Part shown: in pieces, positions 1-64,000 of the stretch
Position numbering within the stretch: position 1 is the first letter of the stretch
Layout of the letters: each line of letters begins with the position of its first letter
Assembly (NCBI RefSeq): GCF_004343725.1
Contig: NZ_PTQW01000013.1
Coordinates: 62,001 to 126,000, forward strand
Reading direction: 5' to 3'
Length of the DNA stretch: 64,000 nucleotides
DNA from: Treponema sp. J25
GTDB taxonomy: Bacteria; Spirochaetota; Spirochaetia; Treponematales; Breznakiellaceae
Position numbers and translations under genes: made by a program
The notes under the pieces: model-generated
Seen by the model: only the letters and a program-made list of their open reading frames with translations
Database searches by the model: none
Told to the model about the DNA's origin: nothing

Positions 1-408
1 CTCCCATTGCTCCTTTTCTTCTTCCTTTATTCGGCGTATCTGTTGTCCCGTCCAGATTCCCACATCCAGTTCCATAAGGGCATCCAGCACCTCCGGCGGA
101 TTAAACCTACAGGTCTCAGAAATAATTTCCGCCGTTTGTCGGGCCCGAGCAAGGGGAGAGGTAAAAACCCGCACCCGTTCCGGCGTCTTATACCAGGGAT
201 ACTTTTCAAAAGAAGCGGCCCGCCGACGGGCCTGTTCTCGACCTCGCTGAGTAAGAGAATAGTCGCGCCGTCCCTGAAAAATTCCCTCCTGGTTCCCTTC
301 GCTTTCTCCATGCCGAATAAAAAGACACTCCACCGGTTCTAAAAGACCGGCAAACCAATGGCCATCTACCACCATTTGGGGCGAGGTAACACCTGAGGAA
401 TTCACCAT
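1..408 (-). CDS. Histidine phosphatase (phosphoglycerate mutase-like), partial
   Basis: An open frame of 136 codons runs off the left edge, so the C-terminal part is outside the window. The N-terminal 25 residues precede the catalytic signature LFIRHGESEGN (phospho-accepting His at residue 33), followed by RGREQA and SPLARARQTAE. These are the hallmarks of the branch-1 histidine phosphatase superfamily (GpmB/PhoE/CobC-like), which transfers phosphate through the RHG histidine. The substrate cannot be told from the sequence. The chosen ATG has AAGGA 4 nt upstream. It starts 20 bp after the stop of the membrane-anchored protein gene at 429-2258 and is probably cotranscribed with it. The N-terminal extension before the beta strand carrying RHG is longer than usual, and Met12 is an alternative start. 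Confidence 0.85.
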   Translation of the reverse strand, partial: MVNSSGVTSPQMVVDGHWFAGLLEPVECLFIRHGESEGNQEGIFQGRRDYSLTQRGREQARRRAASFEKYPWYKTPERVRVFTSPLARARQTAEIISETCRFNPPEVLDALMELDVGIWTGQQIRRIKEEEKEQWE

Positions 409-428
409 TAGTTCCTTCAATTTCAATT

Positions 429-2258
429 TTAATAATAAATCCGAATATATTCGGTATTTGTCCGGTGTTTCATTTTCACAAGAAGGGTCTGTTCCGATTC
501 TGAATAGGCCCATCCAGAAGAATCATAGCGTTCAAAACGGGGATCGGTACGATAATCGATGTTATACAGCTGAAGCTTCGTAAAGGACCTGATACCCCGA
601 ATAAGCATATAATGGGTTTCTCCTTCGGGAAAATTTACCGCTATGGAGAGTACATTCCCTTCGTAGCTGGCCCGCAGGCTCCCGCCACCAGTCCAGGCCC
701 AGATTCCCCCTACAGGGAGCCCCGGGAAGGCAACCCGTCGTGGATAGTACACATCCTGATCCACCACATAGGGATAGAGACGGGCATACCGCAGTTGGCC
801 CTCTCCTCCGCTCAGGGACATCTCTCCAGAAGCAGGAAGCGGAAACACGGCGGCTATAAAAGAACCTATCTTACTATTTTTTAATACGGAGGCTAAAATA
901 CTGGAACCTATATCTGACCATTCTCGCAAACCAGAACTATTTCCATAATTAACAAGGGCCTTGCCAAGGCGACAGTTAAAAAGGATGTCTATCTTTTTGT
1001 CCCTTTCGGCAAATACCATGTCAGTTCCCACTTTTACAAGAGCGCCGGCCACAACAAAACGGGCCTGATCAAGCAAGCGCTCGAAGGGATTTTCCCCTCC
1101 TGCTTCAAATAGAACACGATTCATATCACCATCAGCAAAGGTTTTCCAATCTACCCATCCTTCAAGAATTCCGCAAGCAAGGGGAAGAGTAATAGAGGGG
1201 GGATCTATACTTTTGGCAATGGTAGCCACATCAGAAAGAAGAGCCCGGTTCCCCCGCAGGGCAAGTTGATACACAACGCGCTCTTCTGATAAGAGGTCCG
1301 ACGATTTTTCGTTTGCAAGCCGGGAAATTTTACTTAAATAGTCCCGTTCATAGGCTGAAAGGGAACGCAAACCTGCATCCAGACGTCCCAAGAATGCACT
1401 AGAACGGTAGGTCCTTGCAGTTCCTTCAAGAAACAGGGGCGATATGGTGGCAACCGCTTGCCGATATGTACCGCGTTGCACCGATTCGGTAACGTACGCC
1501 AGTACGGTATCCTCATCAGGATTTTCTCCCATCATCCGTTCCCACTGGGTCATCCAGCTATTTACTACCTGGCCCCGCAGGGCGTTAAAAAGATTTTTAT
1601 CTATCCCTTCTGCTATCGTGAATTCTTGCGGATTAAATCCCTTCCGTTCCGGCAACACCCCATAAAGCGCCAGGGGATCATTTCGTCGAAGGCTCAGTAA
1701 TCGCTTGCCATAGTCAACCGCTCCCCTGCTAAACACATAGGTTTTTTCACCCTGTTTCACCAGCATGGTGCCCCGTTCACCCGAAACGAGATGGGCTGAA
1801 CGAATTACCCTAAAGGGGATACGAACCTCCGTATACCCTTCAGGTAAGGTCCCTTGAATAGAAAGAGAAGGAACTCCACTGGAATACACACTCTTAAATC
1901 GAATTTCTCCGCCCCTGGTAAGGCCGATTCGAACGTCATCCTCTCCAAGGGTCATGGTTGTTGCCACAAGATCCTGTAATTTTCCCTGTCCATCAAAGCC
2001 TTCAAAGCCCTGGTCGGGAAACAAAAGGAATTCTACTCCCCCAAAAACCACCTTTATTCCTTTTTCCAGGAAAAAGGAGACATTTTTGCCCGTCTTTTTC
2101 AGTTCCCCCAAGTCTCGATAGTTACCAGAGACCACCATGGCCCCCACCAGGTGAGTAAAGGAGGTATGTTTCACAAATTGAATGAACACAAGACTGATAA
2201 AAATGAGTATATAGAGACTGGTAATTCCCAGGACTCTTAAAAAAACATTTCGTTTCAT
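429..2258 (-). CDS. Membrane-anchored protein of unknown function
   Basis: I do not recognise a named family. The 609-residue protein begins with a short basic n-region and one strongly hydrophobic segment (about residues 8-28), then a large hydrophilic remainder with no further membrane segment. It is therefore predicted to be anchored in the inner membrane and to face the periplasm. The middle third is alpha-helical and the C-terminal 120 residues are beta-rich, with Gly/Tyr/Trp-rich stretches. It is divergent from the TPR lipoprotein at 2327 and is followed by the histidine phosphatase 20 bp downstream. No clear Shine-Dalgarno lies within 10 bp of the ATG; a TAGTAT hexamer lies 2 bp upstream. 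It is likely a spirochaete-specific envelope protein, but the function is unknown. Confidence 0.75.
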   Translation of the reverse strand: MKRNVFLRVLGITSLYILIFISLVFIQFVKHTSFTHLVGAMVVSGNYRDLGELKKTGKNVSFFLEKGIKVVFGGVEFLLFPDQGFEGFDGQGKLQDLVATTMTLGEDDVRIGLTRGGEIRFKSVYSSGVPSLSIQGTLPEGYTEVRIPFRVIRSAHLVSGERGTMLVKQGEKTYVFSRGAVDYGKRLLSLRRNDPLALYGVLPERKGFNPQEFTIAEGIDKNLFNALRGQVVNSWMTQWERMMGENPDEDTVLAYVTESVQRGTYRQAVATISPLFLEGTARTYRSSAFLGRLDAGLRSLSAYERDYLSKISRLANEKSSDLLSEERVVYQLALRGNRALLSDVATIAKSIDPPSITLPLACGILEGWVDWKTFADGDMNRVLFEAGGENPFERLLDQARFVVAGALVKVGTDMVFAERDKKIDILFNCRLGKALVNYGNSSGLREWSDIGSSILASVLKNSKIGSFIAAVFPLPASGEMSLSGGEGQLRYARLYPYVVDQDVYYPRRVAFPGLPVGGIWAWTGGGSLRASYEGNVLSIAVNFPEGETHYMLIRGIRSFTKLQLYNIDYRTDPRFERYDSSGWAYSESEQTLLVKMKHRTNTEYIRIYY

Positions 2259-2326
2259 TTATACTACCATCCCTTACTCTTTAAGTTTCACCACAATGTA
2301 CCGACAAGCTAGTAAAAGGAATTAGT

Positions 2327-3805
2327 ATGGCAGAAGCAAAGAAATTTCAAGACCAGCAAAATAAAGGGATACCCCAAAAAGTAAGAAACACTATGAGAGG
2401 TTGTTGCCCCGGCATACCTCTCATCATAATAACCCTCGGAGGGTTTGTTCTGTTTTCCTGCGGGACTACTCCTCCCGAGAGAATACCAGAAAAACCGGAG
2501 AAACCACCGGTAGAAGTTCCCAGGGGGCCCCGGAGTAGCAAGGAGGTCCTCCAGGATGTATACCAGGCTCTGGAAAAGGGAGATTTTAAAAAAGCCCTCG
2601 CCCTCTTTAAGGAGCTTCCCGAGGAAGAACAAAAAAGCAGGGATATCCAACTGCTACAGGCCAATATTCTTATCTCTGCCGCCCAGTATTCAGAAGCCCG
2701 CGAGGTTCTTTCTACCCTATTGAGCCAAAATGCTTCCGATCGGGATGCGCTATACAGTATAGCGATGCTCGAACGAGCAACGGGAAACACCAAGGAAGAA
2801 AAGAATCGTTTAGAACAGATAGTTAAGGTAGATCCTGCCTTTGCAGCGGCCTACGCAGAACTGGGAAACCTCGCGTATGAAACCAAAACGTACAAACTGG
2901 CAGAGACCTACTATGATAAAGCCCTGAGCCTCGATCCGAAAAACGGAGATGCTTTGGTAGGGAAAGGACGGGTCCGTCGGTACTATCGAGACTACAAGGC
3001 CGCGGAAACAGCTTTCAATACGGCCATAGAGGCGTACCCCACCTGGTACAATCCGTTCTTAGAACGGGCCCGATTATACCGAGAAACGGGATTCCTTCTT
3101 GAAGCCCAGCGGGATATCGAAGTAGCGGAAAGGCTGTTACCCAACGACTACTGGATCCTCATGGATAAGGGAAATATTTTCCTCGACCAGGGCAAAAAGC
3201 AAGAAGCCCTCGCAGCCTATGAAAGGGCGGCATTCTTAAAACCGGATTATTTCTTAGCCTATGTGTACATTGCGGGAATAAAAGATGAATTTGATGACTA
3301 TGCGGGTGCGGAAAGGGCATACGAAAAACTTGCCCAGTTAAAACCCGAGTATTATTTTGCCTTTGAGGGCCTTGGCATACTCCGCATGAGAGATGGTCGT
3401 TGGGAGCAGGCCCGGGATGCCTTCCTTGCGGCTTATAAACAGTCCCCTTCTCACACCAACTATGCTCTCCTGGGGGCCCTCTGCTGGTTACGATCCACAA
3501 ATACAAAGGGGGCAAAGGAATTTCTGGCAACCCTTTTACCCACCATTCCCCGGGAATCGATTGAATGGTATATGGTTCGCCTGTACCATGACCAGAGTGG
3601 GGATACCGACATTGCCGTGCGCATTGATAAACAAACTAACCTCGACACAAAAGCCCGAATGCTCTATTATCTTGCCCAGTATTATGCAATAAAGGGGACC
3701 CATTCATTGGCCCAGAAATTCCACCTCATGGTACGCGAAATGAATCGCCGTAGTATTATAGAGTGGCGACTGAATGAATGGGCCCTGGGAGCATATGGAT
3801 TGTAA
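2327..3805 (+). CDS. TPR-repeat lipoprotein
   Basis: This 492-residue protein has a hydrophobic segment (about residues 29-43) ending in a lipobox-like LFSC (Cys45), which suggests lipidation. A Pro/Glu-rich linker follows (PPERIPEKPEKPP), then from about residue 70 a run of roughly eight tetratricopeptide repeats with typical A-x-x-x-Y-x-x-A and P-x-x-x-x-A spacing. Such lipoproteins act as scaffolds in the periplasm or outer membrane; no catalytic motif is seen. The ATG at 2327 has AAGGA 7 nt upstream and gives an unusually long n-region. The ATG at 2393, whose product begins MRGCCPG, would give a more ordinary signal peptide but has no visible ribosome-binding site. It is monocistronic or leads into the DHH gene 40 bp downstream. 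Confidence 0.8.
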   Translation: MAEAKKFQDQQNKGIPQKVRNTMRGCCPGIPLIIITLGGFVLFSCGTTPPERIPEKPEKPPVEVPRGPRSSKEVLQDVYQALEKGDFKKALALFKELPEEEQKSRDIQLLQANILISAAQYSEAREVLSTLLSQNASDRDALYSIAMLERATGNTKEEKNRLEQIVKVDPAFAAAYAELGNLAYETKTYKLAETYYDKALSLDPKNGDALVGKGRVRRYYRDYKAAETAFNTAIEAYPTWYNPFLERARLYRETGFLLEAQRDIEVAERLLPNDYWILMDKGNIFLDQGKKQEALAAYERAAFLKPDYFLAYVYIAGIKDEFDDYAGAERAYEKLAQLKPEYYFAFEGLGILRMRDGRWEQARDAFLAAYKQSPSHTNYALLGALCWLRSTNTKGAKEFLATLLPTIPRESIEWYMVRLYHDQSGDTDIAVRIDKQTNLDTKARMLYYLAQYYAIKGTHSLAQKFHLMVREMNRRSIIEWRLNEWALGAYGL

Positions 3806-3845
3806 AACGGGGAGCTCTAAGTAAAGGAATGCCACGGTATTCATA

Positions 3846-4847
3846 ATGGCACGGGTAGCTTCTTTTGCAACTCTTTTACGGCTCATCGATACAGAAACAA
3901 ATAAGGGCGCCATTCCGCTTATAATTCAACCCCATGACTTTCCCGATCATGATGCGGTGGCAAGCGCCTTTGGATTACAGCGGCTCTTAGAGGTTCACGG
4001 CTATGCGACCCAAATTCTCCATCGCGGAGAACTCCGCAGCCATTCTCTTGTATCGATGATTCACTCCTTTCACATTCCTTTGATCCAGATACAAAAAGAG
4101 AAACAGGAATCCATCACCGTAAATTCCCCCTGTATTATCATCGATGGAAGTCCTAATAACGCCAATGCCCGTCCCCTTACCAAAAATCTTCTTGGCGTGA
4201 TAGATCACCACCCTAACCCGGGAATCCTCGGTTGTTCCTTTCAGGATATTCGCACCAGTTACGGAGCTTGTTCGAGTATTATTGCCGACTACTGGGATGA
4301 AGCAGGAACCGTTCCGGATCGGGATACCGCTACAACACTCTTGTTAGGTATCCAGATTGATACAGATTTCCTTTCCCGCCGGGTAAGTCCCGCGGACCTT
4401 AACGCCCATCACCGGCTTTTTTTCCGCGCAGACTGGCAATTTGCTACCCGCCTTGCCCGTTCTTCCCTTTCGATTCAAGATTTACCCACCTTTTCCCGGG
4501 CCATTCAACAGGCAAGAATCCAGCGGGGCCTTTTTTTTACGGTCCTTTCGGAAGATTGCAGCCAGGAGCTTATCTCCATCATGGCTGACTTTTTCTTGCG
4601 ATTTAAAGAAATACGGCTCAGTGTAATCACAGAAACAGGCGGTGAAACCTGTCACATTTCAGTCCGGAGTCGGAGCCCCGAAATATCCGCTGCGGCGCTC
4701 ATAAAACGAGCCCTGGCAGGAATCGGAGAAGGCGGGGGCCATGACCATATGGCAGGGGGAACAATCTATACTTCTCTTTACCCAGGAGAGGAACAATTAT
4801 TCAAACGGTTTCTAGAAGCCCTGGAAACCATCGAGGAGAATCAATGA
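3846..4847 (+). CDS. DHH-family phosphoesterase (NrnA-like)
   Basis: Residues 24-40 contain the HDFPDHDAVAS motif (motif I, metal ligands), about residue 97 has IIDGSP (motif II) and about residue 117 has VIDHHPN (the DHH motif). The C-terminal DHHA1 domain carries the glycine-rich GGGHDHMAGG near residue 300. This order and the length of 333 residues fit the NrnA/RecJ-like DHH-DHHA1 family. NrnA enzymes degrade short oligoribonucleotides or pAp and sometimes pGpG in the cytoplasm; the exact substrate here is inferred only from family membership. The stop overlaps the start of the TraB-like gene (ATGA), so the two are translationally coupled. No good Shine-Dalgarno lies close to the ATG. Confidence 0.88.
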   Translation: MARVASFATLLRLIDTETNKGAIPLIIQPHDFPDHDAVASAFGLQRLLEVHGYATQILHRGELRSHSLVSMIHSFHIPLIQIQKEKQESITVNSPCIIIDGSPNNANARPLTKNLLGVIDHHPNPGILGCSFQDIRTSYGACSSIIADYWDEAGTVPDRDTATTLLLGIQIDTDFLSRRVSPADLNAHHRLFFRADWQFATRLARSSLSIQDLPTFSRAIQQARIQRGLFFTVLSEDCSQELISIMADFFLRFKEIRLSVITETGGETCHISVRSRSPEISAAALIKRALAGIGEGGGHDHMAGGTIYTSLYPGEEQLFKRFLEALETIEENQ

Positions 4848-6025
4848 ATCAAGAAACGCAGGTAAAACTGATGTTGCAAGATCGGGAATTCCTGTTATTG
4901 GGAACCGCCCATGTTTCTCAGCAAAGTATTCAGGAAGTACGGGAAGCCATCGAAAGCTACCAACCAGATCGGGTATGTGTAGAACTTGATGAAGGCCGCT
5001 ACCACGCCATGATGCACCCCGATCAATGGTCAGGGCTCGATCTTATCAGGGTATTCAAAGAAGGGAAGGGCTTTCTCCTTTTAGCAAATCTCATTCTTTC
5101 AAGCTTTCAACGGCGGCTCGGAGAACAGCTGGGAATAAAACCGGGAGATGAAATGCGGGCCGCCATCGAAGCGGCTCAGGAACGGGGCATTCCCTTTTCC
5201 CTCTGTGATCGGGAAGTACAACAGACACTGAAACGCGCCTGGGCCCGCTGTGGGTTCTGGAGCAAAAACAAGCTTTTGGCGAGCCTTATTGCCAGCGCCT
5301 TTACCAGCGAAAACCTGGAAGCAGAGGATATCGAACGGCTTAAACAACAAAACGAACTGGGGGGCATGATGGAGGAACTGGCCGAATACCTTCCCGAAAT
5401 AAAAGAAACCCTCATCGATGAGCGGGACCAGTATCTGGCGGCTAAAATTTGGGCAAGCCCCGGGAAAAAGGTGCTGGCCATCCTGGGGGCAGGACATCTT
5501 GCGGGAGTTCAAACCCATCTAGAAAAAATTGCACAGGGAAACAAATCCGTAGATATCGCAGAACTAGAACGGCTTCCACCCCCTGGCTGGAGTAACAAAA
5601 TACTGCCCTGGCTTATCCCTGCTGCAATCATTCTGCTCCTTCTTGCAGGGTTCTTCCGTTCTGGAACATCCGCCAGTCTTGATATGTTATTCCGCTGGCT
5701 CCTGTTAAATGGTTCCCTGGCCGCCCTAGGAACCGTCATTGCCCTTGGGCACCCCCTGGCAGTACTCGTGTCTTTCGTGGGGGCCCCTATTGCCACGTTA
5801 AATCCCTTTATTGGGGTGGGACTTTTTTCCGGGGTCGTACAGGCGTTTCTTCGGCGGCCCCGGGTCCAGGACATGGAAAATTTACACCGGGACTTAGGGA
5901 GCCTTCGGGGTTTTTACCGCAATCGCATCAGCCGGGCCCTCCTGGTGTTTTTCCTTTCCTCCCTCGGCGGAGCCCTGGGGAATTTTATTGCCCTGCCGTA
6001 TTTAGGAAGTCTTCTGTTCCGGTAA
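4844..6025 (+). CDS. TraB/GumN-like membrane protein
   Basis: The N-terminal 230 residues match the TraB domain: LLGTAHVS at the start, then RVCVELDEGRY, a central helical region, and AILGAGHLAGV near residue 215. The GTAHVS and GHLAG motifs carry conserved residues proposed to act as a metal-dependent hydrolase or protease related to the Tiki/EreA fold. The C-terminal 140 residues are hydrophobic with about four membrane segments. The family is named after an enterococcal pheromone shutdown protein and occurs in archaea, bacteria and eukaryotes; its biochemical role remains uncertain. The start overlaps the DHH gene by 4 bp, indicating one operon with the nucleotide-degrading enzyme. Confidence 0.85.
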   Translation: MNQETQVKLMLQDREFLLLGTAHVSQQSIQEVREAIESYQPDRVCVELDEGRYHAMMHPDQWSGLDLIRVFKEGKGFLLLANLILSSFQRRLGEQLGIKPGDEMRAAIEAAQERGIPFSLCDREVQQTLKRAWARCGFWSKNKLLASLIASAFTSENLEAEDIERLKQQNELGGMMEELAEYLPEIKETLIDERDQYLAAKIWASPGKKVLAILGAGHLAGVQTHLEKIAQGNKSVDIAELERLPPPGWSNKILPWLIPAAIILLLLAGFFRSGTSASLDMLFRWLLLNGSLAALGTVIALGHPLAVLVSFVGAPIATLNPFIGVGLFSGVVQAFLRRPRVQDMENLHRDLGSLRGFYRNRISRALLVFFLSSLGGALGNFIALPYLGSLLFR

Positions 6026-6116
6026 AAACCTGCAGAAAATGAAAACAGGCTAAGCATTCATAACGTTTCCAGAAACCCGGAGGTCGCTAAAAAAACTAAC
6101 AACCAAGACTTCTGCA

Positions 6117-6410
6117 AAGCTGGCGGCCAGTAGAACCTGCTGACCGCCGATTTTTTATAAAGCTAGCAGCCAGCGAAAGCTGTGGGCGGCCGCTTTTATA
6201 AAGTTGGCTCCGGCAAAAGGTGTCGCTCGCTGATTTTACCAAACCGGCACATGGTAAAAGGTGTCGGCCACCGTATTTTTTATACAGGTAGAAAAAGGGG
6301 GCCTACACAATTCACCGCAAGGGTTCAGGTGGAGCGGCAGGGCGCCCACACCATTCACCGCGGGGGTTCAGCTGAAACGGCTCTTTACCGCAACCCCCGG
6401 CGGAGGGCTT
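6117..6410. repeat. Degenerate ~42-bp tandem repeat array
   Basis: The 359-bp interval between the TraB-like gene and the minus-strand START-like gene has no supportable gene. It consists largely of about seven degenerate units whose matching points fall at 6117, 6160, 6201, 6242, 6285, 6326 and 6369 (periods 43, 41, 41, 43, 41, 43). The first two units share CTGGCGGCCAG and CTAGCAGCCAG. Units 5-6 share TTCACCGC followed by GGGTTCAG. Several units end in a T-run. The last unit enters the 3' end of the minus-strand gene. Short ORFs inside the array have no coding features. A related pair of units occurs at 31664-31781. Confidence 0.6.
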
Positions 6411-7125
6411 CTTTGTAGAGGGCCCGTACAATGCCTTCCAATTCACCGGCCCCCACAAGACTCATAATCTGCTCCTGAAGGGGGAAATCCTTTCGTACAA
6501 GCCCTATATTCAGGTTGCGCACTAAAAGTTCCTTACCTCCCGGGCCCTCTATTTCCTGGAGGAACCAGCCCCCTTCAGCCCCCCCAAGGGTCCCATCGGA
6601 ATTTACAAAGGACCAGCGGATACACACTTTGTTCTCCGCCGGAAAAGACTCTATCCGGTAATACATCTCATATTCAGAAGGATACACGTATCCCAGAATT
6701 TTTACCTCGTATCGGTGCCGAACCCTATATTCAGAGGGAGACCGCTCTAGCACCTGGATTTTTGCCAGACGAGGCATAAAACCTACCTGCCCTTCAAAAT
6801 CCAAATAAACAGTAAGAAAGGCTTCCAGTGAAAGAGGGAGTCGAGCTTGGATATCCTGGTAGGTTTCTATCCAGGTAACTCCATTTACTTTTTCACGGGT
6901 TTTTAATTCAAATCGGAAGGCCTTTGCTTTTTCGGTAAGCTGTACCCCTTTTTCGGGGAAAGCCCAGGGGTCCTGAGGAAGCTGAAACGTAAAAGGGAGC
7001 ACCGATTCAGCAAACCCAGGAATTCCACGGACAAAAATCAGAGAACAAAAAATGAAAATAAAAAAGTGTTTCCTCATATCTTTTTTATAGCACAAAAAAG
7101 GTAATTTTACCTTCTTTTTACCCAT
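6385..7125 (-). CDS. Secreted START/SRPBCC-like protein
   Basis: The start is placed at 7125, where AAGGAG lies 6 nt upstream of ATG; an in-frame start at 7158 lacks a site. The protein of 246 residues has a basic n-region, a hydrophobic core (FFIFIFCSLIFV) and a likely signal peptidase site after GFAES, so it is exported. The region VYLDFEGQVGFMPRLAKIQV followed by beta strands and a helical C-terminus resembles the START/polyketide-cyclase (SRPBCC) fold, a hydrophobic-ligand-binding helix-grip. This is a fold-level guess from pattern. Function is unknown; a role with lipids in the periplasm would fit the fold. The gene stands alone and its 3' end overlaps the repeat array. Confidence 0.65.
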   Translation of the reverse strand: MGKKKVKLPFLCYKKDMRKHFFIFIFCSLIFVRGIPGFAESVLPFTFQLPQDPWAFPEKGVQLTEKAKAFRFELKTREKVNGVTWIETYQDIQARLPLSLEAFLTVYLDFEGQVGFMPRLAKIQVLERSPSEYRVRHRYEVKILGYVYPSEYEMYYRIESFPAENKVCIRWSFVNSDGTLGGAEGGWFLQEIEGPGGKELLVRNLNIGLVRKDFPLQEQIMSLVGAGELEGIVRALYKEALRRGLR

Positions 7126-7248
7126 TGTTAACTCCTTCGCTTTTATTTTACAGCCCATCTTTTCATGATAGAGAACATATTCCGAGACCAGCGTCGCTGG
7201 CTTACCATTTTATAGGTTACTTTTATGAGTAACCTCCGGGAGGAATCC

Positions 7249-8736
7249 ATGAAAAAGTCAAGATTATTTCAAAAGGGCATACTACTCGGTATGCTGTTTG
7301 TTTTTTCTTGTACCCACACAGAACCCCGTAATAAAGGGACCCATAATCAGGAAGGAAATTATCAAGGCGGGCCTTCGCCAGCCTTGGGGAATGGCACTCC
7401 TCCGGCCCCACCAGAAGGAGGTTTTTCAGGGACCAAGCCACCAGATGGGTTCGGCAAACAACCACCAATGGCACAAGGAAATCCGGGAGGTGCCCCCGGC
7501 ACACCGGGCCCCATGCCACAGCAAATAGCAGACAAGAACACCATAATAAAACTTATAACAGCCGTTCTTACGGTTACTACAAAAGATTATTATCTCGAAA
7601 ATACAACCATCACTTCATCAAAAGCAAATACGTCGGCCCTCTATTTTCGGAATAGCAGTAAGGGAATCCTCAGAAACCTGAACCTTCAGAAAATCGGGGG
7701 AAATACTACCTCTGAGGAGGGGAGTAATTTTTTTGGGTTGAACGCAGTGTTGTTAGGAACAGAGGAATCCGAAGTTCAGGTTGAAAATTCCCAGATTTTC
7801 AGCAATGCCGATGGGGCAAATGCAGTATTTGCCACCGGTATTGGCACCAAAATCTCCCTCAAAGGAGTTAAAGTTGAAACAACCATGAATTCTTCCCGCG
7901 GGGTAGATGCCACAGAAGGGGGGTATATTGAAGGAACTGGCCTTGTTATTTCAACCAGAGGTGCCCATAGTGCGGGTATCGCCACAGATCGGGGTAGGGG
8001 AATCATTCAGATAAGCGAATCGGTAGTAGAAACCCGTGGAGAAGGATCGCCGGGAATATATTCTACCGGTACTATCGAAGTGAAGAATTCTCGGCTCGTA
8101 GCCTATGGTTCAGAAGGAGCCGTGGTAGAAGGGAAGAATTCTATCAAGCTTGAGGAGGTAGAGCTTATAGGACACAAAAAAGCCGGCGTAATGCTGTATC
8201 AAAGTTTTTCTGGAGATGCGGAACAAGGTATTGCCCAATTCTCTATGATTGGGGGACAGTTAGAAGCAAAGGAAGGGCCCCTCTTTTATGTTACTAATAC
8301 CGAAGCACAGGTATATCTGGAGAATGTACAACTAACAGGAACCTCTGGCATCCTTATCAAGGCAGGATCTGATCGGTGGGGGATCCCAGGTAAAAATGGA
8401 GGAAACGTCATCATGACTGTCAAGGATCAAGAAATGGAAGGTCTCATAATAGCAGAAAAGGGAAGTAGTATCCTTATAAGGCTTACCGGGAAAAGCCAGT
8501 TCAAAGGGTCCATCCAGGGGGCTGCTATAGATCTTGAAGCATCAAGCCTTTGGGAAGTTACCGGAGATTCGGAGGTACGCTATTTTGGATCCATCAATTC
8601 CTTCACGGATCTTCAATCTCGTATCCAAAATAAAGGATATACAATCAAGTATGATGCACTGGATACCCATAACAAATACCTTGCAGGCAAAACATACCAA
8701 CTCGCTGGTGGTGGCACCTTAACACCTAACAAATAA
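7249..8736 (+). CDS. Beta-helix lipoprotein with Pro/Gly-rich linker
   Basis: GGGAGGAA lies 4 nt upstream of the ATG at 7249, which is preferred over an upstream in-frame ATG at 7225. The signal peptide ends in a VFSC lipobox, giving a lipidated Cys near residue 22. Residues about 30-90 are rich in Pro, Gly and Gln (low complexity, probably an extended tether). From about residue 100 to the end, short beta-strand turns with recurring N/S/G ladders (for example ALYFRNSSKGILRNL and GSPGIYSTGTIEVKNS) indicate a right-handed parallel beta-helix like pectate-lyase-fold adhesins and carbohydrate-binding proteins. No catalytic residues can be assigned. It is likely surface-displayed and may bind polysaccharide or host/neighbour surfaces. 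It is monocistronic, with a hairpin 11 bp after the stop. Confidence 0.75.
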   Translation: MKKSRLFQKGILLGMLFVFSCTHTEPRNKGTHNQEGNYQGGPSPALGNGTPPAPPEGGFSGTKPPDGFGKQPPMAQGNPGGAPGTPGPMPQQIADKNTIIKLITAVLTVTTKDYYLENTTITSSKANTSALYFRNSSKGILRNLNLQKIGGNTTSEEGSNFFGLNAVLLGTEESEVQVENSQIFSNADGANAVFATGIGTKISLKGVKVETTMNSSRGVDATEGGYIEGTGLVISTRGAHSAGIATDRGRGIIQISESVVETRGEGSPGIYSTGTIEVKNSRLVAYGSEGAVVEGKNSIKLEEVELIGHKKAGVMLYQSFSGDAEQGIAQFSMIGGQLEAKEGPLFYVTNTEAQVYLENVQLTGTSGILIKAGSDRWGIPGKNGGNVIMTVKDQEMEGLIIAEKGSSILIRLTGKSQFKGSIQGAAIDLEASSLWEVTGDSEVRYFGSINSFTDLQSRIQNKGYTIKYDALDTHNKYLAGKTYQLAGGGTLTPNK

Positions 8737-8746
8737 CAATTTTTGA

Positions 8747-8786
8747 GGGGACTGGTAAAAGGGATCGGCCCTTCAGTCCCCATTTT
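8747..8786 (+). terminator. Probable terminator of the beta-helix lipoprotein gene
   Basis: GGGGACTG at 8747-8754 pairs with CAGTCCCC at 8774-8781; an inner AAGGG/CCCTT can extend the stem. ATTTTC follows. The T-run is short, so efficiency is uncertain. Confidence 0.5.
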
Positions 8787-8895
8787 CCGCGGAATATCAT
8801 GTCTGTCTACAAAACAATATGGGGATATATTTTTCTTGCCATTTCTTACCGGTCATGATAGGATGACTCTGTTTATAGAAACAGGAGGACTATTC

Positions 8896-10302
8896 ATGGC
8901 TAGTATCGATAATAAACCCGTCAAGTCTATCCGGGTTGTTTTAGAAGAATCGGAAATGCCCCGCCAGTGGTACAATTTAGCCGCCGACTTTAAGACGCCC
9001 CTTTTACCGCCCCTCGGTCCAGATGGGAAACCGGTAAAACCCGAGATGATGGCCGCCATTTTCCCCATGAACTTAATAGAACAGGAAATGTCAACCCAAC
9101 GCTGGATTGATATTCCTGAACCAGTTCTGGAGATCCTCGCCCGCTGGCGCCCCAGTCCCCTGCATCGCGCGGTTGCCCTAGAACGGGCTTTGGGCACCCC
9201 TGCGCGGATTTATTTTAAGAACGAAAGCGTATCCCCTGCGGGAAGCCACAAACCAAACACTGCCGTCGCCCAGGCCTACTATAACAAAGTGGCCGGAGTA
9301 AAGCGGCTTACCACTGAAACAGGGGCAGGGCAATGGGGAAGCGCCCTTTCTTTTGCCTGTTCCCTTATGGGGCTGGAATGTAAGGTATACATGGTAAAGG
9401 TAAGTTTTGAACAAAAACCCTTCCGAAAGCTTATGATGCAAACCTGGGGCGGAGTCTGCGTTCCCAGTCCTAGTCCTTTTACCGAAGCAGGTCGGGCCGT
9501 ATTAGCCAAAGACCCCAATTGTCCTGGTTCCCTCGCCATTGCTATCAGTGAAGCCGTAGAAGAAGCGGTAAGCGACAAAAGCGGCTCTACCAAGTATGCC
9601 CTCGGATCGGTTTTAAACCACGTGATGCTCCATCAGACCATCATTGGGCAGGAAGCTAAAAAACAACTGGCCAAGATCGGGGAACGCACACCAGACACGG
9701 TCATCGCCTGCGTGGGTGGGGGATCCAACTTTGCGGGGCTAGCTTTTCCTTTTGTCAAGGATAAGATAGAAGGAGCTAATATCAATATTATTGCCGTAGA
9801 ACCCGCCTCGTGTCCCAGCCTAACAAAGGGCGTTTTCGCCTACGATCTTGGAGACATGTCAGGCATGACACCCCTTCTCCCGATGCATACCCTGGGGCAC
9901 GAATTTATCGCCCCCGCCATCCACGCTGGAGGGCTCCGATATCATGGGATGGCCCCCTTAGTTTCTAAGGCGGTCCTCGAAGGCCTCGTAGAAGCCCGGG
10001 CGGTCCATCAGCTTGAATGCTATCAGGCCGCAGTAACCTTCGCTCGAACGGAGGGAATTATTGCCGCCCCAGAATCGAGCCATGCCATTGCCATGGCAAT
10101 TCGGGAAGCCCTTAAAGCCAAAGAGGAAGGGAAAGAACGGGTAATCCTTTTTAACCTTTCTGGACATGGCCTCATGGACTTAGCAGGATACGACAAGTAT
10201 TTGAGCGGCCAATTACAGGATTATGAGTTTACCAACGAAGAATTACAGGAATCCCTGAAGTGTATAGCAGGATTCCCTAAACCAGAAGAGGTACGACTGT
10301 AG
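8896..10302 (+). CDS. trpB: Tryptophan synthase beta chain, TrpB2 type
   Basis: The protein of 468 residues has the PLP lysine in [14 protein letters not shown], a glycine-rich phosphate-binding loop CVGGGSNF, and the conserved RPSPL substrate loop region. Length, the N-terminal extension before RPSPL and the sequence around HETGAG-equivalent [10 protein letters not shown] mark it as TrpB2 rather than TrpB1. It should catalyse condensation of indole with serine. TrpB2 enzymes often work without TrpA, and no trpA or other trp gene is nearby. The start is at 8896, with AGGAGGA 6 nt upstream; the frame is open further upstream to 8743 but without a site. The TrmH gene follows after 9 bp, suggesting cotranscription. 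Confidence 0.9.
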
Positions 10303-10311
10303 GAGCAGGGG

Positions 10312-11154
10312 ATGCCCTCATCACCCTATGAGGGTATCGCCAGGCCCGGAGGAGAACAGCCTTTCTCCCTTCCTGACCGGGATCTGCGACGGGAAGGGCT
10401 TCTTGTCGCAGAGGGACGACTCCTGGTAGAACGGGTTTTGGAACGATACCAAAGGGACAGGGCCCCCAGAGAATGGGGACCTATTGCTTTGTATTGCATC
10501 CCCTCCGCAGAAGAGGAGGCTCGGCGGCTGGTGTCGCGGCAGGGGATTCCCCCTCAGGCGTGCCCGATTATTGTCCTTTCTGAACAAGAGCTCAGCACAG
10601 CCACAGGCTACCCCTTTCATCGGGGAATGCTCCTTTTGGCCCGGCGGCCCGCTATTGCCTCCCTTGAAACGGAAAGAGATCTCCCTCCACAGGCCCAGCG
10701 TCTGGTATACCTGCCGCATACCATTGATGCGGAAAATCTCGGTACCATAGCCCGCACCGCCGCTGCCCTGGGATGGGATGGCCTTTTACTGGGCCCCTCA
10801 GGAGCAGATCCTCTGGGCCGCCGGGCCCTCCGTTGCTCCATGGGGGCAACCCTTGTCCTTCCCATCTGGTATGTATCGGAGCCTTCAAGACTTTCTTTCT
10901 TTAGTCAAGCGGACTGGTCCATAATCGGCGCATCCCTTGAAGAAGGAGCCCTTCTTCCTTCAGACCTACAAGGGTTACCTCGCCTTATCCTTGTACTGGG
11001 GAACGAACGCCATGGACTACCGCCCGATATCCGGTCCCTTTGTCAGGGGGTAGTCGCTATTCCCCAGAAACGGACCCTTCTAGAGGGAATAGGCTCCCTT
11101 AATGTAGCGGCTGCCGCAGCAATTCTCCTGTGGGAAGGAATCAAAAAAGAGTAA
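10312..11154 (+). CDS. TrmH-family (SpoU) RNA 2'-O-methyltransferase
   Basis: The 280-residue protein has an N-terminal substrate-binding region (EGRLLVERVLER) and a C-terminal SpoU domain with the three motifs: motif 1 around ENLGTIARTAAALG (N and R conserved), motif 2 LILVLGNERHGLP, and motif 3 IPQKRTLLEGIGSLNVAAAAAILLWE. These form the trefoil knot that binds S-adenosylmethionine; the enzyme methylates a ribose 2'-OH in tRNA or rRNA. The target nucleotide cannot be assigned. It sits 9 bp after trpB and faces the minus-strand YbjN-like gene; the hairpin between them is described separately. Confidence 0.88.
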   Translation: MPSSPYEGIARPGGEQPFSLPDRDLRREGLLVAEGRLLVERVLERYQRDRAPREWGPIALYCIPSAEEEARRLVSRQGIPPQACPIIVLSEQELSTATGYPFHRGMLLLARRPAIASLETERDLPPQAQRLVYLPHTIDAENLGTIARTAAALGWDGLLLGPSGADPLGRRALRCSMGATLVLPIWYVSEPSRLSFFSQADWSIIGASLEEGALLPSDLQGLPRLILVLGNERHGLPPDIRSLCQGVVAIPQKRTLLEGIGSLNVAAAAAILLWEGIKKE

Positions 11155-11186
11155 AAATTCAGAAAAGAGGAACTTTACAGTTCCTC
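11155..11186 (-). terminator. Terminator for the parAB/response regulator/YbjN operon
   Basis: GAGGAACT and AGTTCCTC (11167-11186) form a perfect 8-bp stem with a 4-nt loop. Read on the minus strand it is followed by TTTTCTGAATTTTT, giving a U-rich tail for the minus operon. It may also slow plus-strand readthrough from the TrmH gene. Confidence 0.65.
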
Positions 11187-11202
11187 GATTACGGAGATTT
11201 GA

Positions 11203-11655
11203 TTAATAAATAAATTCACTCCGCCAACTTACAAACACATCCCGGCAAATTTTTATGAAACTCCGTAGCCGTTCCTGGGTTACCCCTCCGGTTAAACACA
11301 GATCCGACTCCAGACAGAGGGCATCTTCATCATCAATATACGAACGGGAAAATTTATGGTCCCGGTTCCAGGCGTTTACCTCTTCCACTGAAACATCTAC
11401 ATCACTAAAAGCCACATAAAAAAGAATTACCGTATTATCATCTTCTAAAAAGAGGTACGTTTTATACCCGTCCTGTTTCCAGAGGATATCTCCATCCTCA
11501 TCAAGCTGGACCGCATACCCTTCATTTTTCATGAAGTCCATAAGCTGTTCTTTAGTGGTACTCGAAATTATCGAGCCATACTTGGTACTCTGAGCCACTA
11601 CCAAACTAAGAGAAAACACAGCCATCAATACCACCATCACCCACCGCTTATTCAT
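11203..11655 (-). CDS. Exported YbjN-domain protein
   Basis: The protein of 150 residues has a clear signal peptide (RWVMVVLMAVFSLSLVVA, cleavage near AQS). The remaining 125 residues resemble the YbjN domain: an N-terminal helix with NEGYAV, a strand with DGDILWKQDG, the conserved EEVNAWNRDHKFSRSY and a C-terminal helix starting GGVTQERL. YbjN domains share the fold of type III secretion chaperones and are of unknown biochemical function. GGAGGA precedes the ATG. It is the last gene of the minus operon parA-parB-response regulator-YbjN, 55 bp after the regulator. Confidence 0.72.
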   Translation of the reverse strand: MNKRWVMVVLMAVFSLSLVVAQSTKYGSIISSTTKEQLMDFMKNEGYAVQLDEDGDILWKQDGYKTYLFLEDDNTVILFYVAFSDVDVSVEEVNAWNRDHKFSRSYIDDEDALCLESDLCLTGGVTQERLRSFIKICRDVFVSWRSEFIY

Positions 11656-11710
11656 TTTCTCTCCTCCATCCTACGTTGATTAAACAAGAAGATTCTTGTT
11701 TGATTAAATT

Positions 11711-12088
11711 TTAATTGCAGGTACCCCGCAATGCAACTTCTACGGCTTTAAGAAGTTCTTCTACCGTAAACGGCTTAGATAAAATACAGTGGGCCCCAAA
11801 CTGGAGAGCCAGGTGTTTAAAAGGACTCGTATCGGTTCGGACCTTCCCTGACATAATAATAACCGGGATACCTGGGTGTTTTTCTTTGAGTTCCATAAGG
11901 AACTCCATGCCCCCCTGACCCGGAAGAATGATATCCAGCAAAATAAGATCTATTGGTTGAGTTTCAAGAATATGATAGGCCTCGGAGGTTGTCTGAGCCC
12001 GATAGGTGGTGTAATTTTTTTTAGCTAAAATAGCCTCTACCACTTCTAAAATAGTGGTATCGTCATCTATAACCAGTACGGAACTCAT
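11711..12088 (-). CDS. Single-domain response regulator (CheY-like)
   Basis: The 125-residue protein is a bare receiver domain. Acidic pocket D8-D9-D10, phospho-acceptor D52 in LILLDIILPG, Ser80 in IIMSGK (the switch Thr/Ser) and K105 in LSKPF are all present. There is no output domain, so it must act by protein-protein contact. GGAGGAGGG lies 4 nt upstream of the ATG. It lies 22 bp downstream of parB in the same direction, which is unusual: the operon suggests, but does not prove, a link between a phosphorelay and chromosome segregation. Confidence 0.9.
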   Translation of the reverse strand: MSSVLVIDDDTTILEVVEAILAKKNYTTYRAQTTSEAYHILETQPIDLILLDIILPGQGGMEFLMELKEKHPGIPVIIMSGKVRTDTSPFKHLALQFGAHCILSKPFTVEELLKAVEVALRGTCN

Positions 12089-12110
12089 GAAGCCCTCCTC
12101 CTGCGGTTGT

Positions 12111-13034
12111 TCACCGACGGCCCTGGGTAAAAATATATAGCAATCGTTCCAGATCTTCCATCGAATAATATTCTATTTTAACAGCACCTCTTTTTAGATC
12201 TCCCTGAATAGAGACCTTCGTCCCTAAAGCATCAATAAGTCGTTGCTCTATAGCAGCAAGCTCGGGATCCCGGGATTGTCCTTCTTGTTTTTTTCCCGCC
12301 GTTCCGGAAAGATTTTTGGGCTGTGCCGCTCTGCTCCCCCGGTTTAACTCCTGGGCAAGTCTTTCTGCCTCCCGCACCGAAAGGCCCTTTTCCACTATTT
12401 TTTCATAGAGGACCCGCTGATCCGCAGGATTGATTACCGAAAGGATCGCCCGACCGTGACCGCTGGTCAGAACCCCTGTGGCAAGAGCCTGTTGCATATC
12501 CTCCGGCAATTTGAGGAGCCGCAACGCATTGGCCACGGTGGAACGATTCTTACCAACCCGGTTTGCAACCTCATCCTGAGAAAGCCCCGTTATTTCCATC
12601 AGTTTTTTGTACGCCAGGGCTTCTTCAATAGGGTTAAGATCCGAACGCTGAACATTTTCTACCAGGGCAACTTCAAGGCGTCGTTCATCAGAGTAATTTC
12701 TGACAATCACCGGGACATCCCGCAGCCCCACAAGGCGGGCAGCCCGTAAGCGCCGCTCACCGGCCACGAGGAGATAGTTTCCCTCAGGGGTTTGCTCTAC
12801 AATCAGGGGCTGGATAATGCCGTGTTCCCGGATGGAAGCCGCCAGTTCCTGCAACGCTTCTTCATCAAACACCTTTCGAGGCTGGCCAGGATTCGCCTGT
12901 ATTTTTTCTATCGGGACGCGAACTTCACCGCCCTCACCAGTAAGGGACCGGGATACACCTGTCTCTTGTTTTGGCTCTTCTTCCAAAGCCAACAGGGCAT
13001 CGAGCCCTTTCCCCAGACCATGCTTAACAGCCAC
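12111..13034 (-). CDS. parB: Chromosome-partitioning protein ParB (Spo0J)
   Basis: The 307-residue protein begins KHGLGKGLDALLA (the ParA-interacting N-terminus), followed by the ParB/Srx-type CTPase domain with IQANPGQPRK and LLVAGERRLRAARLVG (the GERR CTP-binding motif), a helix-turn-helix region (LSQDEVANRVGKNRSTVANALR) and a C-terminal dimerisation segment. ParB loads at parS sites as a CTP-dependent sliding clamp. Two perfect parS sites are at 53942 and 54052, about 40 kb away. It overlaps the 3' end of parA by 11 bp. Confidence 0.95.
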   Translation of the reverse strand: MAVKHGLGKGLDALLALEEEPKQETGVSRSLTGEGGEVRVPIEKIQANPGQPRKVFDEEALQELAASIREHGIIQPLIVEQTPEGNYLLVAGERRLRAARLVGLRDVPVIVRNYSDERRLEVALVENVQRSDLNPIEEALAYKKLMEITGLSQDEVANRVGKNRSTVANALRLLKLPEDMQQALATGVLTSGHGRAILSVINPADQRVLYEKIVEKGLSVREAERLAQELNRGSRAAQPKNLSGTAGKKQEGQSRDPELAAIEQRLIDALGTKVSIQGDLKRGAVKIEYYSMEDLERLLYIFTQGRR

Positions 13035-13782
13035 GGGCCAGTACCTCCTCGGCTAAACTTTTATAACTGCGGGCACCCACACACAGGGCATCATACTGGG
13101 AAATCGGGAGCCCATGGGAGGGGGCCTCCGACAATCGGACATTCCGGGGAATAATGGTCCTGAAAACGCGATCCTTAAAATAACCCGTCACCTGTTTTAC
13201 TACATCCTGGGCCAATTTTGTTCGAGAGTCATACATCGTAAAAAAGATACCCCCAATTTCAAGGTGAGGGTTAATGGATTTCTGGATCCGCTTAATAGTC
13301 TGCAAAAGCAGAGAGAGCCCTTCGAGGGCAAAATATTCACACTGAAGGGGGATAAGTACCGAATCGGCGGCAACCATTCCATTCAGGGTAAGAATACCCA
13401 GCGAAGGAGGGCAATCGATCAAAATGAAATCATACTTTTCCCGCACCGGCTCCAGGGCTCGTTTTAAGAAAAAGTCCCGCCCTTCCTGATCCACCAGTTC
13501 AATGGCCGCCCCAGAAAGATTAATAGAAGAAGGGATCACATACAAATTTCGGACAATGGTTTCCTGAATCACCTGGTCAATAGGAGCGGTCCCCGAAATA
13601 AGTTCATACACACCGGGCTTGGATCCATCAGCCCCGATGCCACTCGTCAGATTCGCCTGAGAATCAAAATCCACGAGGAGCACCCTTTTCTCTGCCTCCG
13701 CAAGATAGGCCCCAATATTGATAGCCGAGGTCGTTTTCCCAACGCCCCCTTTTTGATTCACAAATACGTAGGTCTTTCCCAT
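13024..13782 (-). CDS. parA: Chromosome-partitioning ATPase ParA (Soj)
   Basis: A deviant Walker A motif KGGVGKTT is at residues 10-17, then LLVDFDSQAN and FILIDCPPSLG, as expected for a 252-residue chromosomal ParA/Soj without an N-terminal DNA-binding extension. It binds the nucleoid non-specifically as an ATP dimer and is stimulated by ParB. The ATG at 13782 is preferred over one at 13806: its product starts right at the first beta strand. An extended -10 element (TGATATACT, 13793-13801) ends 10 nt before this ATG, predicting a very short leader. It is the first gene of the minus operon. Confidence 0.95.
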   Translation of the reverse strand: MGKTYVFVNQKGGVGKTTSAINIGAYLAEAEKRVLLVDFDSQANLTSGIGADGSKPGVYELISGTAPIDQVIQETIVRNLYVIPSSINLSGAAIELVDQEGRDFFLKRALEPVREKYDFILIDCPPSLGILTLNGMVAADSVLIPLQCEYFALEGLSLLLQTIKRIQKSINPHLEIGGIFFTMYDSRTKLAQDVVKQVTGYFKDRVFRTIIPRNVRLSEAPSHGLPISQYDALCVGARSYKSLAEEVLARGC

Positions 13783-13792
13783 TATGGCCTTA

Positions 13793-13801
13793 AGTATATC
13801 A
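13793..13801 (-). promoter_or_regulatory. Extended -10 promoter of parA operon
   Basis: On the minus strand the sequence TGATATACT gives a TGN extension plus a 5/6 match to TATAAT. No good -35 is visible. The predicted start lies about 3 nt upstream of the parA ATG. Confidence 0.5.
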
Positions 13802-13869
13802 TACAAATACCATCCAATGCTATTGAATTACTCTAGACATGCGGGTATTCTTTGAAAGAGGAAAGGAGC

Positions 13870-14388
13870 ATGATACACGCTATAGGAAATAAAAGGCCCC
13901 ACATAGCAGAAGATGTGTTTATCGCCTGGAATGCGGAAGTGGCGGGAGAGGTATCCCTTGGAGCGGGAGCCTCAGTATGGTTCTCCGCCACCCTGCGGGG
14001 AGATATCGCCCCAATCATCGTAGGAGAAGGGAGCAACATTCAGGACGGAAGTACCATTCATGTGGATACAAACATTCCCTGCATTATTGGGAAGGGCGTT
14101 ACCATTGGACATGGGTGTATTCTTCATTCGTGCACGATTGAAGACGGTTCTCTTATTGGTATGGGATCGATTATCCTGAACGGCGCAAAAATAGGGCCCC
14201 AGTCTATGGTGGGAGCTGGCGCCCTGGTTACCCCAGGGAAAGAGTTCCCCCCTCGGTCCTTAATTCTTGGGGCCCCCGCAAAGGTCGTACGGGAATTATC
14301 GGAAGAAGAAATAGCAAACATCCAGGAAAATGCCCGTCACTACCAAGAGCTGGCCCAAGAGGCAAAACATTCGTACACAGAAATTTGA
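13870..14388 (+). CDS. Gamma-carbonic-anhydrase-like left-handed beta-helix protein
   Basis: GAAAGGAG lies 1-2 nt before the ATG at 13870. The 172-residue product is built from hexapeptide repeats (left-handed beta-helix): the signature regions are NIQDGSTIHVD, GHGCILHSC and GAGALVTPGKEFPP. The histidine ligands of Zn/Fe in gamma-class carbonic anhydrases have equivalents in IHVD, IGHGC and LHSC. Family members (YrdA/PaaY/Cam-like) include true carbonic anhydrases and proteins with no proven activity. It starts the plus-strand run leading into the DRTGG/PHP module, 7 bp before the first DRTGG gene. Confidence 0.85.
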   Translation: MIHAIGNKRPHIAEDVFIAWNAEVAGEVSLGAGASVWFSATLRGDIAPIIVGEGSNIQDGSTIHVDTNIPCIIGKGVTIGHGCILHSCTIEDGSLIGMGSIILNGAKIGPQSMVGAGALVTPGKEFPPRSLILGAPAKVVRELSEEEIANIQENARHYQELAQEAKHSYTEI

Positions 14389-14395
14389 GGTTTCC

Positions 14396-14752
14396 ATGAA
14401 GCTTGGAGATATAGTAGAACACTTACCCGCCCACGTGGTATATCGGTGCAGCCGATTCAACGAAATAGAAATTGAACATGTTGTCGCGAGCGACCTCATG
14501 AGTGATGTCCTGGTTCTGGACTACGATAATATTCTCCTCGTTACATCCCTCGCAAGCGAACAGACTATGCGGACCGCCGATATCATCGGGGCCCGGGGAG
14601 TTTTGCTCGTGAATGATAAGAATCCCCAGCCTGCCATGAAGAAACTGGCCGAAGAACAGGATATCACCCTTCTTTCCACCCCCCTTTCAATGTTCGAAGC
14701 TTGCTGTAGCCTCGGGAAACTCATGGGAGGAGCCTGGTATGACAAACATTAA
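14396..14752 (+). CDS. DRTGG-domain protein (first copy)
   Basis: The start is placed at 14396, preceded by TGAGG; the frame is open further upstream inside the previous gene but without initiation signals. The 118-residue protein opens MKLGDIVEHL and contains the ASDLMSDVLV motif also present as TSDLLSDVMA in the second copy at 16599. This is the small DRTGG domain found alone or with CBS domains, proposed to bind a small ligand; its function is not established. It overlaps the HAD gene by 14 bp, so the operon is tightly coupled. In other anaerobes such proteins are encoded next to [FeFe] hydrogenase genes. Confidence 0.75.
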   Translation: MKLGDIVEHLPAHVVYRCSRFNEIEIEHVVASDLMSDVLVLDYDNILLVTSLASEQTMRTADIIGARGVLLVNDKNPQPAMKKLAEEQDITLLSTPLSMFEACCSLGKLMGGAWYDKH

Positions 14753-15674
14753 ACTCATCGCCTTAGATCTGGATGATACCCTTTTGCGAGAGGACCTTAC
14801 GATTTCTCACTATAGCCGGAGTGTCATAAAACAGCTCGAAAAGCGGGGTGTGACGGTAGTGCTTGCCTCAGGCCGTTCGCCTCAAGCCCTCCAAAAATAT
14901 GCCCATTTCCTGGAAATGAATAAACGGCCAGGGTATCTCATTTGCAACAATGGAACCACGGTTACAGAAAGCCACACGGGGAACATCGTGTATCAGGTGC
15001 TGCTCCCCTTAGAACCGGCTCTTAAGGTGTACGATCTCGTCGATGCCGAGGGCCTGCCGATTCAGATTTACGAAGATGATGTTATTTTTGTCTCCCGCCG
15101 CAATGAGTACGCCGATCAGGATGTAAAACTCACGGGACTGCGACAGGTGGTGGTTCAAAATTTCCGCTCCCTCCTTGCGCAAGGGGCCACCAAGATGGTT
15201 ATCCCTGGAGATCCCATGTTGCTTAAACCCTTAGAAATAATTTTAAAAACCTATCTGGGAGATGAGGTTACCATTTTTACCAGTAAGCCCTATTTTCTGG
15301 AAATTCTCCCGCCCTGCAGCGGAAAAGGGGAAGCCCTCGCTATAGTAGCCCAGCGCATGGGACTTAGTCCCCATGAGGTAATGGCCTTTGGGGATTCTAT
15401 GAACGACGAATCCATGCTCCGGTGGGCCACCTATGGGGTGGCAATGAAAAATAGTCAGCCCGCTATTCTGGAACTGGCTCCCTACGTTACCGAATTCACC
15501 AATGAAGAAGATGGGGTAGCGCGGTTTCTAGAAAAACATCTTCTTCGGAAGGAGCCCCTTCTCCCTTCCATCTCACAGAGGAACAGGGGTCCCATCGTGA
15601 CGGCGGAGGGGCAGATTTCATCACCAAGGCGCCCGCAGCCTTCTACTCAGGAGGATAATCCCCATGCAGGATGA
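14739..15674 (+). CDS. Cof-type HAD-superfamily hydrolase
   Basis: The motifs are LIALDLDDTLL (catalytic Asp pair, residues 8-18), VLASGRSPQ (motif II), a Lys in KGEALAIVAQRMG (motif III) and MAFGDSMNDESML (motif IV). A C2B-type cap domain lies between motifs II and III. These features define the Cof/YbiV subfamily of cytoplasmic sugar-phosphate or nucleotide phosphatases. The 35-residue Pro/Arg/Ser-rich tail after the HAD fold is an unusual extension without recognisable motif. It overlaps the flanking genes by 14 bp and 11 bp, which places a phosphatase inside the DRTGG/CBS/PHP operon. Confidence 0.9.
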   Translation: MTNIKLIALDLDDTLLREDLTISHYSRSVIKQLEKRGVTVVLASGRSPQALQKYAHFLEMNKRPGYLICNNGTTVTESHTGNIVYQVLLPLEPALKVYDLVDAEGLPIQIYEDDVIFVSRRNEYADQDVKLTGLRQVVVQNFRSLLAQGATKMVIPGDPMLLKPLEIILKTYLGDEVTIFTSKPYFLEILPPCSGKGEALAIVAQRMGLSPHEVMAFGDSMNDESMLRWATYGVAMKNSQPAILELAPYVTEFTNEEDGVARFLEKHLLRKEPLLPSISQRNRGPIVTAEGQISSPRRPQPSTQEDNPHAG

Positions 15675-16602
15675 TATCCCCATCAACACGGTGGATTCCC
15701 CTTCGGTAGTACTGGAGCTTATTTTCAAATTAAAAATAAAGGATGTCATGACCACCGCCCTCATTACCGCAAAAAAAGAGGACACCCTGCGGCACATTCA
15801 AGCCTTGATGCGGGAAAACTACATTACCGGTGTTCCTATCGCAGATGACCGACGACTTTTAGGTATTGTCTCCATAGACGACATCGTGACGGCCCTCGAC
15901 AAAGGCTACATTGATGACCGGGCCGAAAATCGGATGACCCGAAACGTGATTGTCCTCGAGGATGACATGCCCCTTTCCTTTGCTATTTCATACCTCAATA
16001 AATACCGATACGGTCGTTTCCCGGTGTTAAATAAAAACCGAGAGCTGGTCGGTATTATCACTTCAAAGGATGTGATCCGGGCTTTGTTAGTGGAAATGAA
16101 CCGGGAGGTCCTCAGGCTTGAAAAAATTCACAAACAGGAAAATAAGGGGCCTTCTACCGCAAAAGAACTGACCTTTCCTACCACCCGTTACGACTTTGAA
16201 CGGGCAGGCCATGCCTCTACCGAAATTAAAAAGGCTCTGAAACAGCTGAACCTGGATCCCAAAATCATTCGCCGCATCGCCATTGCAAGTTATGAACTTG
16301 AAATAAATCAGGTGGTTCACTCCTATGGTGGCACCATCTCCTGTTCCATCCTTCCCGACCGGGTAATCATCACCGCCACCGATACGGGACCGGGAATCGA
16401 AAATATCGAACTGGCATTGCAGGAAGGCTGGTCCACCGCCAACGAATGGATCCGGTCCCTTGGGTTTGGGGCGGGCATGGGCCTGGCAAATACCAAGCGG
16501 GTCTCCGATGAATTTTCGATCCAATCTACCGTAGGAGAAGGAACCACCGTTGTTTCGGTGGTATATTTAAATTCCCATAAAAACGATGAGGACCCATTAT
16601 GA
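15664..16602 (+). CDS. CBS-pair protein with RsbW-like ATPase domain
   Basis: Residues about 25-150 contain two CBS repeats (KDVMTTALITAKKEDTL and RMTRNVIVLEDDMPL), a Bateman module that usually senses adenine nucleotides. Residues about 180-312 form a GHKL/HATPase domain of the anti-sigma/RsbT type: N-box-like ASYELEINQVVH, G1 DTGPGIE and a glycine-rich lid GFGAGMGLANTKRVSD. Such ATPases phosphorylate or sequester a protein partner. The same gene type accompanies [FeFe] hydrogenase subunits in Clostridia and Thermotogae. It lies between the HAD gene and the second DRTGG gene, overlapping both. Confidence 0.85.
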   Translation: MQDDIPINTVDSPSVVLELIFKLKIKDVMTTALITAKKEDTLRHIQALMRENYITGVPIADDRRLLGIVSIDDIVTALDKGYIDDRAENRMTRNVIVLEDDMPLSFAISYLNKYRYGRFPVLNKNRELVGIITSKDVIRALLVEMNREVLRLEKIHKQENKGPSTAKELTFPTTRYDFERAGHASTEIKKALKQLNLDPKIIRRIAIASYELEINQVVHSYGGTISCSILPDRVIITATDTGPGIENIELALQEGWSTANEWIRSLGFGAGMGLANTKRVSDEFSIQSTVGEGTTVVSVVYLNSHKNDEDPL

Positions 16603-16943
16603 ACATCCGTGACATTGTAGAACCCCTCGGCGCTACCATAGTGCAAGGCCAGTTTGAAGATCGGAATATACAGGGGGCTTATACATCGGACCTTTTATCT
16701 GATGTGATGGCCAACGCCAAGGAAGGGGGAGCCCTCATTACCATCCAGGCCCATAAAAATACGGTAGCCGTGGCAAGCCTCGTAAACATCTCGGTAATTA
16801 TCGTCTGCAATAACCGTCCCATCCCCGAAGACATGATAGAAGCCGCCCGGGAAGAGGGGATAGCCATTCTTCAAACAAAGGAAAATCAATTTATTACTTC
16901 TGGGCGCTTGTATACCTTACTGGGACTCCATGAAAAGAACTAA
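16599..16943 (+). CDS. DRTGG-domain protein (second copy)
   Basis: The 114-residue paralogue of the protein at 14396 has MNIRDIVEPL at the start and TSDLLSDVMANA in the middle, followed by an alternating hydrophobic beta-alpha-beta stretch. It overlaps the CBS/ATPase gene by 4 bp (ATGA). The two copies differ enough that they are unlikely to be a recent duplication. The role is unknown; the operon suggests a nucleotide- or redox-responsive regulatory complex. Confidence 0.75.
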   Translation: MNIRDIVEPLGATIVQGQFEDRNIQGAYTSDLLSDVMANAKEGGALITIQAHKNTVAVASLVNISVIIVCNNRPIPEDMIEAAREEGIAILQTKENQFITSGRLYTLLGLHEKN

Positions 16944-17075
16944 AGCAAAAGGGGAAGAAGGCCCAGAATTGAGGGCCGCCTTCACAAAGCTGGCTTTCCG
17001 GTCGTCGGGGCACTGACGTAAGGATTGGGCCAGCCCTCGTTTCTGGACATACAGTGCTGATATTAAGGATGTACC

Positions 17076-17792
17076 ATGCGGGCAGATTTACATAACCACT
17101 CATGCCTTTCTCCCTGTGCATCCCTTGAGATGTCTCCCCGCCGATTGGTGATCGAGGCATCCCGAAAGGGCATCACCATTCTAGCCCTCACGGACCATAA
17201 CAGCACGAAAAATTGTCCTGCCTTTGAAAAACTGTGCTATGAAGCAAAGATAGTCCCCATTTTTGGTCTAGAAGCCTGCACGCGGGAAGAAGTGCACATC
17301 CTGTGTCTTTTTACCGACCTTGATGCCGCCATGAACTTTGGCGACCACTGCTACCGGCTCCTTCCGCCGATTCCCCATAACCCCGAACAACTTGGGGACC
17401 AGGTTGTGGTAAATGAAGATGAGGAGATTCTGGAAGAAGTGGGGTATTACCTTGGCTCTGCCCTGGATCTTGGGGTTGATGAAATCGGCCCCCTTGTAGA
17501 AAGTGCTGGGGGTATGGTTATTCCGGCCCACATCGACCGACCGGCCTTTTCTATGATAAGCCAGCTGGGTTTTGTAGTAGACGGCCCCTGGGCTGCCCTT
17601 GAGTGTATCCGCATCCCACCGGCCTATCCAACCGGCTCATATCCTCTTATCACCGGTTCCGATGCTCATTACGTAGAACACATTGGCCGCCGTTCCTTCG
17701 AGCTAGCTGTCCGGACCCAGGAGGAAAAAACCCCTGATAAACCCGATGAGCGCCTTGCGTGGCTTAAAGCATGCTTGGGATCACACAAATAA
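17076..17792 (+). CDS. PHP-domain phosphoesterase
   Basis: The protein of 238 residues has the PHP metal-binding motifs: DLHNHS (residues 4-9), TDHNS (about 41), GLEACTREEVHILC (about 67), PAHIDR (about 152) and GSDAHY (about 195). PHP enzymes are trinuclear metal phosphoesterases acting on nucleotides, histidinol phosphate or DNA ends. AAGGA lies 6 nt before the ATG. It is 132 bp after the second DRTGG gene; the gap holds no gene. The set DRTGG, RsbW-like ATPase and PHP is recurrent near [FeFe] hydrogenases, which supports a shared pathway though no hydrogenase lies in this window. Confidence 0.88.
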   Translation: MRADLHNHSCLSPCASLEMSPRRLVIEASRKGITILALTDHNSTKNCPAFEKLCYEAKIVPIFGLEACTREEVHILCLFTDLDAAMNFGDHCYRLLPPIPHNPEQLGDQVVVNEDEEILEEVGYYLGSALDLGVDEIGPLVESAGGMVIPAHIDRPAFSMISQLGFVVDGPWAALECIRIPPAYPTGSYPLITGSDAHYVEHIGRRSFELAVRTQEEKTPDKPDERLAWLKACLGSHK

Positions 17793-17885
17793 AAAGACAG
17801 AAGATATATTCAAATTTCCTACCACCGGCTCTACCACACATCCTCATCGTGTGAAGTGGTGGTCATGGCAGGGGGGACCACCGTT

Positions 17886-18869
17886 TTAGAAAGAATCCCG
17901 GGAAAGGGGCCTGCCAATGCGAATCCCTTCGCCAAGGTACTCGGTTACCTTACCTTCAATCAGGATTTGCACCTGTTTCACCGTAGGGAATTCGGTGGCG
18001 GTCCACACGATTTGTTTAAGTTGCCCCAGGTACCCTTCGGTACCATAGGGATTAAATAAAAATTCCTCGCTGAAATTAAGGTAGGCAATTCCATCTTTAA
18101 CGAGAGCCGAATACAGGCGAGTGCCTGGCGGGATAAGCGAGGTATAGCCTTTTTGCTTCTCGGTCACCGTAGGCCCCTTCAGAAGACTTGCAATCGCATC
18201 CGCCAGAGGGGTGTCGCTAGAAGGAAGACTTCGTTCCACCGACACCCTTGTCACCGTACCATCTTCTTCTACCCGTACTAAATAGAGACGACGAATTCGG
18301 GGAGCCGGTTTCTCTGGCGGCGCCGACGGGGAAGTCCCTTTGGGAGATACCACCGTCGTAGGCGAGGTCTTCTCAGGCGAAACGGTTTTGGTCGGTTTTC
18401 CTGATACGGATTCATCGGTTTGTGTGGAAGGAAGTTTCCCTGAAGGCGAGCTTTCAACAGGCATAGGGGAACCCTTTTGTTTAGCGCCATCTGAAAGGGA
18501 AGGAGTTCTTTCAGGAGCAGAAGGTACTGTTTTGGAAGATATAGGGCCCGTCTCTCCAGGCGTCTGGGGGCTACCCTTCCCTGGTTGTCCCTCTGAAGAA
18601 ACAGAATGGGCATCCTTTTTAGGGCCCTCAGAAGAGGGGGTCTGCAAAGTATCGGGCTGTTTCTGAGGTACTGCGTCGGGCCCCTGACTACCAGGGCCTT
18701 GCTGAGGGAAGACTTTTTGCCAGAAATTCATTTTTTCAAGGGTTTGGCTAACCCGTTCCCTGTTCAACAGAAAAAGCCCTACCACTAGGAGGATAAGGAA
18801 TAACCAGAACAGACACCCGACGAGGGGAGTATTCCCTTTTTTTCTCTTTTTAGTAGCAGCCCGTGGCAT
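17886..18869 (-). CDS. Membrane-anchored GerMN-domain protein
   Basis: The start is at ATG 18869; the upstream in-frame TTG at 18905 is the -35 box of a promoter. After a Lys/Arg-rich n-region, residues about 15-35 form one membrane segment (VGCLFWLFLILLVVGLFLL). Residues about 50-205 are low-complexity Pro/Ser/Thr/Glu (periplasmic spacer). The C-terminal 125 residues form a GerMN domain: LYLVRVEEDGTVTRV, ADAIASLLKGPT, GIAYLNFSEEF and QIVWTATEFPTVKQVQILIEG. GerMN domains occur in GerM and LpqB and are thought to act in the cell wall. Its job here is unknown. Confidence 0.82.
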   Translation of the reverse strand: MPRAATKKRKKGNTPLVGCLFWLFLILLVVGLFLLNRERVSQTLEKMNFWQKVFPQQGPGSQGPDAVPQKQPDTLQTPSSEGPKKDAHSVSSEGQPGKGSPQTPGETGPISSKTVPSAPERTPSLSDGAKQKGSPMPVESSPSGKLPSTQTDESVSGKPTKTVSPEKTSPTTVVSPKGTSPSAPPEKPAPRIRRLYLVRVEEDGTVTRVSVERSLPSSDTPLADAIASLLKGPTVTEKQKGYTSLIPPGTRLYSALVKDGIAYLNFSEEFLFNPYGTEGYLGQLKQIVWTATEFPTVKQVQILIEGKVTEYLGEGIRIGRPLSRDSF

Positions 18870-18876
18870 GCCTTGT

Positions 18877-18905
18877 ATGATACGGGGATTTTTTATGCCG
18901 GTCAA
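18877..18905 (-). promoter_or_regulatory. Promoter of the GerMN gene (predicted leaderless)
   Basis: On the minus strand TTGACC (18900-18905), a 17-bp spacer, then TATCAT (18877-18882). Only 7 nt separate the -10 box from the ATG, so transcription should begin at or next to the start codon. Confidence 0.7.
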
Positions 18906-18927
18906 CCGGAATACGTAAGATATACCG

Positions 18928-18957
18928 TTTACGAACCCCCTCCCTCTACCTTATACT
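18928..18957 (+). promoter_or_regulatory. Promoter of the first mla operon (predicted leaderless)
   Basis: TTTACG (18928-18933), an 18-bp spacer and TATACT (18952-18957), then 7 nt to the GTG start. No Shine-Dalgarno sequence is present. It is divergent from the GerMN promoter, about 20 bp apart. Confidence 0.55.
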
Positions 18958-18964
18958 CAAAGAT

Positions 18965-19750
18965 GTGAACACCCTTTCACTAATTGGACGGTTTGTTATA
19001 GAAAAGGTTACCGGCCTCCTGTACAGTCTGGGCTTTACCGGTCGATTATTGCGGGAAACCTTTTTCTTTTTCCGACGTCGTCAGGTGGCTTTTAAAGTTC
19101 TGGTGATGCAAATCCTCTTTACGGGGGTAGAAGCTCTGGGGATTTCCACGGTCCTGGCGATTGGTATTGGGGCTACCATTAATATTATCGGTTCTTCCAT
19201 ATTGCCCCAGTTTGGACAAGGGCGGCTCATGTATACCCTGCTTATTGCCATCATTACCCGAGAACTGGGTCCCCTGCTTACCGCTTTTATTATCACCGCT
19301 CGGTCAGGCACTGCAATTGCCACCGAACTGGGAGGGATGGTCGTTTCCCATGAGATAGAAGCATACATCTCGGTAGGAATAGACCCCATATCGTATTTGG
19401 CGGTCCCCCGTTTCCTGGGGGTTACCCTTTCTTCTTTTTTTCTTAATATCTATTTTAATGTATTCGGGTTATTGGGTTCCTACATTGTACTCAGCTATCT
19501 GCGGCCCATTCCTTTTTCGGAATACTACGGTGGTCTCATGGATGCCTTCAGAATAATCGATATAGGAACGGGGCTCACCAAAAGTCTTGTCTTCGGAGCC
19601 CTCATTTCTATCATTGCCACCTATCAGGGGTTTTCGGTACAACGGGCATCTACTGAAGTTCCCCAGGCAGGAATCCGGGCAGTAAGTTATTCTCTCATTG
19701 CCCTGGTTATCGCAGACGGTATTCTTACCATCCTTTCGTATCAGTTATGA
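18965..19750 (+). CDS. mlaE: MlaE-type ABC permease (first locus)
   Basis: The protein of 261 residues has five or six hydrophobic segments and the MlaE signature: AIGIGATINI, then TRELGPLLTAFIITARSGTAIATELGGM with the conserved E and G residues, and the coupling region EIEAYISVGIDPISYLAVPR. It is the inner-membrane permease of a lipid transport system, in which MCE proteins and an MlaF ATPase move phospholipids between inner and outer membranes. The start is GTG with no Shine-Dalgarno, directly after a -10 box. It overlaps mlaF by 4 bp. Confidence 0.92.
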   Translation: MNTLSLIGRFVIEKVTGLLYSLGFTGRLLRETFFFFRRRQVAFKVLVMQILFTGVEALGISTVLAIGIGATINIIGSSILPQFGQGRLMYTLLIAIITRELGPLLTAFIITARSGTAIATELGGMVVSHEIEAYISVGIDPISYLAVPRFLGVTLSSFFLNIYFNVFGLLGSYIVLSYLRPIPFSEYYGGLMDAFRIIDIGTGLTKSLVFGALISIIATYQGFSVQRASTEVPQAGIRAVSYSLIALVIADGILTILSYQL

Positions 19751-20526
19751 ACACTATTATTGAAGCTCAGCGAATCAGCGTAACCCTTGCTCAATTTCCG
19801 GTTCTTACCGACGTTTCTCTTTCTATTCCTGAAGGGATGAGTACCATTATCATCGGGAAAGCGGGCTCAGGGAAAAGCACCTTGCTTAAAACCCTGGCAG
19901 GTCTGGTTGTCCCTGACGAGGGGAAGGTTCTGTACCGGGGGATTGATATTGGCAGGGCATCCCTTGCAGAAGAACAACACTTCCGCAGCGAGAGCGCCTT
20001 TGTTTTTCAGGATGCCGCCCTGTGGGCGAATCAGAGTATTTACAATAATCTAATGATTCCCCTATCTATCCATTTTCCTTCTTTGAGCAAAAATGAAATC
20101 GACAGTCGCATTCGGGAGATAGTTCAGCGGGTTGGGTATAATGAAAGCTTGGCCTACCGACCAGCGGACCTTTCCATGGGGGAACAAAAATTGATATCCC
20201 TGGCCCGGGCACTCATCTATGAACCTTCTGTACTTTTTCTGGATGAACCGACTTCCTCGCTGGACATGGAATCATCCCAGCATATCACGAACATCCTTTT
20301 AGAAGAAAAAAAGAAGGGAACCACCATCGTCGCGGTAAGTCACGACAATCGCCTTATTTCCCGCCTGGCCGATTATGTCTGTGTGGTATTCAATGGGGGT
20401 ATCGCTGACTTTAATACCCTGGAAAACATTGCTCCCCGGCTTGGGAAAGACATCCAGCGATTACTTCGTTCAAAAGGTCAGGAACAGGCCTCTCTTGACG
20501 AGACAAGCCGGGACATCTACAGTTAA
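19747..20526 (+). CDS. mlaF: MlaF-type ABC ATPase (first locus)
   Basis: The 259-residue ATPase has Walker A GKAGSGKST (about residues 37-45), Q-loop in FVFQDAALW, signature LSMGEQKLISLARAL (LSMGE instead of LSGGQ), Walker B VLFLDEPTSSLD and switch His in AVSHDN. It energises the MlaE permease. It overlaps mlaE (ATGA) and is 6 bp before the MCE gene. Compared with the second-locus ATPase the signature lacks the GG pair and the C-terminus has an extra 20 polar residues. Confidence 0.92.
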   Translation: MNTIIEAQRISVTLAQFPVLTDVSLSIPEGMSTIIIGKAGSGKSTLLKTLAGLVVPDEGKVLYRGIDIGRASLAEEQHFRSESAFVFQDAALWANQSIYNNLMIPLSIHFPSLSKNEIDSRIREIVQRVGYNESLAYRPADLSMGEQKLISLARALIYEPSVLFLDEPTSSLDMESSQHITNILLEEKKKGTTIVAVSHDNRLISRLADYVCVVFNGGIADFNTLENIAPRLGKDIQRLLRSKGQEQASLDETSRDIYS

Positions 20527-20532
20527 AAGAGC

Positions 20533-21660
20533 ATGAAATTCCGGATTAAATACGCCGACCAGATTGTGGGCCTCTTTGTTATTCTTGCGGGGCTTCTCCT
20601 CGTGTTTATTCTTATCCTCGCAGGTGGGAAGCAACGCTGGTTCTCCCGGGACTATCGGTTTACTTCTCAATTTAATTCGGGAAGCGGCATTCCTGTAGGA
20701 ACCCCCATTCTTTATAAAGGATTCCAGATAGGAAGAATAGAAAGGATACGTCTTAACCAGATGAATACGGTGGATGTGTCCCTCATTATTTATCAGGAAT
20801 ATCGGGATAGGGTTACGGAAAATTCTCTCCTTGAACTCGTCACAAGCCCTATCGGTTTAGGGAATCAGCTCCTTTTTTATCCGGGCAAAAGTGCTCAGCT
20901 TCTTGAAGAAGGGAGTTTTATCCCCTCTTTTGACACCCCTGCGGGGAGGACCCTCGTTGAAGCGGGGCTCGTAGAACGGCCGCCGAAGGACGATACGATT
21001 ACTCGTCTTCTTTCCAATGTGAATCCCCTAGTGGAAAACATCAACGCCACGGTGGTGGCCCTAGAAAAAACCCTTACCATTCTTAATTCAGCCTTAGAAG
21101 GAAAGGGCAGCGGCCCCCTCGCACAAACCGTACAAGAGGTAGCCACATCGGCAGGGGAGATACGGGTCCTGACACAAAACCTTTCCCAAACCGTTCAGGA
21201 AGCAGGTCCTGCTATCCGGAGCGCCCTTCAAGAAACGGGGACCCGGATCCCGCAGGTCCTTTCGGACATAGAAAAAACCACGGCATCGCTGGCTTCCATT
21301 GGGAAAAACCTGGAAGCCACCTCAGCGGCTCTCCGGGACCCCACCGGCCTTGTTCCAAAGCTTTTAGATCCAAAGGGTTCCCTTAAAACCTTGCTGGATG
21401 ATAACAATCAGCTCTTTAATCGGATAGATAACTCCCTCGCCCAGATTGAACAGGCCCTTACCAACCTGCAAGGGGCTACTGCCATCCTGGCAAGCCAAAT
21501 GCCCCGCATAGCCGCCACCATTGACGATGCTCGGAGTGCCATTGTTTCTGCCCAGGATGTCCTTGAGGGACTTAAAAACAATCCTCTCCTTCGCGGAGGC
21601 ATCCCTGAACGGATAGATCCGAAGGCGGCTCCTACGGGGCTCCGTAACGGGGACTTCTAA
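20533..21660 (+). CDS. mlaD: MCE-domain protein (MlaD-like, first locus)
   Basis: The 375-residue protein has a single N-terminal membrane helix (IVGLFVILAGLLLVFILILA), an MCE domain at residues about 40-120 (FNSGSGIPVGTPILYKGFQIGRI, then LVTSPIGLGNQLLFYPG), and a long C-terminal alpha-helical region of heptad-like Asn/Leu/Ala/Thr pattern (residues 150-340). MCE domains form hexameric rings and the helices can form a tunnel across the periplasm. It sits 6 bp after mlaF. Confidence 0.9.
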   Translation: MKFRIKYADQIVGLFVILAGLLLVFILILAGGKQRWFSRDYRFTSQFNSGSGIPVGTPILYKGFQIGRIERIRLNQMNTVDVSLIIYQEYRDRVTENSLLELVTSPIGLGNQLLFYPGKSAQLLEEGSFIPSFDTPAGRTLVEAGLVERPPKDDTITRLLSNVNPLVENINATVVALEKTLTILNSALEGKGSGPLAQTVQEVATSAGEIRVLTQNLSQTVQEAGPAIRSALQETGTRIPQVLSDIEKTTASLASIGKNLEATSAALRDPTGLVPKLLDPKGSLKTLLDDNNQLFNRIDNSLAQIEQALTNLQGATAILASQMPRIAATIDDARSAIVSAQDVLEGLKNNPLLRGGIPERIDPKAAPTGLRNGDF

Positions 21661-21674
21661 AGGAGTTTCAGATT

Positions 21675-22733
21675 ATGCCTCGAGAACCGTTCCAGTTTAC
21701 GGCAACCCAAAACCTCCTCCAAAAAACTCTTATGGTTCAAAATAGATTTGCTTTTCTTTTTAAAACGGGCCCCTTTCTCCTACCTCACGTCAATTCTTCT
21801 CGTAGCATGAAAAAGAGTATCCCTACCGAGAAGAAAAGTTCCTTCTCCAATCCCTTGGTTTTTCTGAAAAAAACCGTATTGTTAGGCTCCCTCTTGGTTT
21901 GCGGCATTGTCTATTTAAGCTGTTCCAGTGCCCCCAAAACTCCCGCCGAAAACCGCACCGTTCGAAACGAAGCGGGACGCCTTGTTCAGCTGGGCACTAA
22001 GGCGTTGCGGGAAGGACAAATCGCTGCAGCCCGGGGCTATTACGAAGAGGCCTATCGGCTTTTCACGTCCGTGGATGATCCCGAAGGCAGGATCCGCGCG
22101 TTGGATGGGCTTGGGCGGGTATACCCAGACAAAAATGAGTACTGGGACCGGGCCCTGACCATTGCCCAGTTTTCAGGGGATCCAGAACTTATTGCCCTGG
22201 CTTTGCTCTTAAGAGCAGAACGTCAATTGCTTTCTCAGGAATCCTCTCTTGCAGAAATTCCACAGGAAGGGGAAAACCTCGCCACGGAATTGCGGAATTG
22301 CATCAACCTGTTACAACGAAGGCCCATGGATAAAGCCCGGGCACTTCGACTGTATGGGGCTCTTCTTCGAAGCACCGGTCAATACGATGAGGCTTTGAAA
22401 GCTTTCAACGAGGCAGCCAGCATCGATCAAAAGGAAAAAGCTTATATTGAACTTGCCTCTGATAACTATTTGATCGCCTCGGTGTATTCAAAAAAGGGAA
22501 TCTACAACAAGGCCCAAGAATACCTGTTTATCGCCCTTTCGTATGACAAACGGGCAGAAAATTCAGCCGGCATTGGAAACACCTACTATGCCCTGGGGCT
22601 GGTAAGCGAAAAAGCAGGAAATATCGAGGCGGCCCGGACTTACTATGAGTGGGCCAGAGCAGTATACGAAGCCATCAAAATGCAAGACCAGGTAGAGGCG
22701 ATTCAAAAACGGCTTGGGACGCTTGAAAAGTAA
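21675..22733 (+). CDS. TPR lipoprotein at the end of the first mla operon
   Basis: This 352-residue protein has a hydrophobic segment ending YLSC (Cys83 when the first ATG is used), then TPR-like helices (GQIAAARGYYEEAYRLF, ALKAFNEAASIDQ, YNKAQEYLFIALSYDKRAE). The ATG at 21675 is chosen because AAAGGAG lies 9 nt upstream; it gives an abnormally long region before the lipobox. An ATG at 21807 (product starting MKKSIPTEKK) would give a standard signal peptide but has no visible site. It is 14 bp after the MCE gene, so it belongs to the operon and may be an outer-membrane partner of the Mla complex (inference). Confidence 0.75.
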   Translation: MPREPFQFTATQNLLQKTLMVQNRFAFLFKTGPFLLPHVNSSRSMKKSIPTEKKSSFSNPLVFLKKTVLLGSLLVCGIVYLSCSSAPKTPAENRTVRNEAGRLVQLGTKALREGQIAAARGYYEEAYRLFTSVDDPEGRIRALDGLGRVYPDKNEYWDRALTIAQFSGDPELIALALLLRAERQLLSQESSLAEIPQEGENLATELRNCINLLQRRPMDKARALRLYGALLRSTGQYDEALKAFNEAASIDQKEKAYIELASDNYLIASVYSKKGIYNKAQEYLFIALSYDKRAENSAGIGNTYYALGLVSEKAGNIEAARTYYEWARAVYEAIKMQDQVEAIQKRLGTLEK

Positions 22734-22751
22734 TTTTTAAATGCCCATACT
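22723..22751 (+). promoter_or_regulatory. Promoter of the second mla operon (predicted leaderless)
   Basis: TTGAAA (22723-22728), a 17-bp spacer and CATACT (22746-22751), then 6 nt to the ATG. The -35 box lies in the last codons of the preceding gene. No Shine-Dalgarno sequence is present. Confidence 0.65.
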
Positions 22752-22757
22752 AGTCCT

Positions 22758-23549
22758 ATGGGAGAGTTGGGCCAGATCATCCTTAAAAAAATAATCCAAA
22801 AAATTGAAGAAGCGGGGGTGTTTGTTGCCTTTGTAGGGAAGGTCCTCCGCTATTTTGTTCGTCGGCCTATTCGCTTCCATCTTTTTTTGCAACAGATAGA
22901 ACTCCTGGGGGTTAATTCGGTTTCCATTATTCTGCTGGCGGGCCTCGCAATCGGCATGATCTTCGCCCTTCAGATGATTATCCTGATTCAACCCTTTCAG
23001 GCCGAAATTGGGGTTGGCGCGGCAGTGGCCGTGGCCATGGCGCAGGAACTGGCCCCCATCATCACCACATTGATGCTGATCGCCAAGAATGGTTCCGCCA
23101 TGGCCGCAGAGCTGGGGACCATGAAGGTCACAGAACAAATCGACGCCCTTGAGTCTATGTCGGTGGATGCAATTCATTACCTTGTAGTGCCGAGAGTCGT
23201 GGCATCTCTTTTAATTTTTCCTATCCTTACAATGCTTGCTAATGTAGTGGGAGCACTGGGGGCTCTTTTTATTGCTATAGGATTATATAAGATTGATGGG
23301 GCCTCGTATGTAGATTACATGTTTGGCGTTTTACGGCCAGCCCACATTTACATTGGGCTCATAAAGGCAAGCATTATGGGGTTTATGGTGTCCACCATTT
23401 GCTGTTTTCATGGTTTACAGGTAACCCAGGGTGCCAAGGGGGTAGGGGATGGGGCCACTAAAGCGGTGGTTACCGCTTCCGTTTCGATTTTGATAGCGGA
23501 TTACCTCTTAGCCTCGTTCTTAAATCCCCTTTTTTTCGCAGTGAGGTAA
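22758..23549 (+). CDS. mlaE: MlaE-type ABC permease (second locus)
   Basis: The 263-residue permease has the family signature AQELAPIITTLMLIAKNGSAMAAELGTM split over two helices and the coupling segment QIDALESMSVDAIHYLVVPR. The overall topology matches the first-locus MlaE, with a longer N-terminal amphipathic helix preceding the first membrane segment. It is translated without a Shine-Dalgarno site and is separated from its ATPase gene by 3 bp. It is a divergent paralogue of the protein at 18965, not a recent copy. Confidence 0.92.
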   Translation: MGELGQIILKKIIQKIEEAGVFVAFVGKVLRYFVRRPIRFHLFLQQIELLGVNSVSIILLAGLAIGMIFALQMIILIQPFQAEIGVGAAVAVAMAQELAPIITTLMLIAKNGSAMAAELGTMKVTEQIDALESMSVDAIHYLVVPRVVASLLIFPILTMLANVVGALGALFIAIGLYKIDGASYVDYMFGVLRPAHIYIGLIKASIMGFMVSTICCFHGLQVTQGAKGVGDGATKAVVTASVSILIADYLLASFLNPLFFAVR

Positions 23550-23552
23550 CCG

Positions 23553-24323
23553 ATGGCCACGTTGATTCGAGTGCGGGACGTGTATAAATCCTTCGGAGAA
23601 AACAGGGTTCTTCAGGGGGTTTCTCTTGACATAGAAGAAGGTTCGATTTCGGCCCTCATCGGTCAGAGCGGAACCGGTAAGAGTGTTCTATTTAAAAGCA
23701 TCATGGGGATGCTTTCTATTGATGCAGGAAAAATTTGGTATAAGGATATTGAATTGACGGCCCTCTCAAAGGCCGAACTTATCACGGTACGACAACATTT
23801 TGGGTATGCCTTCCAAAACGCAGCGCTTTTCGATTCCATGACGGTGGCAGAAAACCTGGCCTTTCCTCTGACAGAGGTATTGGGTATCAAAAATCAGGCA
23901 GAAATAAAAAAGCGGGTCGAAGAAATGCTCGACTGGATTGAACTGCCAGGCATTGAACAGTTGCATCCGGCGGATCTTTCCGGGGGAATGCGGAAACGGG
24001 TAGGGGTGGCCCGGGCTCTTATCATGCGACCGGATGTTCTCTTTTTTGATGAGCCCACCACCGGTCTTGATCCGGTTCTTTCGGATACCATCTATCAGCT
24101 GGTGCGCCGGGTTAACAGGGAACTGAACGTTACCTGTATCATCATCACCCACGATATACCGGCGGCGTTCCGGGTGGCGGATAAGATTTCGGTGCTTCAT
24201 CAGGGTATAATAGTAGCAGATGGGAGTCCTGAGGAGGTAGCCCGATCCAATGAACCGATTGTGCAGGACTTTATCCGGTTGTCTTTTGGAGAACTAAAAG
24301 TCAAGGTTGGTGCAGCTTCATGA
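23553..24323 (+). CDS. mlaF: MlaF-type ABC ATPase (second locus)
   Basis: The 256-residue ATPase has Walker A GQSGTGKSV (about residues 37-45), Q-loop FQNAALFDSM, signature LSGGMRKRVGVARAL, Walker B VLFFDEPTTGLD and IITHDI (switch His). The LSGGM signature is the usual Mla/Ttg2A form, unlike the first-locus LSMGE. It overlaps the following MCE gene by 4 bp. It powers the MlaE permease encoded immediately upstream. Confidence 0.93.
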   Translation: MATLIRVRDVYKSFGENRVLQGVSLDIEEGSISALIGQSGTGKSVLFKSIMGMLSIDAGKIWYKDIELTALSKAELITVRQHFGYAFQNAALFDSMTVAENLAFPLTEVLGIKNQAEIKKRVEEMLDWIELPGIEQLHPADLSGGMRKRVGVARALIMRPDVLFFDEPTTGLDPVLSDTIYQLVRRVNRELNVTCIIITHDIPAAFRVADKISVLHQGIIVADGSPEEVARSNEPIVQDFIRLSFGELKVKVGAAS

Positions 24324-25708
24324 AATGGTCGAATTACCTTAAAATTGGACTTTTCTTTATCGGTATCGGGACCGCCGGTACTGTCTACATTGTACGCTCC
24401 ACCGATGGGTTTAATGACCTTAATACTAAGGTATATCAAGTAATTATTGACGATGCCACGGGACTTACTACCAATTCGAAGGTATACCTTGCAGGAGTTC
24501 CGGTAGGTAAAATTCAGTCCATTACTATTAAAGATGACAAGGCCATTTTAAAAGTGGCATTTCTAAAAAACGTGGAACTTCGCCAGGATGCGGTAATTCA
24601 CCGCCGGGCCTCTTCTATTTTAGGGACCTCCATACTGGCTCTTAGTCCAGGAACAGAACTTAGTCCCATCCTAAAAGAGGGAAGTACCATCGAAGCAGCA
24701 CCCTCCATGGCGGATACCTCTGCTATCATGAATTCGGTGCAAGACCTGAGCCGCCAACTCAACCAGATACTCAAGGAATTCCAGGAACGGCAGATGGCTC
24801 TCCTCGCGGTTTCCCTTGAAACCTTTAACTCCATCGCACGGAAGATCGATGCCCAAACAGAACAACAGCTTGAACGGGTTTCCCGTATCCTCGAAGCTTC
24901 GGCAACTATTTCGGAACAGGTAGAACGAATCCTCGCAGAACGCGAAAAAGATGTCACTGTTTCTCTCACCGAACTCCGTCAGTCTTTAGAGAACCTACGG
25001 GCTATTACCGAAGAAATACGTCAGGGTCAGGGGTCGATAGGAAAATTACTGTACGACGAAGAACTTTACAATTCCTTACTTGCCACAGCCCGCGAAACGG
25101 AAGCCGCCGCGGCAAAACTGGAAGCCACAATAGAAAGCATTCAGACCCTGGCGAATAACACAAATACGGTGGTGGTGGATGCGGGGAATTTGGTTTCCCA
25201 GGTAAACAGGCTGGAAGTCCAGATTGATAGTCAGGCCCGGTATGCCATCGGGAATGGGACCTTCCAAGGGGGAGCGGCGATTCAACTTATCCCACGAAAA
25301 CGAGACCGGTATTATCGCATCGGCGTAGATAGCGATCCCACAGGACAACAGTCTGCCCTGGTTTCTGCCGAAATTGGCCGAAAACTTGGCATGGTAACCC
25401 TTCATGGGGGCCTTATAGAAAACACCGCGGGCCTCGGTTTCGCCATAGAACCAACTCGATGGTTTCAAATTCGCACGGATCTCTATAATTTCCAGAAAGA
25501 AAAACTACCTAACCTTCGGGGGACCATCACGGTTTATCCCCTTTTTGATCCCCACTCAGACAAGTTCTGGAACTGGATATACCTGTATGGAGGTATCCAG
25601 AACAGTCTTTCCAGCGAGCGGGATTTCTTTGTAGGAACGGGGCTTCGTTTTACGGACGAAGAAATTCGAAGTCTCGTGGGACTTTTCTCTCTCGCCGGAC
25701 AAAGATAA
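24320..25708 (+). CDS. mlaD: MCE-domain protein with beta-rich C-terminal domain
   Basis: The protein has 462 residues. A membrane helix (residues 8-27) is followed by an MCE domain (residues 35-115, with DDATGLTTNSKVYLAGVPVGKI), a long helical region (130-290) and a C-terminal 150-residue domain of alternating aromatic/polar beta strands (YRIGVDSDP, SAEIGRKLGMVTLHGGLIE, WFQIRTDLYNF, IYLYGGIQ, FFVGTGLRF). The last domain resembles an outer-membrane beta-barrel or barrel-like structure. A single polypeptide could thus reach from inner to outer membrane. The assignment of the C-terminal domain rests on pattern only. Confidence 0.85.
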   Translation: MKWSNYLKIGLFFIGIGTAGTVYIVRSTDGFNDLNTKVYQVIIDDATGLTTNSKVYLAGVPVGKIQSITIKDDKAILKVAFLKNVELRQDAVIHRRASSILGTSILALSPGTELSPILKEGSTIEAAPSMADTSAIMNSVQDLSRQLNQILKEFQERQMALLAVSLETFNSIARKIDAQTEQQLERVSRILEASATISEQVERILAEREKDVTVSLTELRQSLENLRAITEEIRQGQGSIGKLLYDEELYNSLLATARETEAAAAKLEATIESIQTLANNTNTVVVDAGNLVSQVNRLEVQIDSQARYAIGNGTFQGGAAIQLIPRKRDRYYRIGVDSDPTGQQSALVSAEIGRKLGMVTLHGGLIENTAGLGFAIEPTRWFQIRTDLYNFQKEKLPNLRGTITVYPLFDPHSDKFWNWIYLYGGIQNSLSSERDFFVGTGLRFTDEEIRSLVGLFSLAGQR

Positions 25709-25804
25709 AAACTTCATGAGGGAAAAACCAGGGGAGCCACGCCATGTCGGATCACCGGAACTGTAAGGAGAACGGCGCCCCCTATTTCCTCCACTGTAGT
25801 AAAA

Positions 25805-27628
25805 CTAATTCCGGATCACCGGCGATTCATCGAGGGCCACCAGTCTGCTAAAAAAGCCATCTTTCTGCACCAGTTCCCGATAGGTTCCCATTTCCACAAG
25901 CCGTCCCCGCTCAAGCACCACCACCAGGTCCGCATGGCGAATCGTGGAAAGCCGGTGCGCCACAATCAGGGTGGTCCTACCCCGCATGCTCTGCTCAATG
26001 GCGATCTGAACCTGCCGTTCCGAAGCCACATCCAGGGCACTGGTAGCCTCGTCCAGGATGAGAATCCGGGGATTTCTGATCAGAGCCCGGGCAATAGCAA
26101 TCCGTTGTCGCTGGCCCCCCGATAGCCGGGAACCGTATTCACCAATAGGGGTATCAAACCCTTTGGGTAATTGTTCGATAAACTCCAGCGCATTGGCCAT
26201 GCGGGCCGCTTCAATCAATTGCTCTTCTGAAAACTCCTTAAGGCCATAGGTTATATTCTCCCGAATGGTCCCCGAAAAAAGAATCACCGACTGGGGAACC
26301 ACCGACACATGATGCCGGACCGTCCGCATATCCAGTGTGGAGAGGTCCTTCCCATCCAGAAAAATAGCGCCCTGATTTGGTCGGCGAAGCCCGAGGACAA
26401 GCTGCATCAAGGTAGATTTTCCTGAACCACTGGCTCCTACGAAGGCTACTGACTGACCCGCGGTGATAGAAAGCGTAAAATCCTGAACCGCATGTTCCGT
26501 TGTCCCGGGATACGAAAAATACACATTTTTAAAATCGATGTTTCCCTGAACGTTTTGTACCACGAGCTTCCCTTCGTTTTCTTCTACTTCGGGATCTTCT
26601 AGAATTTCTCCAATCGAGTTAATTGCCTCTATTCCCCGCTCAAGTTCGGGATATACATTCAAGATGGTACTTACCGCATTCAGCACTGCCCCATATAAGC
26701 CCTGAAAAAGGACCACATCCCCAACACCAATCTTTCCCTGGAGCGCAAAGGGAATAGTAACCGCCAGACACAATACCTGGAGAAGCTGAAAAATAACCCA
26801 GTTGATAGCCCCAAAGACGGCACTTACCACATCGAGTTTAACCCCATTTACCTGGATTACCGAAAATTGTTTTTCCAGTTTTGCTATTTCCATCCGCTCA
26901 AGCCCATGGGCCCGGGTGACGGGGATCATTTCTATCATTTCCGTCAGGTGTTCGTTCATCTTTTCCATGTCCTGCCGGAGGATCGCATTGGTTTCCCGCA
27001 TCTTACCCCGGAACACCTTGATTACCAGGACGGCAATAGGCATAGAAACAACAAAGACCACCGTCAGCAAGGGCTGTTTGGAAAGGGTCATCCAGAGGGC
27101 AAACAAAAAGGTCACCAGGGCAGGTAAAAGGCTATTCATGCTCAGCATGATAAGGTTACGAATCGACTCCACATCCCGGAGCACCTTTGACTGAATGGCC
27201 CCCGAATGGTATCGGTCATGAAACGAAAAAGAAAGCTGTTGCAACTTTCGCACAAGGGAAAGACGGAGGGACCCTTCGATTTCTCGCACCGACGTAGCAA
27301 GAAAATAAATAAAAAGGCTCTGGGTCGGGATGTTTTGGAGCACCAGAAACGCAATAACCCCAAGGTTGATAAGTATTACCCGAATTTCTCCAATACCTAC
27401 CGTCCCCTGGGTTACCGCTTTACTCAAAGCGGTGATGATATTGGCCGTAACTACCGGCATGGCCCACACCGGGGAATGTTTAATAATAAAGAACAAAGCC
27501 GCCAGGGCTAGATTCTTTTGTTCCCGATCAAAGAAGTGATAAAAGGTTTTTACCGGATGTTTTTTATTAAAATAAAACTCATGGCTAAAACTGGCGGCCC
27601 CCTGGCCTGAACGGTTTAAAATAGACAT
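25805..27628 (-). CDS. ABC exporter, fused permease-ATPase
   Basis: The 607-residue half-transporter has six predicted membrane helices in residues 40-320 (type I exporter fold) and a C-terminal ATPase: Walker A GASGSGKST, Q-loop VVPQSVILFSGTI, signature LSGGQRQRIAIARAL, Walker B ILILDEATSALD and switch His in VAHRLS. It probably works as a homodimer exporting lipid, peptide or drug; the substrate is unknown. Its promoter (27635-27663) ends 6 nt from the ATG and overlaps the tail of the xylBA terminator. The 3' neighbour, the second MCE gene, is convergent. Confidence 0.92.
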   Translation of the reverse strand: MSILNRSGQGAASFSHEFYFNKKHPVKTFYHFFDREQKNLALAALFFIIKHSPVWAMPVVTANIITALSKAVTQGTVGIGEIRVILINLGVIAFLVLQNIPTQSLFIYFLATSVREIEGSLRLSLVRKLQQLSFSFHDRYHSGAIQSKVLRDVESIRNLIMLSMNSLLPALVTFLFALWMTLSKQPLLTVVFVVSMPIAVLVIKVFRGKMRETNAILRQDMEKMNEHLTEMIEMIPVTRAHGLERMEIAKLEKQFSVIQVNGVKLDVVSAVFGAINWVIFQLLQVLCLAVTIPFALQGKIGVGDVVLFQGLYGAVLNAVSTILNVYPELERGIEAINSIGEILEDPEVEENEGKLVVQNVQGNIDFKNVYFSYPGTTEHAVQDFTLSITAGQSVAFVGASGSGKSTLMQLVLGLRRPNQGAIFLDGKDLSTLDMRTVRHHVSVVPQSVILFSGTIRENITYGLKEFSEEQLIEAARMANALEFIEQLPKGFDTPIGEYGSRLSGGQRQRIAIARALIRNPRILILDEATSALDVASERQVQIAIEQSMRGRTTLIVAHRLSTIRHADLVVVLERGRLVEMGTYRELVQKDGFFSRLVALDESPVIRN

Positions 27629-27634
27629 AAAACC

Positions 27635-27663
27635 ATACTATACAAGGGAAAAAAGAAAGGCAA
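27635..27663 (-). promoter_or_regulatory. Promoter of the ABC exporter gene (predicted leaderless)
   Basis: On the minus strand TTGCCT (27658-27663), a 17-bp spacer and TAGTAT (27635-27640), then 6 nt to the ATG. The -35 box is formed by the end of the terminator stem of xylA. Confidence 0.6.
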
Positions 27664-27696
27664 GGTGCCCCGGAGGAAGAGAAGAAGCACCTTGCC
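27649..27696 (-). terminator. Intrinsic terminator of xylBA
   Basis: GGCAAGGTGC (minus strand, 27687-27696) pairs perfectly with GCACCTTGCC (27659-27668), a 10-bp stem with an 18-nt loop, followed by TTTCTTTTTT. It is 24 bp beyond the xylA stop. Confidence 0.9.
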
Positions 27697-27720
27697 CCAA
27701 GAGGAGGCTTGTATGTTGTA

Positions 27721-29067
27721 TTACACTGTTGTCAATAAGTATTGATTCAACAGATTTTCCAGGTATTCCTGTTTGCCACTGGTAAATCCTACCGTGCCGT
27801 AATCCTTTGCCAGGGCAGCCAGTTCTTCCAGCTTCATCTGGCCCTTTTCAAAGCGCTGACCATCGGCGGTATCAAAGGAGCTATAGCGATCCTTAATAAA
27901 GGCCGCAAGTTTTCCTTCCTGCTGAATTCGGTAGGCTACCTCGAGCCCCACCGCAAAAGCGTCCATACCACCGATATGGGCAATAAAGAGGTCTGCCGGA
28001 TCTACCGAGTTGCGCCGGATGTGGGCATCAAAGTTAAGGCCGCCGGTGGTAAAGCCCCCTGCCTTAAGAATGGCTAGCATTGCCAGGGTGGTTTCGTAAT
28101 AACTCATGGGGAACTGGTCCGTATCCCACCCATTGCGGGGATCCCCTCGGTTAGCATCCACGGAACCAAAGAGCCCCATGGCCACTGCGGTCTCCAGTTC
28201 GTGCTGGAAATCGTGTCCCGCCAGTTCGGCATGGTTTGCCTCGATATTCATCTTGAAATCCTTATCAAGGCCATAGTAGCGCAGGAAGCCCGCCACGGTT
28301 TCTACATCGAAATCATACTGATGCTTGCTGGGCTCCATGGGCTTGGGTTCAATATAGAAGGTTCCTTTAAAGCCCCGGCTGCGGGCATAGTCCCGGGCCA
28401 TAATGAGGAAACGGGCCAGGTGTTCTTTTTCCCGTTTCAGGTCCGTATTGAGGAGGGACATATAGCCTTCCCGGCCACCCCAGAATACATAGCCCTGTCC
28501 ATCAAGTTCGATAGTGGCATCAATGGCGGCTTTTACCTGGGCCGCCGCATGGGCCACCACGGCAAAATCGGGGTTGGTAGCGGCCCCATTCATGAAGCGG
28601 GGATTGGAAAAGAGGTTCGCCGTACCCCAGAGAAGTTTTACGCCCGTGGCTTTCTGGCGTTCCTTGGCCTTAGCCACAATGGCCATCAGGTTCTTTTCGC
28701 TTTCCGCGGGGGTAGCTCCTTCCGGCGCAATATCCCGATCATGGAAGCAATAGAACTCGGCGCCCAATTTGGTGATAAACTCAAAGGCCGCATCCAGTTT
28801 GTGCTCCGCCCCTTCCATGGGGGTCTTGGCATCGAGCTTCCAGGGTTGTTTCTGGGTTGCGGCGCCAAACATATCCGTGCCGTCACCACAGAAACTGTGC
28901 CAATAGGCCACGGCGAAGCGGAGGTGCTCCTTCATGGTCTTATTGCCTACTTTCTTGTCCGGATTGTAGTACTTAAAGGCCAGGGGATTATCGCTCTTGG
29001 GCCCTTCGTACTTTATCTTTCCAATACCGGGGAAATATTCCTTATTTCCTACAAAATACTCTGCCAT
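27721..29067 (-). CDS. xylA: Xylose isomerase
   Basis: The 448-residue protein fits the class II xylose isomerases. The catalytic motif [17 protein letters not shown] carries the ring-opening His and its Asp partner; metal-ligand segments [36 protein letters not shown] and [16 protein letters not shown] are intact. It interconverts D-xylose and D-xylulose in the cytoplasm. GGAGGT lies 7 nt upstream of ATG. It is the second gene of a xylB-xylA unit, separated by 144 bp with several hairpins, and is closed by a strong terminator. Confidence 0.97.
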
Positions 29068-29211
29068 CGTATACCTCCATAATCTCTATATTGATAGGGG
29101 GCTTTCACCCCAGCACTATCCCTTTTTATGGGGCCCCTTTTCTTCAAAGGGTGGCCCCGCTTTACTCATACCGCAGGCGCCCTCAGGCTAGCGAGGCGCC
29201 TTTCACCATCC
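29068..29211 (-). other. xylB-xylA spacer with successive GC-rich hairpins
   Basis: Read on the minus strand, three inverted repeats follow each other: GGCGCC/GGCGCC, GGGGCC/GGCCCC and GGGG/CCCC with a GTGAAAG loop. None has a T-run, so they look like mRNA-stabilising or processing elements that could set different xylB and xylA levels (inference). Confidence 0.45.
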
Positions 29212-30699
29212 CTACCGATACAACGGAGCCAGGGCCGCCAAATACTTGCTATACTGACCATAGGCTTCGTTGTACGCCTGAACCTGCGCCGGATCGGGTT
29301 CTACGGTTAATCCCCCATCGACCCGAACATGGGCGGCACAAAGATCCTTGATGGTGGTGGATAAGCCAGCGGACCGCTCAAGGCACCAGAGGGCTTGAAT
29401 TGCAGCACCCATAGCTGCAGCTTCATCGCTTTCGGGAACCCGGACCGGCAGCCCCATCACATTGGCCACAATCGACCGCCACAGAGGACTCTTTGCACCA
29501 CCGCCGATAAGCCGGATCTCCCGGGCTTTAAATTGAAGCTTTTTAAAAGATTCAAGGCCAATACGCATTCCAAAGATAGCCGATTCAAGGGTAGCCCGGG
29601 CGATATTCTCACGCCTAAAATTCGCCTGGGTCAGCCCCAAAAGACTTGCCCTTCCGTTGGGAAGGTTCGGCGTTCGCTCCCCGTTAAAGAAAGGAAGCAC
29701 CACAACCCCCTCAGCGCCAATCGGGGCCGCAGCCGCCACGGTATCAAATTCCCGCACATTCATCCCAAAGAGTTGGCGGAACTCTTCGCTGGCCACGGTA
29801 CAGTTCATGGTACACAGAAGAGGCAACCACCCACCGGTAGAAGAACAGAAGGCCGCCAGATTCCCCTCGGGATCTACCACAGGACTATCGGAATATCCAT
29901 AGAGGGTCCCTGAAGTCCCCAGGCTCATAGTTAAAAAGCCGTCTTCCACCGTCCCCGTCCCGATGGCCCCCATCATGTTATCTCCCCCACCTGAAGCAAC
30001 CAGGGCTCCTTCGGGGATACCATATTTCTTTGCCGCCTCCGCCGAAACGGTTCCAGCCATAGCGTGACTTTCAATAAGGGGCGGTAAATATTCAATAAGA
30101 TGAGGATCAATAAGGGCACATATTTTTTCAGACCATCGACGATTACGAACATCAAAGAGGGCTGTCCCCGACGCATCACCGTATTCGGCTACATAATTTC
30201 CCGTTAAAAGGAAATTAAGGTAATCATGGGGCAACAGAACATGGCGCAATTTCGCATACAGTTCCGGCTTATGCTTTTTAAGCCAATAGATTTTGGGGGC
30301 CGTGTACCCCGGTAACATCAAGAGCCCCGTCTCTTTTAAAAGAGCCGCTTCTCCCCCCGCAGCCGCCGTCAGTTCTTCACATTCCTTCGCCGTAGAGGTA
30401 TCACACCAGAGCTTTACCTGATACAGGGGTTTCCCTTCTCCATCGAGAGGAACAAAGCCATGCTGTTGTCCCGATACCCCCAGGGCGACAATGCTCGCCC
30501 GATTTTCGGGGCTAATCTGGTTAAAACACTGCCGCAGGGCATTATCATACCAGTCCGCTTCTTGTTCCCGACTTCCATCGTTGCGGGCTATCAACTCAAG
30601 TGGAGCACTCGCTTTTTGGACCACCCTTTTTTGCTCATAGTCGTACACCACCACTTTGCAACTTTGGGTTCCCAAATCAATTCCACAGACCGTTTTCAT
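29212..30699 (-). CDS. xylB: Xylulokinase
   Basis: The 495-residue FGGY-family kinase has the N-terminal phosphate-binding motif GIDLGTQSCKVVVYD, the xylulose-contacting SGQQHGFVPLD, catalytic Asp in ASGGGDNMMGAIG, and the C-terminal FGGY signature region RLIGGGAKSPLWRSIVANV. It phosphorylates D-xylulose to xylulose-5-phosphate for the pentose phosphate pathway. AAGGGGGA precedes the ATG. It is divergent from the AraC-type regulator and precedes xylA in one transcription unit. Confidence 0.96.
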   Translation of the reverse strand: MKTVCGIDLGTQSCKVVVYDYEQKRVVQKASAPLELIARNDGSREQEADWYDNALRQCFNQISPENRASIVALGVSGQQHGFVPLDGEGKPLYQVKLWCDTSTAKECEELTAAAGGEAALLKETGLLMLPGYTAPKIYWLKKHKPELYAKLRHVLLPHDYLNFLLTGNYVAEYGDASGTALFDVRNRRWSEKICALIDPHLIEYLPPLIESHAMAGTVSAEAAKKYGIPEGALVASGGGDNMMGAIGTGTVEDGFLTMSLGTSGTLYGYSDSPVVDPEGNLAAFCSSTGGWLPLLCTMNCTVASEEFRQLFGMNVREFDTVAAAAPIGAEGVVVLPFFNGERTPNLPNGRASLLGLTQANFRRENIARATLESAIFGMRIGLESFKKLQFKAREIRLIGGGAKSPLWRSIVANVMGLPVRVPESDEAAAMGAAIQALWCLERSAGLSTTIKDLCAAHVRVDGGLTVEPDPAQVQAYNEAYGQYSKYLAALAPLYR

Positions 30700-30721
30700 G
30701 AACCATCCCCCTTACTTCCTG

Positions 30722-30800
30722 GTTATACCATACGGGGCTTTTCGTCAAAACACCATATGTCTGATTGACCTAACATATCTATTATTGATATTTTTTAGAT
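30722..30800. promoter_or_regulatory. Divergent xylB/araC control region
   Basis: On the minus strand TTTGAC (30744-30749) and TATAAC (30722-30727), spacer 16, form the xylB promoter. On the plus strand TTGACC (30765-30770) and TATTTT (30789-30794), spacer 18, end 6 nt before the regulator ATG. An inverted repeat ATATGT-N12-ACATAT (30755-30778) lies just upstream of the xylB -35 and covers the regulator -35, a good position for the AraC-family protein to activate xylBA and repress itself. Confidence 0.6.
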
Positions 30801-31640
30801 ATGAAATTGAAAGATGCGGTGTACGTCTATCGCTTGGTAGGGGGAGACCGCCTCGCTTGGCATGGACGCTATCATGCCCACAACCGGGGAGAATACGAAT
30901 TCCATGTATTTCTGGAAGGAGATGGAACATTCCTCTGTAACCGGACAAAACATCGCATCGAACCCCGACGGGTATTTATTACCCGGCCCCGGGAATTTCA
31001 TTCTATTGTCCCCCAGGATGTCAAAAAACCGATTAGTTACTATGCCTTCTTGTTTGAAGGGGATCCTCAATCGCCCCATGACAAGCATGCCCTCAGTGTG
31101 TTAGGGAACCGAATACTCCGCAATCGGCCCTTTGTTGCCATTGAAGGGCGGGATCACTTTTTAGCAGAAGAGTTGTATCACCTTTCCCGTTCTTCCGACG
31201 AAAGTCGGAACCATGCGGCGGAATATCTATTATTGAGCCTTATCTATCGGTGGTTCGGAGAAAGTCCTGACACAGGGCAAGCCCATCTATCTACAAGCAC
31301 CGTTTACATCGAAGGGGCCCTTAAGATTATGCAGCGGGAGATAAAACAAAAACTCAGTTCACGGGAAATAGCGGAACACCTGGGGATTTCGGAAGAACAC
31401 TTTATCCGACTCTTCAAACAGGCCCTGGGGATGTCCCCATTTCAATACTTTACCCGTCTTAAAATAGAAGCCGCCGCAGGGTATCTTTTGCAAACCAGAC
31501 TCCATATTCAGGATATTTCTGAAACCTTTGGGTTCGAAAATCCCTTCCATTTTTCCCGGGTTTTTAAAAAATGTACTGGTCTTTCCCCTCAGGAATATCG
31601 CCTTACTTACACCCAAACCATCGGGGAAAAAAGCAGTTAA
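30801..31640 (+). CDS. AraC-family transcriptional regulator, probably of xylBA
   Basis: The N-terminal 110 residues form a cupin-like ligand-binding domain (HAHNRGEYEFHVFLEGDGTF, then RPREFHSI). The C-terminal 100 residues carry the double helix-turn-helix of the AraC/XylS family: LSSREIAEHLGISEEHFIRLFKQALGMSP and IQDISETFGFENPFHFSRVFKKCTGLSPQEYR. The divergent position next to xylBA suggests that it senses xylose or a derivative (inference). No Shine-Dalgarno is present; a -10 element ends 6 nt before the ATG. Confidence 0.88.
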   Translation: MKLKDAVYVYRLVGGDRLAWHGRYHAHNRGEYEFHVFLEGDGTFLCNRTKHRIEPRRVFITRPREFHSIVPQDVKKPISYYAFLFEGDPQSPHDKHALSVLGNRILRNRPFVAIEGRDHFLAEELYHLSRSSDESRNHAAEYLLLSLIYRWFGESPDTGQAHLSTSTVYIEGALKIMQREIKQKLSSREIAEHLGISEEHFIRLFKQALGMSPFQYFTRLKIEAAAGYLLQTRLHIQDISETFGFENPFHFSRVFKKCTGLSPQEYRLTYTQTIGEKSS

Positions 31641-31663
31641 TCCAAGCACGCCTTTCTCTGGGC

Positions 31664-31781
31664 CGATATCCCCGGCCTGGGCCGGCAGTTAGGAGCTCGA
31701 CATCCACAGACTGGTAGCCAGGGCCCGATAGTCAGGACTCAACATCTACGGACTGACAATCAGAACCCGGTATTCCTGTTT
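31664..31781. repeat. Second site of degenerate ~42-bp repeats
   Basis: Related units start at CGATATCC (31664), CGACATCC (31698) and CAACATCT (31740). The cores CTGGTAGCCAG (31711) and CTGACAATCAG (31753) are 42 bp apart and match the CTRRYRRYCAG core seen in the array at 6117-6410. No gene is supportable in 31641-31823. Confidence 0.5.
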
Positions 31782-31823
31782 TTGTTGTTGAGAAATAACC
31801 CTTCCTTTTCATTCGAGAAATAT

Positions 31824-32365
31824 TTACCCCAAATGTTTCTTAACCCCCTGAATTTGATCGCACGGAACCATGACATATACAATGTCTCCCGGTTCTAAGA
31901 CGGTTCTTCCTTTGGGAAGCACGAGACGGTCCTGCCGGATAATGGCGCTAATCAATCCCTGGTCACCGAGACCGAGATCCGCGATTCTTTTATAGGCCCC
32001 CTGGGAATCCTGTTGAATATGAAACTCTAACAATTCTACATCGCTCTCTTTGAGCGAATGGAGTTCCACGATGTGGGAGGGCTCTGCCCGTTTTACGGTA
32101 GTAAGGCGCAGCGCCCGAGCAAGGGGCCCCAGAGAAAGCCCCTGGACCAGAGAGGAAATAAGCACCACAAAGAAGACCACATTAAACACTATTCCCTGAT
32201 CTTTCCCCGCCACCAGAGGGTAGGTGTATTGAACACATCGCTGCCAAAAAGAATTCCAATTCCCAGAAAAATAAGAAGAACCGGAATTCCTATTTTTTCG
32301 CTTAAGCGGCTAAAAATCATGGCAATAATAAAAAGAATCCCAAAAAGTAAGAGTATTGTGGCCAC
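31824..32365 (-). pseudogene. Decayed CPA1-type cation/proton antiporter with TrkA_C domain
   Basis: A frame from GTG 32365 (AAGGAG 5 nt upstream) encodes a typical first membrane segment of a CvrA/NhaP2-type antiporter (LLLFGILFIIAMIFSRLSEK, then IPVLLIFLGIGILFGSD) but stops at 32189. In another frame, 31824 to about 32230 encodes the family C-terminus: YPLVAG, then IFNVVFFVVLISSLVQGLSL-like sequence (the last membrane segment) and a cytoplasmic TrkA_C domain (LLEFHIQQDS, LPKGRTVLEPGDIVYVMV). The roughly 300 residues of transmembrane core between them are missing. The gene therefore has a large internal deletion plus a frame change. It lies beside TrkH/TrkA potassium genes. Confidence 0.82.
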
Positions 32366-32500
32366 CAGAACTCCTTGCTTTAAAGAGATATGACTATTCT
32401 ATCGGTCAGTCCAGGAATGTCAAGGAAAAGGAAGCTTACAGAGAGAACTAAAATATGAAAACCTTTTAATTTGCGGCGACTCTATTTTTTCTATCGACTT

Positions 32501-32534
32501 AAAAAAATAAAGCGGAGCCCACAAGGGACTCCGC
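32501..32534 (-). terminator. Intrinsic terminator of the peroxiredoxin gene
   Basis: On the minus strand GCGGAGTCCC and GGGCTCCGC pair around a short TTGT loop (32512-32534; one bulged or mismatched base), followed by a TTTATTTTTTT tail. It lies 20 bp after the stop. Confidence 0.9.
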
Positions 32535-32553
32535 ACCCACTACGATTTATTCG

Positions 32554-33201
32554 TTATAAACTTTTATGACAGAACCACCAATCATAGCCTTCATACTTCT
32601 TGAGTCGTTCTGTCGCATCCTGGACAGTCTTAGGCGGTGGAATAATAACCCGATCCTTAATAAGCCGGTTATTGGGCCAGTTGGCGGGAACAGCCACGCC
32701 ATTTTTATCAGAAACCTGGAGGGCCTTTACTGCCCGCAGGACCTCATCAATATTCCGGCCAATTTCCTGAGGATAGTAAAGAACAAGACGTACTTTCCCC
32801 TCGGGGTCTACCACAAAAACGGCCCGAACCGTATTGGTCCCTTTGCCAGGATGTAACATGCCTAACTTATTCGCAATTGCATCGTTCGCTGCGGCCACAG
32901 GGAAGGTAATTTGAACACCCAGCTTTTCTTTAATCCATTCCACCCACTTAATGTGGCTAAACACCTGATCCACGGACATCCCAATGAGTTTTACCCCTAG
33001 TTTTTCAAACTCACCGGCCACATCCTGAAATGCTACGAATTCGGTGGTACATACGGGCGTAAAATCGGCGGGGTGACTAAAAAGAACAAACCAGGATCCT
33101 TTAAGATCCTTCGGTAAATTCAATACCCCCTGGGTTGTTTGAACGGTTATCTCGGGAAAATCATCTCCCAAGAGGGGCATGTGAAAATTTTGTGGTTCCA
33201 T
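32554..33201 (-). CDS. Peroxiredoxin, Prx6 (archaeal-type) subfamily
   Basis: The 215-residue protein has the peroxidatic motif [12 protein letters not shown] (Cys about residue 51, with Thr and Pro of the active site) and the long C-terminal extension of the Prx6 family ending [10 protein letters not shown]. The C-terminal Cys is where archaeal-type Prx6 proteins carry a resolving cysteine. It reduces hydrogen peroxide and organic hydroperoxides in the cytoplasm. AAGGAG precedes the ATG by 11 nt. It is transcribed from a sigma-54-type promoter at 33257-33274 and ended by a strong terminator, so it is a single-gene unit under inducible control. Confidence 0.95.
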
Positions 33202-33256
33202 AGATACTAACTCCTTACCTTATTTGTTAAAAGCCTCTAACAAGGCACTTTATATA

Positions 33257-33274
33257 TTGCAAAAGCTGTGCCAA
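33257..33274 (-). promoter_or_regulatory. Sigma-54 (-24/-12) promoter of the peroxiredoxin gene
   Basis: On the minus strand TTGGCACAGCTTTTGCAA matches the RpoN consensus YTGGCACG-N4-TTGCW at all but one position. The invariant GG (33272-33271) and GC (33260-33259) are separated by the required 10 nt. Predicted start near 33247, giving a 5' leader of about 46 nt. Confidence 0.88.
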
Positions 33275-33358
33275 AACATTCCAACCATCAAGAAGAAAGT
33301 AATTCATATTAAAACAAGAAAATAAATAAATGAAACAAAAAATCTTACCTGATAGGGC

Positions 33359-33388
33359 TTGCAATTCACCGAAATATCGATATATCAT
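33359..33388 (+). promoter_or_regulatory. Promoter of the sigma-54 activator gene (predicted leaderless)
   Basis: TTGCAA (33359-33364), an 18-bp spacer and TATCAT (33383-33388), then 6 nt to the ATG at 33395. The TTG that could be taken as a start codon is the -35 box. Confidence 0.6.
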
Positions 33389-33417
33389 ACCGCTATGACG
33401 GTGAACAACGATATTTC
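33365..33417. promoter_or_regulatory. Two interleaved inverted repeats, candidate activator sites
   Basis: TTCACCG (33365-33371) is the inverted complement of CGGTGAA (33399-33405). GAAATATCG (33371-33379) is the inverted complement of CGATATTTC (33409-33417). The arms alternate rather than nest. They straddle the activator's own promoter and start codon and lie about 115-170 bp upstream of the predicted peroxiredoxin start, the usual distance for sigma-54 upstream activator sites. Confidence 0.6.
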
Positions 33418-35080
33418 AGTTTCATCAGAAAACACCAAAAACACAGAGAGTCCCCTAGTGGTGCCGCTCCTTACCCCAGAACGAACCATGGAAATCGTTC
33501 TCCAAGCCCTGGGGGAACTCATTGAATATGAGCTGGCGGTGGTCTTAAGTCTTGAAGACTACAAACAATTACGGGTCCGCAAGGCAGTAGGCCCCCTCTA
33601 CACCCCCCGTTTAGAGGGATATACCATTCCCCTTTCTCACCGACGGGACCTCCAGGAGATCCTGGAACAAAAAGAGCCCCACCTGTTCGACGAAAGCGCA
33701 GAACATCTTGATACCTATTACGACATTCTTGATCTTCCTGAAGGGCATTCCTGTTTGGTGGCTCCCCTCTATGTGGACAGCCAACCGGTAGGCTTACTTA
33801 CGCTGGATCATCGCCAGTGCGGCAAATTTACTCCGGGCATAGTTCGTTTTGTTCGAACCATTTCAAAGCTCATTTCAGTTTCCATGGTGCAATCCGATAC
33901 CTCCCGGGTCTTTTACAGCAAAGTACAGAACCTACTTCATGAACGGAACCGCCTGCTTCAAGGAAACACGGACATATTTAAAGATCTGGTCGGAAGTTCC
34001 ACCGCCTGGCAACGGGTGCTCGATATGATTCGCCTGGTGGCAGCCACGGAAGTTCCCGTCCTTTTGCTCGGAGAAACCGGCACAGGGAAAGAACAGGTGG
34101 CTCGAAAAATCCATCAACTCTCGGCGGTAGCGGATGGCCCCTTTGTAACGATGAATTGTTCCGCCCTGGCCCCAACCCTGGCGGAAAGCGAACTATTCGG
34201 CCATGAAAAGGGAGCCTTTTCCGGTGCCGTGGCCCAGCGACGGGGACGCTTTGAAATGGCCCATGGGGGCAGCCTTTTTCTGGATGAAGTGGGAGATCTC
34301 CCCCTCGAATTACAACCTAAATTATTGCGGGTCCTGCAGGAAGGAACCTTTGAACGATTGGGAGGGGAACGAACTATTTCGGTAAAAGTACGGATCATCG
34401 CAGCCACAAATGTATCCCTTGAAAAAGCCCTCGCAGAGGGCCGATTCCGGGAAGATCTCTATTACCGCCTTAATGTATTCCCTATTATATTACCCCCCCT
34501 GCGGGAACGCGACCAGGATGCGGTTTTACTGGCCGATTATTTTGTCTCCCTTATCAGAAAACGAACGGGCTTCGAAAAACTTCGGTTATCTCCCGCTGCG
34601 CTGGAATACATCTTAGCCCAGAGTTGGCCTGGAAATGTCCGCCAGTTACGAAACGCCATTGAACGGGTAGCCATTCTTGCCAGGGGAGGACTCATAGAAC
34701 CTCTTCACCTGACCGTAGAGAATCCTTCTGTTTTCCCTTCACGGTTCTCAAAGGAGGCAGAAACCCGTGGAAACCAAGCCTCTCTCACAGGAAAAAAGGA
34801 ACCCACCGCGTTCGGTCCAGACATTGGATCAGGAAAAGAAGGACCACAGGAAACATCTGGCACTCCTTCAGTCCTACCGACACCCTCTTACGAACCCAAA
34901 ACAGTGTCTCCTCTCGATGAAGCCCTGAGGGCCCATATTCTCCAGGCCCTCAAAGCGAGTGGCGGGAAAATTTACGGCAGAGGTGGCGCGGCGGAGATCC
35001 TCGGATTGAAACCCAGCACCCTCCAGAGTAAAATGAAAAAACTAGGGATCCACACCTATGAAATCAAACACCGCTTCTGA
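33395..35080 (+). CDS. Sigma-54-dependent activator with GAF sensor domain
   Basis: The 561-residue protein has a GAF domain at about residues 30-165, a helical linker, an AAA+ domain with Walker A GETGTGKE (about 226), the sigma-54-contacting loop GAFSGA (about 272; the usual GAFTGA Thr is Ser), Walker [13 protein letters not shown] and arginine finger region [15 protein letters not shown]. After a Pro/Ser-rich linker comes a C-terminal Fis-type helix-turn-helix ([23 protein letters not shown]). The layout is NorR-like. GAF could sense NO, peroxide or a metabolite. Divergence from a sigma-54 promoter makes the peroxiredoxin gene its probable target. Its 3' end overlaps trkH by 23 bp. Confidence 0.93.
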
Positions 35081-36362
35081 TGCCTGGAATCTCGTGTTCT
35101 TTTTTCTGCTCCTCATCGGAATAGGAACCGCTCTCCTTCTTTTACCAGGCCTCGCCTTACGGAACAAAAGCACCCTTTCTTTTGTGGACGCCCTTTTCAC
35201 GATTACCAGTGCGGTGTGTGTAACCGGCCTCGTTACAGTGGATACTTCTCGGTTCTCTTTGTACGGCCAACTGGTAATTCTTCTTTTTATTCAACTGGGT
35301 GGGCTCGGAATTATAACCTTTACCTCAATTCAGATGATTATCCCCGGAGCCCGGTTACCCTTACGACGACTGAACACCGTAAAAAGCTACTTTATCGAAG
35401 GCGTAGAATATCGGCCGGAACGAATTCTAAAAACGATTCTACTCTATACTCTGGTCATCGAAAGCGGGGGTGCCTTTTTTTTGGCCCTTCTTTTTCGCGC
35501 TGCCGGAGAAAAAAACTGGATGTATGCGGGGATTTTCCACGCCATCTCCGCCTTTTGCAACGCTGGATTTAGCCTCTTCCCCGACAGCCTTACCCGATTT
35601 CGAAACAACCCTTTCATTTTGGGGGTTGTTATGTTTCTTATTATTAGCGGCGGCCTTGGTTTTATCGTTCTTCAGGACATTATGCAACGGTTAAAAGGTA
35701 AAAAGCGCTATCTTAGCTATCACAGCAAGGTTGTCTTGGGCATGACGCTTCTTTTCATAGCAGGGGGAACGGGTCTGTTTTACCTTTTAGAATACCCCCG
35801 GGGCATAACCTTGTTAGAAGCACTCTTTCAATCCATCACCCCCCGTACGGCGGGTTTTGATGCAAGACCCCAGGTGATGTACTCAACCCCTTCAAAAATA
35901 CTCACCATCTTTTATATGTTTATTGGGGCAGGGCCCGGCTCTATCGCCGGCGGTATTAAGCTTACCACGGTATTCGTAATAGCGCTCCTCATTGGTCGCA
36001 AACCCGATTCCCAGGGAGACATCATATTCCGCCATCATCGAATTCCTGCAAACACCCTTCACAATGCGATGACCTATTTTTTAAAGGCCCTTTTGCTTCT
36101 GATGGCGAACATCCTGCTATTGAGTATCATCGAAGGGCCCCGAGGACTTGATTTTGATGGCATTGTGTTCGAAGTTGTTTCAGCCTTTGGGACCGTAGGA
36201 CTTTCTCTGGGAATCACAAGTCAATTAAGCGACATGGGAAAACTGGTAATTATCTGTACCATGTTCGCTGGTCGTCTTGGCCTTGTAGCCATGGCCTTTC
36301 CTAAAAGGAAACAAAAGGAATATCCTATCAGTTATCCCGTTGGACAGGTATTACTAGGATAG
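35058..36362 (+). CDS. Potassium uptake protein, TrkH/KtrB family
   Basis: The 434-residue membrane protein contains four pore loops of the SKT family with selectivity glycines in [38 protein letters not shown] and [13 protein letters not shown], separated by hydrophobic helices. It forms the K+ translocating subunit in the inner membrane. The length (434) and absence of long extra N-terminal helices favour the KtrB/NtpJ branch over E. coli TrkH (483). The start lies 23 bp inside the sigma-54 activator gene, so the two are cotranscribed. The TrkA-like gating subunit gene follows after 10 bp. Confidence 0.93.
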
Positions 36363-36372
36363 GGAGGAAAAA

Positions 36373-37086
36373 ATGAAACGAATAGCTATTTTGGGACTAG
36401 ACTATTTTGGAAGAACCCTTTTAGAAGAAATAGCAGATTTAGAGGTAGAAATAATTCTCATTGATAGGAATCGCGAATTAATCGATGAATATAGCAACAT
36501 GGTTTCTGCTGCGATTGTTATGGATATCGTAAACGGAGAAAATCTAAAAAAAATCCTCCCAGAGAAAATTGATGCGGTGGTCATCGATATGGGAGATAGC
36601 CTGGAAGCTTCGATTTTAGCTACCAGCTACTGTAAAAAATTGGGGATCCCCCTTATCGTTGCCCGGGCAGAAACAGAGGCCCATGGAGAAATCCTGAGTA
36701 TTGTAGGAGCCCACCGTATCATTTTCCCGAATAAAGAAGCGGCTAAACGGGTAGCACCTCTTATAATCTCAGATACGCTTTTAAATTATTTACCGGTGAG
36801 CGATGAATTAGCTATTGCAGAAGTAGAAATCCCTGAGAGTTTTACAGGGAAAAATGTTTTAGAGCTAGATTTTAGGAAAAGATATAATTTGAACCTTATT
36901 GCTCTTAAAAATGAAAAAGGTCAATTTGGCTTCTTTACCGACCCTGATTATCGCTTTCAGAAGGGGGATATTGCTCTCGTCGTAGGGGCACCCCAATCTA
37001 TTGAATCTTTTACCGGCGTACTGAAAAAAGAAGTCCGCCCTTCAGTGGGCCGCATCTTTAAAAAATTCTTTGGAAACAAGAAATGA
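36373..37086 (+). CDS. Potassium channel gating subunit, TrkA/KtrA family
   Basis: The 237-residue protein has an N-terminal RCK Rossmann domain (AILGLDYFGRTLLEEI, with Gly-x-x-x-Phe-Gly variant of GxGxxG, then IILIDRNREL) and a C-terminal TrkA_C domain (residues 145-220: IAEVEIPESFTGKNVLELDF, then GDIALVVGAPQSI). Such octameric rings bind ATP/ADP or NAD(H) and open the K+ pore. GGGAGG lies 7 nt upstream of the ATG. Base composition is noticeably more A/T-rich than that of trkH next to it. Confidence 0.92.
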   Translation: MKRIAILGLDYFGRTLLEEIADLEVEIILIDRNRELIDEYSNMVSAAIVMDIVNGENLKKILPEKIDAVVIDMGDSLEASILATSYCKKLGIPLIVARAETEAHGEILSIVGAHRIIFPNKEAAKRVAPLIISDTLLNYLPVSDELAIAEVEIPESFTGKNVLELDFRKRYNLNLIALKNEKGQFGFFTDPDYRFQKGDIALVVGAPQSIESFTGVLKKEVRPSVGRIFKKFFGNKK

Positions 37087-37097
37087 AGGTGTAATTG

Positions 37098-37811
37098 ATG
37101 TATTACCTGGAAGAAATTCCCGCCTATCTTATCGATGCTCGAGATGAACCCGATGGGGTCATAGATTACCTTATCGCCACCTCTTCTGAGGAGGAATTCT
37201 GCATATGTCCTACCATAAATGCGGAGTATCTAAAAAAACTTATCTATAGCGGATTCCTTATCATGTCCATGCAAGGACAAATACAAACTCCCGAGGGAGA
37301 TAAGGATCACATCTTTTTTATTCCCAAGATCCATTACCTCCGGTCTGTGTTACATTGGGAGAACCTGCATATTACCCGGACGACCCGTCGTCTCCTCAAA
37401 AAATACAGGTTAACCACCGAGGTGCCGCTCCGCACCATTATGGACCTCTGTGTAGAAACCCATGGATCTGACTGGCTTACCCCCCCACTCCTCGATATGT
37501 TAGAAAATTTGGGGGCCGAAAAAAACCATCATCAGCTTTCTATGATGGCCTTTGGTTTATATCGGGGCAATGAACTGGTGGCGGGAGAATTTGGGTCCCG
37601 GGTTGGTAAGATATATACCAGTTATTCTGGTTTTTACCGGGAAAACTCCGCGGGTACGGTCCAGATGGTTCTGACCGCCCGGTATTTGCAAGACCAGGGA
37701 TTCGCCTTTTGGGATCTCGGCATGCCCCTCCCGTATAAGGATAGCCTGGGGGCCATAAATATTACCCGAGATGAATTTGTGGAACTTTTTCGTCGCTATC
37801 GAAATGCCTAA
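37098..37811 (+). CDS. Aat-like aminoacyl-tRNA-protein transferase
   Basis: The 237-residue protein aligns by pattern with leucyl/phenylalanyl-tRNA-protein transferase: an N-terminal GFLIMSM (compare GxFPM), IHYLRSVLHW, a GNAT-fold core with GLYRGNELVAGEFGSRVGKIYTSYSGFYR and a C-terminal GFAFWDLGMPLPYKDSLGA. Aat adds Leu/Phe to N-terminal Lys/Arg and feeds the N-degron pathway. The Aat signature residues GGLYG and the ESMFS loop are altered (GEFGS, TSYSG), so specificity may differ. The ATG is at 37098; a TTG directly before it is not needed. The gap from trkA is 11 bp, suggesting readthrough. Confidence 0.75.
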   Translation: MYYLEEIPAYLIDARDEPDGVIDYLIATSSEEEFCICPTINAEYLKKLIYSGFLIMSMQGQIQTPEGDKDHIFFIPKIHYLRSVLHWENLHITRTTRRLLKKYRLTTEVPLRTIMDLCVETHGSDWLTPPLLDMLENLGAEKNHHQLSMMAFGLYRGNELVAGEFGSRVGKIYTSYSGFYRENSAGTVQMVLTARYLQDQGFAFWDLGMPLPYKDSLGAINITRDEFVELFRRYRNA

Positions 37812-37941
37812 AACTCACTCAACAAAGGGCCCCAGTTCCTTTTTTAGGACTTCTGAGCCCAACAGATAAACACAAAAATCTTCTGCAGTCCTGCCGCGCT
37901 CCGTTTTGTCGCCTTAGACAGCACAACCTCAAAAGACCATC

Positions 37942-39267
37942 TCAATTCGTTTTTTTTTCGTACTTTTCTTTCAGCTTCAGATACTCCGCATTCAGACGGG
38001 ATGTTCTGGCATTAAGACGACTCAACCGTTGCGCAAGAAGACGGGCTAAAAAGATACCATAGTGGGGATTCTTTTTAATAAGATCCACAAAATCCTCTTT
38101 TGAAACCTTGATACAAGTACCCCCATCCTTTGCAACCACCGTAGCGGTCCGCTGGTTTGAAAGTAGAAAGGACATTTCCCCTATGAACATATCATCTGGC
38201 GTAAGATAGGAAACACAGCGATTCTGGGAATACACAAGATACCTTCCTGAAACAATATAATACAGGTAATCCGAAGAGTCCCCCTCTCGCATCACGATCT
38301 CGCCGGGTTTAAAATGAACCTCTTCCTGGTTTGTAAAGATTCCGGGGACCTCATTGCTTTCATCTTTTTGATGAGAAATCCGAAAGCATACCTCATTCCC
38401 TTTTTCATTGTATTGCAGATCTTCCACATAAATAAGACTCATGCGGATTCCCATCCCATGGAGCCCAATACTTGGCTGGCTCGAAAGACGGGCCCGCCAA
38501 TCAAAACCGTCTCCTTCGTCAGTAATGGTAAATCGGGAGCCCTCCGGTCCAATGGTATAACTTAATCGCACTTTTTTCGCCGCGATACTCGGATCCTTAT
38601 TTTTCTCCCGGATGAGTTCCATCATATTTTTGCCTGACTCAAGCCAGGCAGTCTTTTCTTCAAAACTAATTTTGCAGTTACCGTGTTCTATAGCATTCAC
38701 CAATAGTTCCTGCAGAGCCACATGGAGCTTCTCTTTATTGTCCCGGTTTATAAGGTTAGCATTATACAAATAGTTGGTAATAAGGTTCGTATACACGATA
38801 ATATCGAGGGGATCATTATCAATAATGAAGGTCCCCGAAATAGTGCGCATCAGGTGTTGCTGGATACCCCGCTGAAAAAAGAACTGGCGGTTTTGCGCAA
38901 GAATCCGTAAAAGACGCCCCACGTTATTCGTAAATTCCTGATAGCTAATCACGGCGATAACATTGGAATCTCGCAGCTGTTCCAGTAGTTCCTTATCATT
39001 ACTTTTGTGAATCGCAATAATACCACCGTAGTGGAGCCAGGGATCTTCTCGAATAGCCGCAAGAATCGCCTGGGCATCGGGGTCAAAGGCGCTTCCAAGG
39101 GACGTATCAAGGATCTTAATTTCTGGTAATTCGTATTTCAGGTACTCGATAACCCTATCTACTTTATTCAAAAAGATCGGTTTTATGGGCAGCTTAGAAT
39201 TTTTTATAGTGGTCTGGATAAGGTTGGTTAACTGACTATCCTTAGTAACTACAGGGATTCGCAACAT
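37942..39267 (-). CDS. Receiver-like / RsbW-like ATPase / cNMP-binding protein
   Basis: Three domains in 441 residues. Residues 1-125 resemble a response-regulator receiver lacking the usual DD pair. Residues about 150-300 form an anti-sigma-type HATPase: LHVALQELLVNAIEHGN (N-box), ITDEGDGFDW (G1) and GLHGMGIRMSLIYVEDL (lid). Residues about 315-420 form a CRP-like cyclic-nucleotide-binding domain (FKPGEIVMREGDSSDYLYYIVSG, FIGEMSFLLSNQRTATVVA), followed by a short coiled coil. No DNA-binding domain is present. It may be a cyclic-nucleotide-controlled partner-switching kinase (inference). TTAGGAG precedes the ATG. A TATAAT box lies inside a perfect palindrome at 39303. Confidence 0.85.
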   Translation of the reverse strand: MLRIPVVTKDSQLTNLIQTTIKNSKLPIKPIFLNKVDRVIEYLKYELPEIKILDTSLGSAFDPDAQAILAAIREDPWLHYGGIIAIHKSNDKELLEQLRDSNVIAVISYQEFTNNVGRLLRILAQNRQFFFQRGIQQHLMRTISGTFIIDNDPLDIIVYTNLITNYLYNANLINRDNKEKLHVALQELLVNAIEHGNCKISFEEKTAWLESGKNMMELIREKNKDPSIAAKKVRLSYTIGPEGSRFTITDEGDGFDWRARLSSQPSIGLHGMGIRMSLIYVEDLQYNEKGNEVCFRISHQKDESNEVPGIFTNQEEVHFKPGEIVMREGDSSDYLYYIVSGRYLVYSQNRCVSYLTPDDMFIGEMSFLLSNQRTATVVAKDGGTCIKVSKEDFVDLIKKNPHYGIFLARLLAQRLSRLNARTSRLNAEYLKLKEKYEKKTN

Positions 39268-39302
39268 TATCAGCTCCTAACTTTTCTTTTTCGACAACGC
39301 CA

Positions 39303-39341
39303 CGCATATTATATGCGAAAAACTCCTTCCTGTGCTAGAAT
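39303..39341. promoter_or_regulatory. Palindrome and glgX promoter
   Basis: CGCATAT-T-ATATGCG (39303-39317) is a perfect palindrome; read on the minus strand it contains TATAAT, the likely -10 of the ATPase/cNMP gene. On the plus strand TGCTAGAAT (39333-39341), an extended -10, ends 6 nt before the glgX ATG. A protein bound to the palindrome could control both genes. Confidence 0.55.
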
Positions 39342-39347
39342 AACAGC

Positions 39348-41501
39348 ATGAACATGAATAATTATAGCATGGAAATCGGGAAACCTCTGCCCCTCGGCGC
39401 AGAACTTACCGAAACAGGGGTAAATTTTGCCCTTTTTTCCCGCCATGCCACAGGGGTAACCCTGGTTATTTTCGAAAATGAACAGCCCGACAGTCCCTAC
39501 GAGGAATATATCCTTGATCCCCATAAACACAAAACAGGAGACATCTGGCATTGCCATTTACGGGGACTTTCTGCCGGCGCTTACTACCTATATCGAGTCG
39601 ATGGGCCGTACATCCCCGAAAAAGGGTATCGTTTTAATCCAAACAAGCTGCTCTTAGACCCCTACGCAAAGGCCCTTACGGACCTTTCTAAATGGGATCT
39701 CAGTACCGCGGTGGCCTACAACCCCAACATGCCGGATCAGGACCTTTCATTTTCCTATCTGGATGATAGGGCCTATCAACCTCGCTGCATCGTGATTGAT
39801 GATACCTTCGATTGGCAAGGGGACAAACCTCTCAATTATCCCCTTCGCTTTAGCGTCCTTTATGAGACCCACGTCCGGGGTCTTACGATTCATCCAAGTT
39901 CAGGAGTAGAACATCCTGGTACATACCGGGGAGTAATCGAAAAAATCCCCTATTTTAAGGAACTCGGCATCACCGCTCTGGAATTAATGCCTATCCAGGA
40001 ATTTAACGAACAGGAAATCCCCCGCATAAATCCCCGTACGGGGGAACGGCTAAAAAACTATTGGGGGTATTCTACCGTCGCTTTTTTTGCACCTAAGGGT
40101 TCATACTCGTCAGACAAAACACCGGGAGCACAGGTACGGGAATTTAAAGAGATGGTGCGGGCCCTTCATCGGGCGGGAATCGAAGTTATACTAGATATCG
40201 TATTTAACCATACCGCCGAAGGGAACGAGTTAGGCCCCACCTTTTCTTTCCGGGGAATCGATAACACTATTTACTACATGCTCGATGAAAACAAACGGTA
40301 CTACAAAAACTACTCTGGCTGCGGCAACACCCTGAACTGTAACCATCCGGTAGTACGAACCTTTATTATCGACTGTCTTCGGTACTGGGTGGTAGAAATG
40401 CATGTGGATGGCTTCCGCTTTGATCTGGGCTCCATCCTCGGACGGGACCAACAAGGGCGACTCATGGAAAACCCACCCATGCTCGAACGGATTGCAGAAG
40501 ACCCGGTCCTGCGAAACACGAAGATCATTGCCGAAGCCTGGGATGCAGGAGGTGCCTACCAGGTAGGATGGTTTCCCGGCGGTCGGTGGGCCGAGTGGAA
40601 CGACCGGTTCCGGGACGATGTCCGCAAATTCTGGAGAGGCGATCCCCACGAGGTTCGTCATTTTGCAACCCGTCTTTCCGGGAGCTCCGATCTTTACCTT
40701 CGGGACGGGCGAAAACCCTTTCACTCTATCAATTTTATTACCAGCCATGATGGATTCACGTTAAAAGACCTGGTTACCTACGCAGAAAAACACAATGAAG
40801 AAAATGGCGAAGATAATCGGGATGGGCATAACGCCAATTTTAGCTGCAATTATGGCTTTGAGGGCCCCACACAAAACCCCCGCATAGAACGGATCCGGCT
40901 CCGGCAGATGAAAAATTTCATGGCCACCCTTATGCTTTCCCTGGGGACCCCCATGATTTTAGGGGGAGACGAGTTCGGAAGAACCCAGCAGGGAAACAAT
41001 AACGCCTACTGCCAGGATAACGAAATTTCCTGGTATGACTGGACCTTACTAGAACGGAACAGGGATTTTTTCCGCTTTGTTCGGGAAATGATTGCCTTCC
41101 GAAAGCGGCACCCTGCTTTTATGCGACCAGAGTTCTTCACAGGGAAAGACGGCAACTATAACGCTATCCCTGATATTTCATGGTTCGACGAATTTGGTAA
41201 TAGCCCTGATTGGTCCACCATTGATAAAAAAATAGCCTACATGCTCGACGGCAGCAGGGCCGATATATTCTCCGATCGGGACGATAATGATTTCTATATC
41301 ATGGTAAATGCGTCGGTGGAAACGGTCACTTTTAAGATTGCCAGTCCATCGCCAGGAAAACTATGGTTTCGAGCCATCGACACCTTCCTTGATTCGCCCC
41401 ACGACATCGAAAATCCCGGTTACGAGCAATTACTGGAAAACCAAAGAGAATATCCCGTAGGGGATCGGAGTATTGTTGTGTTGGTTGCCCGGCCTGTATA
41501 A
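39348..41501 (+). CDS. glgX: Glycogen debranching enzyme GlgX / isoamylase
   Basis: The 717-residue protein starts with a CBM48-like N-terminal domain (PLGAELTETGVNFALFSRHATGV), followed by a GH13 barrel: region I DIVFNHTAEG, region II DGFRFDLGSI (nucleophile Asp), region III KIIAEAWDAGG (acid/base Glu) and region IV FITSHDGFTLKDLV. KHNEENGEDNRDGHN is the GlgX/isoamylase-specific stretch. It hydrolyses alpha-1,6 branches of glycogen or limit dextrins. No Shine-Dalgarno is seen; an extended -10 (TGCTAGAAT) ends 6 nt before the ATG. It is convergent with the histidine kinase gene. Confidence 0.95.
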   Translation: MNMNNYSMEIGKPLPLGAELTETGVNFALFSRHATGVTLVIFENEQPDSPYEEYILDPHKHKTGDIWHCHLRGLSAGAYYLYRVDGPYIPEKGYRFNPNKLLLDPYAKALTDLSKWDLSTAVAYNPNMPDQDLSFSYLDDRAYQPRCIVIDDTFDWQGDKPLNYPLRFSVLYETHVRGLTIHPSSGVEHPGTYRGVIEKIPYFKELGITALELMPIQEFNEQEIPRINPRTGERLKNYWGYSTVAFFAPKGSYSSDKTPGAQVREFKEMVRALHRAGIEVILDIVFNHTAEGNELGPTFSFRGIDNTIYYMLDENKRYYKNYSGCGNTLNCNHPVVRTFIIDCLRYWVVEMHVDGFRFDLGSILGRDQQGRLMENPPMLERIAEDPVLRNTKIIAEAWDAGGAYQVGWFPGGRWAEWNDRFRDDVRKFWRGDPHEVRHFATRLSGSSDLYLRDGRKPFHSINFITSHDGFTLKDLVTYAEKHNEENGEDNRDGHNANFSCNYGFEGPTQNPRIERIRLRQMKNFMATLMLSLGTPMILGGDEFGRTQQGNNNAYCQDNEISWYDWTLLERNRDFFRFVREMIAFRKRHPAFMRPEFFTGKDGNYNAIPDISWFDEFGNSPDWSTIDKKIAYMLDGSRADIFSDRDDNDFYIMVNASVETVTFKIASPSPGKLWFRAIDTFLDSPHDIENPGYEQLLENQREYPVGDRSIVVLVARPV

Positions 41502-41533
41502 AATACCCCTTTTGTTATAGCTTACTTTAGGTT

Positions 41534-43537
41534 TTATTCTTTGGCGCGGGGTAATGTTACGGTAAACACCGTACGGCCCTCTTTGCTTTCAAACGTAAGG
41601 GTACCCCCATGTTCTTCCACAATACGTTTACAGAGATCCAGGCCAAGCCCCGGCCCTTCATTCTCTTTATACAGCGTGAAAAAGGGAGTAAAAACAAGGG
41701 CTTTATCTTTTTCGGGGATACCCCTCCCCGAGTCTTCTATCCGAACAAGGATATACCCTGATACCGGGGCAGGTTCTATAGAAACAGAAATAGTCCCTTT
41801 CTTTTCAATAGCCTGAATGGCATTGGAAATAAGATTTATCCACACCGCCCTGAGTCGATCCGGCTGGGCCTTTACTATTCCTGGTTCTTTAAAAGAAGTA
41901 ACCAGACGAATACGGTTTTTAATCTGGTGTGTATAAATTGAGAATAGTAATTCTATTTCCTTCTGAATTGAAATAAGCTGAACACCTGATTCATGAGAGG
42001 CAGTCCAGAGATACAATGACTGGATAGTCATAGCAGCTCGATCAATCATTTCAGGAATCAAGGAAAGATTATGAAACAGTATCTCATAATGGTATAGAAT
42101 ATGAACTATTTCTCCAAAATGAGAGAAGTTTTGCCCATACTCAATAATTTTTTCATCTAACACATTAATGCCTAAATCGATAAGATCATCAAGGATTTCC
42201 TGGGAAAATGGCAAAGCTCCATCTGGTGTTTTCAATCTTTCATACAATTCTTTTTTTTCTTTCCGCGTATAGGAATAAGTATGCAAATTATTGACTAAGT
42301 ATTCGATACAGAGTTTTTGTTCGGGGTAGTTATTTTCTAACATAGAGCGAAATACGCTTCGAAGATAGTCTAAAGATACGGCTGAAGATTCGGCGGTAGA
42401 TTTTATAGCTGCCAGGGGTGTATTTATAGCATGGGCGATGTTTGCCGACATAGATCCTAGCACAGCCATTTTTTCAGAAACAATCAACTTATCTACTGTC
42501 TGACGGAGAATTGAATTTTTTTCCTGCAGTTGATTTTCCAGATTTTCATTAAATTGCTGAATTTGGTAGGCCTTCGCATAAAAGGTTTCTGCCATCTCCC
42601 GTATTTCTTTGATATTTTCTATCTTTTTCGAAAGCGGTGGGAGCGGTTTTGTAGTATCCCAAGCAGCGATAGAATCGATAAAAGCACTTAAGGGAGATAG
42701 AAGCATTGTGTGGAGCAGAAAAAATCTTATGGCCAGAATTCCCGCAAAGATAAGGATAGCCAATTGACTTAAGAAAATGGTGGGAGAGATAATCGCATCT
42801 CTGTTTTCAACAGGGGTCAACAAGAAAATAGGAATCCCTAACCAGATGTTTTTCGTAGGGGTTACCACAAATTTTTTCCCCTGAAGAGTGAGGTTCTGCA
42901 AGGAAAAAGAAAAGACGATGTTAGAAATGTTTCCCCCCATACTGGTAAAGGGGATTCCCTCTGAAGAGGTAAAAACCACAATACTTCCATCGTATCGAAC
43001 TAACCGCAGTATTTCATTCCCAAGGGTTTGAAGCTCTAAACGACCTACCAGTAATTTTTCTTTAACAGGATAGGTATAATAAACACTGGGTTTTTCATTT
43101 TCCGGAGCCCTTATAACGGAAGATCGCCGGACCGTCGAAAAATAGTGGTTCCTCAAAAAAGAGGAAAGGGGCGGCTGAGAAAAGGTGAATCCTACAAAAA
43201 CCGCTGAAGAAGGGGATTTTTTTATGATCCCCTCCACTCTCAGGTTAGAAAGAACATATACATCAGAAAAAAGAGAAAGATGCCGTAAAGTTCCAGCGAA
43301 ATAGTTATCACCCAGTTCTTCAAGTTGAAGCGCCGCAGTAGTCAGTCTTTCATTCAGTATAGAATCAAGAGAGATCAACTCCTGTCTTCGGCGATGAGAA
43401 AAATCTCGATAGGCTACACGAACCACCGTTACAGAGATAGCCACAAGGAAAAGAATACTTACGCCCAGCGTAATACTATCTAAAATGACAAATATTTGCC
43501 GCAATTTATAAGGATTTTTCTTTCTACTTTCTTTCAT
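41534..43537 (-). CDS. Membrane histidine kinase with unusual H-box region
   Basis: Membrane segments near residues 17-40 and 255-280 bracket a 210-residue periplasmic domain, followed by a HAMP-like linker and coiled coil (QFNENLENQLQEKNSILRQTVDKL). The H-box is SANIAHAINTPLAAI (His369), with Ala in place of the usual Glu after His. About 150 residues with a helical, Tyr-rich insert separate it from the ATPase domain (WINLISNAIQAIEKKG, RIEDSGRGIPE, GPGLGLDLCKRIVEEHGG). No receiver is fused. It overlaps the binding-protein gene at 43534 by 4 bp, so sensor and kinase are cotranslated. Confidence 0.9.
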   Translation of the reverse strand: MKESRKKNPYKLRQIFVILDSITLGVSILFLVAISVTVVRVAYRDFSHRRRQELISLDSILNERLTTAALQLEELGDNYFAGTLRHLSLFSDVYVLSNLRVEGIIKKSPSSAVFVGFTFSQPPLSSFLRNHYFSTVRRSSVIRAPENEKPSVYYTYPVKEKLLVGRLELQTLGNEILRLVRYDGSIVVFTSSEGIPFTSMGGNISNIVFSFSLQNLTLQGKKFVVTPTKNIWLGIPIFLLTPVENRDAIISPTIFLSQLAILIFAGILAIRFFLLHTMLLSPLSAFIDSIAAWDTTKPLPPLSKKIENIKEIREMAETFYAKAYQIQQFNENLENQLQEKNSILRQTVDKLIVSEKMAVLGSMSANIAHAINTPLAAIKSTAESSAVSLDYLRSVFRSMLENNYPEQKLCIEYLVNNLHTYSYTRKEKKELYERLKTPDGALPFSQEILDDLIDLGINVLDEKIIEYGQNFSHFGEIVHILYHYEILFHNLSLIPEMIDRAAMTIQSLYLWTASHESGVQLISIQKEIELLFSIYTHQIKNRIRLVTSFKEPGIVKAQPDRLRAVWINLISNAIQAIEKKGTISVSIEPAPVSGYILVRIEDSGRGIPEKDKALVFTPFFTLYKENEGPGLGLDLCKRIVEEHGGTLTFESKEGRTVFTVTLPRAKE

Positions 43538-44649
43538 TTGAATTCCCGACGGATATCCTTAATCACATAGTAGGGACGGTCTATAACTTCACCGTACCTA
43601 TCAAAGGTTATTGAACCAAACATCGTTTTGTGGGGTCCCTGGATAAGAAGCCACTTTTTTACCGCTTCCGGCGTAGTGGCTCCCGACTCAACCGCCTGTT
43701 CAAGGAGTTCAAGGGCCACATACACATTAAAACTCAGAATAGTAGGACTTACACCGTAATTCTCTTCTATGGTGCGCATATAGGTTTCTACTACAACATT
43801 TTCTGTGCGAGAGGGGTACAGAGAGGGAATAATAAAACGCTGAATAGCAGGGCCTGCTCCCATGATAAGGTCCACATTATTCATCCAGGGAGTAAACAAA
43901 ATCGGTGTCTCGGGATGAAACTGATAACTTAACTGGGCAATGTTGCCCGCTATATTCTTATATCCGCCGATAAGCAGATACAGGAAATCATACGAAGTTC
44001 CCTTAAAAAGAGGTTCAAGCGAATCAATAGAAAACTTTCGGGTATCAATATCATGGACCAGGAGGGAAATTGCAGGATCTGCCGCATGAAGGGCCTTGCT
44101 AAAAATATCCAGGGCCGGCACTACATAGGCAGGATTCGCCATATCCCGGATAATAAGCATCTTCTTTGGATTGTTTTCGAGGGCTATACGCACAAGAGAC
44201 AGCTGTTCCTGATTCACATCGGGTACTACCCGAAAGATGTTATCATCTTTGGAAGAAAGTTCATTCGTAGTAGCGCCTGTTATAATAGCAAGCACCTTTT
44301 CCTGGTTAATAGACGGCGCTATTGCAAGAGCACAGGTTGAAGTATGACTGGTAATTAAAAACGAAATCTTCTGCTCTCGGATATGTTTATACGCCGTGAT
44401 GGTTCGTTCAGGATCCCAGCCATCATCAAAGGGATACACCACTAAACGACTCTTGGGGTGGTGCTTCTCATACAATCGAACAGCCCCAATTTCGCTGATC
44501 CCGATAATGGAGCCCGCTTCTAACTTTGTCATCAAAGCTACAGAAACCTTTGGGGCCGAGCACGCAGAGACTATCAAAACACTTCCTAAAAGTATCTTGA
44601 GAACAAACAAAGAAAGGAACGGACCATACCACTTGTTACCGCTTTTCAT
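43534..44649 (-). CDS. Periplasmic binding lipoprotein paired with histidine kinase
   Basis: The 371-residue protein has a signal peptide ending in lipobox VSAC (Cys30), then a type I periplasmic binding fold of the branched-chain amino-acid/amide class: YPFDDGWDPERTITAYKHI, SFLITSHTSTCALAIAP, VLAIITGATTNEL and IFRVVPDVNQEQ. GGGAGA precedes the ATG. There are no transporter genes alongside; the stop overlaps the kinase start (ATGA). It is therefore likely a ligand-sensing partner of the kinase rather than a transport component (inference). The ligand is unknown. Confidence 0.88.
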   Translation of the reverse strand: MKSGNKWYGPFLSLFVLKILLGSVLIVSACSAPKVSVALMTKLEAGSIIGISEIGAVRLYEKHHPKSRLVVYPFDDGWDPERTITAYKHIREQKISFLITSHTSTCALAIAPSINQEKVLAIITGATTNELSSKDDNIFRVVPDVNQEQLSLVRIALENNPKKMLIIRDMANPAYVVPALDIFSKALHAADPAISLLVHDIDTRKFSIDSLEPLFKGTSYDFLYLLIGGYKNIAGNIAQLSYQFHPETPILFTPWMNNVDLIMGAGPAIQRFIIPSLYPSRTENVVVETYMRTIEENYGVSPTILSFNVYVALELLEQAVESGATTPEAVKKWLLIQGPHKTMFGSITFDRYGEVIDRPYYVIKDIRREFK

Positions 44650-44743
44650 ACCAGGTCTCCCGGGATACAGTACCCCTTTTACTTTTTATGTATTTTCCCG
44701 ACCAACCATTGCTATTTTAAGTATAGGAGAGAAAGGCTGTTCA

Positions 44744-44752
44744 TGCTAGAAT
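44744..44752 (+). promoter_or_regulatory. Extended -10 promoter of the lone ABC ATPase gene
   Basis: TGCTAGAAT, identical to the extended -10 element of glgX, ends 7 nt before the ATG at 44760. No -35 is evident. Confidence 0.55.
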
Positions 44753-44759
44753 AAAGGGT

Positions 44760-45566
44760 ATGAAAGAGGTAAATTCTTTTGTTCATTGCGATTCCATATC
44801 TTTTACCTATCCAGAAGGGGAACACCCCATATTCTCTGATTTTACGGCGGACTTGCCCGGTGGCTTTGTGAGCCTTGTGGGGCCTAACGGTATTGGGAAA
44901 TCAACCCTCATGCTCCTGGCAGCGGGGCGTTTGTTTCCTCAGAAAGGACACATTTTTCTGCTCGGCCGAGACACGCGCACCTTTCAGGACGAGGAAGAAC
45001 GAAACCGCTATGCATCTTTTATCTACCAGAATATGGAATTCGAAACTGAAGAACCTCTGGAGTCGCTTCTTGAAACCGTGTATGCCGGTGGATTCCATCC
45101 CCTCAAAGGAGAAGACTTTTACCAAGAAGTTTTATCCGTTTTTGAATTGACCCATCTCCGAGAGCGGCCTCTGGCACGGCTTTCTAAAGGGGAGATGCAG
45201 CGGGCCCTTTTAGCCTTTGCAGCCCTGTATGGATCCCGTTCCATCTTTATGGATGAACCGGTTTTTGCCATGGAGGACCGCCAAAAAGAAAAGGCCCTAG
45301 AATTTTTCCGTTCCTACCATGAGCGAACGGGAATAACAATCTATCTATCCTTGCATGAACTGGATCTCACCAAAAAATATGCCAAAACCGTGCTGTTGTT
45401 CAAAAAGAACCAGACCATCGAGATCGGACGCCCCTTAGAAATTCTTACTCCCCAGAACCTGGAAGAAGCCTACGGAGTTCCCGCAGCGATGCTCAAGCAG
45501 AAAGAATACCTTGATCGAACCAAGCTTAAAGAAGAAGCGGAACTTTGGGGAGAACACAAGGGGTAG
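44760..45566 (+). CDS. ABC-type ATPase without adjacent permease
   Basis: The 268-residue ATPase has Walker A GPNGIGKST (about residues 40-48), Q-loop FIYQNMEF, signature LSKGEMQRALLAFAAL (LSKGE for LSGGQ), Walker B SIFMDEPVFAMED and switch His LSLHELD. The C-terminal 50 residues are an extra helical tail. The closest pattern is the metal/cobalamin/iron-chelate importer ATPase group (FepC/BtuD/ZnuC-like). No permease or binding protein is encoded beside it; partners must lie elsewhere. Confidence 0.85.
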   Translation: MKEVNSFVHCDSISFTYPEGEHPIFSDFTADLPGGFVSLVGPNGIGKSTLMLLAAGRLFPQKGHIFLLGRDTRTFQDEEERNRYASFIYQNMEFETEEPLESLLETVYAGGFHPLKGEDFYQEVLSVFELTHLRERPLARLSKGEMQRALLAFAALYGSRSIFMDEPVFAMEDRQKEKALEFFRSYHERTGITIYLSLHELDLTKKYAKTVLLFKKNQTIEIGRPLEILTPQNLEEAYGVPAAMLKQKEYLDRTKLKEEAELWGEHKG

Positions 45567-45700
45567 CGGGCTAAACAGGGGAAAGACCAGAGCAATCAAG
45601 CAAAAGGTAAAAATCTTCCCCTTAAAAAGGTAGGAGCAGACAAAGGGTGGCCCCTTTCGGGCCCCCAGCAAGTCAAACAGGATGAAAAGGAAAAACCACC

Positions 45701-46348
45701 ATGGATGAGAGTAGTTTTATTTTAGGGGTAGATCTTGATGGCGTGGTAGGAGATTTTTATGGGGCCATTCGAAAAATTGCGGCCGAATGGCTCCATAAGC
45801 CCCTTGAATACCTTACCCCCGAAGTTTCCTTTGGTCTACGAGAATGGGGTATAGAAGAATATGGCGGTTATGATCGACTGCACCGTTTTGCGGTAACCCA
45901 GCGAGACCTTTTTCGCATCATGGAGCCCATCACCGATGCCCCAGCGACTTTACGAAAACTCTCTTTAAAGGGAATTCGGATCCGGATCATCACCCATCGT
46001 CTGTTTTTAAAATACTCTCATAAGACAACCATTCAACAAACGGTAGATTGGCTCGATTACCATGATATTCCCTACTGGGATCTCTGTTTCATGAAAGACA
46101 AGGGCGCCGTCGGTGCCCATGTCTATGTGGATGATTCCCCGGAAAACATCAAAAAACTCCGTCAGCAGGGCTGTCGTACCATCGTTTTTACCAATTCAAC
46201 CAATCGAAGCCTTCCGCCCCCCCGGGCCAACAATTGGCAAGAGGTAGAACAGCTGGTACTGGAAGCCTATGAAGAATGGAAAACCGGAACCCTGAACCTC
46301 TTTGGGGCAGAAGAATTCCCCTTTTCCCCCTCTTCATCGGGAAAGTAA
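45701..46348 (+). CDS. HAD-family 5'-nucleotidase (NT5C-like)
   Basis: The 215-residue protein has HAD motif I LGVDLDGVVGDF (two Asp), motif II IITHRL, a motif III Lys in CFMKDKGAVGA and motif IV VYVDDSPENI. A small cap with FGLREWGI lies between I and II. This matches the 5'(3')-deoxyribonucleotidase-like NT5C family, which dephosphorylates (deoxy)nucleoside monophosphates; related proteins include YorS/YqfW-like members. AAAAGGA precedes the ATG. It is followed after 20 bp by the B12 radical SAM gene. Confidence 0.82.
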   Translation: MDESSFILGVDLDGVVGDFYGAIRKIAAEWLHKPLEYLTPEVSFGLREWGIEEYGGYDRLHRFAVTQRDLFRIMEPITDAPATLRKLSLKGIRIRIITHRLFLKYSHKTTIQQTVDWLDYHDIPYWDLCFMKDKGAVGAHVYVDDSPENIKKLRQQGCRTIVFTNSTNRSLPPPRANNWQEVEQLVLEAYEEWKTGTLNLFGAEEFPFSPSSSGK

Positions 46349-46368
46349 AACCATAAGCGAACAGCGCC

Positions 46369-47766
46369 ATGACCACGATTCTCCTAACCACCATTAACGC
46401 CAAGTGGATCCATCCAAGCCTGGCCCTTCGTCTTTTAAAAGCCAATCTCGGGACCCTCGAAGAAAAAACAAAAATCCTGGAATTTGCCCTTCGTCAACCC
46501 CTCGAAGATAAAGTACGGGCCATTTTACAAGAGCGCCCTCGTATTCTTGGTTTGTCCGTGTATATCTGGAACCACCTGGCAACGTTGCGTCTTATCGAAG
46601 CCCTTGAAGAAGCCTGGGCACAGGGCATAGCCCCCCGGCCCATCATCATCCTTGGGGGACCGGAAGTCTCTTTCTGTGACGATAGGAGCCCCATCATACA
46701 AAAGGCCGATCTCGTTATCCGGGGGGAAGGGGAACTGGCTTTTCGGGAGCTCTGCGAGGGACTCCTTACTGATAGTTCCTGGGAACAAAGTCCCTCCATT
46801 CGTCATGTAGCGGGAAAATGTATATATACCCATCCCACACCTCTTGATACCATAGACCCGGGCTATCGCCTGTATACAGAAGAGGATCTCTCCCAAAAAA
46901 TCACCTATGTGGAAGCAAGCCGCGGTTGTCCCTTTGGGTGTGAGTTTTGTCTCAGCTCTCTCGATAGAACCGTTCGGGAATTTCCGCTGGAACCTTTTCT
47001 TTCGTGGATGGAGCATCTTATCCAGCGGGGCGCAAAAACTTTTAAATTTCTGGATAGAACCTTTAACCTGGATATCGACCGGGCGCGACGCATCATGGAG
47101 TTTTTTCTCGAACGTTTGCAACCCGGCATGAATGTTCACTTTGAAATGGTCCCCTCAATTTTTTCTCCCCAATTACAGGAAACCCTACGGCGCTTCCCTT
47201 CGGGAAGCCTCCGCATCGAGGTAGGTATTCAAACCTTCACGGACCACGTAGCTCGCCGGATTGGCCGTCCCAGCAATCCTCACAAAGAAATGGAAACCCT
47301 CAGTTTTTTACGGGACCATACAAAGGCCATCGTTCACGCCGACCTTATTGCGGGGCTCCCCGGAGAAACCCTTGAGTCCTTTGCAGATTCCTTTAATCAG
47401 CTGTGGACCTGTGGCCCCACGGAAATTCAACTGGGGATTTTAAAAAAGCTCCCGGGGACCCCTATTGCACGACATGACACCGAATGGGGCATGGTATACG
47501 AGTCCAATCCACCCTACGAAGTGCTGGAAACCCGAACGATGAGTAAACCCAGCCTGGACCGCATAAAAAACATGGCCCGTTTCTGGGAACTTATCGTTAA
47601 CCGGGGACATTTTGAAGATCTTCTTCCACGACTCTTTCCTGAAAAAGAGCCGCCCTTCTGGCCTTTTCTTGAACTTTCTGACTATTTGCTTTCCCGGTTT
47701 GGCCGAAACTGGGGTATCGAACGCAGGTCCCTTCGGGAAGCCCTGGAAGAATATCTTTCTCAGTGA
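46369..47766 (+). CDS. B12-binding-domain radical SAM protein (DUF4080 type)
   Basis: An N-terminal cobalamin-binding Rossmann domain (residues 1-140: TTINAKWIHPSLALRLLKAN, then ILGLSVYIWN) is followed by a radical SAM core with the 4Fe-4S motif CPFGCEFC (C-x3-C-x2-C, about residue 188) and a C-terminal region (residues 370-465: LSDYLLSRFGRNWGIE) of the DUF4080 type. Class B radical SAM enzymes use cobalamin for methylations or rearrangements; the substrate of this subgroup is unknown. It lies upstream of a MetF-like gene and MetH, both one-carbon/B12 enzymes. Confidence 0.87.
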   Translation: MTTILLTTINAKWIHPSLALRLLKANLGTLEEKTKILEFALRQPLEDKVRAILQERPRILGLSVYIWNHLATLRLIEALEEAWAQGIAPRPIIILGGPEVSFCDDRSPIIQKADLVIRGEGELAFRELCEGLLTDSSWEQSPSIRHVAGKCIYTHPTPLDTIDPGYRLYTEEDLSQKITYVEASRGCPFGCEFCLSSLDRTVREFPLEPFLSWMEHLIQRGAKTFKFLDRTFNLDIDRARRIMEFFLERLQPGMNVHFEMVPSIFSPQLQETLRRFPSGSLRIEVGIQTFTDHVARRIGRPSNPHKEMETLSFLRDHTKAIVHADLIAGLPGETLESFADSFNQLWTCGPTEIQLGILKKLPGTPIARHDTEWGMVYESNPPYEVLETRTMSKPSLDRIKNMARFWELIVNRGHFEDLLPRLFPEKEPPFWPFLELSDYLLSRFGRNWGIERRSLREALEEYLSQ

Positions 47767-47872
47767 TGCCGTATAATCAATACCTTTTTACCATAGGTGA
47801 AGCGGCTGAACCCCTTTAAAAAATACTCTTCTCAGGAAAAGCGCTCTTCTTTGTATCGCCGATGAGGTTTGT

Positions 47873-48616
47873 TCACCCCAACAAAGCCTCTAAATAAGAG
47901 GTAAGGTCCACTTTAATGGGCATCACGTACAAATCAAAGCCATGGGTTTTACAGAAAGCAATCACCTTTTTGCCAAATCGTACATTCCACTCGAGGGTAG
48001 GCTCGAAATTTTTAGGGAAAATGGCCCGATTTCGTATTTCCCAGTAGGTTTTACTTCGTTCTGAAAGAACCGGCGAAATACCCCAGAAAACCCGTTTGTT
48101 TTCCAGGTATTCCGCGTATATTTCCAGCAATCGCTCATCAAAAAAGGGCTGACTCATAAATCCATCGGCCCCCGCATCTTCCTTTGCAAGAAGATAATCG
48201 AGCTCATAGCGGATGTTGGCCCGATAGGGGTCAAAGGCCGCATACACCGTTAAAGAAGGCAATTCGTTTTTCAGTTTTCTAATCAATTCGGTGGTTTTCG
48301 TCGGATAAACCCGACGACCCATATCCTGAGGAGGATCCCCCGCAATAACCAAAACGGTTTGGATGTCATGCTGCATGAAAAACTCTTTGAGCGGAAAATC
48401 CCGTCGCATATCAAAATCTATGGCCCGTATATGAGGAATCACCGGCAAAGGTACGTTCTCTTGATGTAAAAGAGCGGCCCCTTCCCAGGAACGGAGGGGA
48501 AAACGCAGCAGATCAGGAATATTGATATGGGTTATGCTTTTCCATTTTTCACAAAGTTTGGCTTCTCTAACAAGCTCGTCTTCATTTCGGGGAACTATTT
48601 CGAGGGAAATTCGCAT
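47873..48616 (-). CDS. MetF-like methylenetetrahydrofolate reductase
   Basis: The 247-residue protein has a short MTHFR barrel: SLEIVPRNEDEL, THINIPDLLRF, VIPHIRAIDFD, VLVIAGDPPQ and DAGADGFMSQPFFDER. The pattern LxGDP and Q-P-F is diagnostic for the flavin/folate site. It reduces 5,10-methylene-THF to 5-methyl-THF, the methyl donor for MetH. E. coli MetF is about 50 residues longer; short forms that work with other electron partners are known in anaerobes. GAAGGAAGG lies 10-15 nt upstream. It is oriented opposite to metH. Confidence 0.85.
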   Translation of the reverse strand: MRISLEIVPRNEDELVREAKLCEKWKSITHINIPDLLRFPLRSWEGAALLHQENVPLPVIPHIRAIDFDMRRDFPLKEFFMQHDIQTVLVIAGDPPQDMGRRVYPTKTTELIRKLKNELPSLTVYAAFDPYRANIRYELDYLLAKEDAGADGFMSQPFFDERLLEIYAEYLENKRVFWGISPVLSERSKTYWEIRNRAIFPKNFEPTLEWNVRFGKKVIAFCKTHGFDLYVMPIKVDLTSYLEALLG

Positions 48617-48698
48617 ACCTCGTTTTCACCTTCCTTCTTTCTTTTTTTGTCTGAGCATGTGCGGTATCGCCGTACCAGCCGTGTTATGGTTTTTCAAT

Positions 48699-49496
48699 CT
48701 ATAATCCAAAACGAAGCTCCGCCCGAAAAGCAGGTTGCTGCGTATCCTCATGCCGTCCTTCTATAAAGGTGATTCTCCCTACCGGCCAGGGGCAGGAGAT
48801 ATCCCTTGTAGAAGCGGGGACCTCTTCGTTACCATTTTCTTGAGTATCCTTTCGATAGAGGGCAATACGCTCTCCCGGCTTTACCTCAGAAATATAATTG
48901 ATATCAAACCGAAGCCGTTCCACATCCTGCCAGCGATCAAGGGAAAAAATATCCTGGATCCATTGAATATAGCGGGCATTATTCACGTGGCCATTATAAT
49001 CGATGTCCGAATACAGGGCCCGTCGTGTTTCCACTAACTCTAGCGCTTTCCCATCGCCTAAGGTGGGAAGGCCGTCTTCCAAGGCAGGTTTTTCCTGGTT
49101 TGTCGGAAGCCCTTCCGTGACTACCTGCGGCCGCAGGGGCCGCATCTTTTCCACATCGATCAAAAGCCACCCGCTGCGGGCCTGGGCAACGGGAGCACCC
49201 ATTTCATCGGTAATGGCATAATCCCGGACCGCAAAAAGCTTATTCGTTCCCCGCGGCCAGGTTTCTACTATAATTTTTTCCCGCCAGGAGGGGCGACGAA
49301 ACAGAATCACCGACATCCGGGAAAGCACCCAGGCAAGATTTTTCTGCTGTAACAGATCCTTGCCTACCCCCAAACGGGTAGCATGCTCCCCCGCTACTTC
49401 TTGAAAATAATTAAAAACCGCCGCCATGGTAAGACGATTTTTATAATCCACATCCCAGGTACATACGGTAAATTTTTCTGAATATGTGGCTTCCAT
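48699..49496 (-). CDS. Acyl-ACP thioesterase (FatA/FatB family)
   Basis: The start is at ATG 49496, whose product begins MEATYSEKF; an upstream TTG at 49514 is not favoured. Two hotdog halves are visible in 265 residues: the first with [27 protein letters not shown] and ETWPRG, the second with the catalytic region [19 protein letters not shown] (Asp/Asn/His). It releases fatty acids from acyl-ACP; in bacteria it feeds lipid or lipoprotein acyl supply. A TTGACC-N17-CACCAT promoter ends 8 nt from the ATG. It is divergent from metH. Confidence 0.87.
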
Positions 49497-49504
49497 GGGA
49501 ACCC

Positions 49505-49533
49505 ATGGTGACAAAAGGTCCCATAAAGGTCAA
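49505..49533 (-). promoter_or_regulatory. Weak promoter of the thioesterase gene
   Basis: On the minus strand TTGACC (49528-49533), a 17-bp spacer and CACCAT (49505-49510, 3/6 match), then 8 nt to the ATG. No Shine-Dalgarno sequence is present. Confidence 0.4.
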
Positions 49534-49570
49534 TACGGGTATCCCCTTTATTCGAAGAAGTCCCATCATG

Positions 49571-49576
49571 TACAAT
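49571..49576 (+). promoter_or_regulatory. -10 box of metH (predicted leaderless)
   Basis: TACAAT lies 6 nt before the ATG at 49583. The -35 (TTTATT at 18-bp spacing) is weak. This box would encode Tyr-Asn if the alternative ATG at 49568 were used. Confidence 0.5.
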
Positions 49577-49582
49577 ACAACC

Positions 49583-52500
49583 ATGAAGATACGGGAACAA
49601 TTGGACAGGTTAGCGGAAGAACGGATCCTCATCCTGGATGGGGCCATGGGGACCATGATTCAAAGTTTTGGCCTGGAAGAGAAGGATTTTAGAGGGGACC
49701 GTTTTAAAGATCATCCATCGCCTTTAATGGGATGTAATGATATTCTCTGCCTTACCAAACCAGAAATCGTAAGTTCTATTCACCAGGCATATCTTCGAGC
49801 CGGGGCAGACATTATTGAGACCTGTTCTTTTAATGCTAACCGTCTTTCCCTGGCGGATTATCATCTTTCAGAATTGGCCTATGAAATTAATGTGGCCGCC
49901 GCTCGTATCGCCCGGGAAGCGGCAGAACGTTACAGTACCCCTGAAAAACCCCGTTTTGTAGCGGGGATCCTTGGACCGACAAGCAAAACCGCCAGCATCT
50001 CTCCCGATGTGAATGATCCTGCCCTGCGGGACGTTACCTGGGATGATCTAGAAACCGCGTATTATGAAAGTGCCCGGGGTCTCGTTGATGGGGGCGCCCA
50101 GCTTCTCATGGTGGAAACCATTTTTGATACCCTGAATGCCAAGGCAGCGGTTGCCGCAATTCTTCGTCTCACTGAGGAACGGGCAGCCCAAGGATTGGAA
50201 TCAGATATTCCCATCATGATTTCAGGAACCATTGTGGATGCTTCGGGACGCAACCTTTCAGGTCAAACCGTAGAAGCCCTGTATATTTCTCTGAAACATG
50301 CCAAACCCTGGTCTTTTGGACTTAACTGTTCCCTCGGGGCAGATAAACTCTACCCCCATGTGGCAGCCCTTGCTGACGTTGCCGATTGTTGGGTAAGCGC
50401 CCATCCGAACGCGGGACTTCCCAATCAATTTGGACAGTACGATGAAACACCCACCACAATGGCCTCCCATATCGACGCTTTCCTGCAGAACTCTTTAGTG
50501 AATATCGTAGGAGGTTGCTGTGGTTCCACTCCCGCCCATATTGCAGAAATAGCCCGAATTGCTTCGCAATACGCTCCCCGCAAGCGGAAAGAGACCGATC
50601 GACGAACCTGGCTTTCCGGTCTGGAACCCCTCTGTGTTGATAGAAAAAATGGCTTTATCGATGTGGGAGAACGGACCAACGTGGCAGGGAGTCGTAAATT
50701 CCTTCGCCTCATAAAAGAAAAAAAATATGAACAGGCCCTTCAGATTGCCCGCGAAATGGTAGAGTCCGGGGCGGCCATCATCGACGTCTGTATGGATGAT
50801 GCCCTGTTGGATGCCGCTTACGAAATGGAACTCTTTTTACGGGATGCCCTTTCGGATCCAGCCATAGCCCGGGTCCCCATCATGCTTGATAGTTCCCGCT
50901 GGGATGTCCTGGAACGGGGACTTAAGTGTCTTCAAGGGAAGGGCATCGTGAATTCCCTGAGCCTCAAGGAGGGAGAAACCGTTTTCCTTGAGCGGGCCCA
51001 AAAGGTACATCGGTATGGGGCAGCCATCGTCGTGATGCTCTTTGATGAAATCGGCCAGGCCGACACCTATGAGCGAAAAATCGCAGTGGCTGATCGAAGT
51101 TACCATCTTTTAGTAAAGGCCGGCATTCCTCCCGAGGACATTATTTTTGATCCCAACGTGCTTTCAATTGCTACGGGCATACCAGAACATGATCGTTACG
51201 GTCTGGACTTTATTCGGGCCTGTGGATGGATCTCGCAACGGTTCCCTCGCTGTCAGATCTCAGGGGGGATCAGCAATCTTTCTTTCAGTTTTCGGGGAAA
51301 CGACACTGTGCGGGAGGCGCTCCACGCGGTTTTCCTGAAATACGCCATAGAAGCAGGCCTTTCCATGGGAATCGTCAATCCGGCAACCTTGCGGCCCTAC
51401 GAGGAGCTTGACCCAGAGTTGCGGGAAGCCGCAGAAGACGTGCTTTTCCTGCGCCAGGTCGAGGCCACAGAAAAGCTGTTAAAACTTGCAGAAAAAATGA
51501 GAGATGCTACTTCCGGCAAAGACGGAGGCAACATTCCGTCCGGGTCCAGGGGATCATCTGATAGTTCTTCCGTTTCGAATTGGCGAGAACTTCCCCTGGA
51601 AGAACGGGTTGTGTATGCCCTTGTAAAGGGTATAGATGAATACATAGAAGAGGATGTCTTAGAACTGAGAAAACACTATCGACGCTCCCTGGAAATTATC
51701 GAAGGTCCCCTCATGAAAGGCATGAATGAGGTTGGCGATCGTTTTGGCTCAGGTCGTATGTTCCTCCCCCAGGTCATCCGGAGTGCCCGGGTTATGAAAA
51801 AAGCGGTAGCCGTTTTAGAGCCCTTTATTCAAGAAGAAAAACTTCTCGATGCCAATGGGAAAAATCAAAAAGAACAAAAAAAGATTGTGCTGGCCACCGT
51901 AAAAGGGGACGTGCATGATATAGGGAAAAACATTGTAGGGGTAGTGTTGGGCTGCAATGGCTATGAAATCATCGATTTGGGGGTAATGGTTCCTACCGAA
52001 ACAATTCTCGAACGAGCCCGGAAAGAAACGGCCGCAGCTATTGGACTTTCAGGGCTTATTACGCCTTCCCTGGAAGAAATGGTCCGCACCGCCCGAGAAA
52101 TGGAACGACAGGGTTTTACTATCCCCCTCTTAATTGGCGGAGCCACCACCAGTGAAGCCCATACGGCACTCCGCATTGCCCCCGAATATTCCGGGCCTGT
52201 GGTGTATGTAAAAGATGCGAGCCGGGCCGCAGGGGTGGTCCGTTCGCTGCTTTCTGACCAGGAACGGCCCCGTTTTCTGGAAAAACTTGACAGTGCCTAT
52301 CAAGAAGCACGTCTCCGCCATGAGCAGCTACAAAAGAAAACTCCTCTCATCTCTCTCCAGGAGGCGCGTTACAATAAACTCGCCACAAACTGGTCTTCCT
52401 TTAGTATTCATAAACCCCGCAACCCGGGGATTCATGTGTTTCAAGAATACCCCATAAAAGAAATAATTCCTTATATTGACTGGTCTTATTTCTTTTACTC

Positions 52501-53311
52501 CTGGGATATGGGCCATGGGTTTGAATCGGTTCTGTCAGACCCCGAAAAGGGAGAAACGGCTCGACGTCTTTATGAAGAAGCTCAAAACATGCTTGCCCTT
52601 ATTGTAGAACAAACGCTCTTACAGGCCCGAGCAGTGATTGGCCTTTTTCCCGCCGCATCCCAGGAAGATGATATCCTTATCTTCAATAATGCAGGAAAGG
52701 AAATAGGTCGTTTTTCATTTTTAAGAAATCAAGAAAAAAAAGGTCTTGGCCGTCCAAATCTTTGCCTTGCCGATTTCATCGCTCCGGCAGAGACGGGCCT
52801 TACGGATTGGATAGGTCTTTTTGTACTTAGCACTGGTTTTGGTTTAGAGGAATTACAGGCCCACTATAAAGCGCAACAGGATGAATACCGGGCCCTTCTT
52901 GCCCAATCCCTTGCGGACCGTCTTGCAGAGGCTTTCGCGGAAGCCCTCCATCAACGGGTACGAAAGTACCTGTGGGCATACAGTCCTGAGGAAAACTTGA
53001 CCCCCGAAGAATGTATTAAAGGAAACTATCAAGGGATTCGACCGGCCTTTGGGTATCCGGCCTGTCCCGACCATTTTGATAAACAGCTGGTCTTTAGTCT
53101 TCTCGACGCAGAAAAACACTGCGGCATCCATCTTACCGAATCAGCGATGATGGTTCCTTCCGCATCGGTATGTGGGATGTATTTTTCTCATCCTGCCAGT
53201 TACTACTTCGGCGTAGGACGAATCGGAGAAGATCAACTGGCCGATTGGGCACAACGAAAGGGCCTTGATATCGAAACCGCCCAAAAGAGACTGGGTCCCA
53301 TATTTCTCTAA
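49583..53311 (+). CDS. metH: Cobalamin-dependent methionine synthase
   Basis: All four MetH modules are present in 1242 residues. The homocysteine/Zn barrel starts with [11 protein letters not shown] and has zinc ligands in GLNCSLGA and [11 protein letters not shown]. The pterin barrel contains [26 protein letters not shown] and [10 protein letters not shown]. The B12 domain has the His ligand in [15 protein letters not shown]. The C-terminal activation domain has [18 protein letters not shown] and [14 protein letters not shown]. It transfers methyl from methyl-THF to homocysteine. A Ser/Gly-rich linker (residues 650-680) joins the pterin and B12 parts. Start 49583 is chosen at the end of the -10 spacing; 49568 (product starting MYNTTMK) is possible. 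Confidence 0.97.
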
Positions 53312-53313
53312 CC

Positions 53314-53766
53314 TTATAAGGGCTTACCGCAGTTAAAACATTCCGTACGGTAGGTAGAATTCTCCACCCCACAGGAGGGACATACCTTCGCAAAAGGATT
53401 ACCCGAAGGCGGGGGACGCAACGAACGTTGCCCATAGACAGAAGGGGCTTCCCTTTCCTGGACAGTGGCAGTTTTTTCTTTTTCCTCCCTTTCTTCTTTT
53501 TGTATGGCCGTTTTTGGAGTCACAGTAGATTCCATCTGCACCGTTCCCACGGGCAATATGACCGGCATCCCAACCCCCGCAGGATTAATACCAGAAGGAT
53601 TCGCCAAATTCACATTGATGGTTTGTCCAGAGGCGCTTTTTACTTCTTTATCCTCTTCCGAAGAACCCCGTATAGAACGATGAAGTAATTCTTTATAGAT
53701 TAAAAGAAGCTCTATTGCTATGAGCAACAAAAAAGCAATCACCGCAATGTTAAAGAATACTTCCAT
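53314..53766 (-). CDS. Membrane-anchored zinc-ribbon protein
   Basis: The 150-residue protein has one N-terminal membrane segment (FFNIAVIAFLLLIAIELLLIY), a Ser/Glu-rich linker with a Pro/Gly/Val-rich patch (ANPSGINPAGVGMPVILPVG), and a C-terminal zinc ribbon CPSCGVENSTYRTECFNCGKPL with four Cys (CxxC-x12-CxxC). No enzymatic domain is seen; it probably binds other proteins in the membrane. It is convergent with metH (stop codons 2 bp apart). A TTGATT-N17-AATAAT promoter ends 6 nt before the ATG. Confidence 0.72.
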   Translation of the reverse strand: MEVFFNIAVIAFLLLIAIELLLIYKELLHRSIRGSSEEDKEVKSASGQTINVNLANPSGINPAGVGMPVILPVGTVQMESTVTPKTAIQKEEREEKEKTATVQEREAPSVYGQRSLRPPPSGNPFAKVCPSCGVENSTYRTECFNCGKPL

Positions 53767-53772
53767 ACAATT

Positions 53773-53801
53773 ATTATTCTCCCGGATCTCTAAAAAATCA
53801 A
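53773..53801 (-). promoter_or_regulatory. Promoter of the zinc-ribbon gene (predicted leaderless)
   Basis: On the minus strand TTGATT (53796-53801), a 17-bp spacer and AATAAT (53773-53778), then 6 nt to the ATG. Confidence 0.6.
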
Positions 53802-53941
53802 CCTTCTAGAAGGACGACCATTCTTTTCTTCAGCATAAGAATAGAGAAATGGCTGTTTTTATCCAGGCGGAACATATCTACATACTTTACGGTTGCTTTT
53901 TAAAGAGTCGGTATACCTTTAACGTGGGCCGCCCTTATGCG

Positions 53942-53957
53942 TGTTTCACGTGAAACA
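53942..53957. promoter_or_regulatory. parS site 1
   Basis: TGTTTCACGTGAAACA is a perfect 16-bp palindrome identical to the conserved parS consensus bound by chromosomal ParB (Spo0J). It lies about 5 kb left of dnaA and 41 kb from parB. Confidence 0.93.
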
Positions 53958-54051
53958 TCATATATGACAATAAAAAAACAGATATTCAATAATTCCCTAA
54001 AAAGGGATAGGGCTAGGGTTTTTATTCCATTCCCTAATCATCGATGTTTTT

Positions 54052-54067
54052 TGTTTCACGTGAAACA
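54052..54067. promoter_or_regulatory. parS site 2
   Basis: A second perfect TGTTTCACGTGAAACA copy, 110 bp from the first (start to start). The paired sites are not inside any gene and sit between metH/zinc-ribbon and gyrA. Confidence 0.93.
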
Positions 54068-54253
54068 ATAGAGAGGTCCCCAGGATTCATACTTTTTGAA
54101 TAAACCGCCGCTTATTATGTGGGACCAGCTCCGCAGATTACCCCTGCCCTTACCAAAACGATTACCTTATTCCAGGCTCAATACCATCACTTTTTACTAA
54201 GGTGGCGCCCATCACCTGGTCGCCACCCCAAGAGATTCCTGCCACCAAACACT

Positions 54254-56686
54254 TTATTCTTCTTCGTTGGCGATTCTATCCACCCCTATCACAAAATCGG
54301 GCCGCTCTATCTGAAGCAAGCGGACGCCCTGGGCAGAACGGCCCATGACAGAAATTTCTTTCGCCGCCAGTTTTATAGACTTTCCCTGGCTCGTAATACA
54401 CATGATATCATCATCCTCTTTTACGCTCACACAACTCACAATTTCACCGGTTTTTTCAGTAATGGTATACACCCGCTGACCGCCGGTAGCCCGATTATGG
54501 GCAGAAAACTCAGCGTATTCCACCCGTTTACCATAACCATACTCGGTAACGATTAGCATCTTTTCTTCATCGTTTACCCGTAAAAGACCAGCAAGTTCAT
54601 CATCCACATCCAGCTTCATACCGGTAACACCTCGAGAAGAACGACCCATGGGACGAATTTGTTCTTCATGGGTACGAAGGGCCTGCCCTTTACGGGAAAT
54701 CATCATAATTTCATCGGAACCACCGGTCAAAAGAGCACTCACCAGGGTATCACCCTCATCCAAAGAAATGGCTATTATTCCCCTTGTTTTAGCATTGGAA
54801 AATTCACTAGTTTGAACTTTTTTCACAATCCCCCTGGTGGTTGCTAAAAGGAGATAGGTATCATCCCTGAATTCCCGAATATCTACTACCGTCGTTATTT
54901 CCTCATTGGGAGAAACCATTAAGAGAGACTTAATGTGCACTCCCTTAGAGGTTCTCGAGCCTTCAGGTATCTCATGGACTTTAAGCCAATAGGCCCGTCC
55001 CTTGCTGGTTATAAACATAAGATGGTCATGGGTAGTGGCCACGAACAACTGCTCAATAAAATCTTCCTCTGCTAGCTTAGCGCTGGCCATCCCTTTACCA
55101 CCCCGCCCTTGACTCTTATACGACGAAACCGGAACCCGCTTGATATACCCAAGATTAGAAATCAGAATAACCATCTCTTCTTTCTGAATAAGATCTTCAA
55201 TATTTATGCTTTCTATTTCATCGGCCACTATCTCGGTCCGACGGGGATCTCCATATTTTTCTGCGACGCTTCTTAGTTCGTCTTTGATAACCCCCATCAA
55301 TTTAGCTTTATCTTCCAAAAGGCTCTTAAGATAGCTAATGAGGGTACGAAGCTCTTCCAGCTCTTTTTGTAGTTTCTCTACTTCAAGGCTGGTAAGGCGC
55401 CCAAGACGCATATCCACAATGGCCTGCGCCTGAATTTCAGTCAGAACAAAGCGCTGTATTAAATTTGTTTTTGCAAGCTCCACATCTCGAGAGGCCTTAA
55501 TAATGGCCACCACCTCATCGATATTGGCTAAGGCTATCATGAGCCCTTCCAGAATGTGGGCCCGCTCTTCCGCTTTTTGTAAATCGTACTTCGTGCGGCG
55601 AGTAACGACATCCACACGATGCTCTACGTAATACGCTATTAATTCTTTAAGGGACAAGCATTTAGGCCGAAGCCCCACAAGGGCAAGATTGATAACCCCA
55701 AAAGTCGATTGCAATGCGGTATGAGAAAAAAGCTGATTTAATACAACTTTTGCTATGGTCCCCTTTTTTAGCTCAATAACGATCCGTAGACCTTCCCGGT
55801 CTGATTCGTCTCGAATCTCCGCAATTCCATCGATAACCTTATCTCGCACTAATTCGGCTATTTTTACCAACAGACTCGCCTTATTTACACCATAAGGGAT
55901 TTCCGTAAAGATTATGCTTTCCTTTCCATTTTTTGCCACTTCGATAGTAAACTTACCCCGAACAACAATCCGGCCCCGACCTGTGGCATAAGCTTCCTTA
56001 ATCCCCCGTTTTCCGAAAACAATACCGCCGGTGGGGAAATCGGGACCCTTTATGTAGTGCATGAGACCATCAAGACTTATCTCTGGATTGTCAATATATG
56101 CACAAATGGCATCCACCACCTCATTAAGATTATGGGGTGGCATATTAGTGGCCATCCCTACGGCGATCCCGCTCGAGCCATTTATAAGGAGGTTAGGAAT
56201 AGCCGATGGAAGAACACTGGGTTCCTTGAGCGATTCATCGTAATTAGGGACAAAATCGACGGTGTCTTTTTTAAGATCCGCCAGCATCTCGTCGCCAATG
56301 CGAGAAAGCTTTGCCTCCGTATACCGGGAAGCCGCCGGGGGATCCCCATCAATGGAACCAAAGTTCCCCTGTCCCTGTACCAGGGGATAGCGAAGCGAAA
56401 AATCCTGGGCCATCCGCACCAGTGCATCATAGAGGGACGCATCTCCATGGGGATGGTATTTCCCCATGGCATCTCCCGTAATACGGGCACTTTTTTTTGT
56501 GGGACTGTTTGGATGGAGCCCCAGTTCATCCATGGCGTACAATAGTCGGCGATGCACCGGTTTAAGTCCATCCCGTACATCGGGAAGGGCCCGGCTTACA
56601 ATTACCGACATGGCATAATTGAGATAGGCGGTTTTTACTTCATCCTCTATAGCTATCGGTATTACTTTTCCTTGTTGCTCTTCCAT
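54254..56686 (-). CDS. gyrA: DNA gyrase subunit A
   Basis: The 810-residue protein has the catalytic tyrosine (Tyr122 in [10 protein letters not shown]), the winged-helix region with [16 protein letters not shown], and six C-terminal beta-propeller blades including the GyrA-box-like QGRGGKGM (about residue 525). With GyrB it introduces negative supercoils. Position 83 (E. coli numbering, which coincides here) is Ala rather than Ser, while Asp87 is kept. Ala83 is associated with intrinsic quinolone tolerance in spirochaetes. GGGAGA precedes the ATG; it follows gyrB after 15 bp as one operon. Confidence 0.98.
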
Positions 56687-56701
56687 AATCAGGTTCTCCC
56701 T

Positions 56702-58998
<2,297 letters not shown>

Positions 58999-60405
58999 AT
59001 GTCGACATGGGATTATGAAATTTTCTGGAAAGAAGCTTTAAACCAAATTCGCCAGGAGCTCGGAGAACACGAATTTGCCATGTGGTTTAACATGGAATAC
59101 CTCCATTCCACAGAAAAAGAGATTGTAGTGGCAGTGCCAAGTTCCTTCTACCGAGACCAGGTAACCATGCGGTACAAAAATCTTATTGAAGGAAAGCTTC
59201 ATGAACTTGCAGGTAAGGACCTAAAAGTTATCTTTGAAGTTCGTCCAAGAAACAAAGATGTTTCGCCTGCTTCTCAGTCTATTAAAGAAAATGGACACTC
59301 TACTAACAACGAGATCTCTTCACCTAAAACCCCTAAAACAGAACAAATCTCTGTCCCAAAAAAGGATCCCCATCCGCAGCTTCGGCAGGATTATACCTTT
59401 GACAACTATGTTATTGGCGATAACAACAGCTTCGCGGCCAACGCGGCCATTGCGATAGCCAAAAACCCGGGAGGAGCGTATAACCCATTTCTTGTGTACG
59501 GAGGGGTTGGGTTAGGGAAAACCCATCTCATGCAGGCCATTGGGAACTATATTCACCAAAATTCTAACGCCCGGATAATCTATATAACCGCAGAAAACTT
59601 TACTAATGAATTTATCCAGGCTATACAGGCTAACAAAACCGCAGCCTTTAAAAACAAATACCGTTTTGTAGACATACTCCTTATCGATGACATTCACTTT
59701 TTACAAAAGAAGAACGAAACCCAGGAAGAACTCTTTCACACCTTCAATGCTTTATACGATGCTAACAAACAGATGGTTTTCACGTGTGATAGGCCTGTCT
59801 CGGAACTAAAAAATCTTTCGGACCGACTCCGCTCCCGCTTTGAACGGGGTCTTACGGTGGATCTCCAACCTCCAAATTACGAAACCAGATATGCTATTCT
59901 CCAAAAAAAGGCAGAAAGCCGGGGTGTGCAAATACCTAAAGAAGTACTTGAACTCATTAGTAGGAACGTAACTTCCAACGTTCGGGACCTTGAAGCAGCC
60001 CTTACCAAGCTTATCGCCTACGCTGAACTGGTAGGAAAACCTATAACCATTGAAGTGGCTCAGCAACACCTTAAAGACGTTTTTGCCTCTCCCAAACAAA
60101 CGAATATGTCTATTGAAGTGATTCAACGGGTAGTGGCAGATTATTTTTCCCTTTCTATAAATGACTTACGAGGTAAAAAACGTACCCAAAACATCGTTCT
60201 TGCCCGACAGCTCGCCATGTATATCGGGAGGGAAATAACCGAGTATTCAACTACCGAACTGGGCATGGAGTTTGGCGGCCGAGATCATACAACGGTTATG
60301 CATGCTTGCCAAAAGATAGAAGAAAAACTAAGGTCCGATCCTTCTCTGGATCCTATTTTACAAAAACTTATAAGAGACATAAAAGATTATAGCACTAAAA
60401 ACTAA
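58999..60405 (+). CDS. dnaA: Chromosomal replication initiator DnaA
   Basis: The 468-residue protein has domain I (residues 1-80, FWKEALNQIRQELGEHEFAMW), a short polar domain II, the AAA+ domain III with Walker A GGVGLGKTHLMQAIGN and Walker B ILLIDDIHFLQ, arginine finger region LRSRFERGL, and domain IV with the DnaA signature GGRDHTTVMHACQKIEEKL, which binds TTATNCACA. It opens the origin. AAGGGA lies 4 nt upstream of the ATG. It is followed by the 198-bp origin region and dnaN. Confidence 0.98.
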   Translation: MSTWDYEIFWKEALNQIRQELGEHEFAMWFNMEYLHSTEKEIVVAVPSSFYRDQVTMRYKNLIEGKLHELAGKDLKVIFEVRPRNKDVSPASQSIKENGHSTNNEISSPKTPKTEQISVPKKDPHPQLRQDYTFDNYVIGDNNSFAANAAIAIAKNPGGAYNPFLVYGGVGLGKTHLMQAIGNYIHQNSNARIIYITAENFTNEFIQAIQANKTAAFKNKYRFVDILLIDDIHFLQKKNETQEELFHTFNALYDANKQMVFTCDRPVSELKNLSDRLRSRFERGLTVDLQPPNYETRYAILQKKAESRGVQIPKEVLELISRNVTSNVRDLEAALTKLIAYAELVGKPITIEVAQQHLKDVFASPKQTNMSIEVIQRVVADYFSLSINDLRGKKRTQNIVLARQLAMYIGREITEYSTTELGMEFGGRDHTTVMHACQKIEEKLRSDPSLDPILQKLIRDIKDYSTKN

Positions 60406-60419
60406 AAACATGTTAAAAT

Positions 60420-60600
60420 AGAAGGCACAGATTGTGGATAAAAGCCTTCTCTGTGCATAAGTGGATAAGGAGGGGATAGTTATCCAGAGGTGATAAAGAG
60501 GGTAATTCTATAATAAAAAAGGAATTATCCAGTTTTCCACTTTTTCACCTTCTCTACTATAACTATTACTAATATATATATATTTAGTAAAGGAGTATCA
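60420..60600. other. Probable oriC between dnaA and dnaN
   Basis: DnaA boxes: perfect TGTGGATAA at 60433-60441, consensus TGTGCATAA at 60452-60460, and one-mismatch copies at 60460, 60480 and 60525. Downstream of the last box, CTACTATAACTATTACTA (60554-60571) reads as DnaA-trio triplets and leads into an (AT)n tract ending at about 60585: the layout of a basal unwinding element. An interleaved pair of inverted repeats (AGAAGGC/GCCTTCT and GCACAG/CTGTGC) surrounds the first box. This matches the bipartite origin design with boxes also upstream of dnaA. Confidence 0.82.
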
Positions 60601-60603
60601 AAG

Positions 60604-61710
60604 ATGAAGTTTATCTGTGAACGAGATATTCTTGCAAAAGAAATCACCATAGCCCAAGAAATAATCTCTACAAAGAACGCTATTTCTATACTCTCGAATG
60701 TCTATCTCGAAACTATAGATTCTTCTCTCCTTATTAGAGCCACTGATATAAAAGTGAGTTTCGAAACCCGGATACCGGTCACTGTGGTAGAAGCAGGGTC
60801 TACCACGGTGTTCTGCGATAAACTCCTGGGAATCTTAAGTTCTATTCCTGAAGGGGAAGTAGAATTTGAGGAAAACAACTCAAAGATAACAATTCGTCCT
60901 ACTTTTAAAAAGATAAAATTTAACTTAAAAAGCATTGCTTCTGATAAATTTCCTGAACTTCCAGAGCCAGGGACAATACCGTTCTTTTCGGTGCCCTTGC
61001 GAGATCTGAAAGACATGATAAGCCAGACAATTTTTGCAATCTCCGATGATGAGACCCGCTATTTTATGAACGGTGTATTCTTTGAAAAACAGGATCCCTA
61101 TGTGGTGATGGTAGCTACCGATGGACGGCGACTTGCATATATTCAAAGAAGTATGGAGGAAGGGATTCCTGATTTTAAAGGTATTATAATACCTCCAAAA
61201 ATACTTAACCTTATTCTCAAGCGAGCAAGCGATGAGGGAAGCGCCTCTATTGCAGTAACGGAAAAGAACATATTTGTGAAATTTGGGCCTTACCTTTTCT
61301 CTTCTGTGCTCATAGAAGGTCAGTTTCCTAACTATCGAAGGGTTATACCGGAGAATCAGGCTCATCATTTTGTCATCAATCGTAAAGAAACATTGGAGGC
61401 CCTTAAACGGGTTTCTCTGCTGGTAGAACAAAAGTCAAGAAGAATATATTTGAACGTTAAGCCTGGCGTTCTTTCCTTGCTTTCTGAGGAGAGTGATATC
61501 GGAGCGGCCAATGAGGAAATCCCCTGCCAGTACGATGGTGAAGAAGTTTCCATAGCCCTGAACTATCGATACCTCGAAGAACCTCTTAGAGTGATGACTG
61601 ATGATTCAATTGCGATATACTTTACAGAACCCACAAGGGCTATAACAATTAAATCTTTGCCAGAAAAGGATTTTTTCCATATTGTCATGCCCATGCAGGT
61701 TGATCAGTAG
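60604..61710 (+). CDS. dnaN: DNA polymerase III beta sliding clamp
   Basis: The 368-residue protein shows three clamp repeats: KFICERDILAKEITIAQEII at the start, FAISDDETRYFMNGVFFE in domain II and the C-terminal MPMQVDQ (compare E. coli MPMRL). It forms a dimeric ring around DNA and tethers polymerase III. AAGGAG lies 8 nt upstream of the ATG, at the edge of the AT-rich origin element. The stop codon is directly followed by the recF ATG. Confidence 0.97.
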   Translation: MKFICERDILAKEITIAQEIISTKNAISILSNVYLETIDSSLLIRATDIKVSFETRIPVTVVEAGSTTVFCDKLLGILSSIPEGEVEFEENNSKITIRPTFKKIKFNLKSIASDKFPELPEPGTIPFFSVPLRDLKDMISQTIFAISDDETRYFMNGVFFEKQDPYVVMVATDGRRLAYIQRSMEEGIPDFKGIIIPPKILNLILKRASDEGSASIAVTEKNIFVKFGPYLFSSVLIEGQFPNYRRVIPENQAHHFVINRKETLEALKRVSLLVEQKSRRIYLNVKPGVLSLLSEESDIGAANEEIPCQYDGEEVSIALNYRYLEEPLRVMTDDSIAIYFTEPTRAITIKSLPEKDFFHIVMPMQVDQ

Positions 61711-62784
61711 ATGTTTATTCGAAATGTCCGAGTATTTTCTTTTCGAAATCTTGTAAACCAAGAAGTAGACGTAGAAAAAAAGGATGTCTTTTTAGTAGGA
61801 GAAAATGGGCAAGGAAAAACAAATTTTTTGGAGTCCCTGTACTGTTGCGCTTATGGATCTTCATTCAGAAGATGTAAAGATCAGGAAATGATTAAAAGAG
61901 GTGAAAACACCTGCGGAGTAGCAGTTGCTATAGAACAGGGCAGGTGTTCTACCATTTCGGTAAAGCTCATCCAGGGTAAAAAGATCATTGAGGTAGATGG
62001 CAAAATTTTAAGTCATCGGAGGGACCTTATCCAGTTTTTGCCGGTCATCATATTCTGCCATGAAGACATGGCTTTCATAAAGGGAACACCCGAACAGAGA
62101 CGCTGGTTTTTTGATCAGGTGATAAGTCTTTGGGATCCCCTTTATCTTGATACGCTTCAGAGATATAAGCAGGTTTTAAAGAACAGAAATTGGCTATTAA
62201 GAAACCAGGATACTCGGACATTAGACGCCATAGATTTTCAATTTGTCCAGTATGGTCTGATACTCATAGAAAAACGTCAAAAGGCCGTGGAAAGGTTTTC
62301 TCAGGTTTTTTCTGAGTTGTTTTACAAAGTGGCTGGCCTGGAGGGTATTCAGATTCAATACCGGTCTTCATGGAAAGAGGGGGATCAGAACATAATTCTG
62401 CGCAATTTAGAGCTTATTAGAAATAAAGAGTTGGATTTCGGCGTAAGTCTCTCGGGTCCTCACCGGGATAGGTATCTTTTTGTTCGCAATTCTGAATCCT
62501 TTTCTGAGTACGCTTCCACTGGACAGGTACGACTTTTATCTCTTCTTCTTAGGATAGCTCAGGCCCGGGAATTTACTGAGAAAACAGGTCAACTTCCCAT
62601 TTTATTGCTCGATGATGTTCTTCTTGAATTAGACCCAGAAAAGCGCAAGAAAATAGCCAGCGTTTTACCCGCCTATGAGCAGGCCTTTTACACGTTTCTT
62701 CCTGAGGAGCCCTATGATAGGTATGCAAAAGGTGAAATCCTTGTGTATACTGTGCGGGATGGTGTCTTAGAAAGGAAAGCGTGA
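61711..62784 (+). CDS. recF: Recombination mediator RecF
   Basis: The 357-residue SMC-like ATPase has Walker A GENGQGKTNFLES (residues 30-42), the signature region LSGPHRDRYLF and Walker B LLLDDVLLELD. It loads RecA at single-strand gaps. The start codon directly abuts the dnaN stop, with no ribosome-binding site of its own, so translation must be coupled. One base separates its stop from the next gene. Confidence 0.95.
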   Translation: MFIRNVRVFSFRNLVNQEVDVEKKDVFLVGENGQGKTNFLESLYCCAYGSSFRRCKDQEMIKRGENTCGVAVAIEQGRCSTISVKLIQGKKIIEVDGKILSHRRDLIQFLPVIIFCHEDMAFIKGTPEQRRWFFDQVISLWDPLYLDTLQRYKQVLKNRNWLLRNQDTRTLDAIDFQFVQYGLILIEKRQKAVERFSQVFSELFYKVAGLEGIQIQYRSSWKEGDQNIILRNLELIRNKELDFGVSLSGPHRDRYLFVRNSESFSEYASTGQVRLLSLLLRIAQAREFTEKTGQLPILLLDDVLLELDPEKRKKIASVLPAYEQAFYTFLPEEPYDRYAKGEILVYTVRDGVLERKA

Positions 62785-62785
62785 T

Positions 62786-63346
62786 ATGAAAAAAGCGGCA
62801 GAAATTTTATCTGCTTTTTTGGATGATTCTCTCCTTGCAAAAGGACAGCAGTATTCAGCCCTTTTCAATGCCTGGAAAGAGATAGCCGGTGAACAAATTG
62901 CAGCTCATTCTAGAATTCGAGAATTTGAAAAGTCTATTATCATCGTGGAAGCGGAGCATCCCGGCTGGATACAGCTCTTACAGACGAAACAACGATATTT
63001 TATAGACGCTTTTCAAAAGAAATTCCCTGAACTTCAAATTCGCGGTATCTGTTTTAAGTTAGCCTTTGAAAAAATCTCAAACAAAGAATACGAAGAAAAA
63101 GAAAAAAAGATAGATGACGATTCGGAAAATAATGTATTGCAAGAAAATAGTGAGAATTTCCAGAAAAAAGATGATAGACCGGAGACAACATTAAAAGCCC
63201 AGGATCTTTCTGCAATGTCAGAAGAGAAAATATATTCTTCAATCAATGAAGATATTTATAAGAATATACATGATAAAGAATTGGTTGAACGTTTGAAACG
63301 CCTGGAGAAGGAAATAAAGAAAAGATGGGGAGAATCAAGCAGTTGA
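62786..63346 (+). CDS. DUF721 protein, DciA-like helicase loader
   Basis: The first 100 residues match the DUF721/DciA domain (LSAFLDDSLLAKGQQYSALFNAWKEIAGEQIAAHSRI and IIIVEAEHPGWIQLLQTKQ). A highly charged, disordered stretch (about residues 105-160, rich in Lys/Glu/Asp/Asn) follows, ending in a Lys/Glu helix. DciA proteins help load the replicative helicase DnaB in bacteria without DnaC/DnaI. The position after dnaA-dnaN-recF supports this. Length 186. Confidence 0.82.
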   Translation: MKKAAEILSAFLDDSLLAKGQQYSALFNAWKEIAGEQIAAHSRIREFEKSIIIVEAEHPGWIQLLQTKQRYFIDAFQKKFPELQIRGICFKLAFEKISNKEYEEKEKKIDDDSENNVLQENSENFQKKDDRPETTLKAQDLSAMSEEKIYSSINEDIYKNIHDKELVERLKRLEKEIKKRWGESSS

Positions 63347-63406
63347 CCAAAGGCAAGTTCATATTTTATACTGCCTTGCCGTTATATTAGCTAAGGAGAT
63401 TGTTTC

Positions 63407-63562
63407 ATGAAGCGTACATATCAACCCAGCAAGGTAAAGCGGAACCGGAAATTTGGGTTCCGTGCTCGTATGAAGACCCGGGGTGGACGGCTTGTTCTGA
63501 AACGGCGACGGGCAAAAGGGCGGATAAAGTTAACTGTTTCGGATGAGAAGAAGCCGTACTAA
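63407..63562 (+). CDS. rpmH: 50S ribosomal protein L34
   Basis: The 51-codon frame starts [19 protein letters not shown] and continues [19 protein letters not shown], the invariant L34 pattern. A tail of about 8 residues (VSDEKKPY) extends beyond the usual 44-46. TAAGGAG lies 7 nt upstream of the ATG. It is followed after 2 nt by rnpA, the conserved rpmH-rnpA-yidD order. Confidence 0.97.
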
Positions 63563-63564
63563 AT

Positions 63565-63924
63565 GTGACTGAACTGTCATTTCGTTTTAGAAAATGCGAG
63601 CGTTTGAAGGACAAAAAGGAGATCCAGCGACTGTTTAAGGAGGGAAAAAAGTGTTCCTGCGAAGGGGCAAAGCTTTTTTTCCAGGGAAACCATTTATCCC
63701 ACAATAGAGTTGTTTTTACCTGTGCTCGAAACTACGGAAATGCGGTTCAGCGAAATTATTCCCGGCGTTTAAGCCGGGAAGCCTATCGGCTAATGAAACA
63801 CCAGCTTTTTTCAGGTTATGATATTGTAGTACTGATATATCCGGGGAAAGACGAATTTCAGGAACGATTGAAGCAACTGCAGGTTTTGTTTAAAAAGGCT
63901 GGTTTACTACGGAGAACAGAGTGA
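63565..63924 (+). CDS. rnpA: Ribonuclease P protein component
   Basis: The 119-residue basic protein has the RnpA fold: FRKCERLKDKKEIQRLFKEGK at the start (central cleft), FTCARNYGNAVQRN and the RNR-like signature RNYSRRLSREAYR. The usual second RNR arginine is Tyr (RNY). It assists RNase P RNA in tRNA 5' maturation. The start is GTG, 2 nt after the rpmH stop. Its stop overlaps the yidD start. Confidence 0.93.
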   Translation: MTELSFRFRKCERLKDKKEIQRLFKEGKKCSCEGAKLFFQGNHLSHNRVVFTCARNYGNAVQRNYSRRLSREAYRLMKHQLFSGYDIVVLIYPGKDEFQERLKQLQVLFKKAGLLRRTE

Positions 63925-64000
63925 AGAAGTTGTTAATGCGCTTGATGATAGGGTTGATCAAAGGGTATCAATACGCTATTTCTCCGCATTTTCCTCCGAG
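63921..64000 (+). CDS. yidD: Membrane insertion efficiency factor YidD, partial
   Basis: From GTG 63921 (GGAGA 5 nt upstream, overlapping the rnpA stop) a frame runs to the right edge and reads MKKLLMRLMIGLIKGYQYAI and then SPHFPP. The motif YQYAISP is the YidD signature; the conserved CRF and Cys residues would follow beyond the window. yidC is expected next. Confidence 0.88.
   Translation, partial: MKKLLMRLMIGLIKGYQYAISPHFPP

Follow-up and report, generated by a model that had tools for sequence, protein, structure and literature searches.

We analyzed a window of 64,000 nucleotides from Treponema sp. J25 (contig 13, bases 62001-126000; source assembly of 3.18 Mb with a completeness of 99.9%). 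Six genes relevant to this study lie on its forward strand, as follows.

13870-14388, + strand: gamma-carbonic-anhydrase-like hexapeptide protein (score below the NCBIfam cut-off; the start is probably ATG 13870)
14396-14752, + strand: DRTGG-1, upstream-family orthologue, matching the DRTGG protein at this position in clostridial hydrogenase operons (PF07085, E = 5e-5, slightly short of the Pfam cut-off; tree)
14739-15674, + strand: predicted Cof-type HAD-IIB phosphatase (TIGR00099, Cof-subfamily, exceeding the cut-off)
15664-16602, + strand: CBS pair and SpoIIAB/RsbW-type HATPase in one protein, termed CBS-ATPase (PF00571, E = 4e-27; PF02518, E = 6.5e-8; PF13581)
16599-16943, + strand: DRTGG-2, downstream-family orthologue (PF07085, exceeding the cut-off; tree)
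17076-17792, + strand: predicted PHP-type phosphoesterase (PF02811; metal-ligand-type motifs)

These Pfam and NCBIfam profile matches bore out the original prediction of this gene set, including the inserted Cof-type HAD gene and the preceding gamma-carbonic-anhydrase-like gene. Its description as an overlapping operon suits four of the five genes from DRTGG-1 onward, which overlap by 14, 11, and 4 bp, but not the PHP gene, which starts after a 132-bp gap. A divergent parAB pair is located upstream of the gamma-carbonic-anhydrase-like gene, and ParA was among the most constant neighbors of the cassette within the family of strain J25. In a Pfam scan, none of the six genes was found to encode a sigma factor or a STAS protein, and no family II pyrophosphatase domain was detected in the six proteins; likewise, no obvious output gene (sigma factor or transcription regulator) was observed inside the cassette. 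A promoter and terminator scan gave matches no more numerous than those in shuffled sequences.

CBS-ATPase was identified in approximately 25 relatives of the same family with identities of 66-84%, the highest being observed with the nearest genome (L048; a single contig of 3,239,340 bases). DRTGG-2 and, where the contig end permitted, PHP were found in the same order beside CBS-ATPase in nearly all of them. The dN/dS against the nearest relative was 0.05 for CBS-ATPase and 0.11 for both HAD and PHP, the estimate being limited to these three genes since dS was saturated for the other three. Because of the conserved gene order, the low dN/dS, and the confident structural model of DRTGG-2 described below, we concluded that the cassette genes are real and not chance open reading frames. 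The gamma-carbonic-anhydrase-like and DRTGG-1 pair is kept in several spirochaetes (L048, L064, L065, L072, and L097), and DRTGG-1 is missing in many termite-gut relatives that retain the remaining cassette genes. The HAD gene precedes CBS-ATPase in most members of the family, whereas it was found neither in many other spirochaete loci nor in any clostridial locus examined. This distribution ruled out HAD as a universal core member and, as judged from gene order, identifies it as a lineage-specific addition between DRTGG-1 and CBS-ATPase. PHP follows the downstream DRTGG gene as in related cassettes, and its metal-ligand-type motifs (H6xH8, E66, H74, H152, and D196/H198) are conserved.

CBS-ATPase and the two DRTGG proteins

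The CBS pair and the HATPase domain occupy approximately residues 23-145 and 168-300 of CBS-ATPase, respectively. Both CBS units carry the nucleotide-type motif G-h-h-[ST]-x-x-D (residues 67-73 and 130-136). The HATPase domain was assigned to the cassette's own ATPase family by HMM and tree, and its E211, N215, D240xGxG, and G267-G273 loop showed no variation among 38 sequences drawn from several phyla. These residues correspond to those expected in SpoIIAB-type Ser kinases. In a Foldseek search, the AlphaFold model of CBS-ATPase (pLDDT 86) matched SpoIIAB (1til) in its HATPase part with a TM score of 0.84, and also nucleotide-bound CBS pairs. As far as sequence and model indicate, the SpoIIAB/RsbW fold and the kinase-site residues (E, N, DxGxG, and the G-rich lid) are present in this domain. 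The domain content is consistent with the nucleotide sensing by CBS and the RsbW-like protein phosphorylation that had been predicted.

A tree of 115 DRTGG proteins split the upstream and downstream families with one change (SH-aLRT 99), placing DRTGG-1 in the former and DRTGG-2 in the latter. According to this tree, DRTGG proteins at the upstream and downstream positions form two distinct families of old origin, so the window retains both halves of an old two-part design; the possibility that DRTGG-1 is a recent copy of DRTGG-2 was ruled out. Ser34 and Thr48 of DRTGG-2 were invariant across the 115 aligned proteins, and the Ser is missing from a further DRTGG domain that the genome encodes within a 601-aa frame. 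The AlphaFold model of DRTGG-2 (pLDDT 95.6) adopted the DRTGG fold and matched 2ioj (DRTGG) with a TM score of 0.81, as well as 3l2b and 3l31.

Two kinds of natural fusion were identified. The ATPase is fused to a downstream-type DRTGG in seven genomes of two families (by HMM, and by Pfam on five), and to a HydS-like protein in G115, where both form one 564-aa frame. Since such fusions exist, they suggest that kinase and DRTGG, and sensor and kinase, touch in the unfused forms too. An apparent CBS-ATPase-PHP fusion (L059) was discarded, as the matches overlapped and DRTGG was missing; a frameshift or deletion is likely.

It is unlikely, in our estimate, that the ATPase acts as a conventional anti-sigma factor/kinase on STAS and sigma factor partners encoded elsewhere, with the DRTGG proteins only sensing or stabilizing. 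The structural match to SpoIIAB would suit such a function, as would the seven STAS and 13 SpoIIE matches that the genome carries away from the cassette; however, the STAS matches are all on contigs other than that of the cassette, the ATPase is naturally fused to DRTGG in other genomes, and the two DRTGG families hold fixed positions around it.

Linkage and co-occurrence with hydrogenases

No hydrogenase gene was found directly beside the cassette genes. On the same contig, approximately 95 kb after the PHP gene, an operon (L046; C13:170000-189999) encodes a 232-aa protein without a Pfam match, a NuoE-like protein, an HATPase, a small protein weakly matching DUF1636, HydB, and HydA. It is a trimeric bifurcating-type [FeFe] hydrogenase operon of the NuoE/HATPase/2Fe2S/HydB/HydA arrangement, and the start of HydA is 101.6 kb from that of CBS-ATPase. 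A second HydA is encoded on contig C10, adjoining a NuoF-like/oxidoreductase protein. On contig C32, an hfs-like cluster (L047) encodes a sensory-type [FeFe] protein with a PAS domain, followed by a SpoIIE phosphatase, a 2Fe-2S protein, and a HydA-like protein of 480 aa, and its gene order matches that described for hfsB, hfsC, and hfsD (PMC11837493, PMC5707799). This cluster and the other hydrogenase genes answer the check suggested with the original prediction, which asked for a sensory-type [FeFe] hydrogenase elsewhere in the genome. With five PF02906 matches in total, including the L046 operon, and HydF also encoded, the predicted lack of a hydrogenase holds locally but not genome-wide.

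In the closest relatives, the cassette is approximately 3 kb from the hydrogenase operon. In L048, G021 (L049/L072), and L064, a Treponema MAG, a cytidylate-kinase-like gene and then an AMP-ligase gene separate the cassette from the hydrogenase operon downstream of it, whose HydB and HydA are 86-95% identical to those of strain J25. In strain J25 itself, the AMP-ligase gene stays beside the hydrogenase operon and not beside the cassette. Cassette and operon are also adjacent in deeper spirochaetes (L097, L098, L103, L161, and L162); in G028, a single-contig genome, they are 2.16 Mb apart. Because of this adjacency in near and deeper relatives and the AMP-ligase gene left with the operon, gene order indicates that the cassette moved from the hydrogenase's side, and that the separation is derived. 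That the signaling core stands alone, as had been proposed, is not supported, given the hydrogenases of the genome itself and the linkage in its nearest relatives.

Among 393 Spirochaetota genomes, CBS-ATPase was detected in 89 and long HydA (scoring at least about 740 bits) in 150; the two occurred together in 76, CBS-ATPase only in 13, HydA only in 74, and neither in 230. Long HydA accordingly occurred in 76/89 genomes with CBS-ATPase versus 74/304 without it (odds ratio 18, Fisher p ~1e-25, uncorrected for ancestry). This co-occurrence across spirochaetes agrees with the assignment of the genes to a hydrogenase-associated DRTGG/ATPase/DRTGG/PHP set, and the lack of co-occurrence that would have spoken against the original prediction was not observed. 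CBS-ATPase and HydA were on one contig in 33 genomes, and 11 kb or less apart in 20 of these. The 13 genomes with CBS-ATPase only, and 12 with a short ATPase, were scanned with PF02906 and PF00374, weak matches to short frames being excluded because PF00374 may match respiratory-complex relatives; 24 of the 25, all except G154, encode an [FeFe] protein or what is plausibly the large subunit of a [NiFe] hydrogenase. In genus g144, a [NiFe] subunit or hypA/hypD genes are located near the ATPase (L153/L164, L154/L165, L167, and L169), and in G198 the cassette adjoins CODH/ACS genes. The cassette is dispensable for the hydrogenase, as indicated by the 74 genomes in which long HydA occurs without CBS-ATPase; one of these, the single-contig genome G038, has a HydA of 82% identity.

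CBS and HydS forms across bacteria

In Clostridia (L118-L143), the corresponding loci consist of DRTGG, a short ATPase, a group D-type HydS, DRTGG, and PHP, with NuoE-HATPase-2Fe2S-HydB-HydA adjoining. We compared 92 loci, a few contigs of which were fetched twice and counted twice. The ATPase carries a CBS pair in 64, including that of the window, and HydS is absent within 3.5 kb in all 64, whereas HydS is nearby in 25 of the 28 CBS-less loci; one of the other three is on a short contig. Hydrogenases were counted by HydB alone because HydS matches the HydA model, and HydB was nearby in 15/28 CBS-less and 17/64 CBS-type loci, many of which end at contig ends. Since CBS and HydS alternate among loci, the fused CBS pair appears to stand in for HydS as the input of the kinase. 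The CBS label needed three changes on the ATPase tree, which was built on a short alignment and has many unresolved forks, and with which a single origin of the CBS form may still be compatible.

The cassette adjoins hydrogenase genes of both the [FeFe] and the [NiFe] type and, in one case, CODH/ACS genes. Such positions would also fit proteins that help with the assembly, cofactors, or repair of multi-subunit H2/CO enzymes, with the ATPase as a chaperone and PHP acting on a cofactor or damaged nucleotide instead of any signaling. We regard this explanation as improbable, as [FeFe] hydrogenases, including close orthologues, occur without the cassette, and the association with HydS or CBS sensors and the SpoIIAB kinase residues favor signaling. 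Least probable is a re-purposing of the cassette after its separation, for instance with the divergent parAB, such that the hydrogenase is no longer served: the constancy of ParA, the gain of HAD, and the absence of DRTGG-1 from many relatives could be read in this way, but a hydrogenase is still encoded in nearly all CBS-ATPase genomes, the physical linkage is retained in the nearest relatives, and the kinase is under strong purifying selection.

Proposed working and comparison with known systems

Here, we propose, as the reading that we somewhat favor, that the cassette is a relocated spirochaete version, with a CBS input, of a regulatory cassette that accompanies hydrogenases. Most likely, a Ser/Thr kinase under the control of the CBS pair would act on the DRTGG proteins as its partners and thereby adjust H2 metabolism, for which we infer five steps. 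First, the CBS pair would bind an adenine nucleotide and report the energy or nucleotide state. Second, the state of the CBS pair would gate the fused SpoIIAB-type ATPase, a putative Ser/Thr kinase. Third, the kinase would dock on and phosphorylate both DRTGG proteins, the best candidate acceptors being Ser34 or Thr48; these invariant residues may instead serve structure or ligand binding. Fourth, dephosphorylation would be performed by a SpoIIE-type phosphatase and/or PHP, and less likely by HAD. The removal of phosphate by HAD and PHP, as originally predicted, is doubtful because HAD was not found in many of the loci examined and a SpoIIE phosphatase, at least an equal candidate, is encoded beside the PAS-containing sensory-type [FeFe] protein. 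Fifth, the state of the DRTGG proteins would set the synthesis or activity of H2-metabolizing enzymes. Sensory and bifurcating hydrogenases often have a histidine/serine kinase between them (PMC3561251).

The association of this gene set with hydrogenases was already known, and its reading as a signaling core is plausible. In a literature search that reached few subscription journals, no paper linking DRTGG to hydrogenase operons in substance was found, and the papers found assigned no role to the ATPase, DRTGG, and PHP of these operons beyond a kinase-like neighbor hinting at regulation. To our knowledge, H2 sensing and the setting of hydrogenase levels in anaerobes are poorly understood. At the level of sequence, the two DRTGG families, the CBS/HydS alternation, the ATPase-DRTGG and ATPase-HydS fusions, and the invariant Ser and Thr are new here. 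The two-DRTGG design, the alternation, the two kinds of fusion, and the two candidate acceptors together outline a directly testable signaling chain, and the CBS form, as a soluble kinase, can be assayed without assembly of the H-cluster. More tentatively, the cassette could be a portable kinase module of H2 metabolism with swappable inputs (HydS for H2/redox or CBS for nucleotides) and two families of DRTGG partners, serving [FeFe], [NiFe], and possibly CODH/ACS enzymes. If so, switch kinases would have DRTGG as a partner fold in addition to STAS.

Among known systems, the group D (M2e) HydS operons of Clostridia, such as the TamHydS locus, share the ATPase family, the DRTGG pair, PHP, and the gene order with the window. 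The window differs from them in the CBS pair on its ATPase, in the lack of a HydS gene between the ATPase and DRTGG-2 or elsewhere within 3.5 kb of the ATPase, in the insertion of a HAD gene, and in the location of the hydrogenase genes away from the cassette. SpoIIAB/RsbW anti-sigma Ser kinases have the fold and the kinase-site residues in common with the ATPase of the window, which is distinguished by its CBS input domain, by DRTGG instead of STAS neighbors, and by the lack of a sigma factor in the cassette. CBS and DRTGG are also combined in CBS-DRTGG family II pyrophosphatases, to whose structures 3l2b and 3l31 DRTGG-2 is similar; in the window, however, the two domains are on separate proteins and the pyrophosphatase domain is absent. 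For hfsABCD and HydS-HydA2 of Thermoanaerobacterium and Ruminococcus albus, H2- or redox-linked Ser phosphorylation has been proposed (PMC11837493, PMC5707799). The hfs-like cluster shares the genome with the cassette, but hfs represents a different locus with different protein families and pairs a PAS sensor with a phosphatase, where the cassette pairs CBS with a predicted kinase.

Hydrogenase genes of Treponema sp. J25

The trimeric-type [FeFe] hydrogenase operon and the hfs-like cluster of the same genome contained the following features.

L046:5142-5837, first gene of the hydrogenase operon; zero Pfam matches
L047:3297-9466, hfs-like cluster encoding a PHP protein, a PAS-[FeFe] protein, a SpoIIE phosphatase, a 2Fe-2S protein, and a HydA-like protein

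The product of L046:5142-5837 was poorly conserved, sharing 32-35% identity with relatives; HydB of the same relatives was 87-94% identical.

Cassettes in other gene neighbourhoods

A spirochaete-like CBS-ATPase cassette (58% identity), adjoined by a hydrogenase operon, was identified at locus L094 in a MAG named Clostridia bacterium; either lateral transfer or misnaming would account for its presence there. At six loci of genus g144 (L153, L154, L164, L165, L167, and L169), [NiFe] hydrogenase or hypA/hypD genes were located close to DRTGG/CBS-ATPase genes, and PF02906, the [FeFe] hydrogenase domain model, gave zero matches in the genomes behind these loci. One further cassette was found near CODH/ACS genes.

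L157:5751-14108, CBS-ATPase, DRTGG, PHP, and HATPase genes adjoining CooC-like and CODH/ACS genes

ATPase fusions

In families f28 and f47 (L144-L150), the ATPase carries a downstream-type DRTGG fused at its C-terminus and is preceded by the upstream DRTGG as a separate protein; no hydrogenase was seen in the vicinity of this fusion. Two other joined frames were observed.

L151:5530-7221, minus strand, ATPase joined to a HydS-like [FeFe] protein in one 564-aa frame; partial PF02906 match
L059:9590-11107, CBS-ATPase frame continuing into PHP sequence without an intervening DRTGG

The latter run-on is likely a frameshift or deletion.
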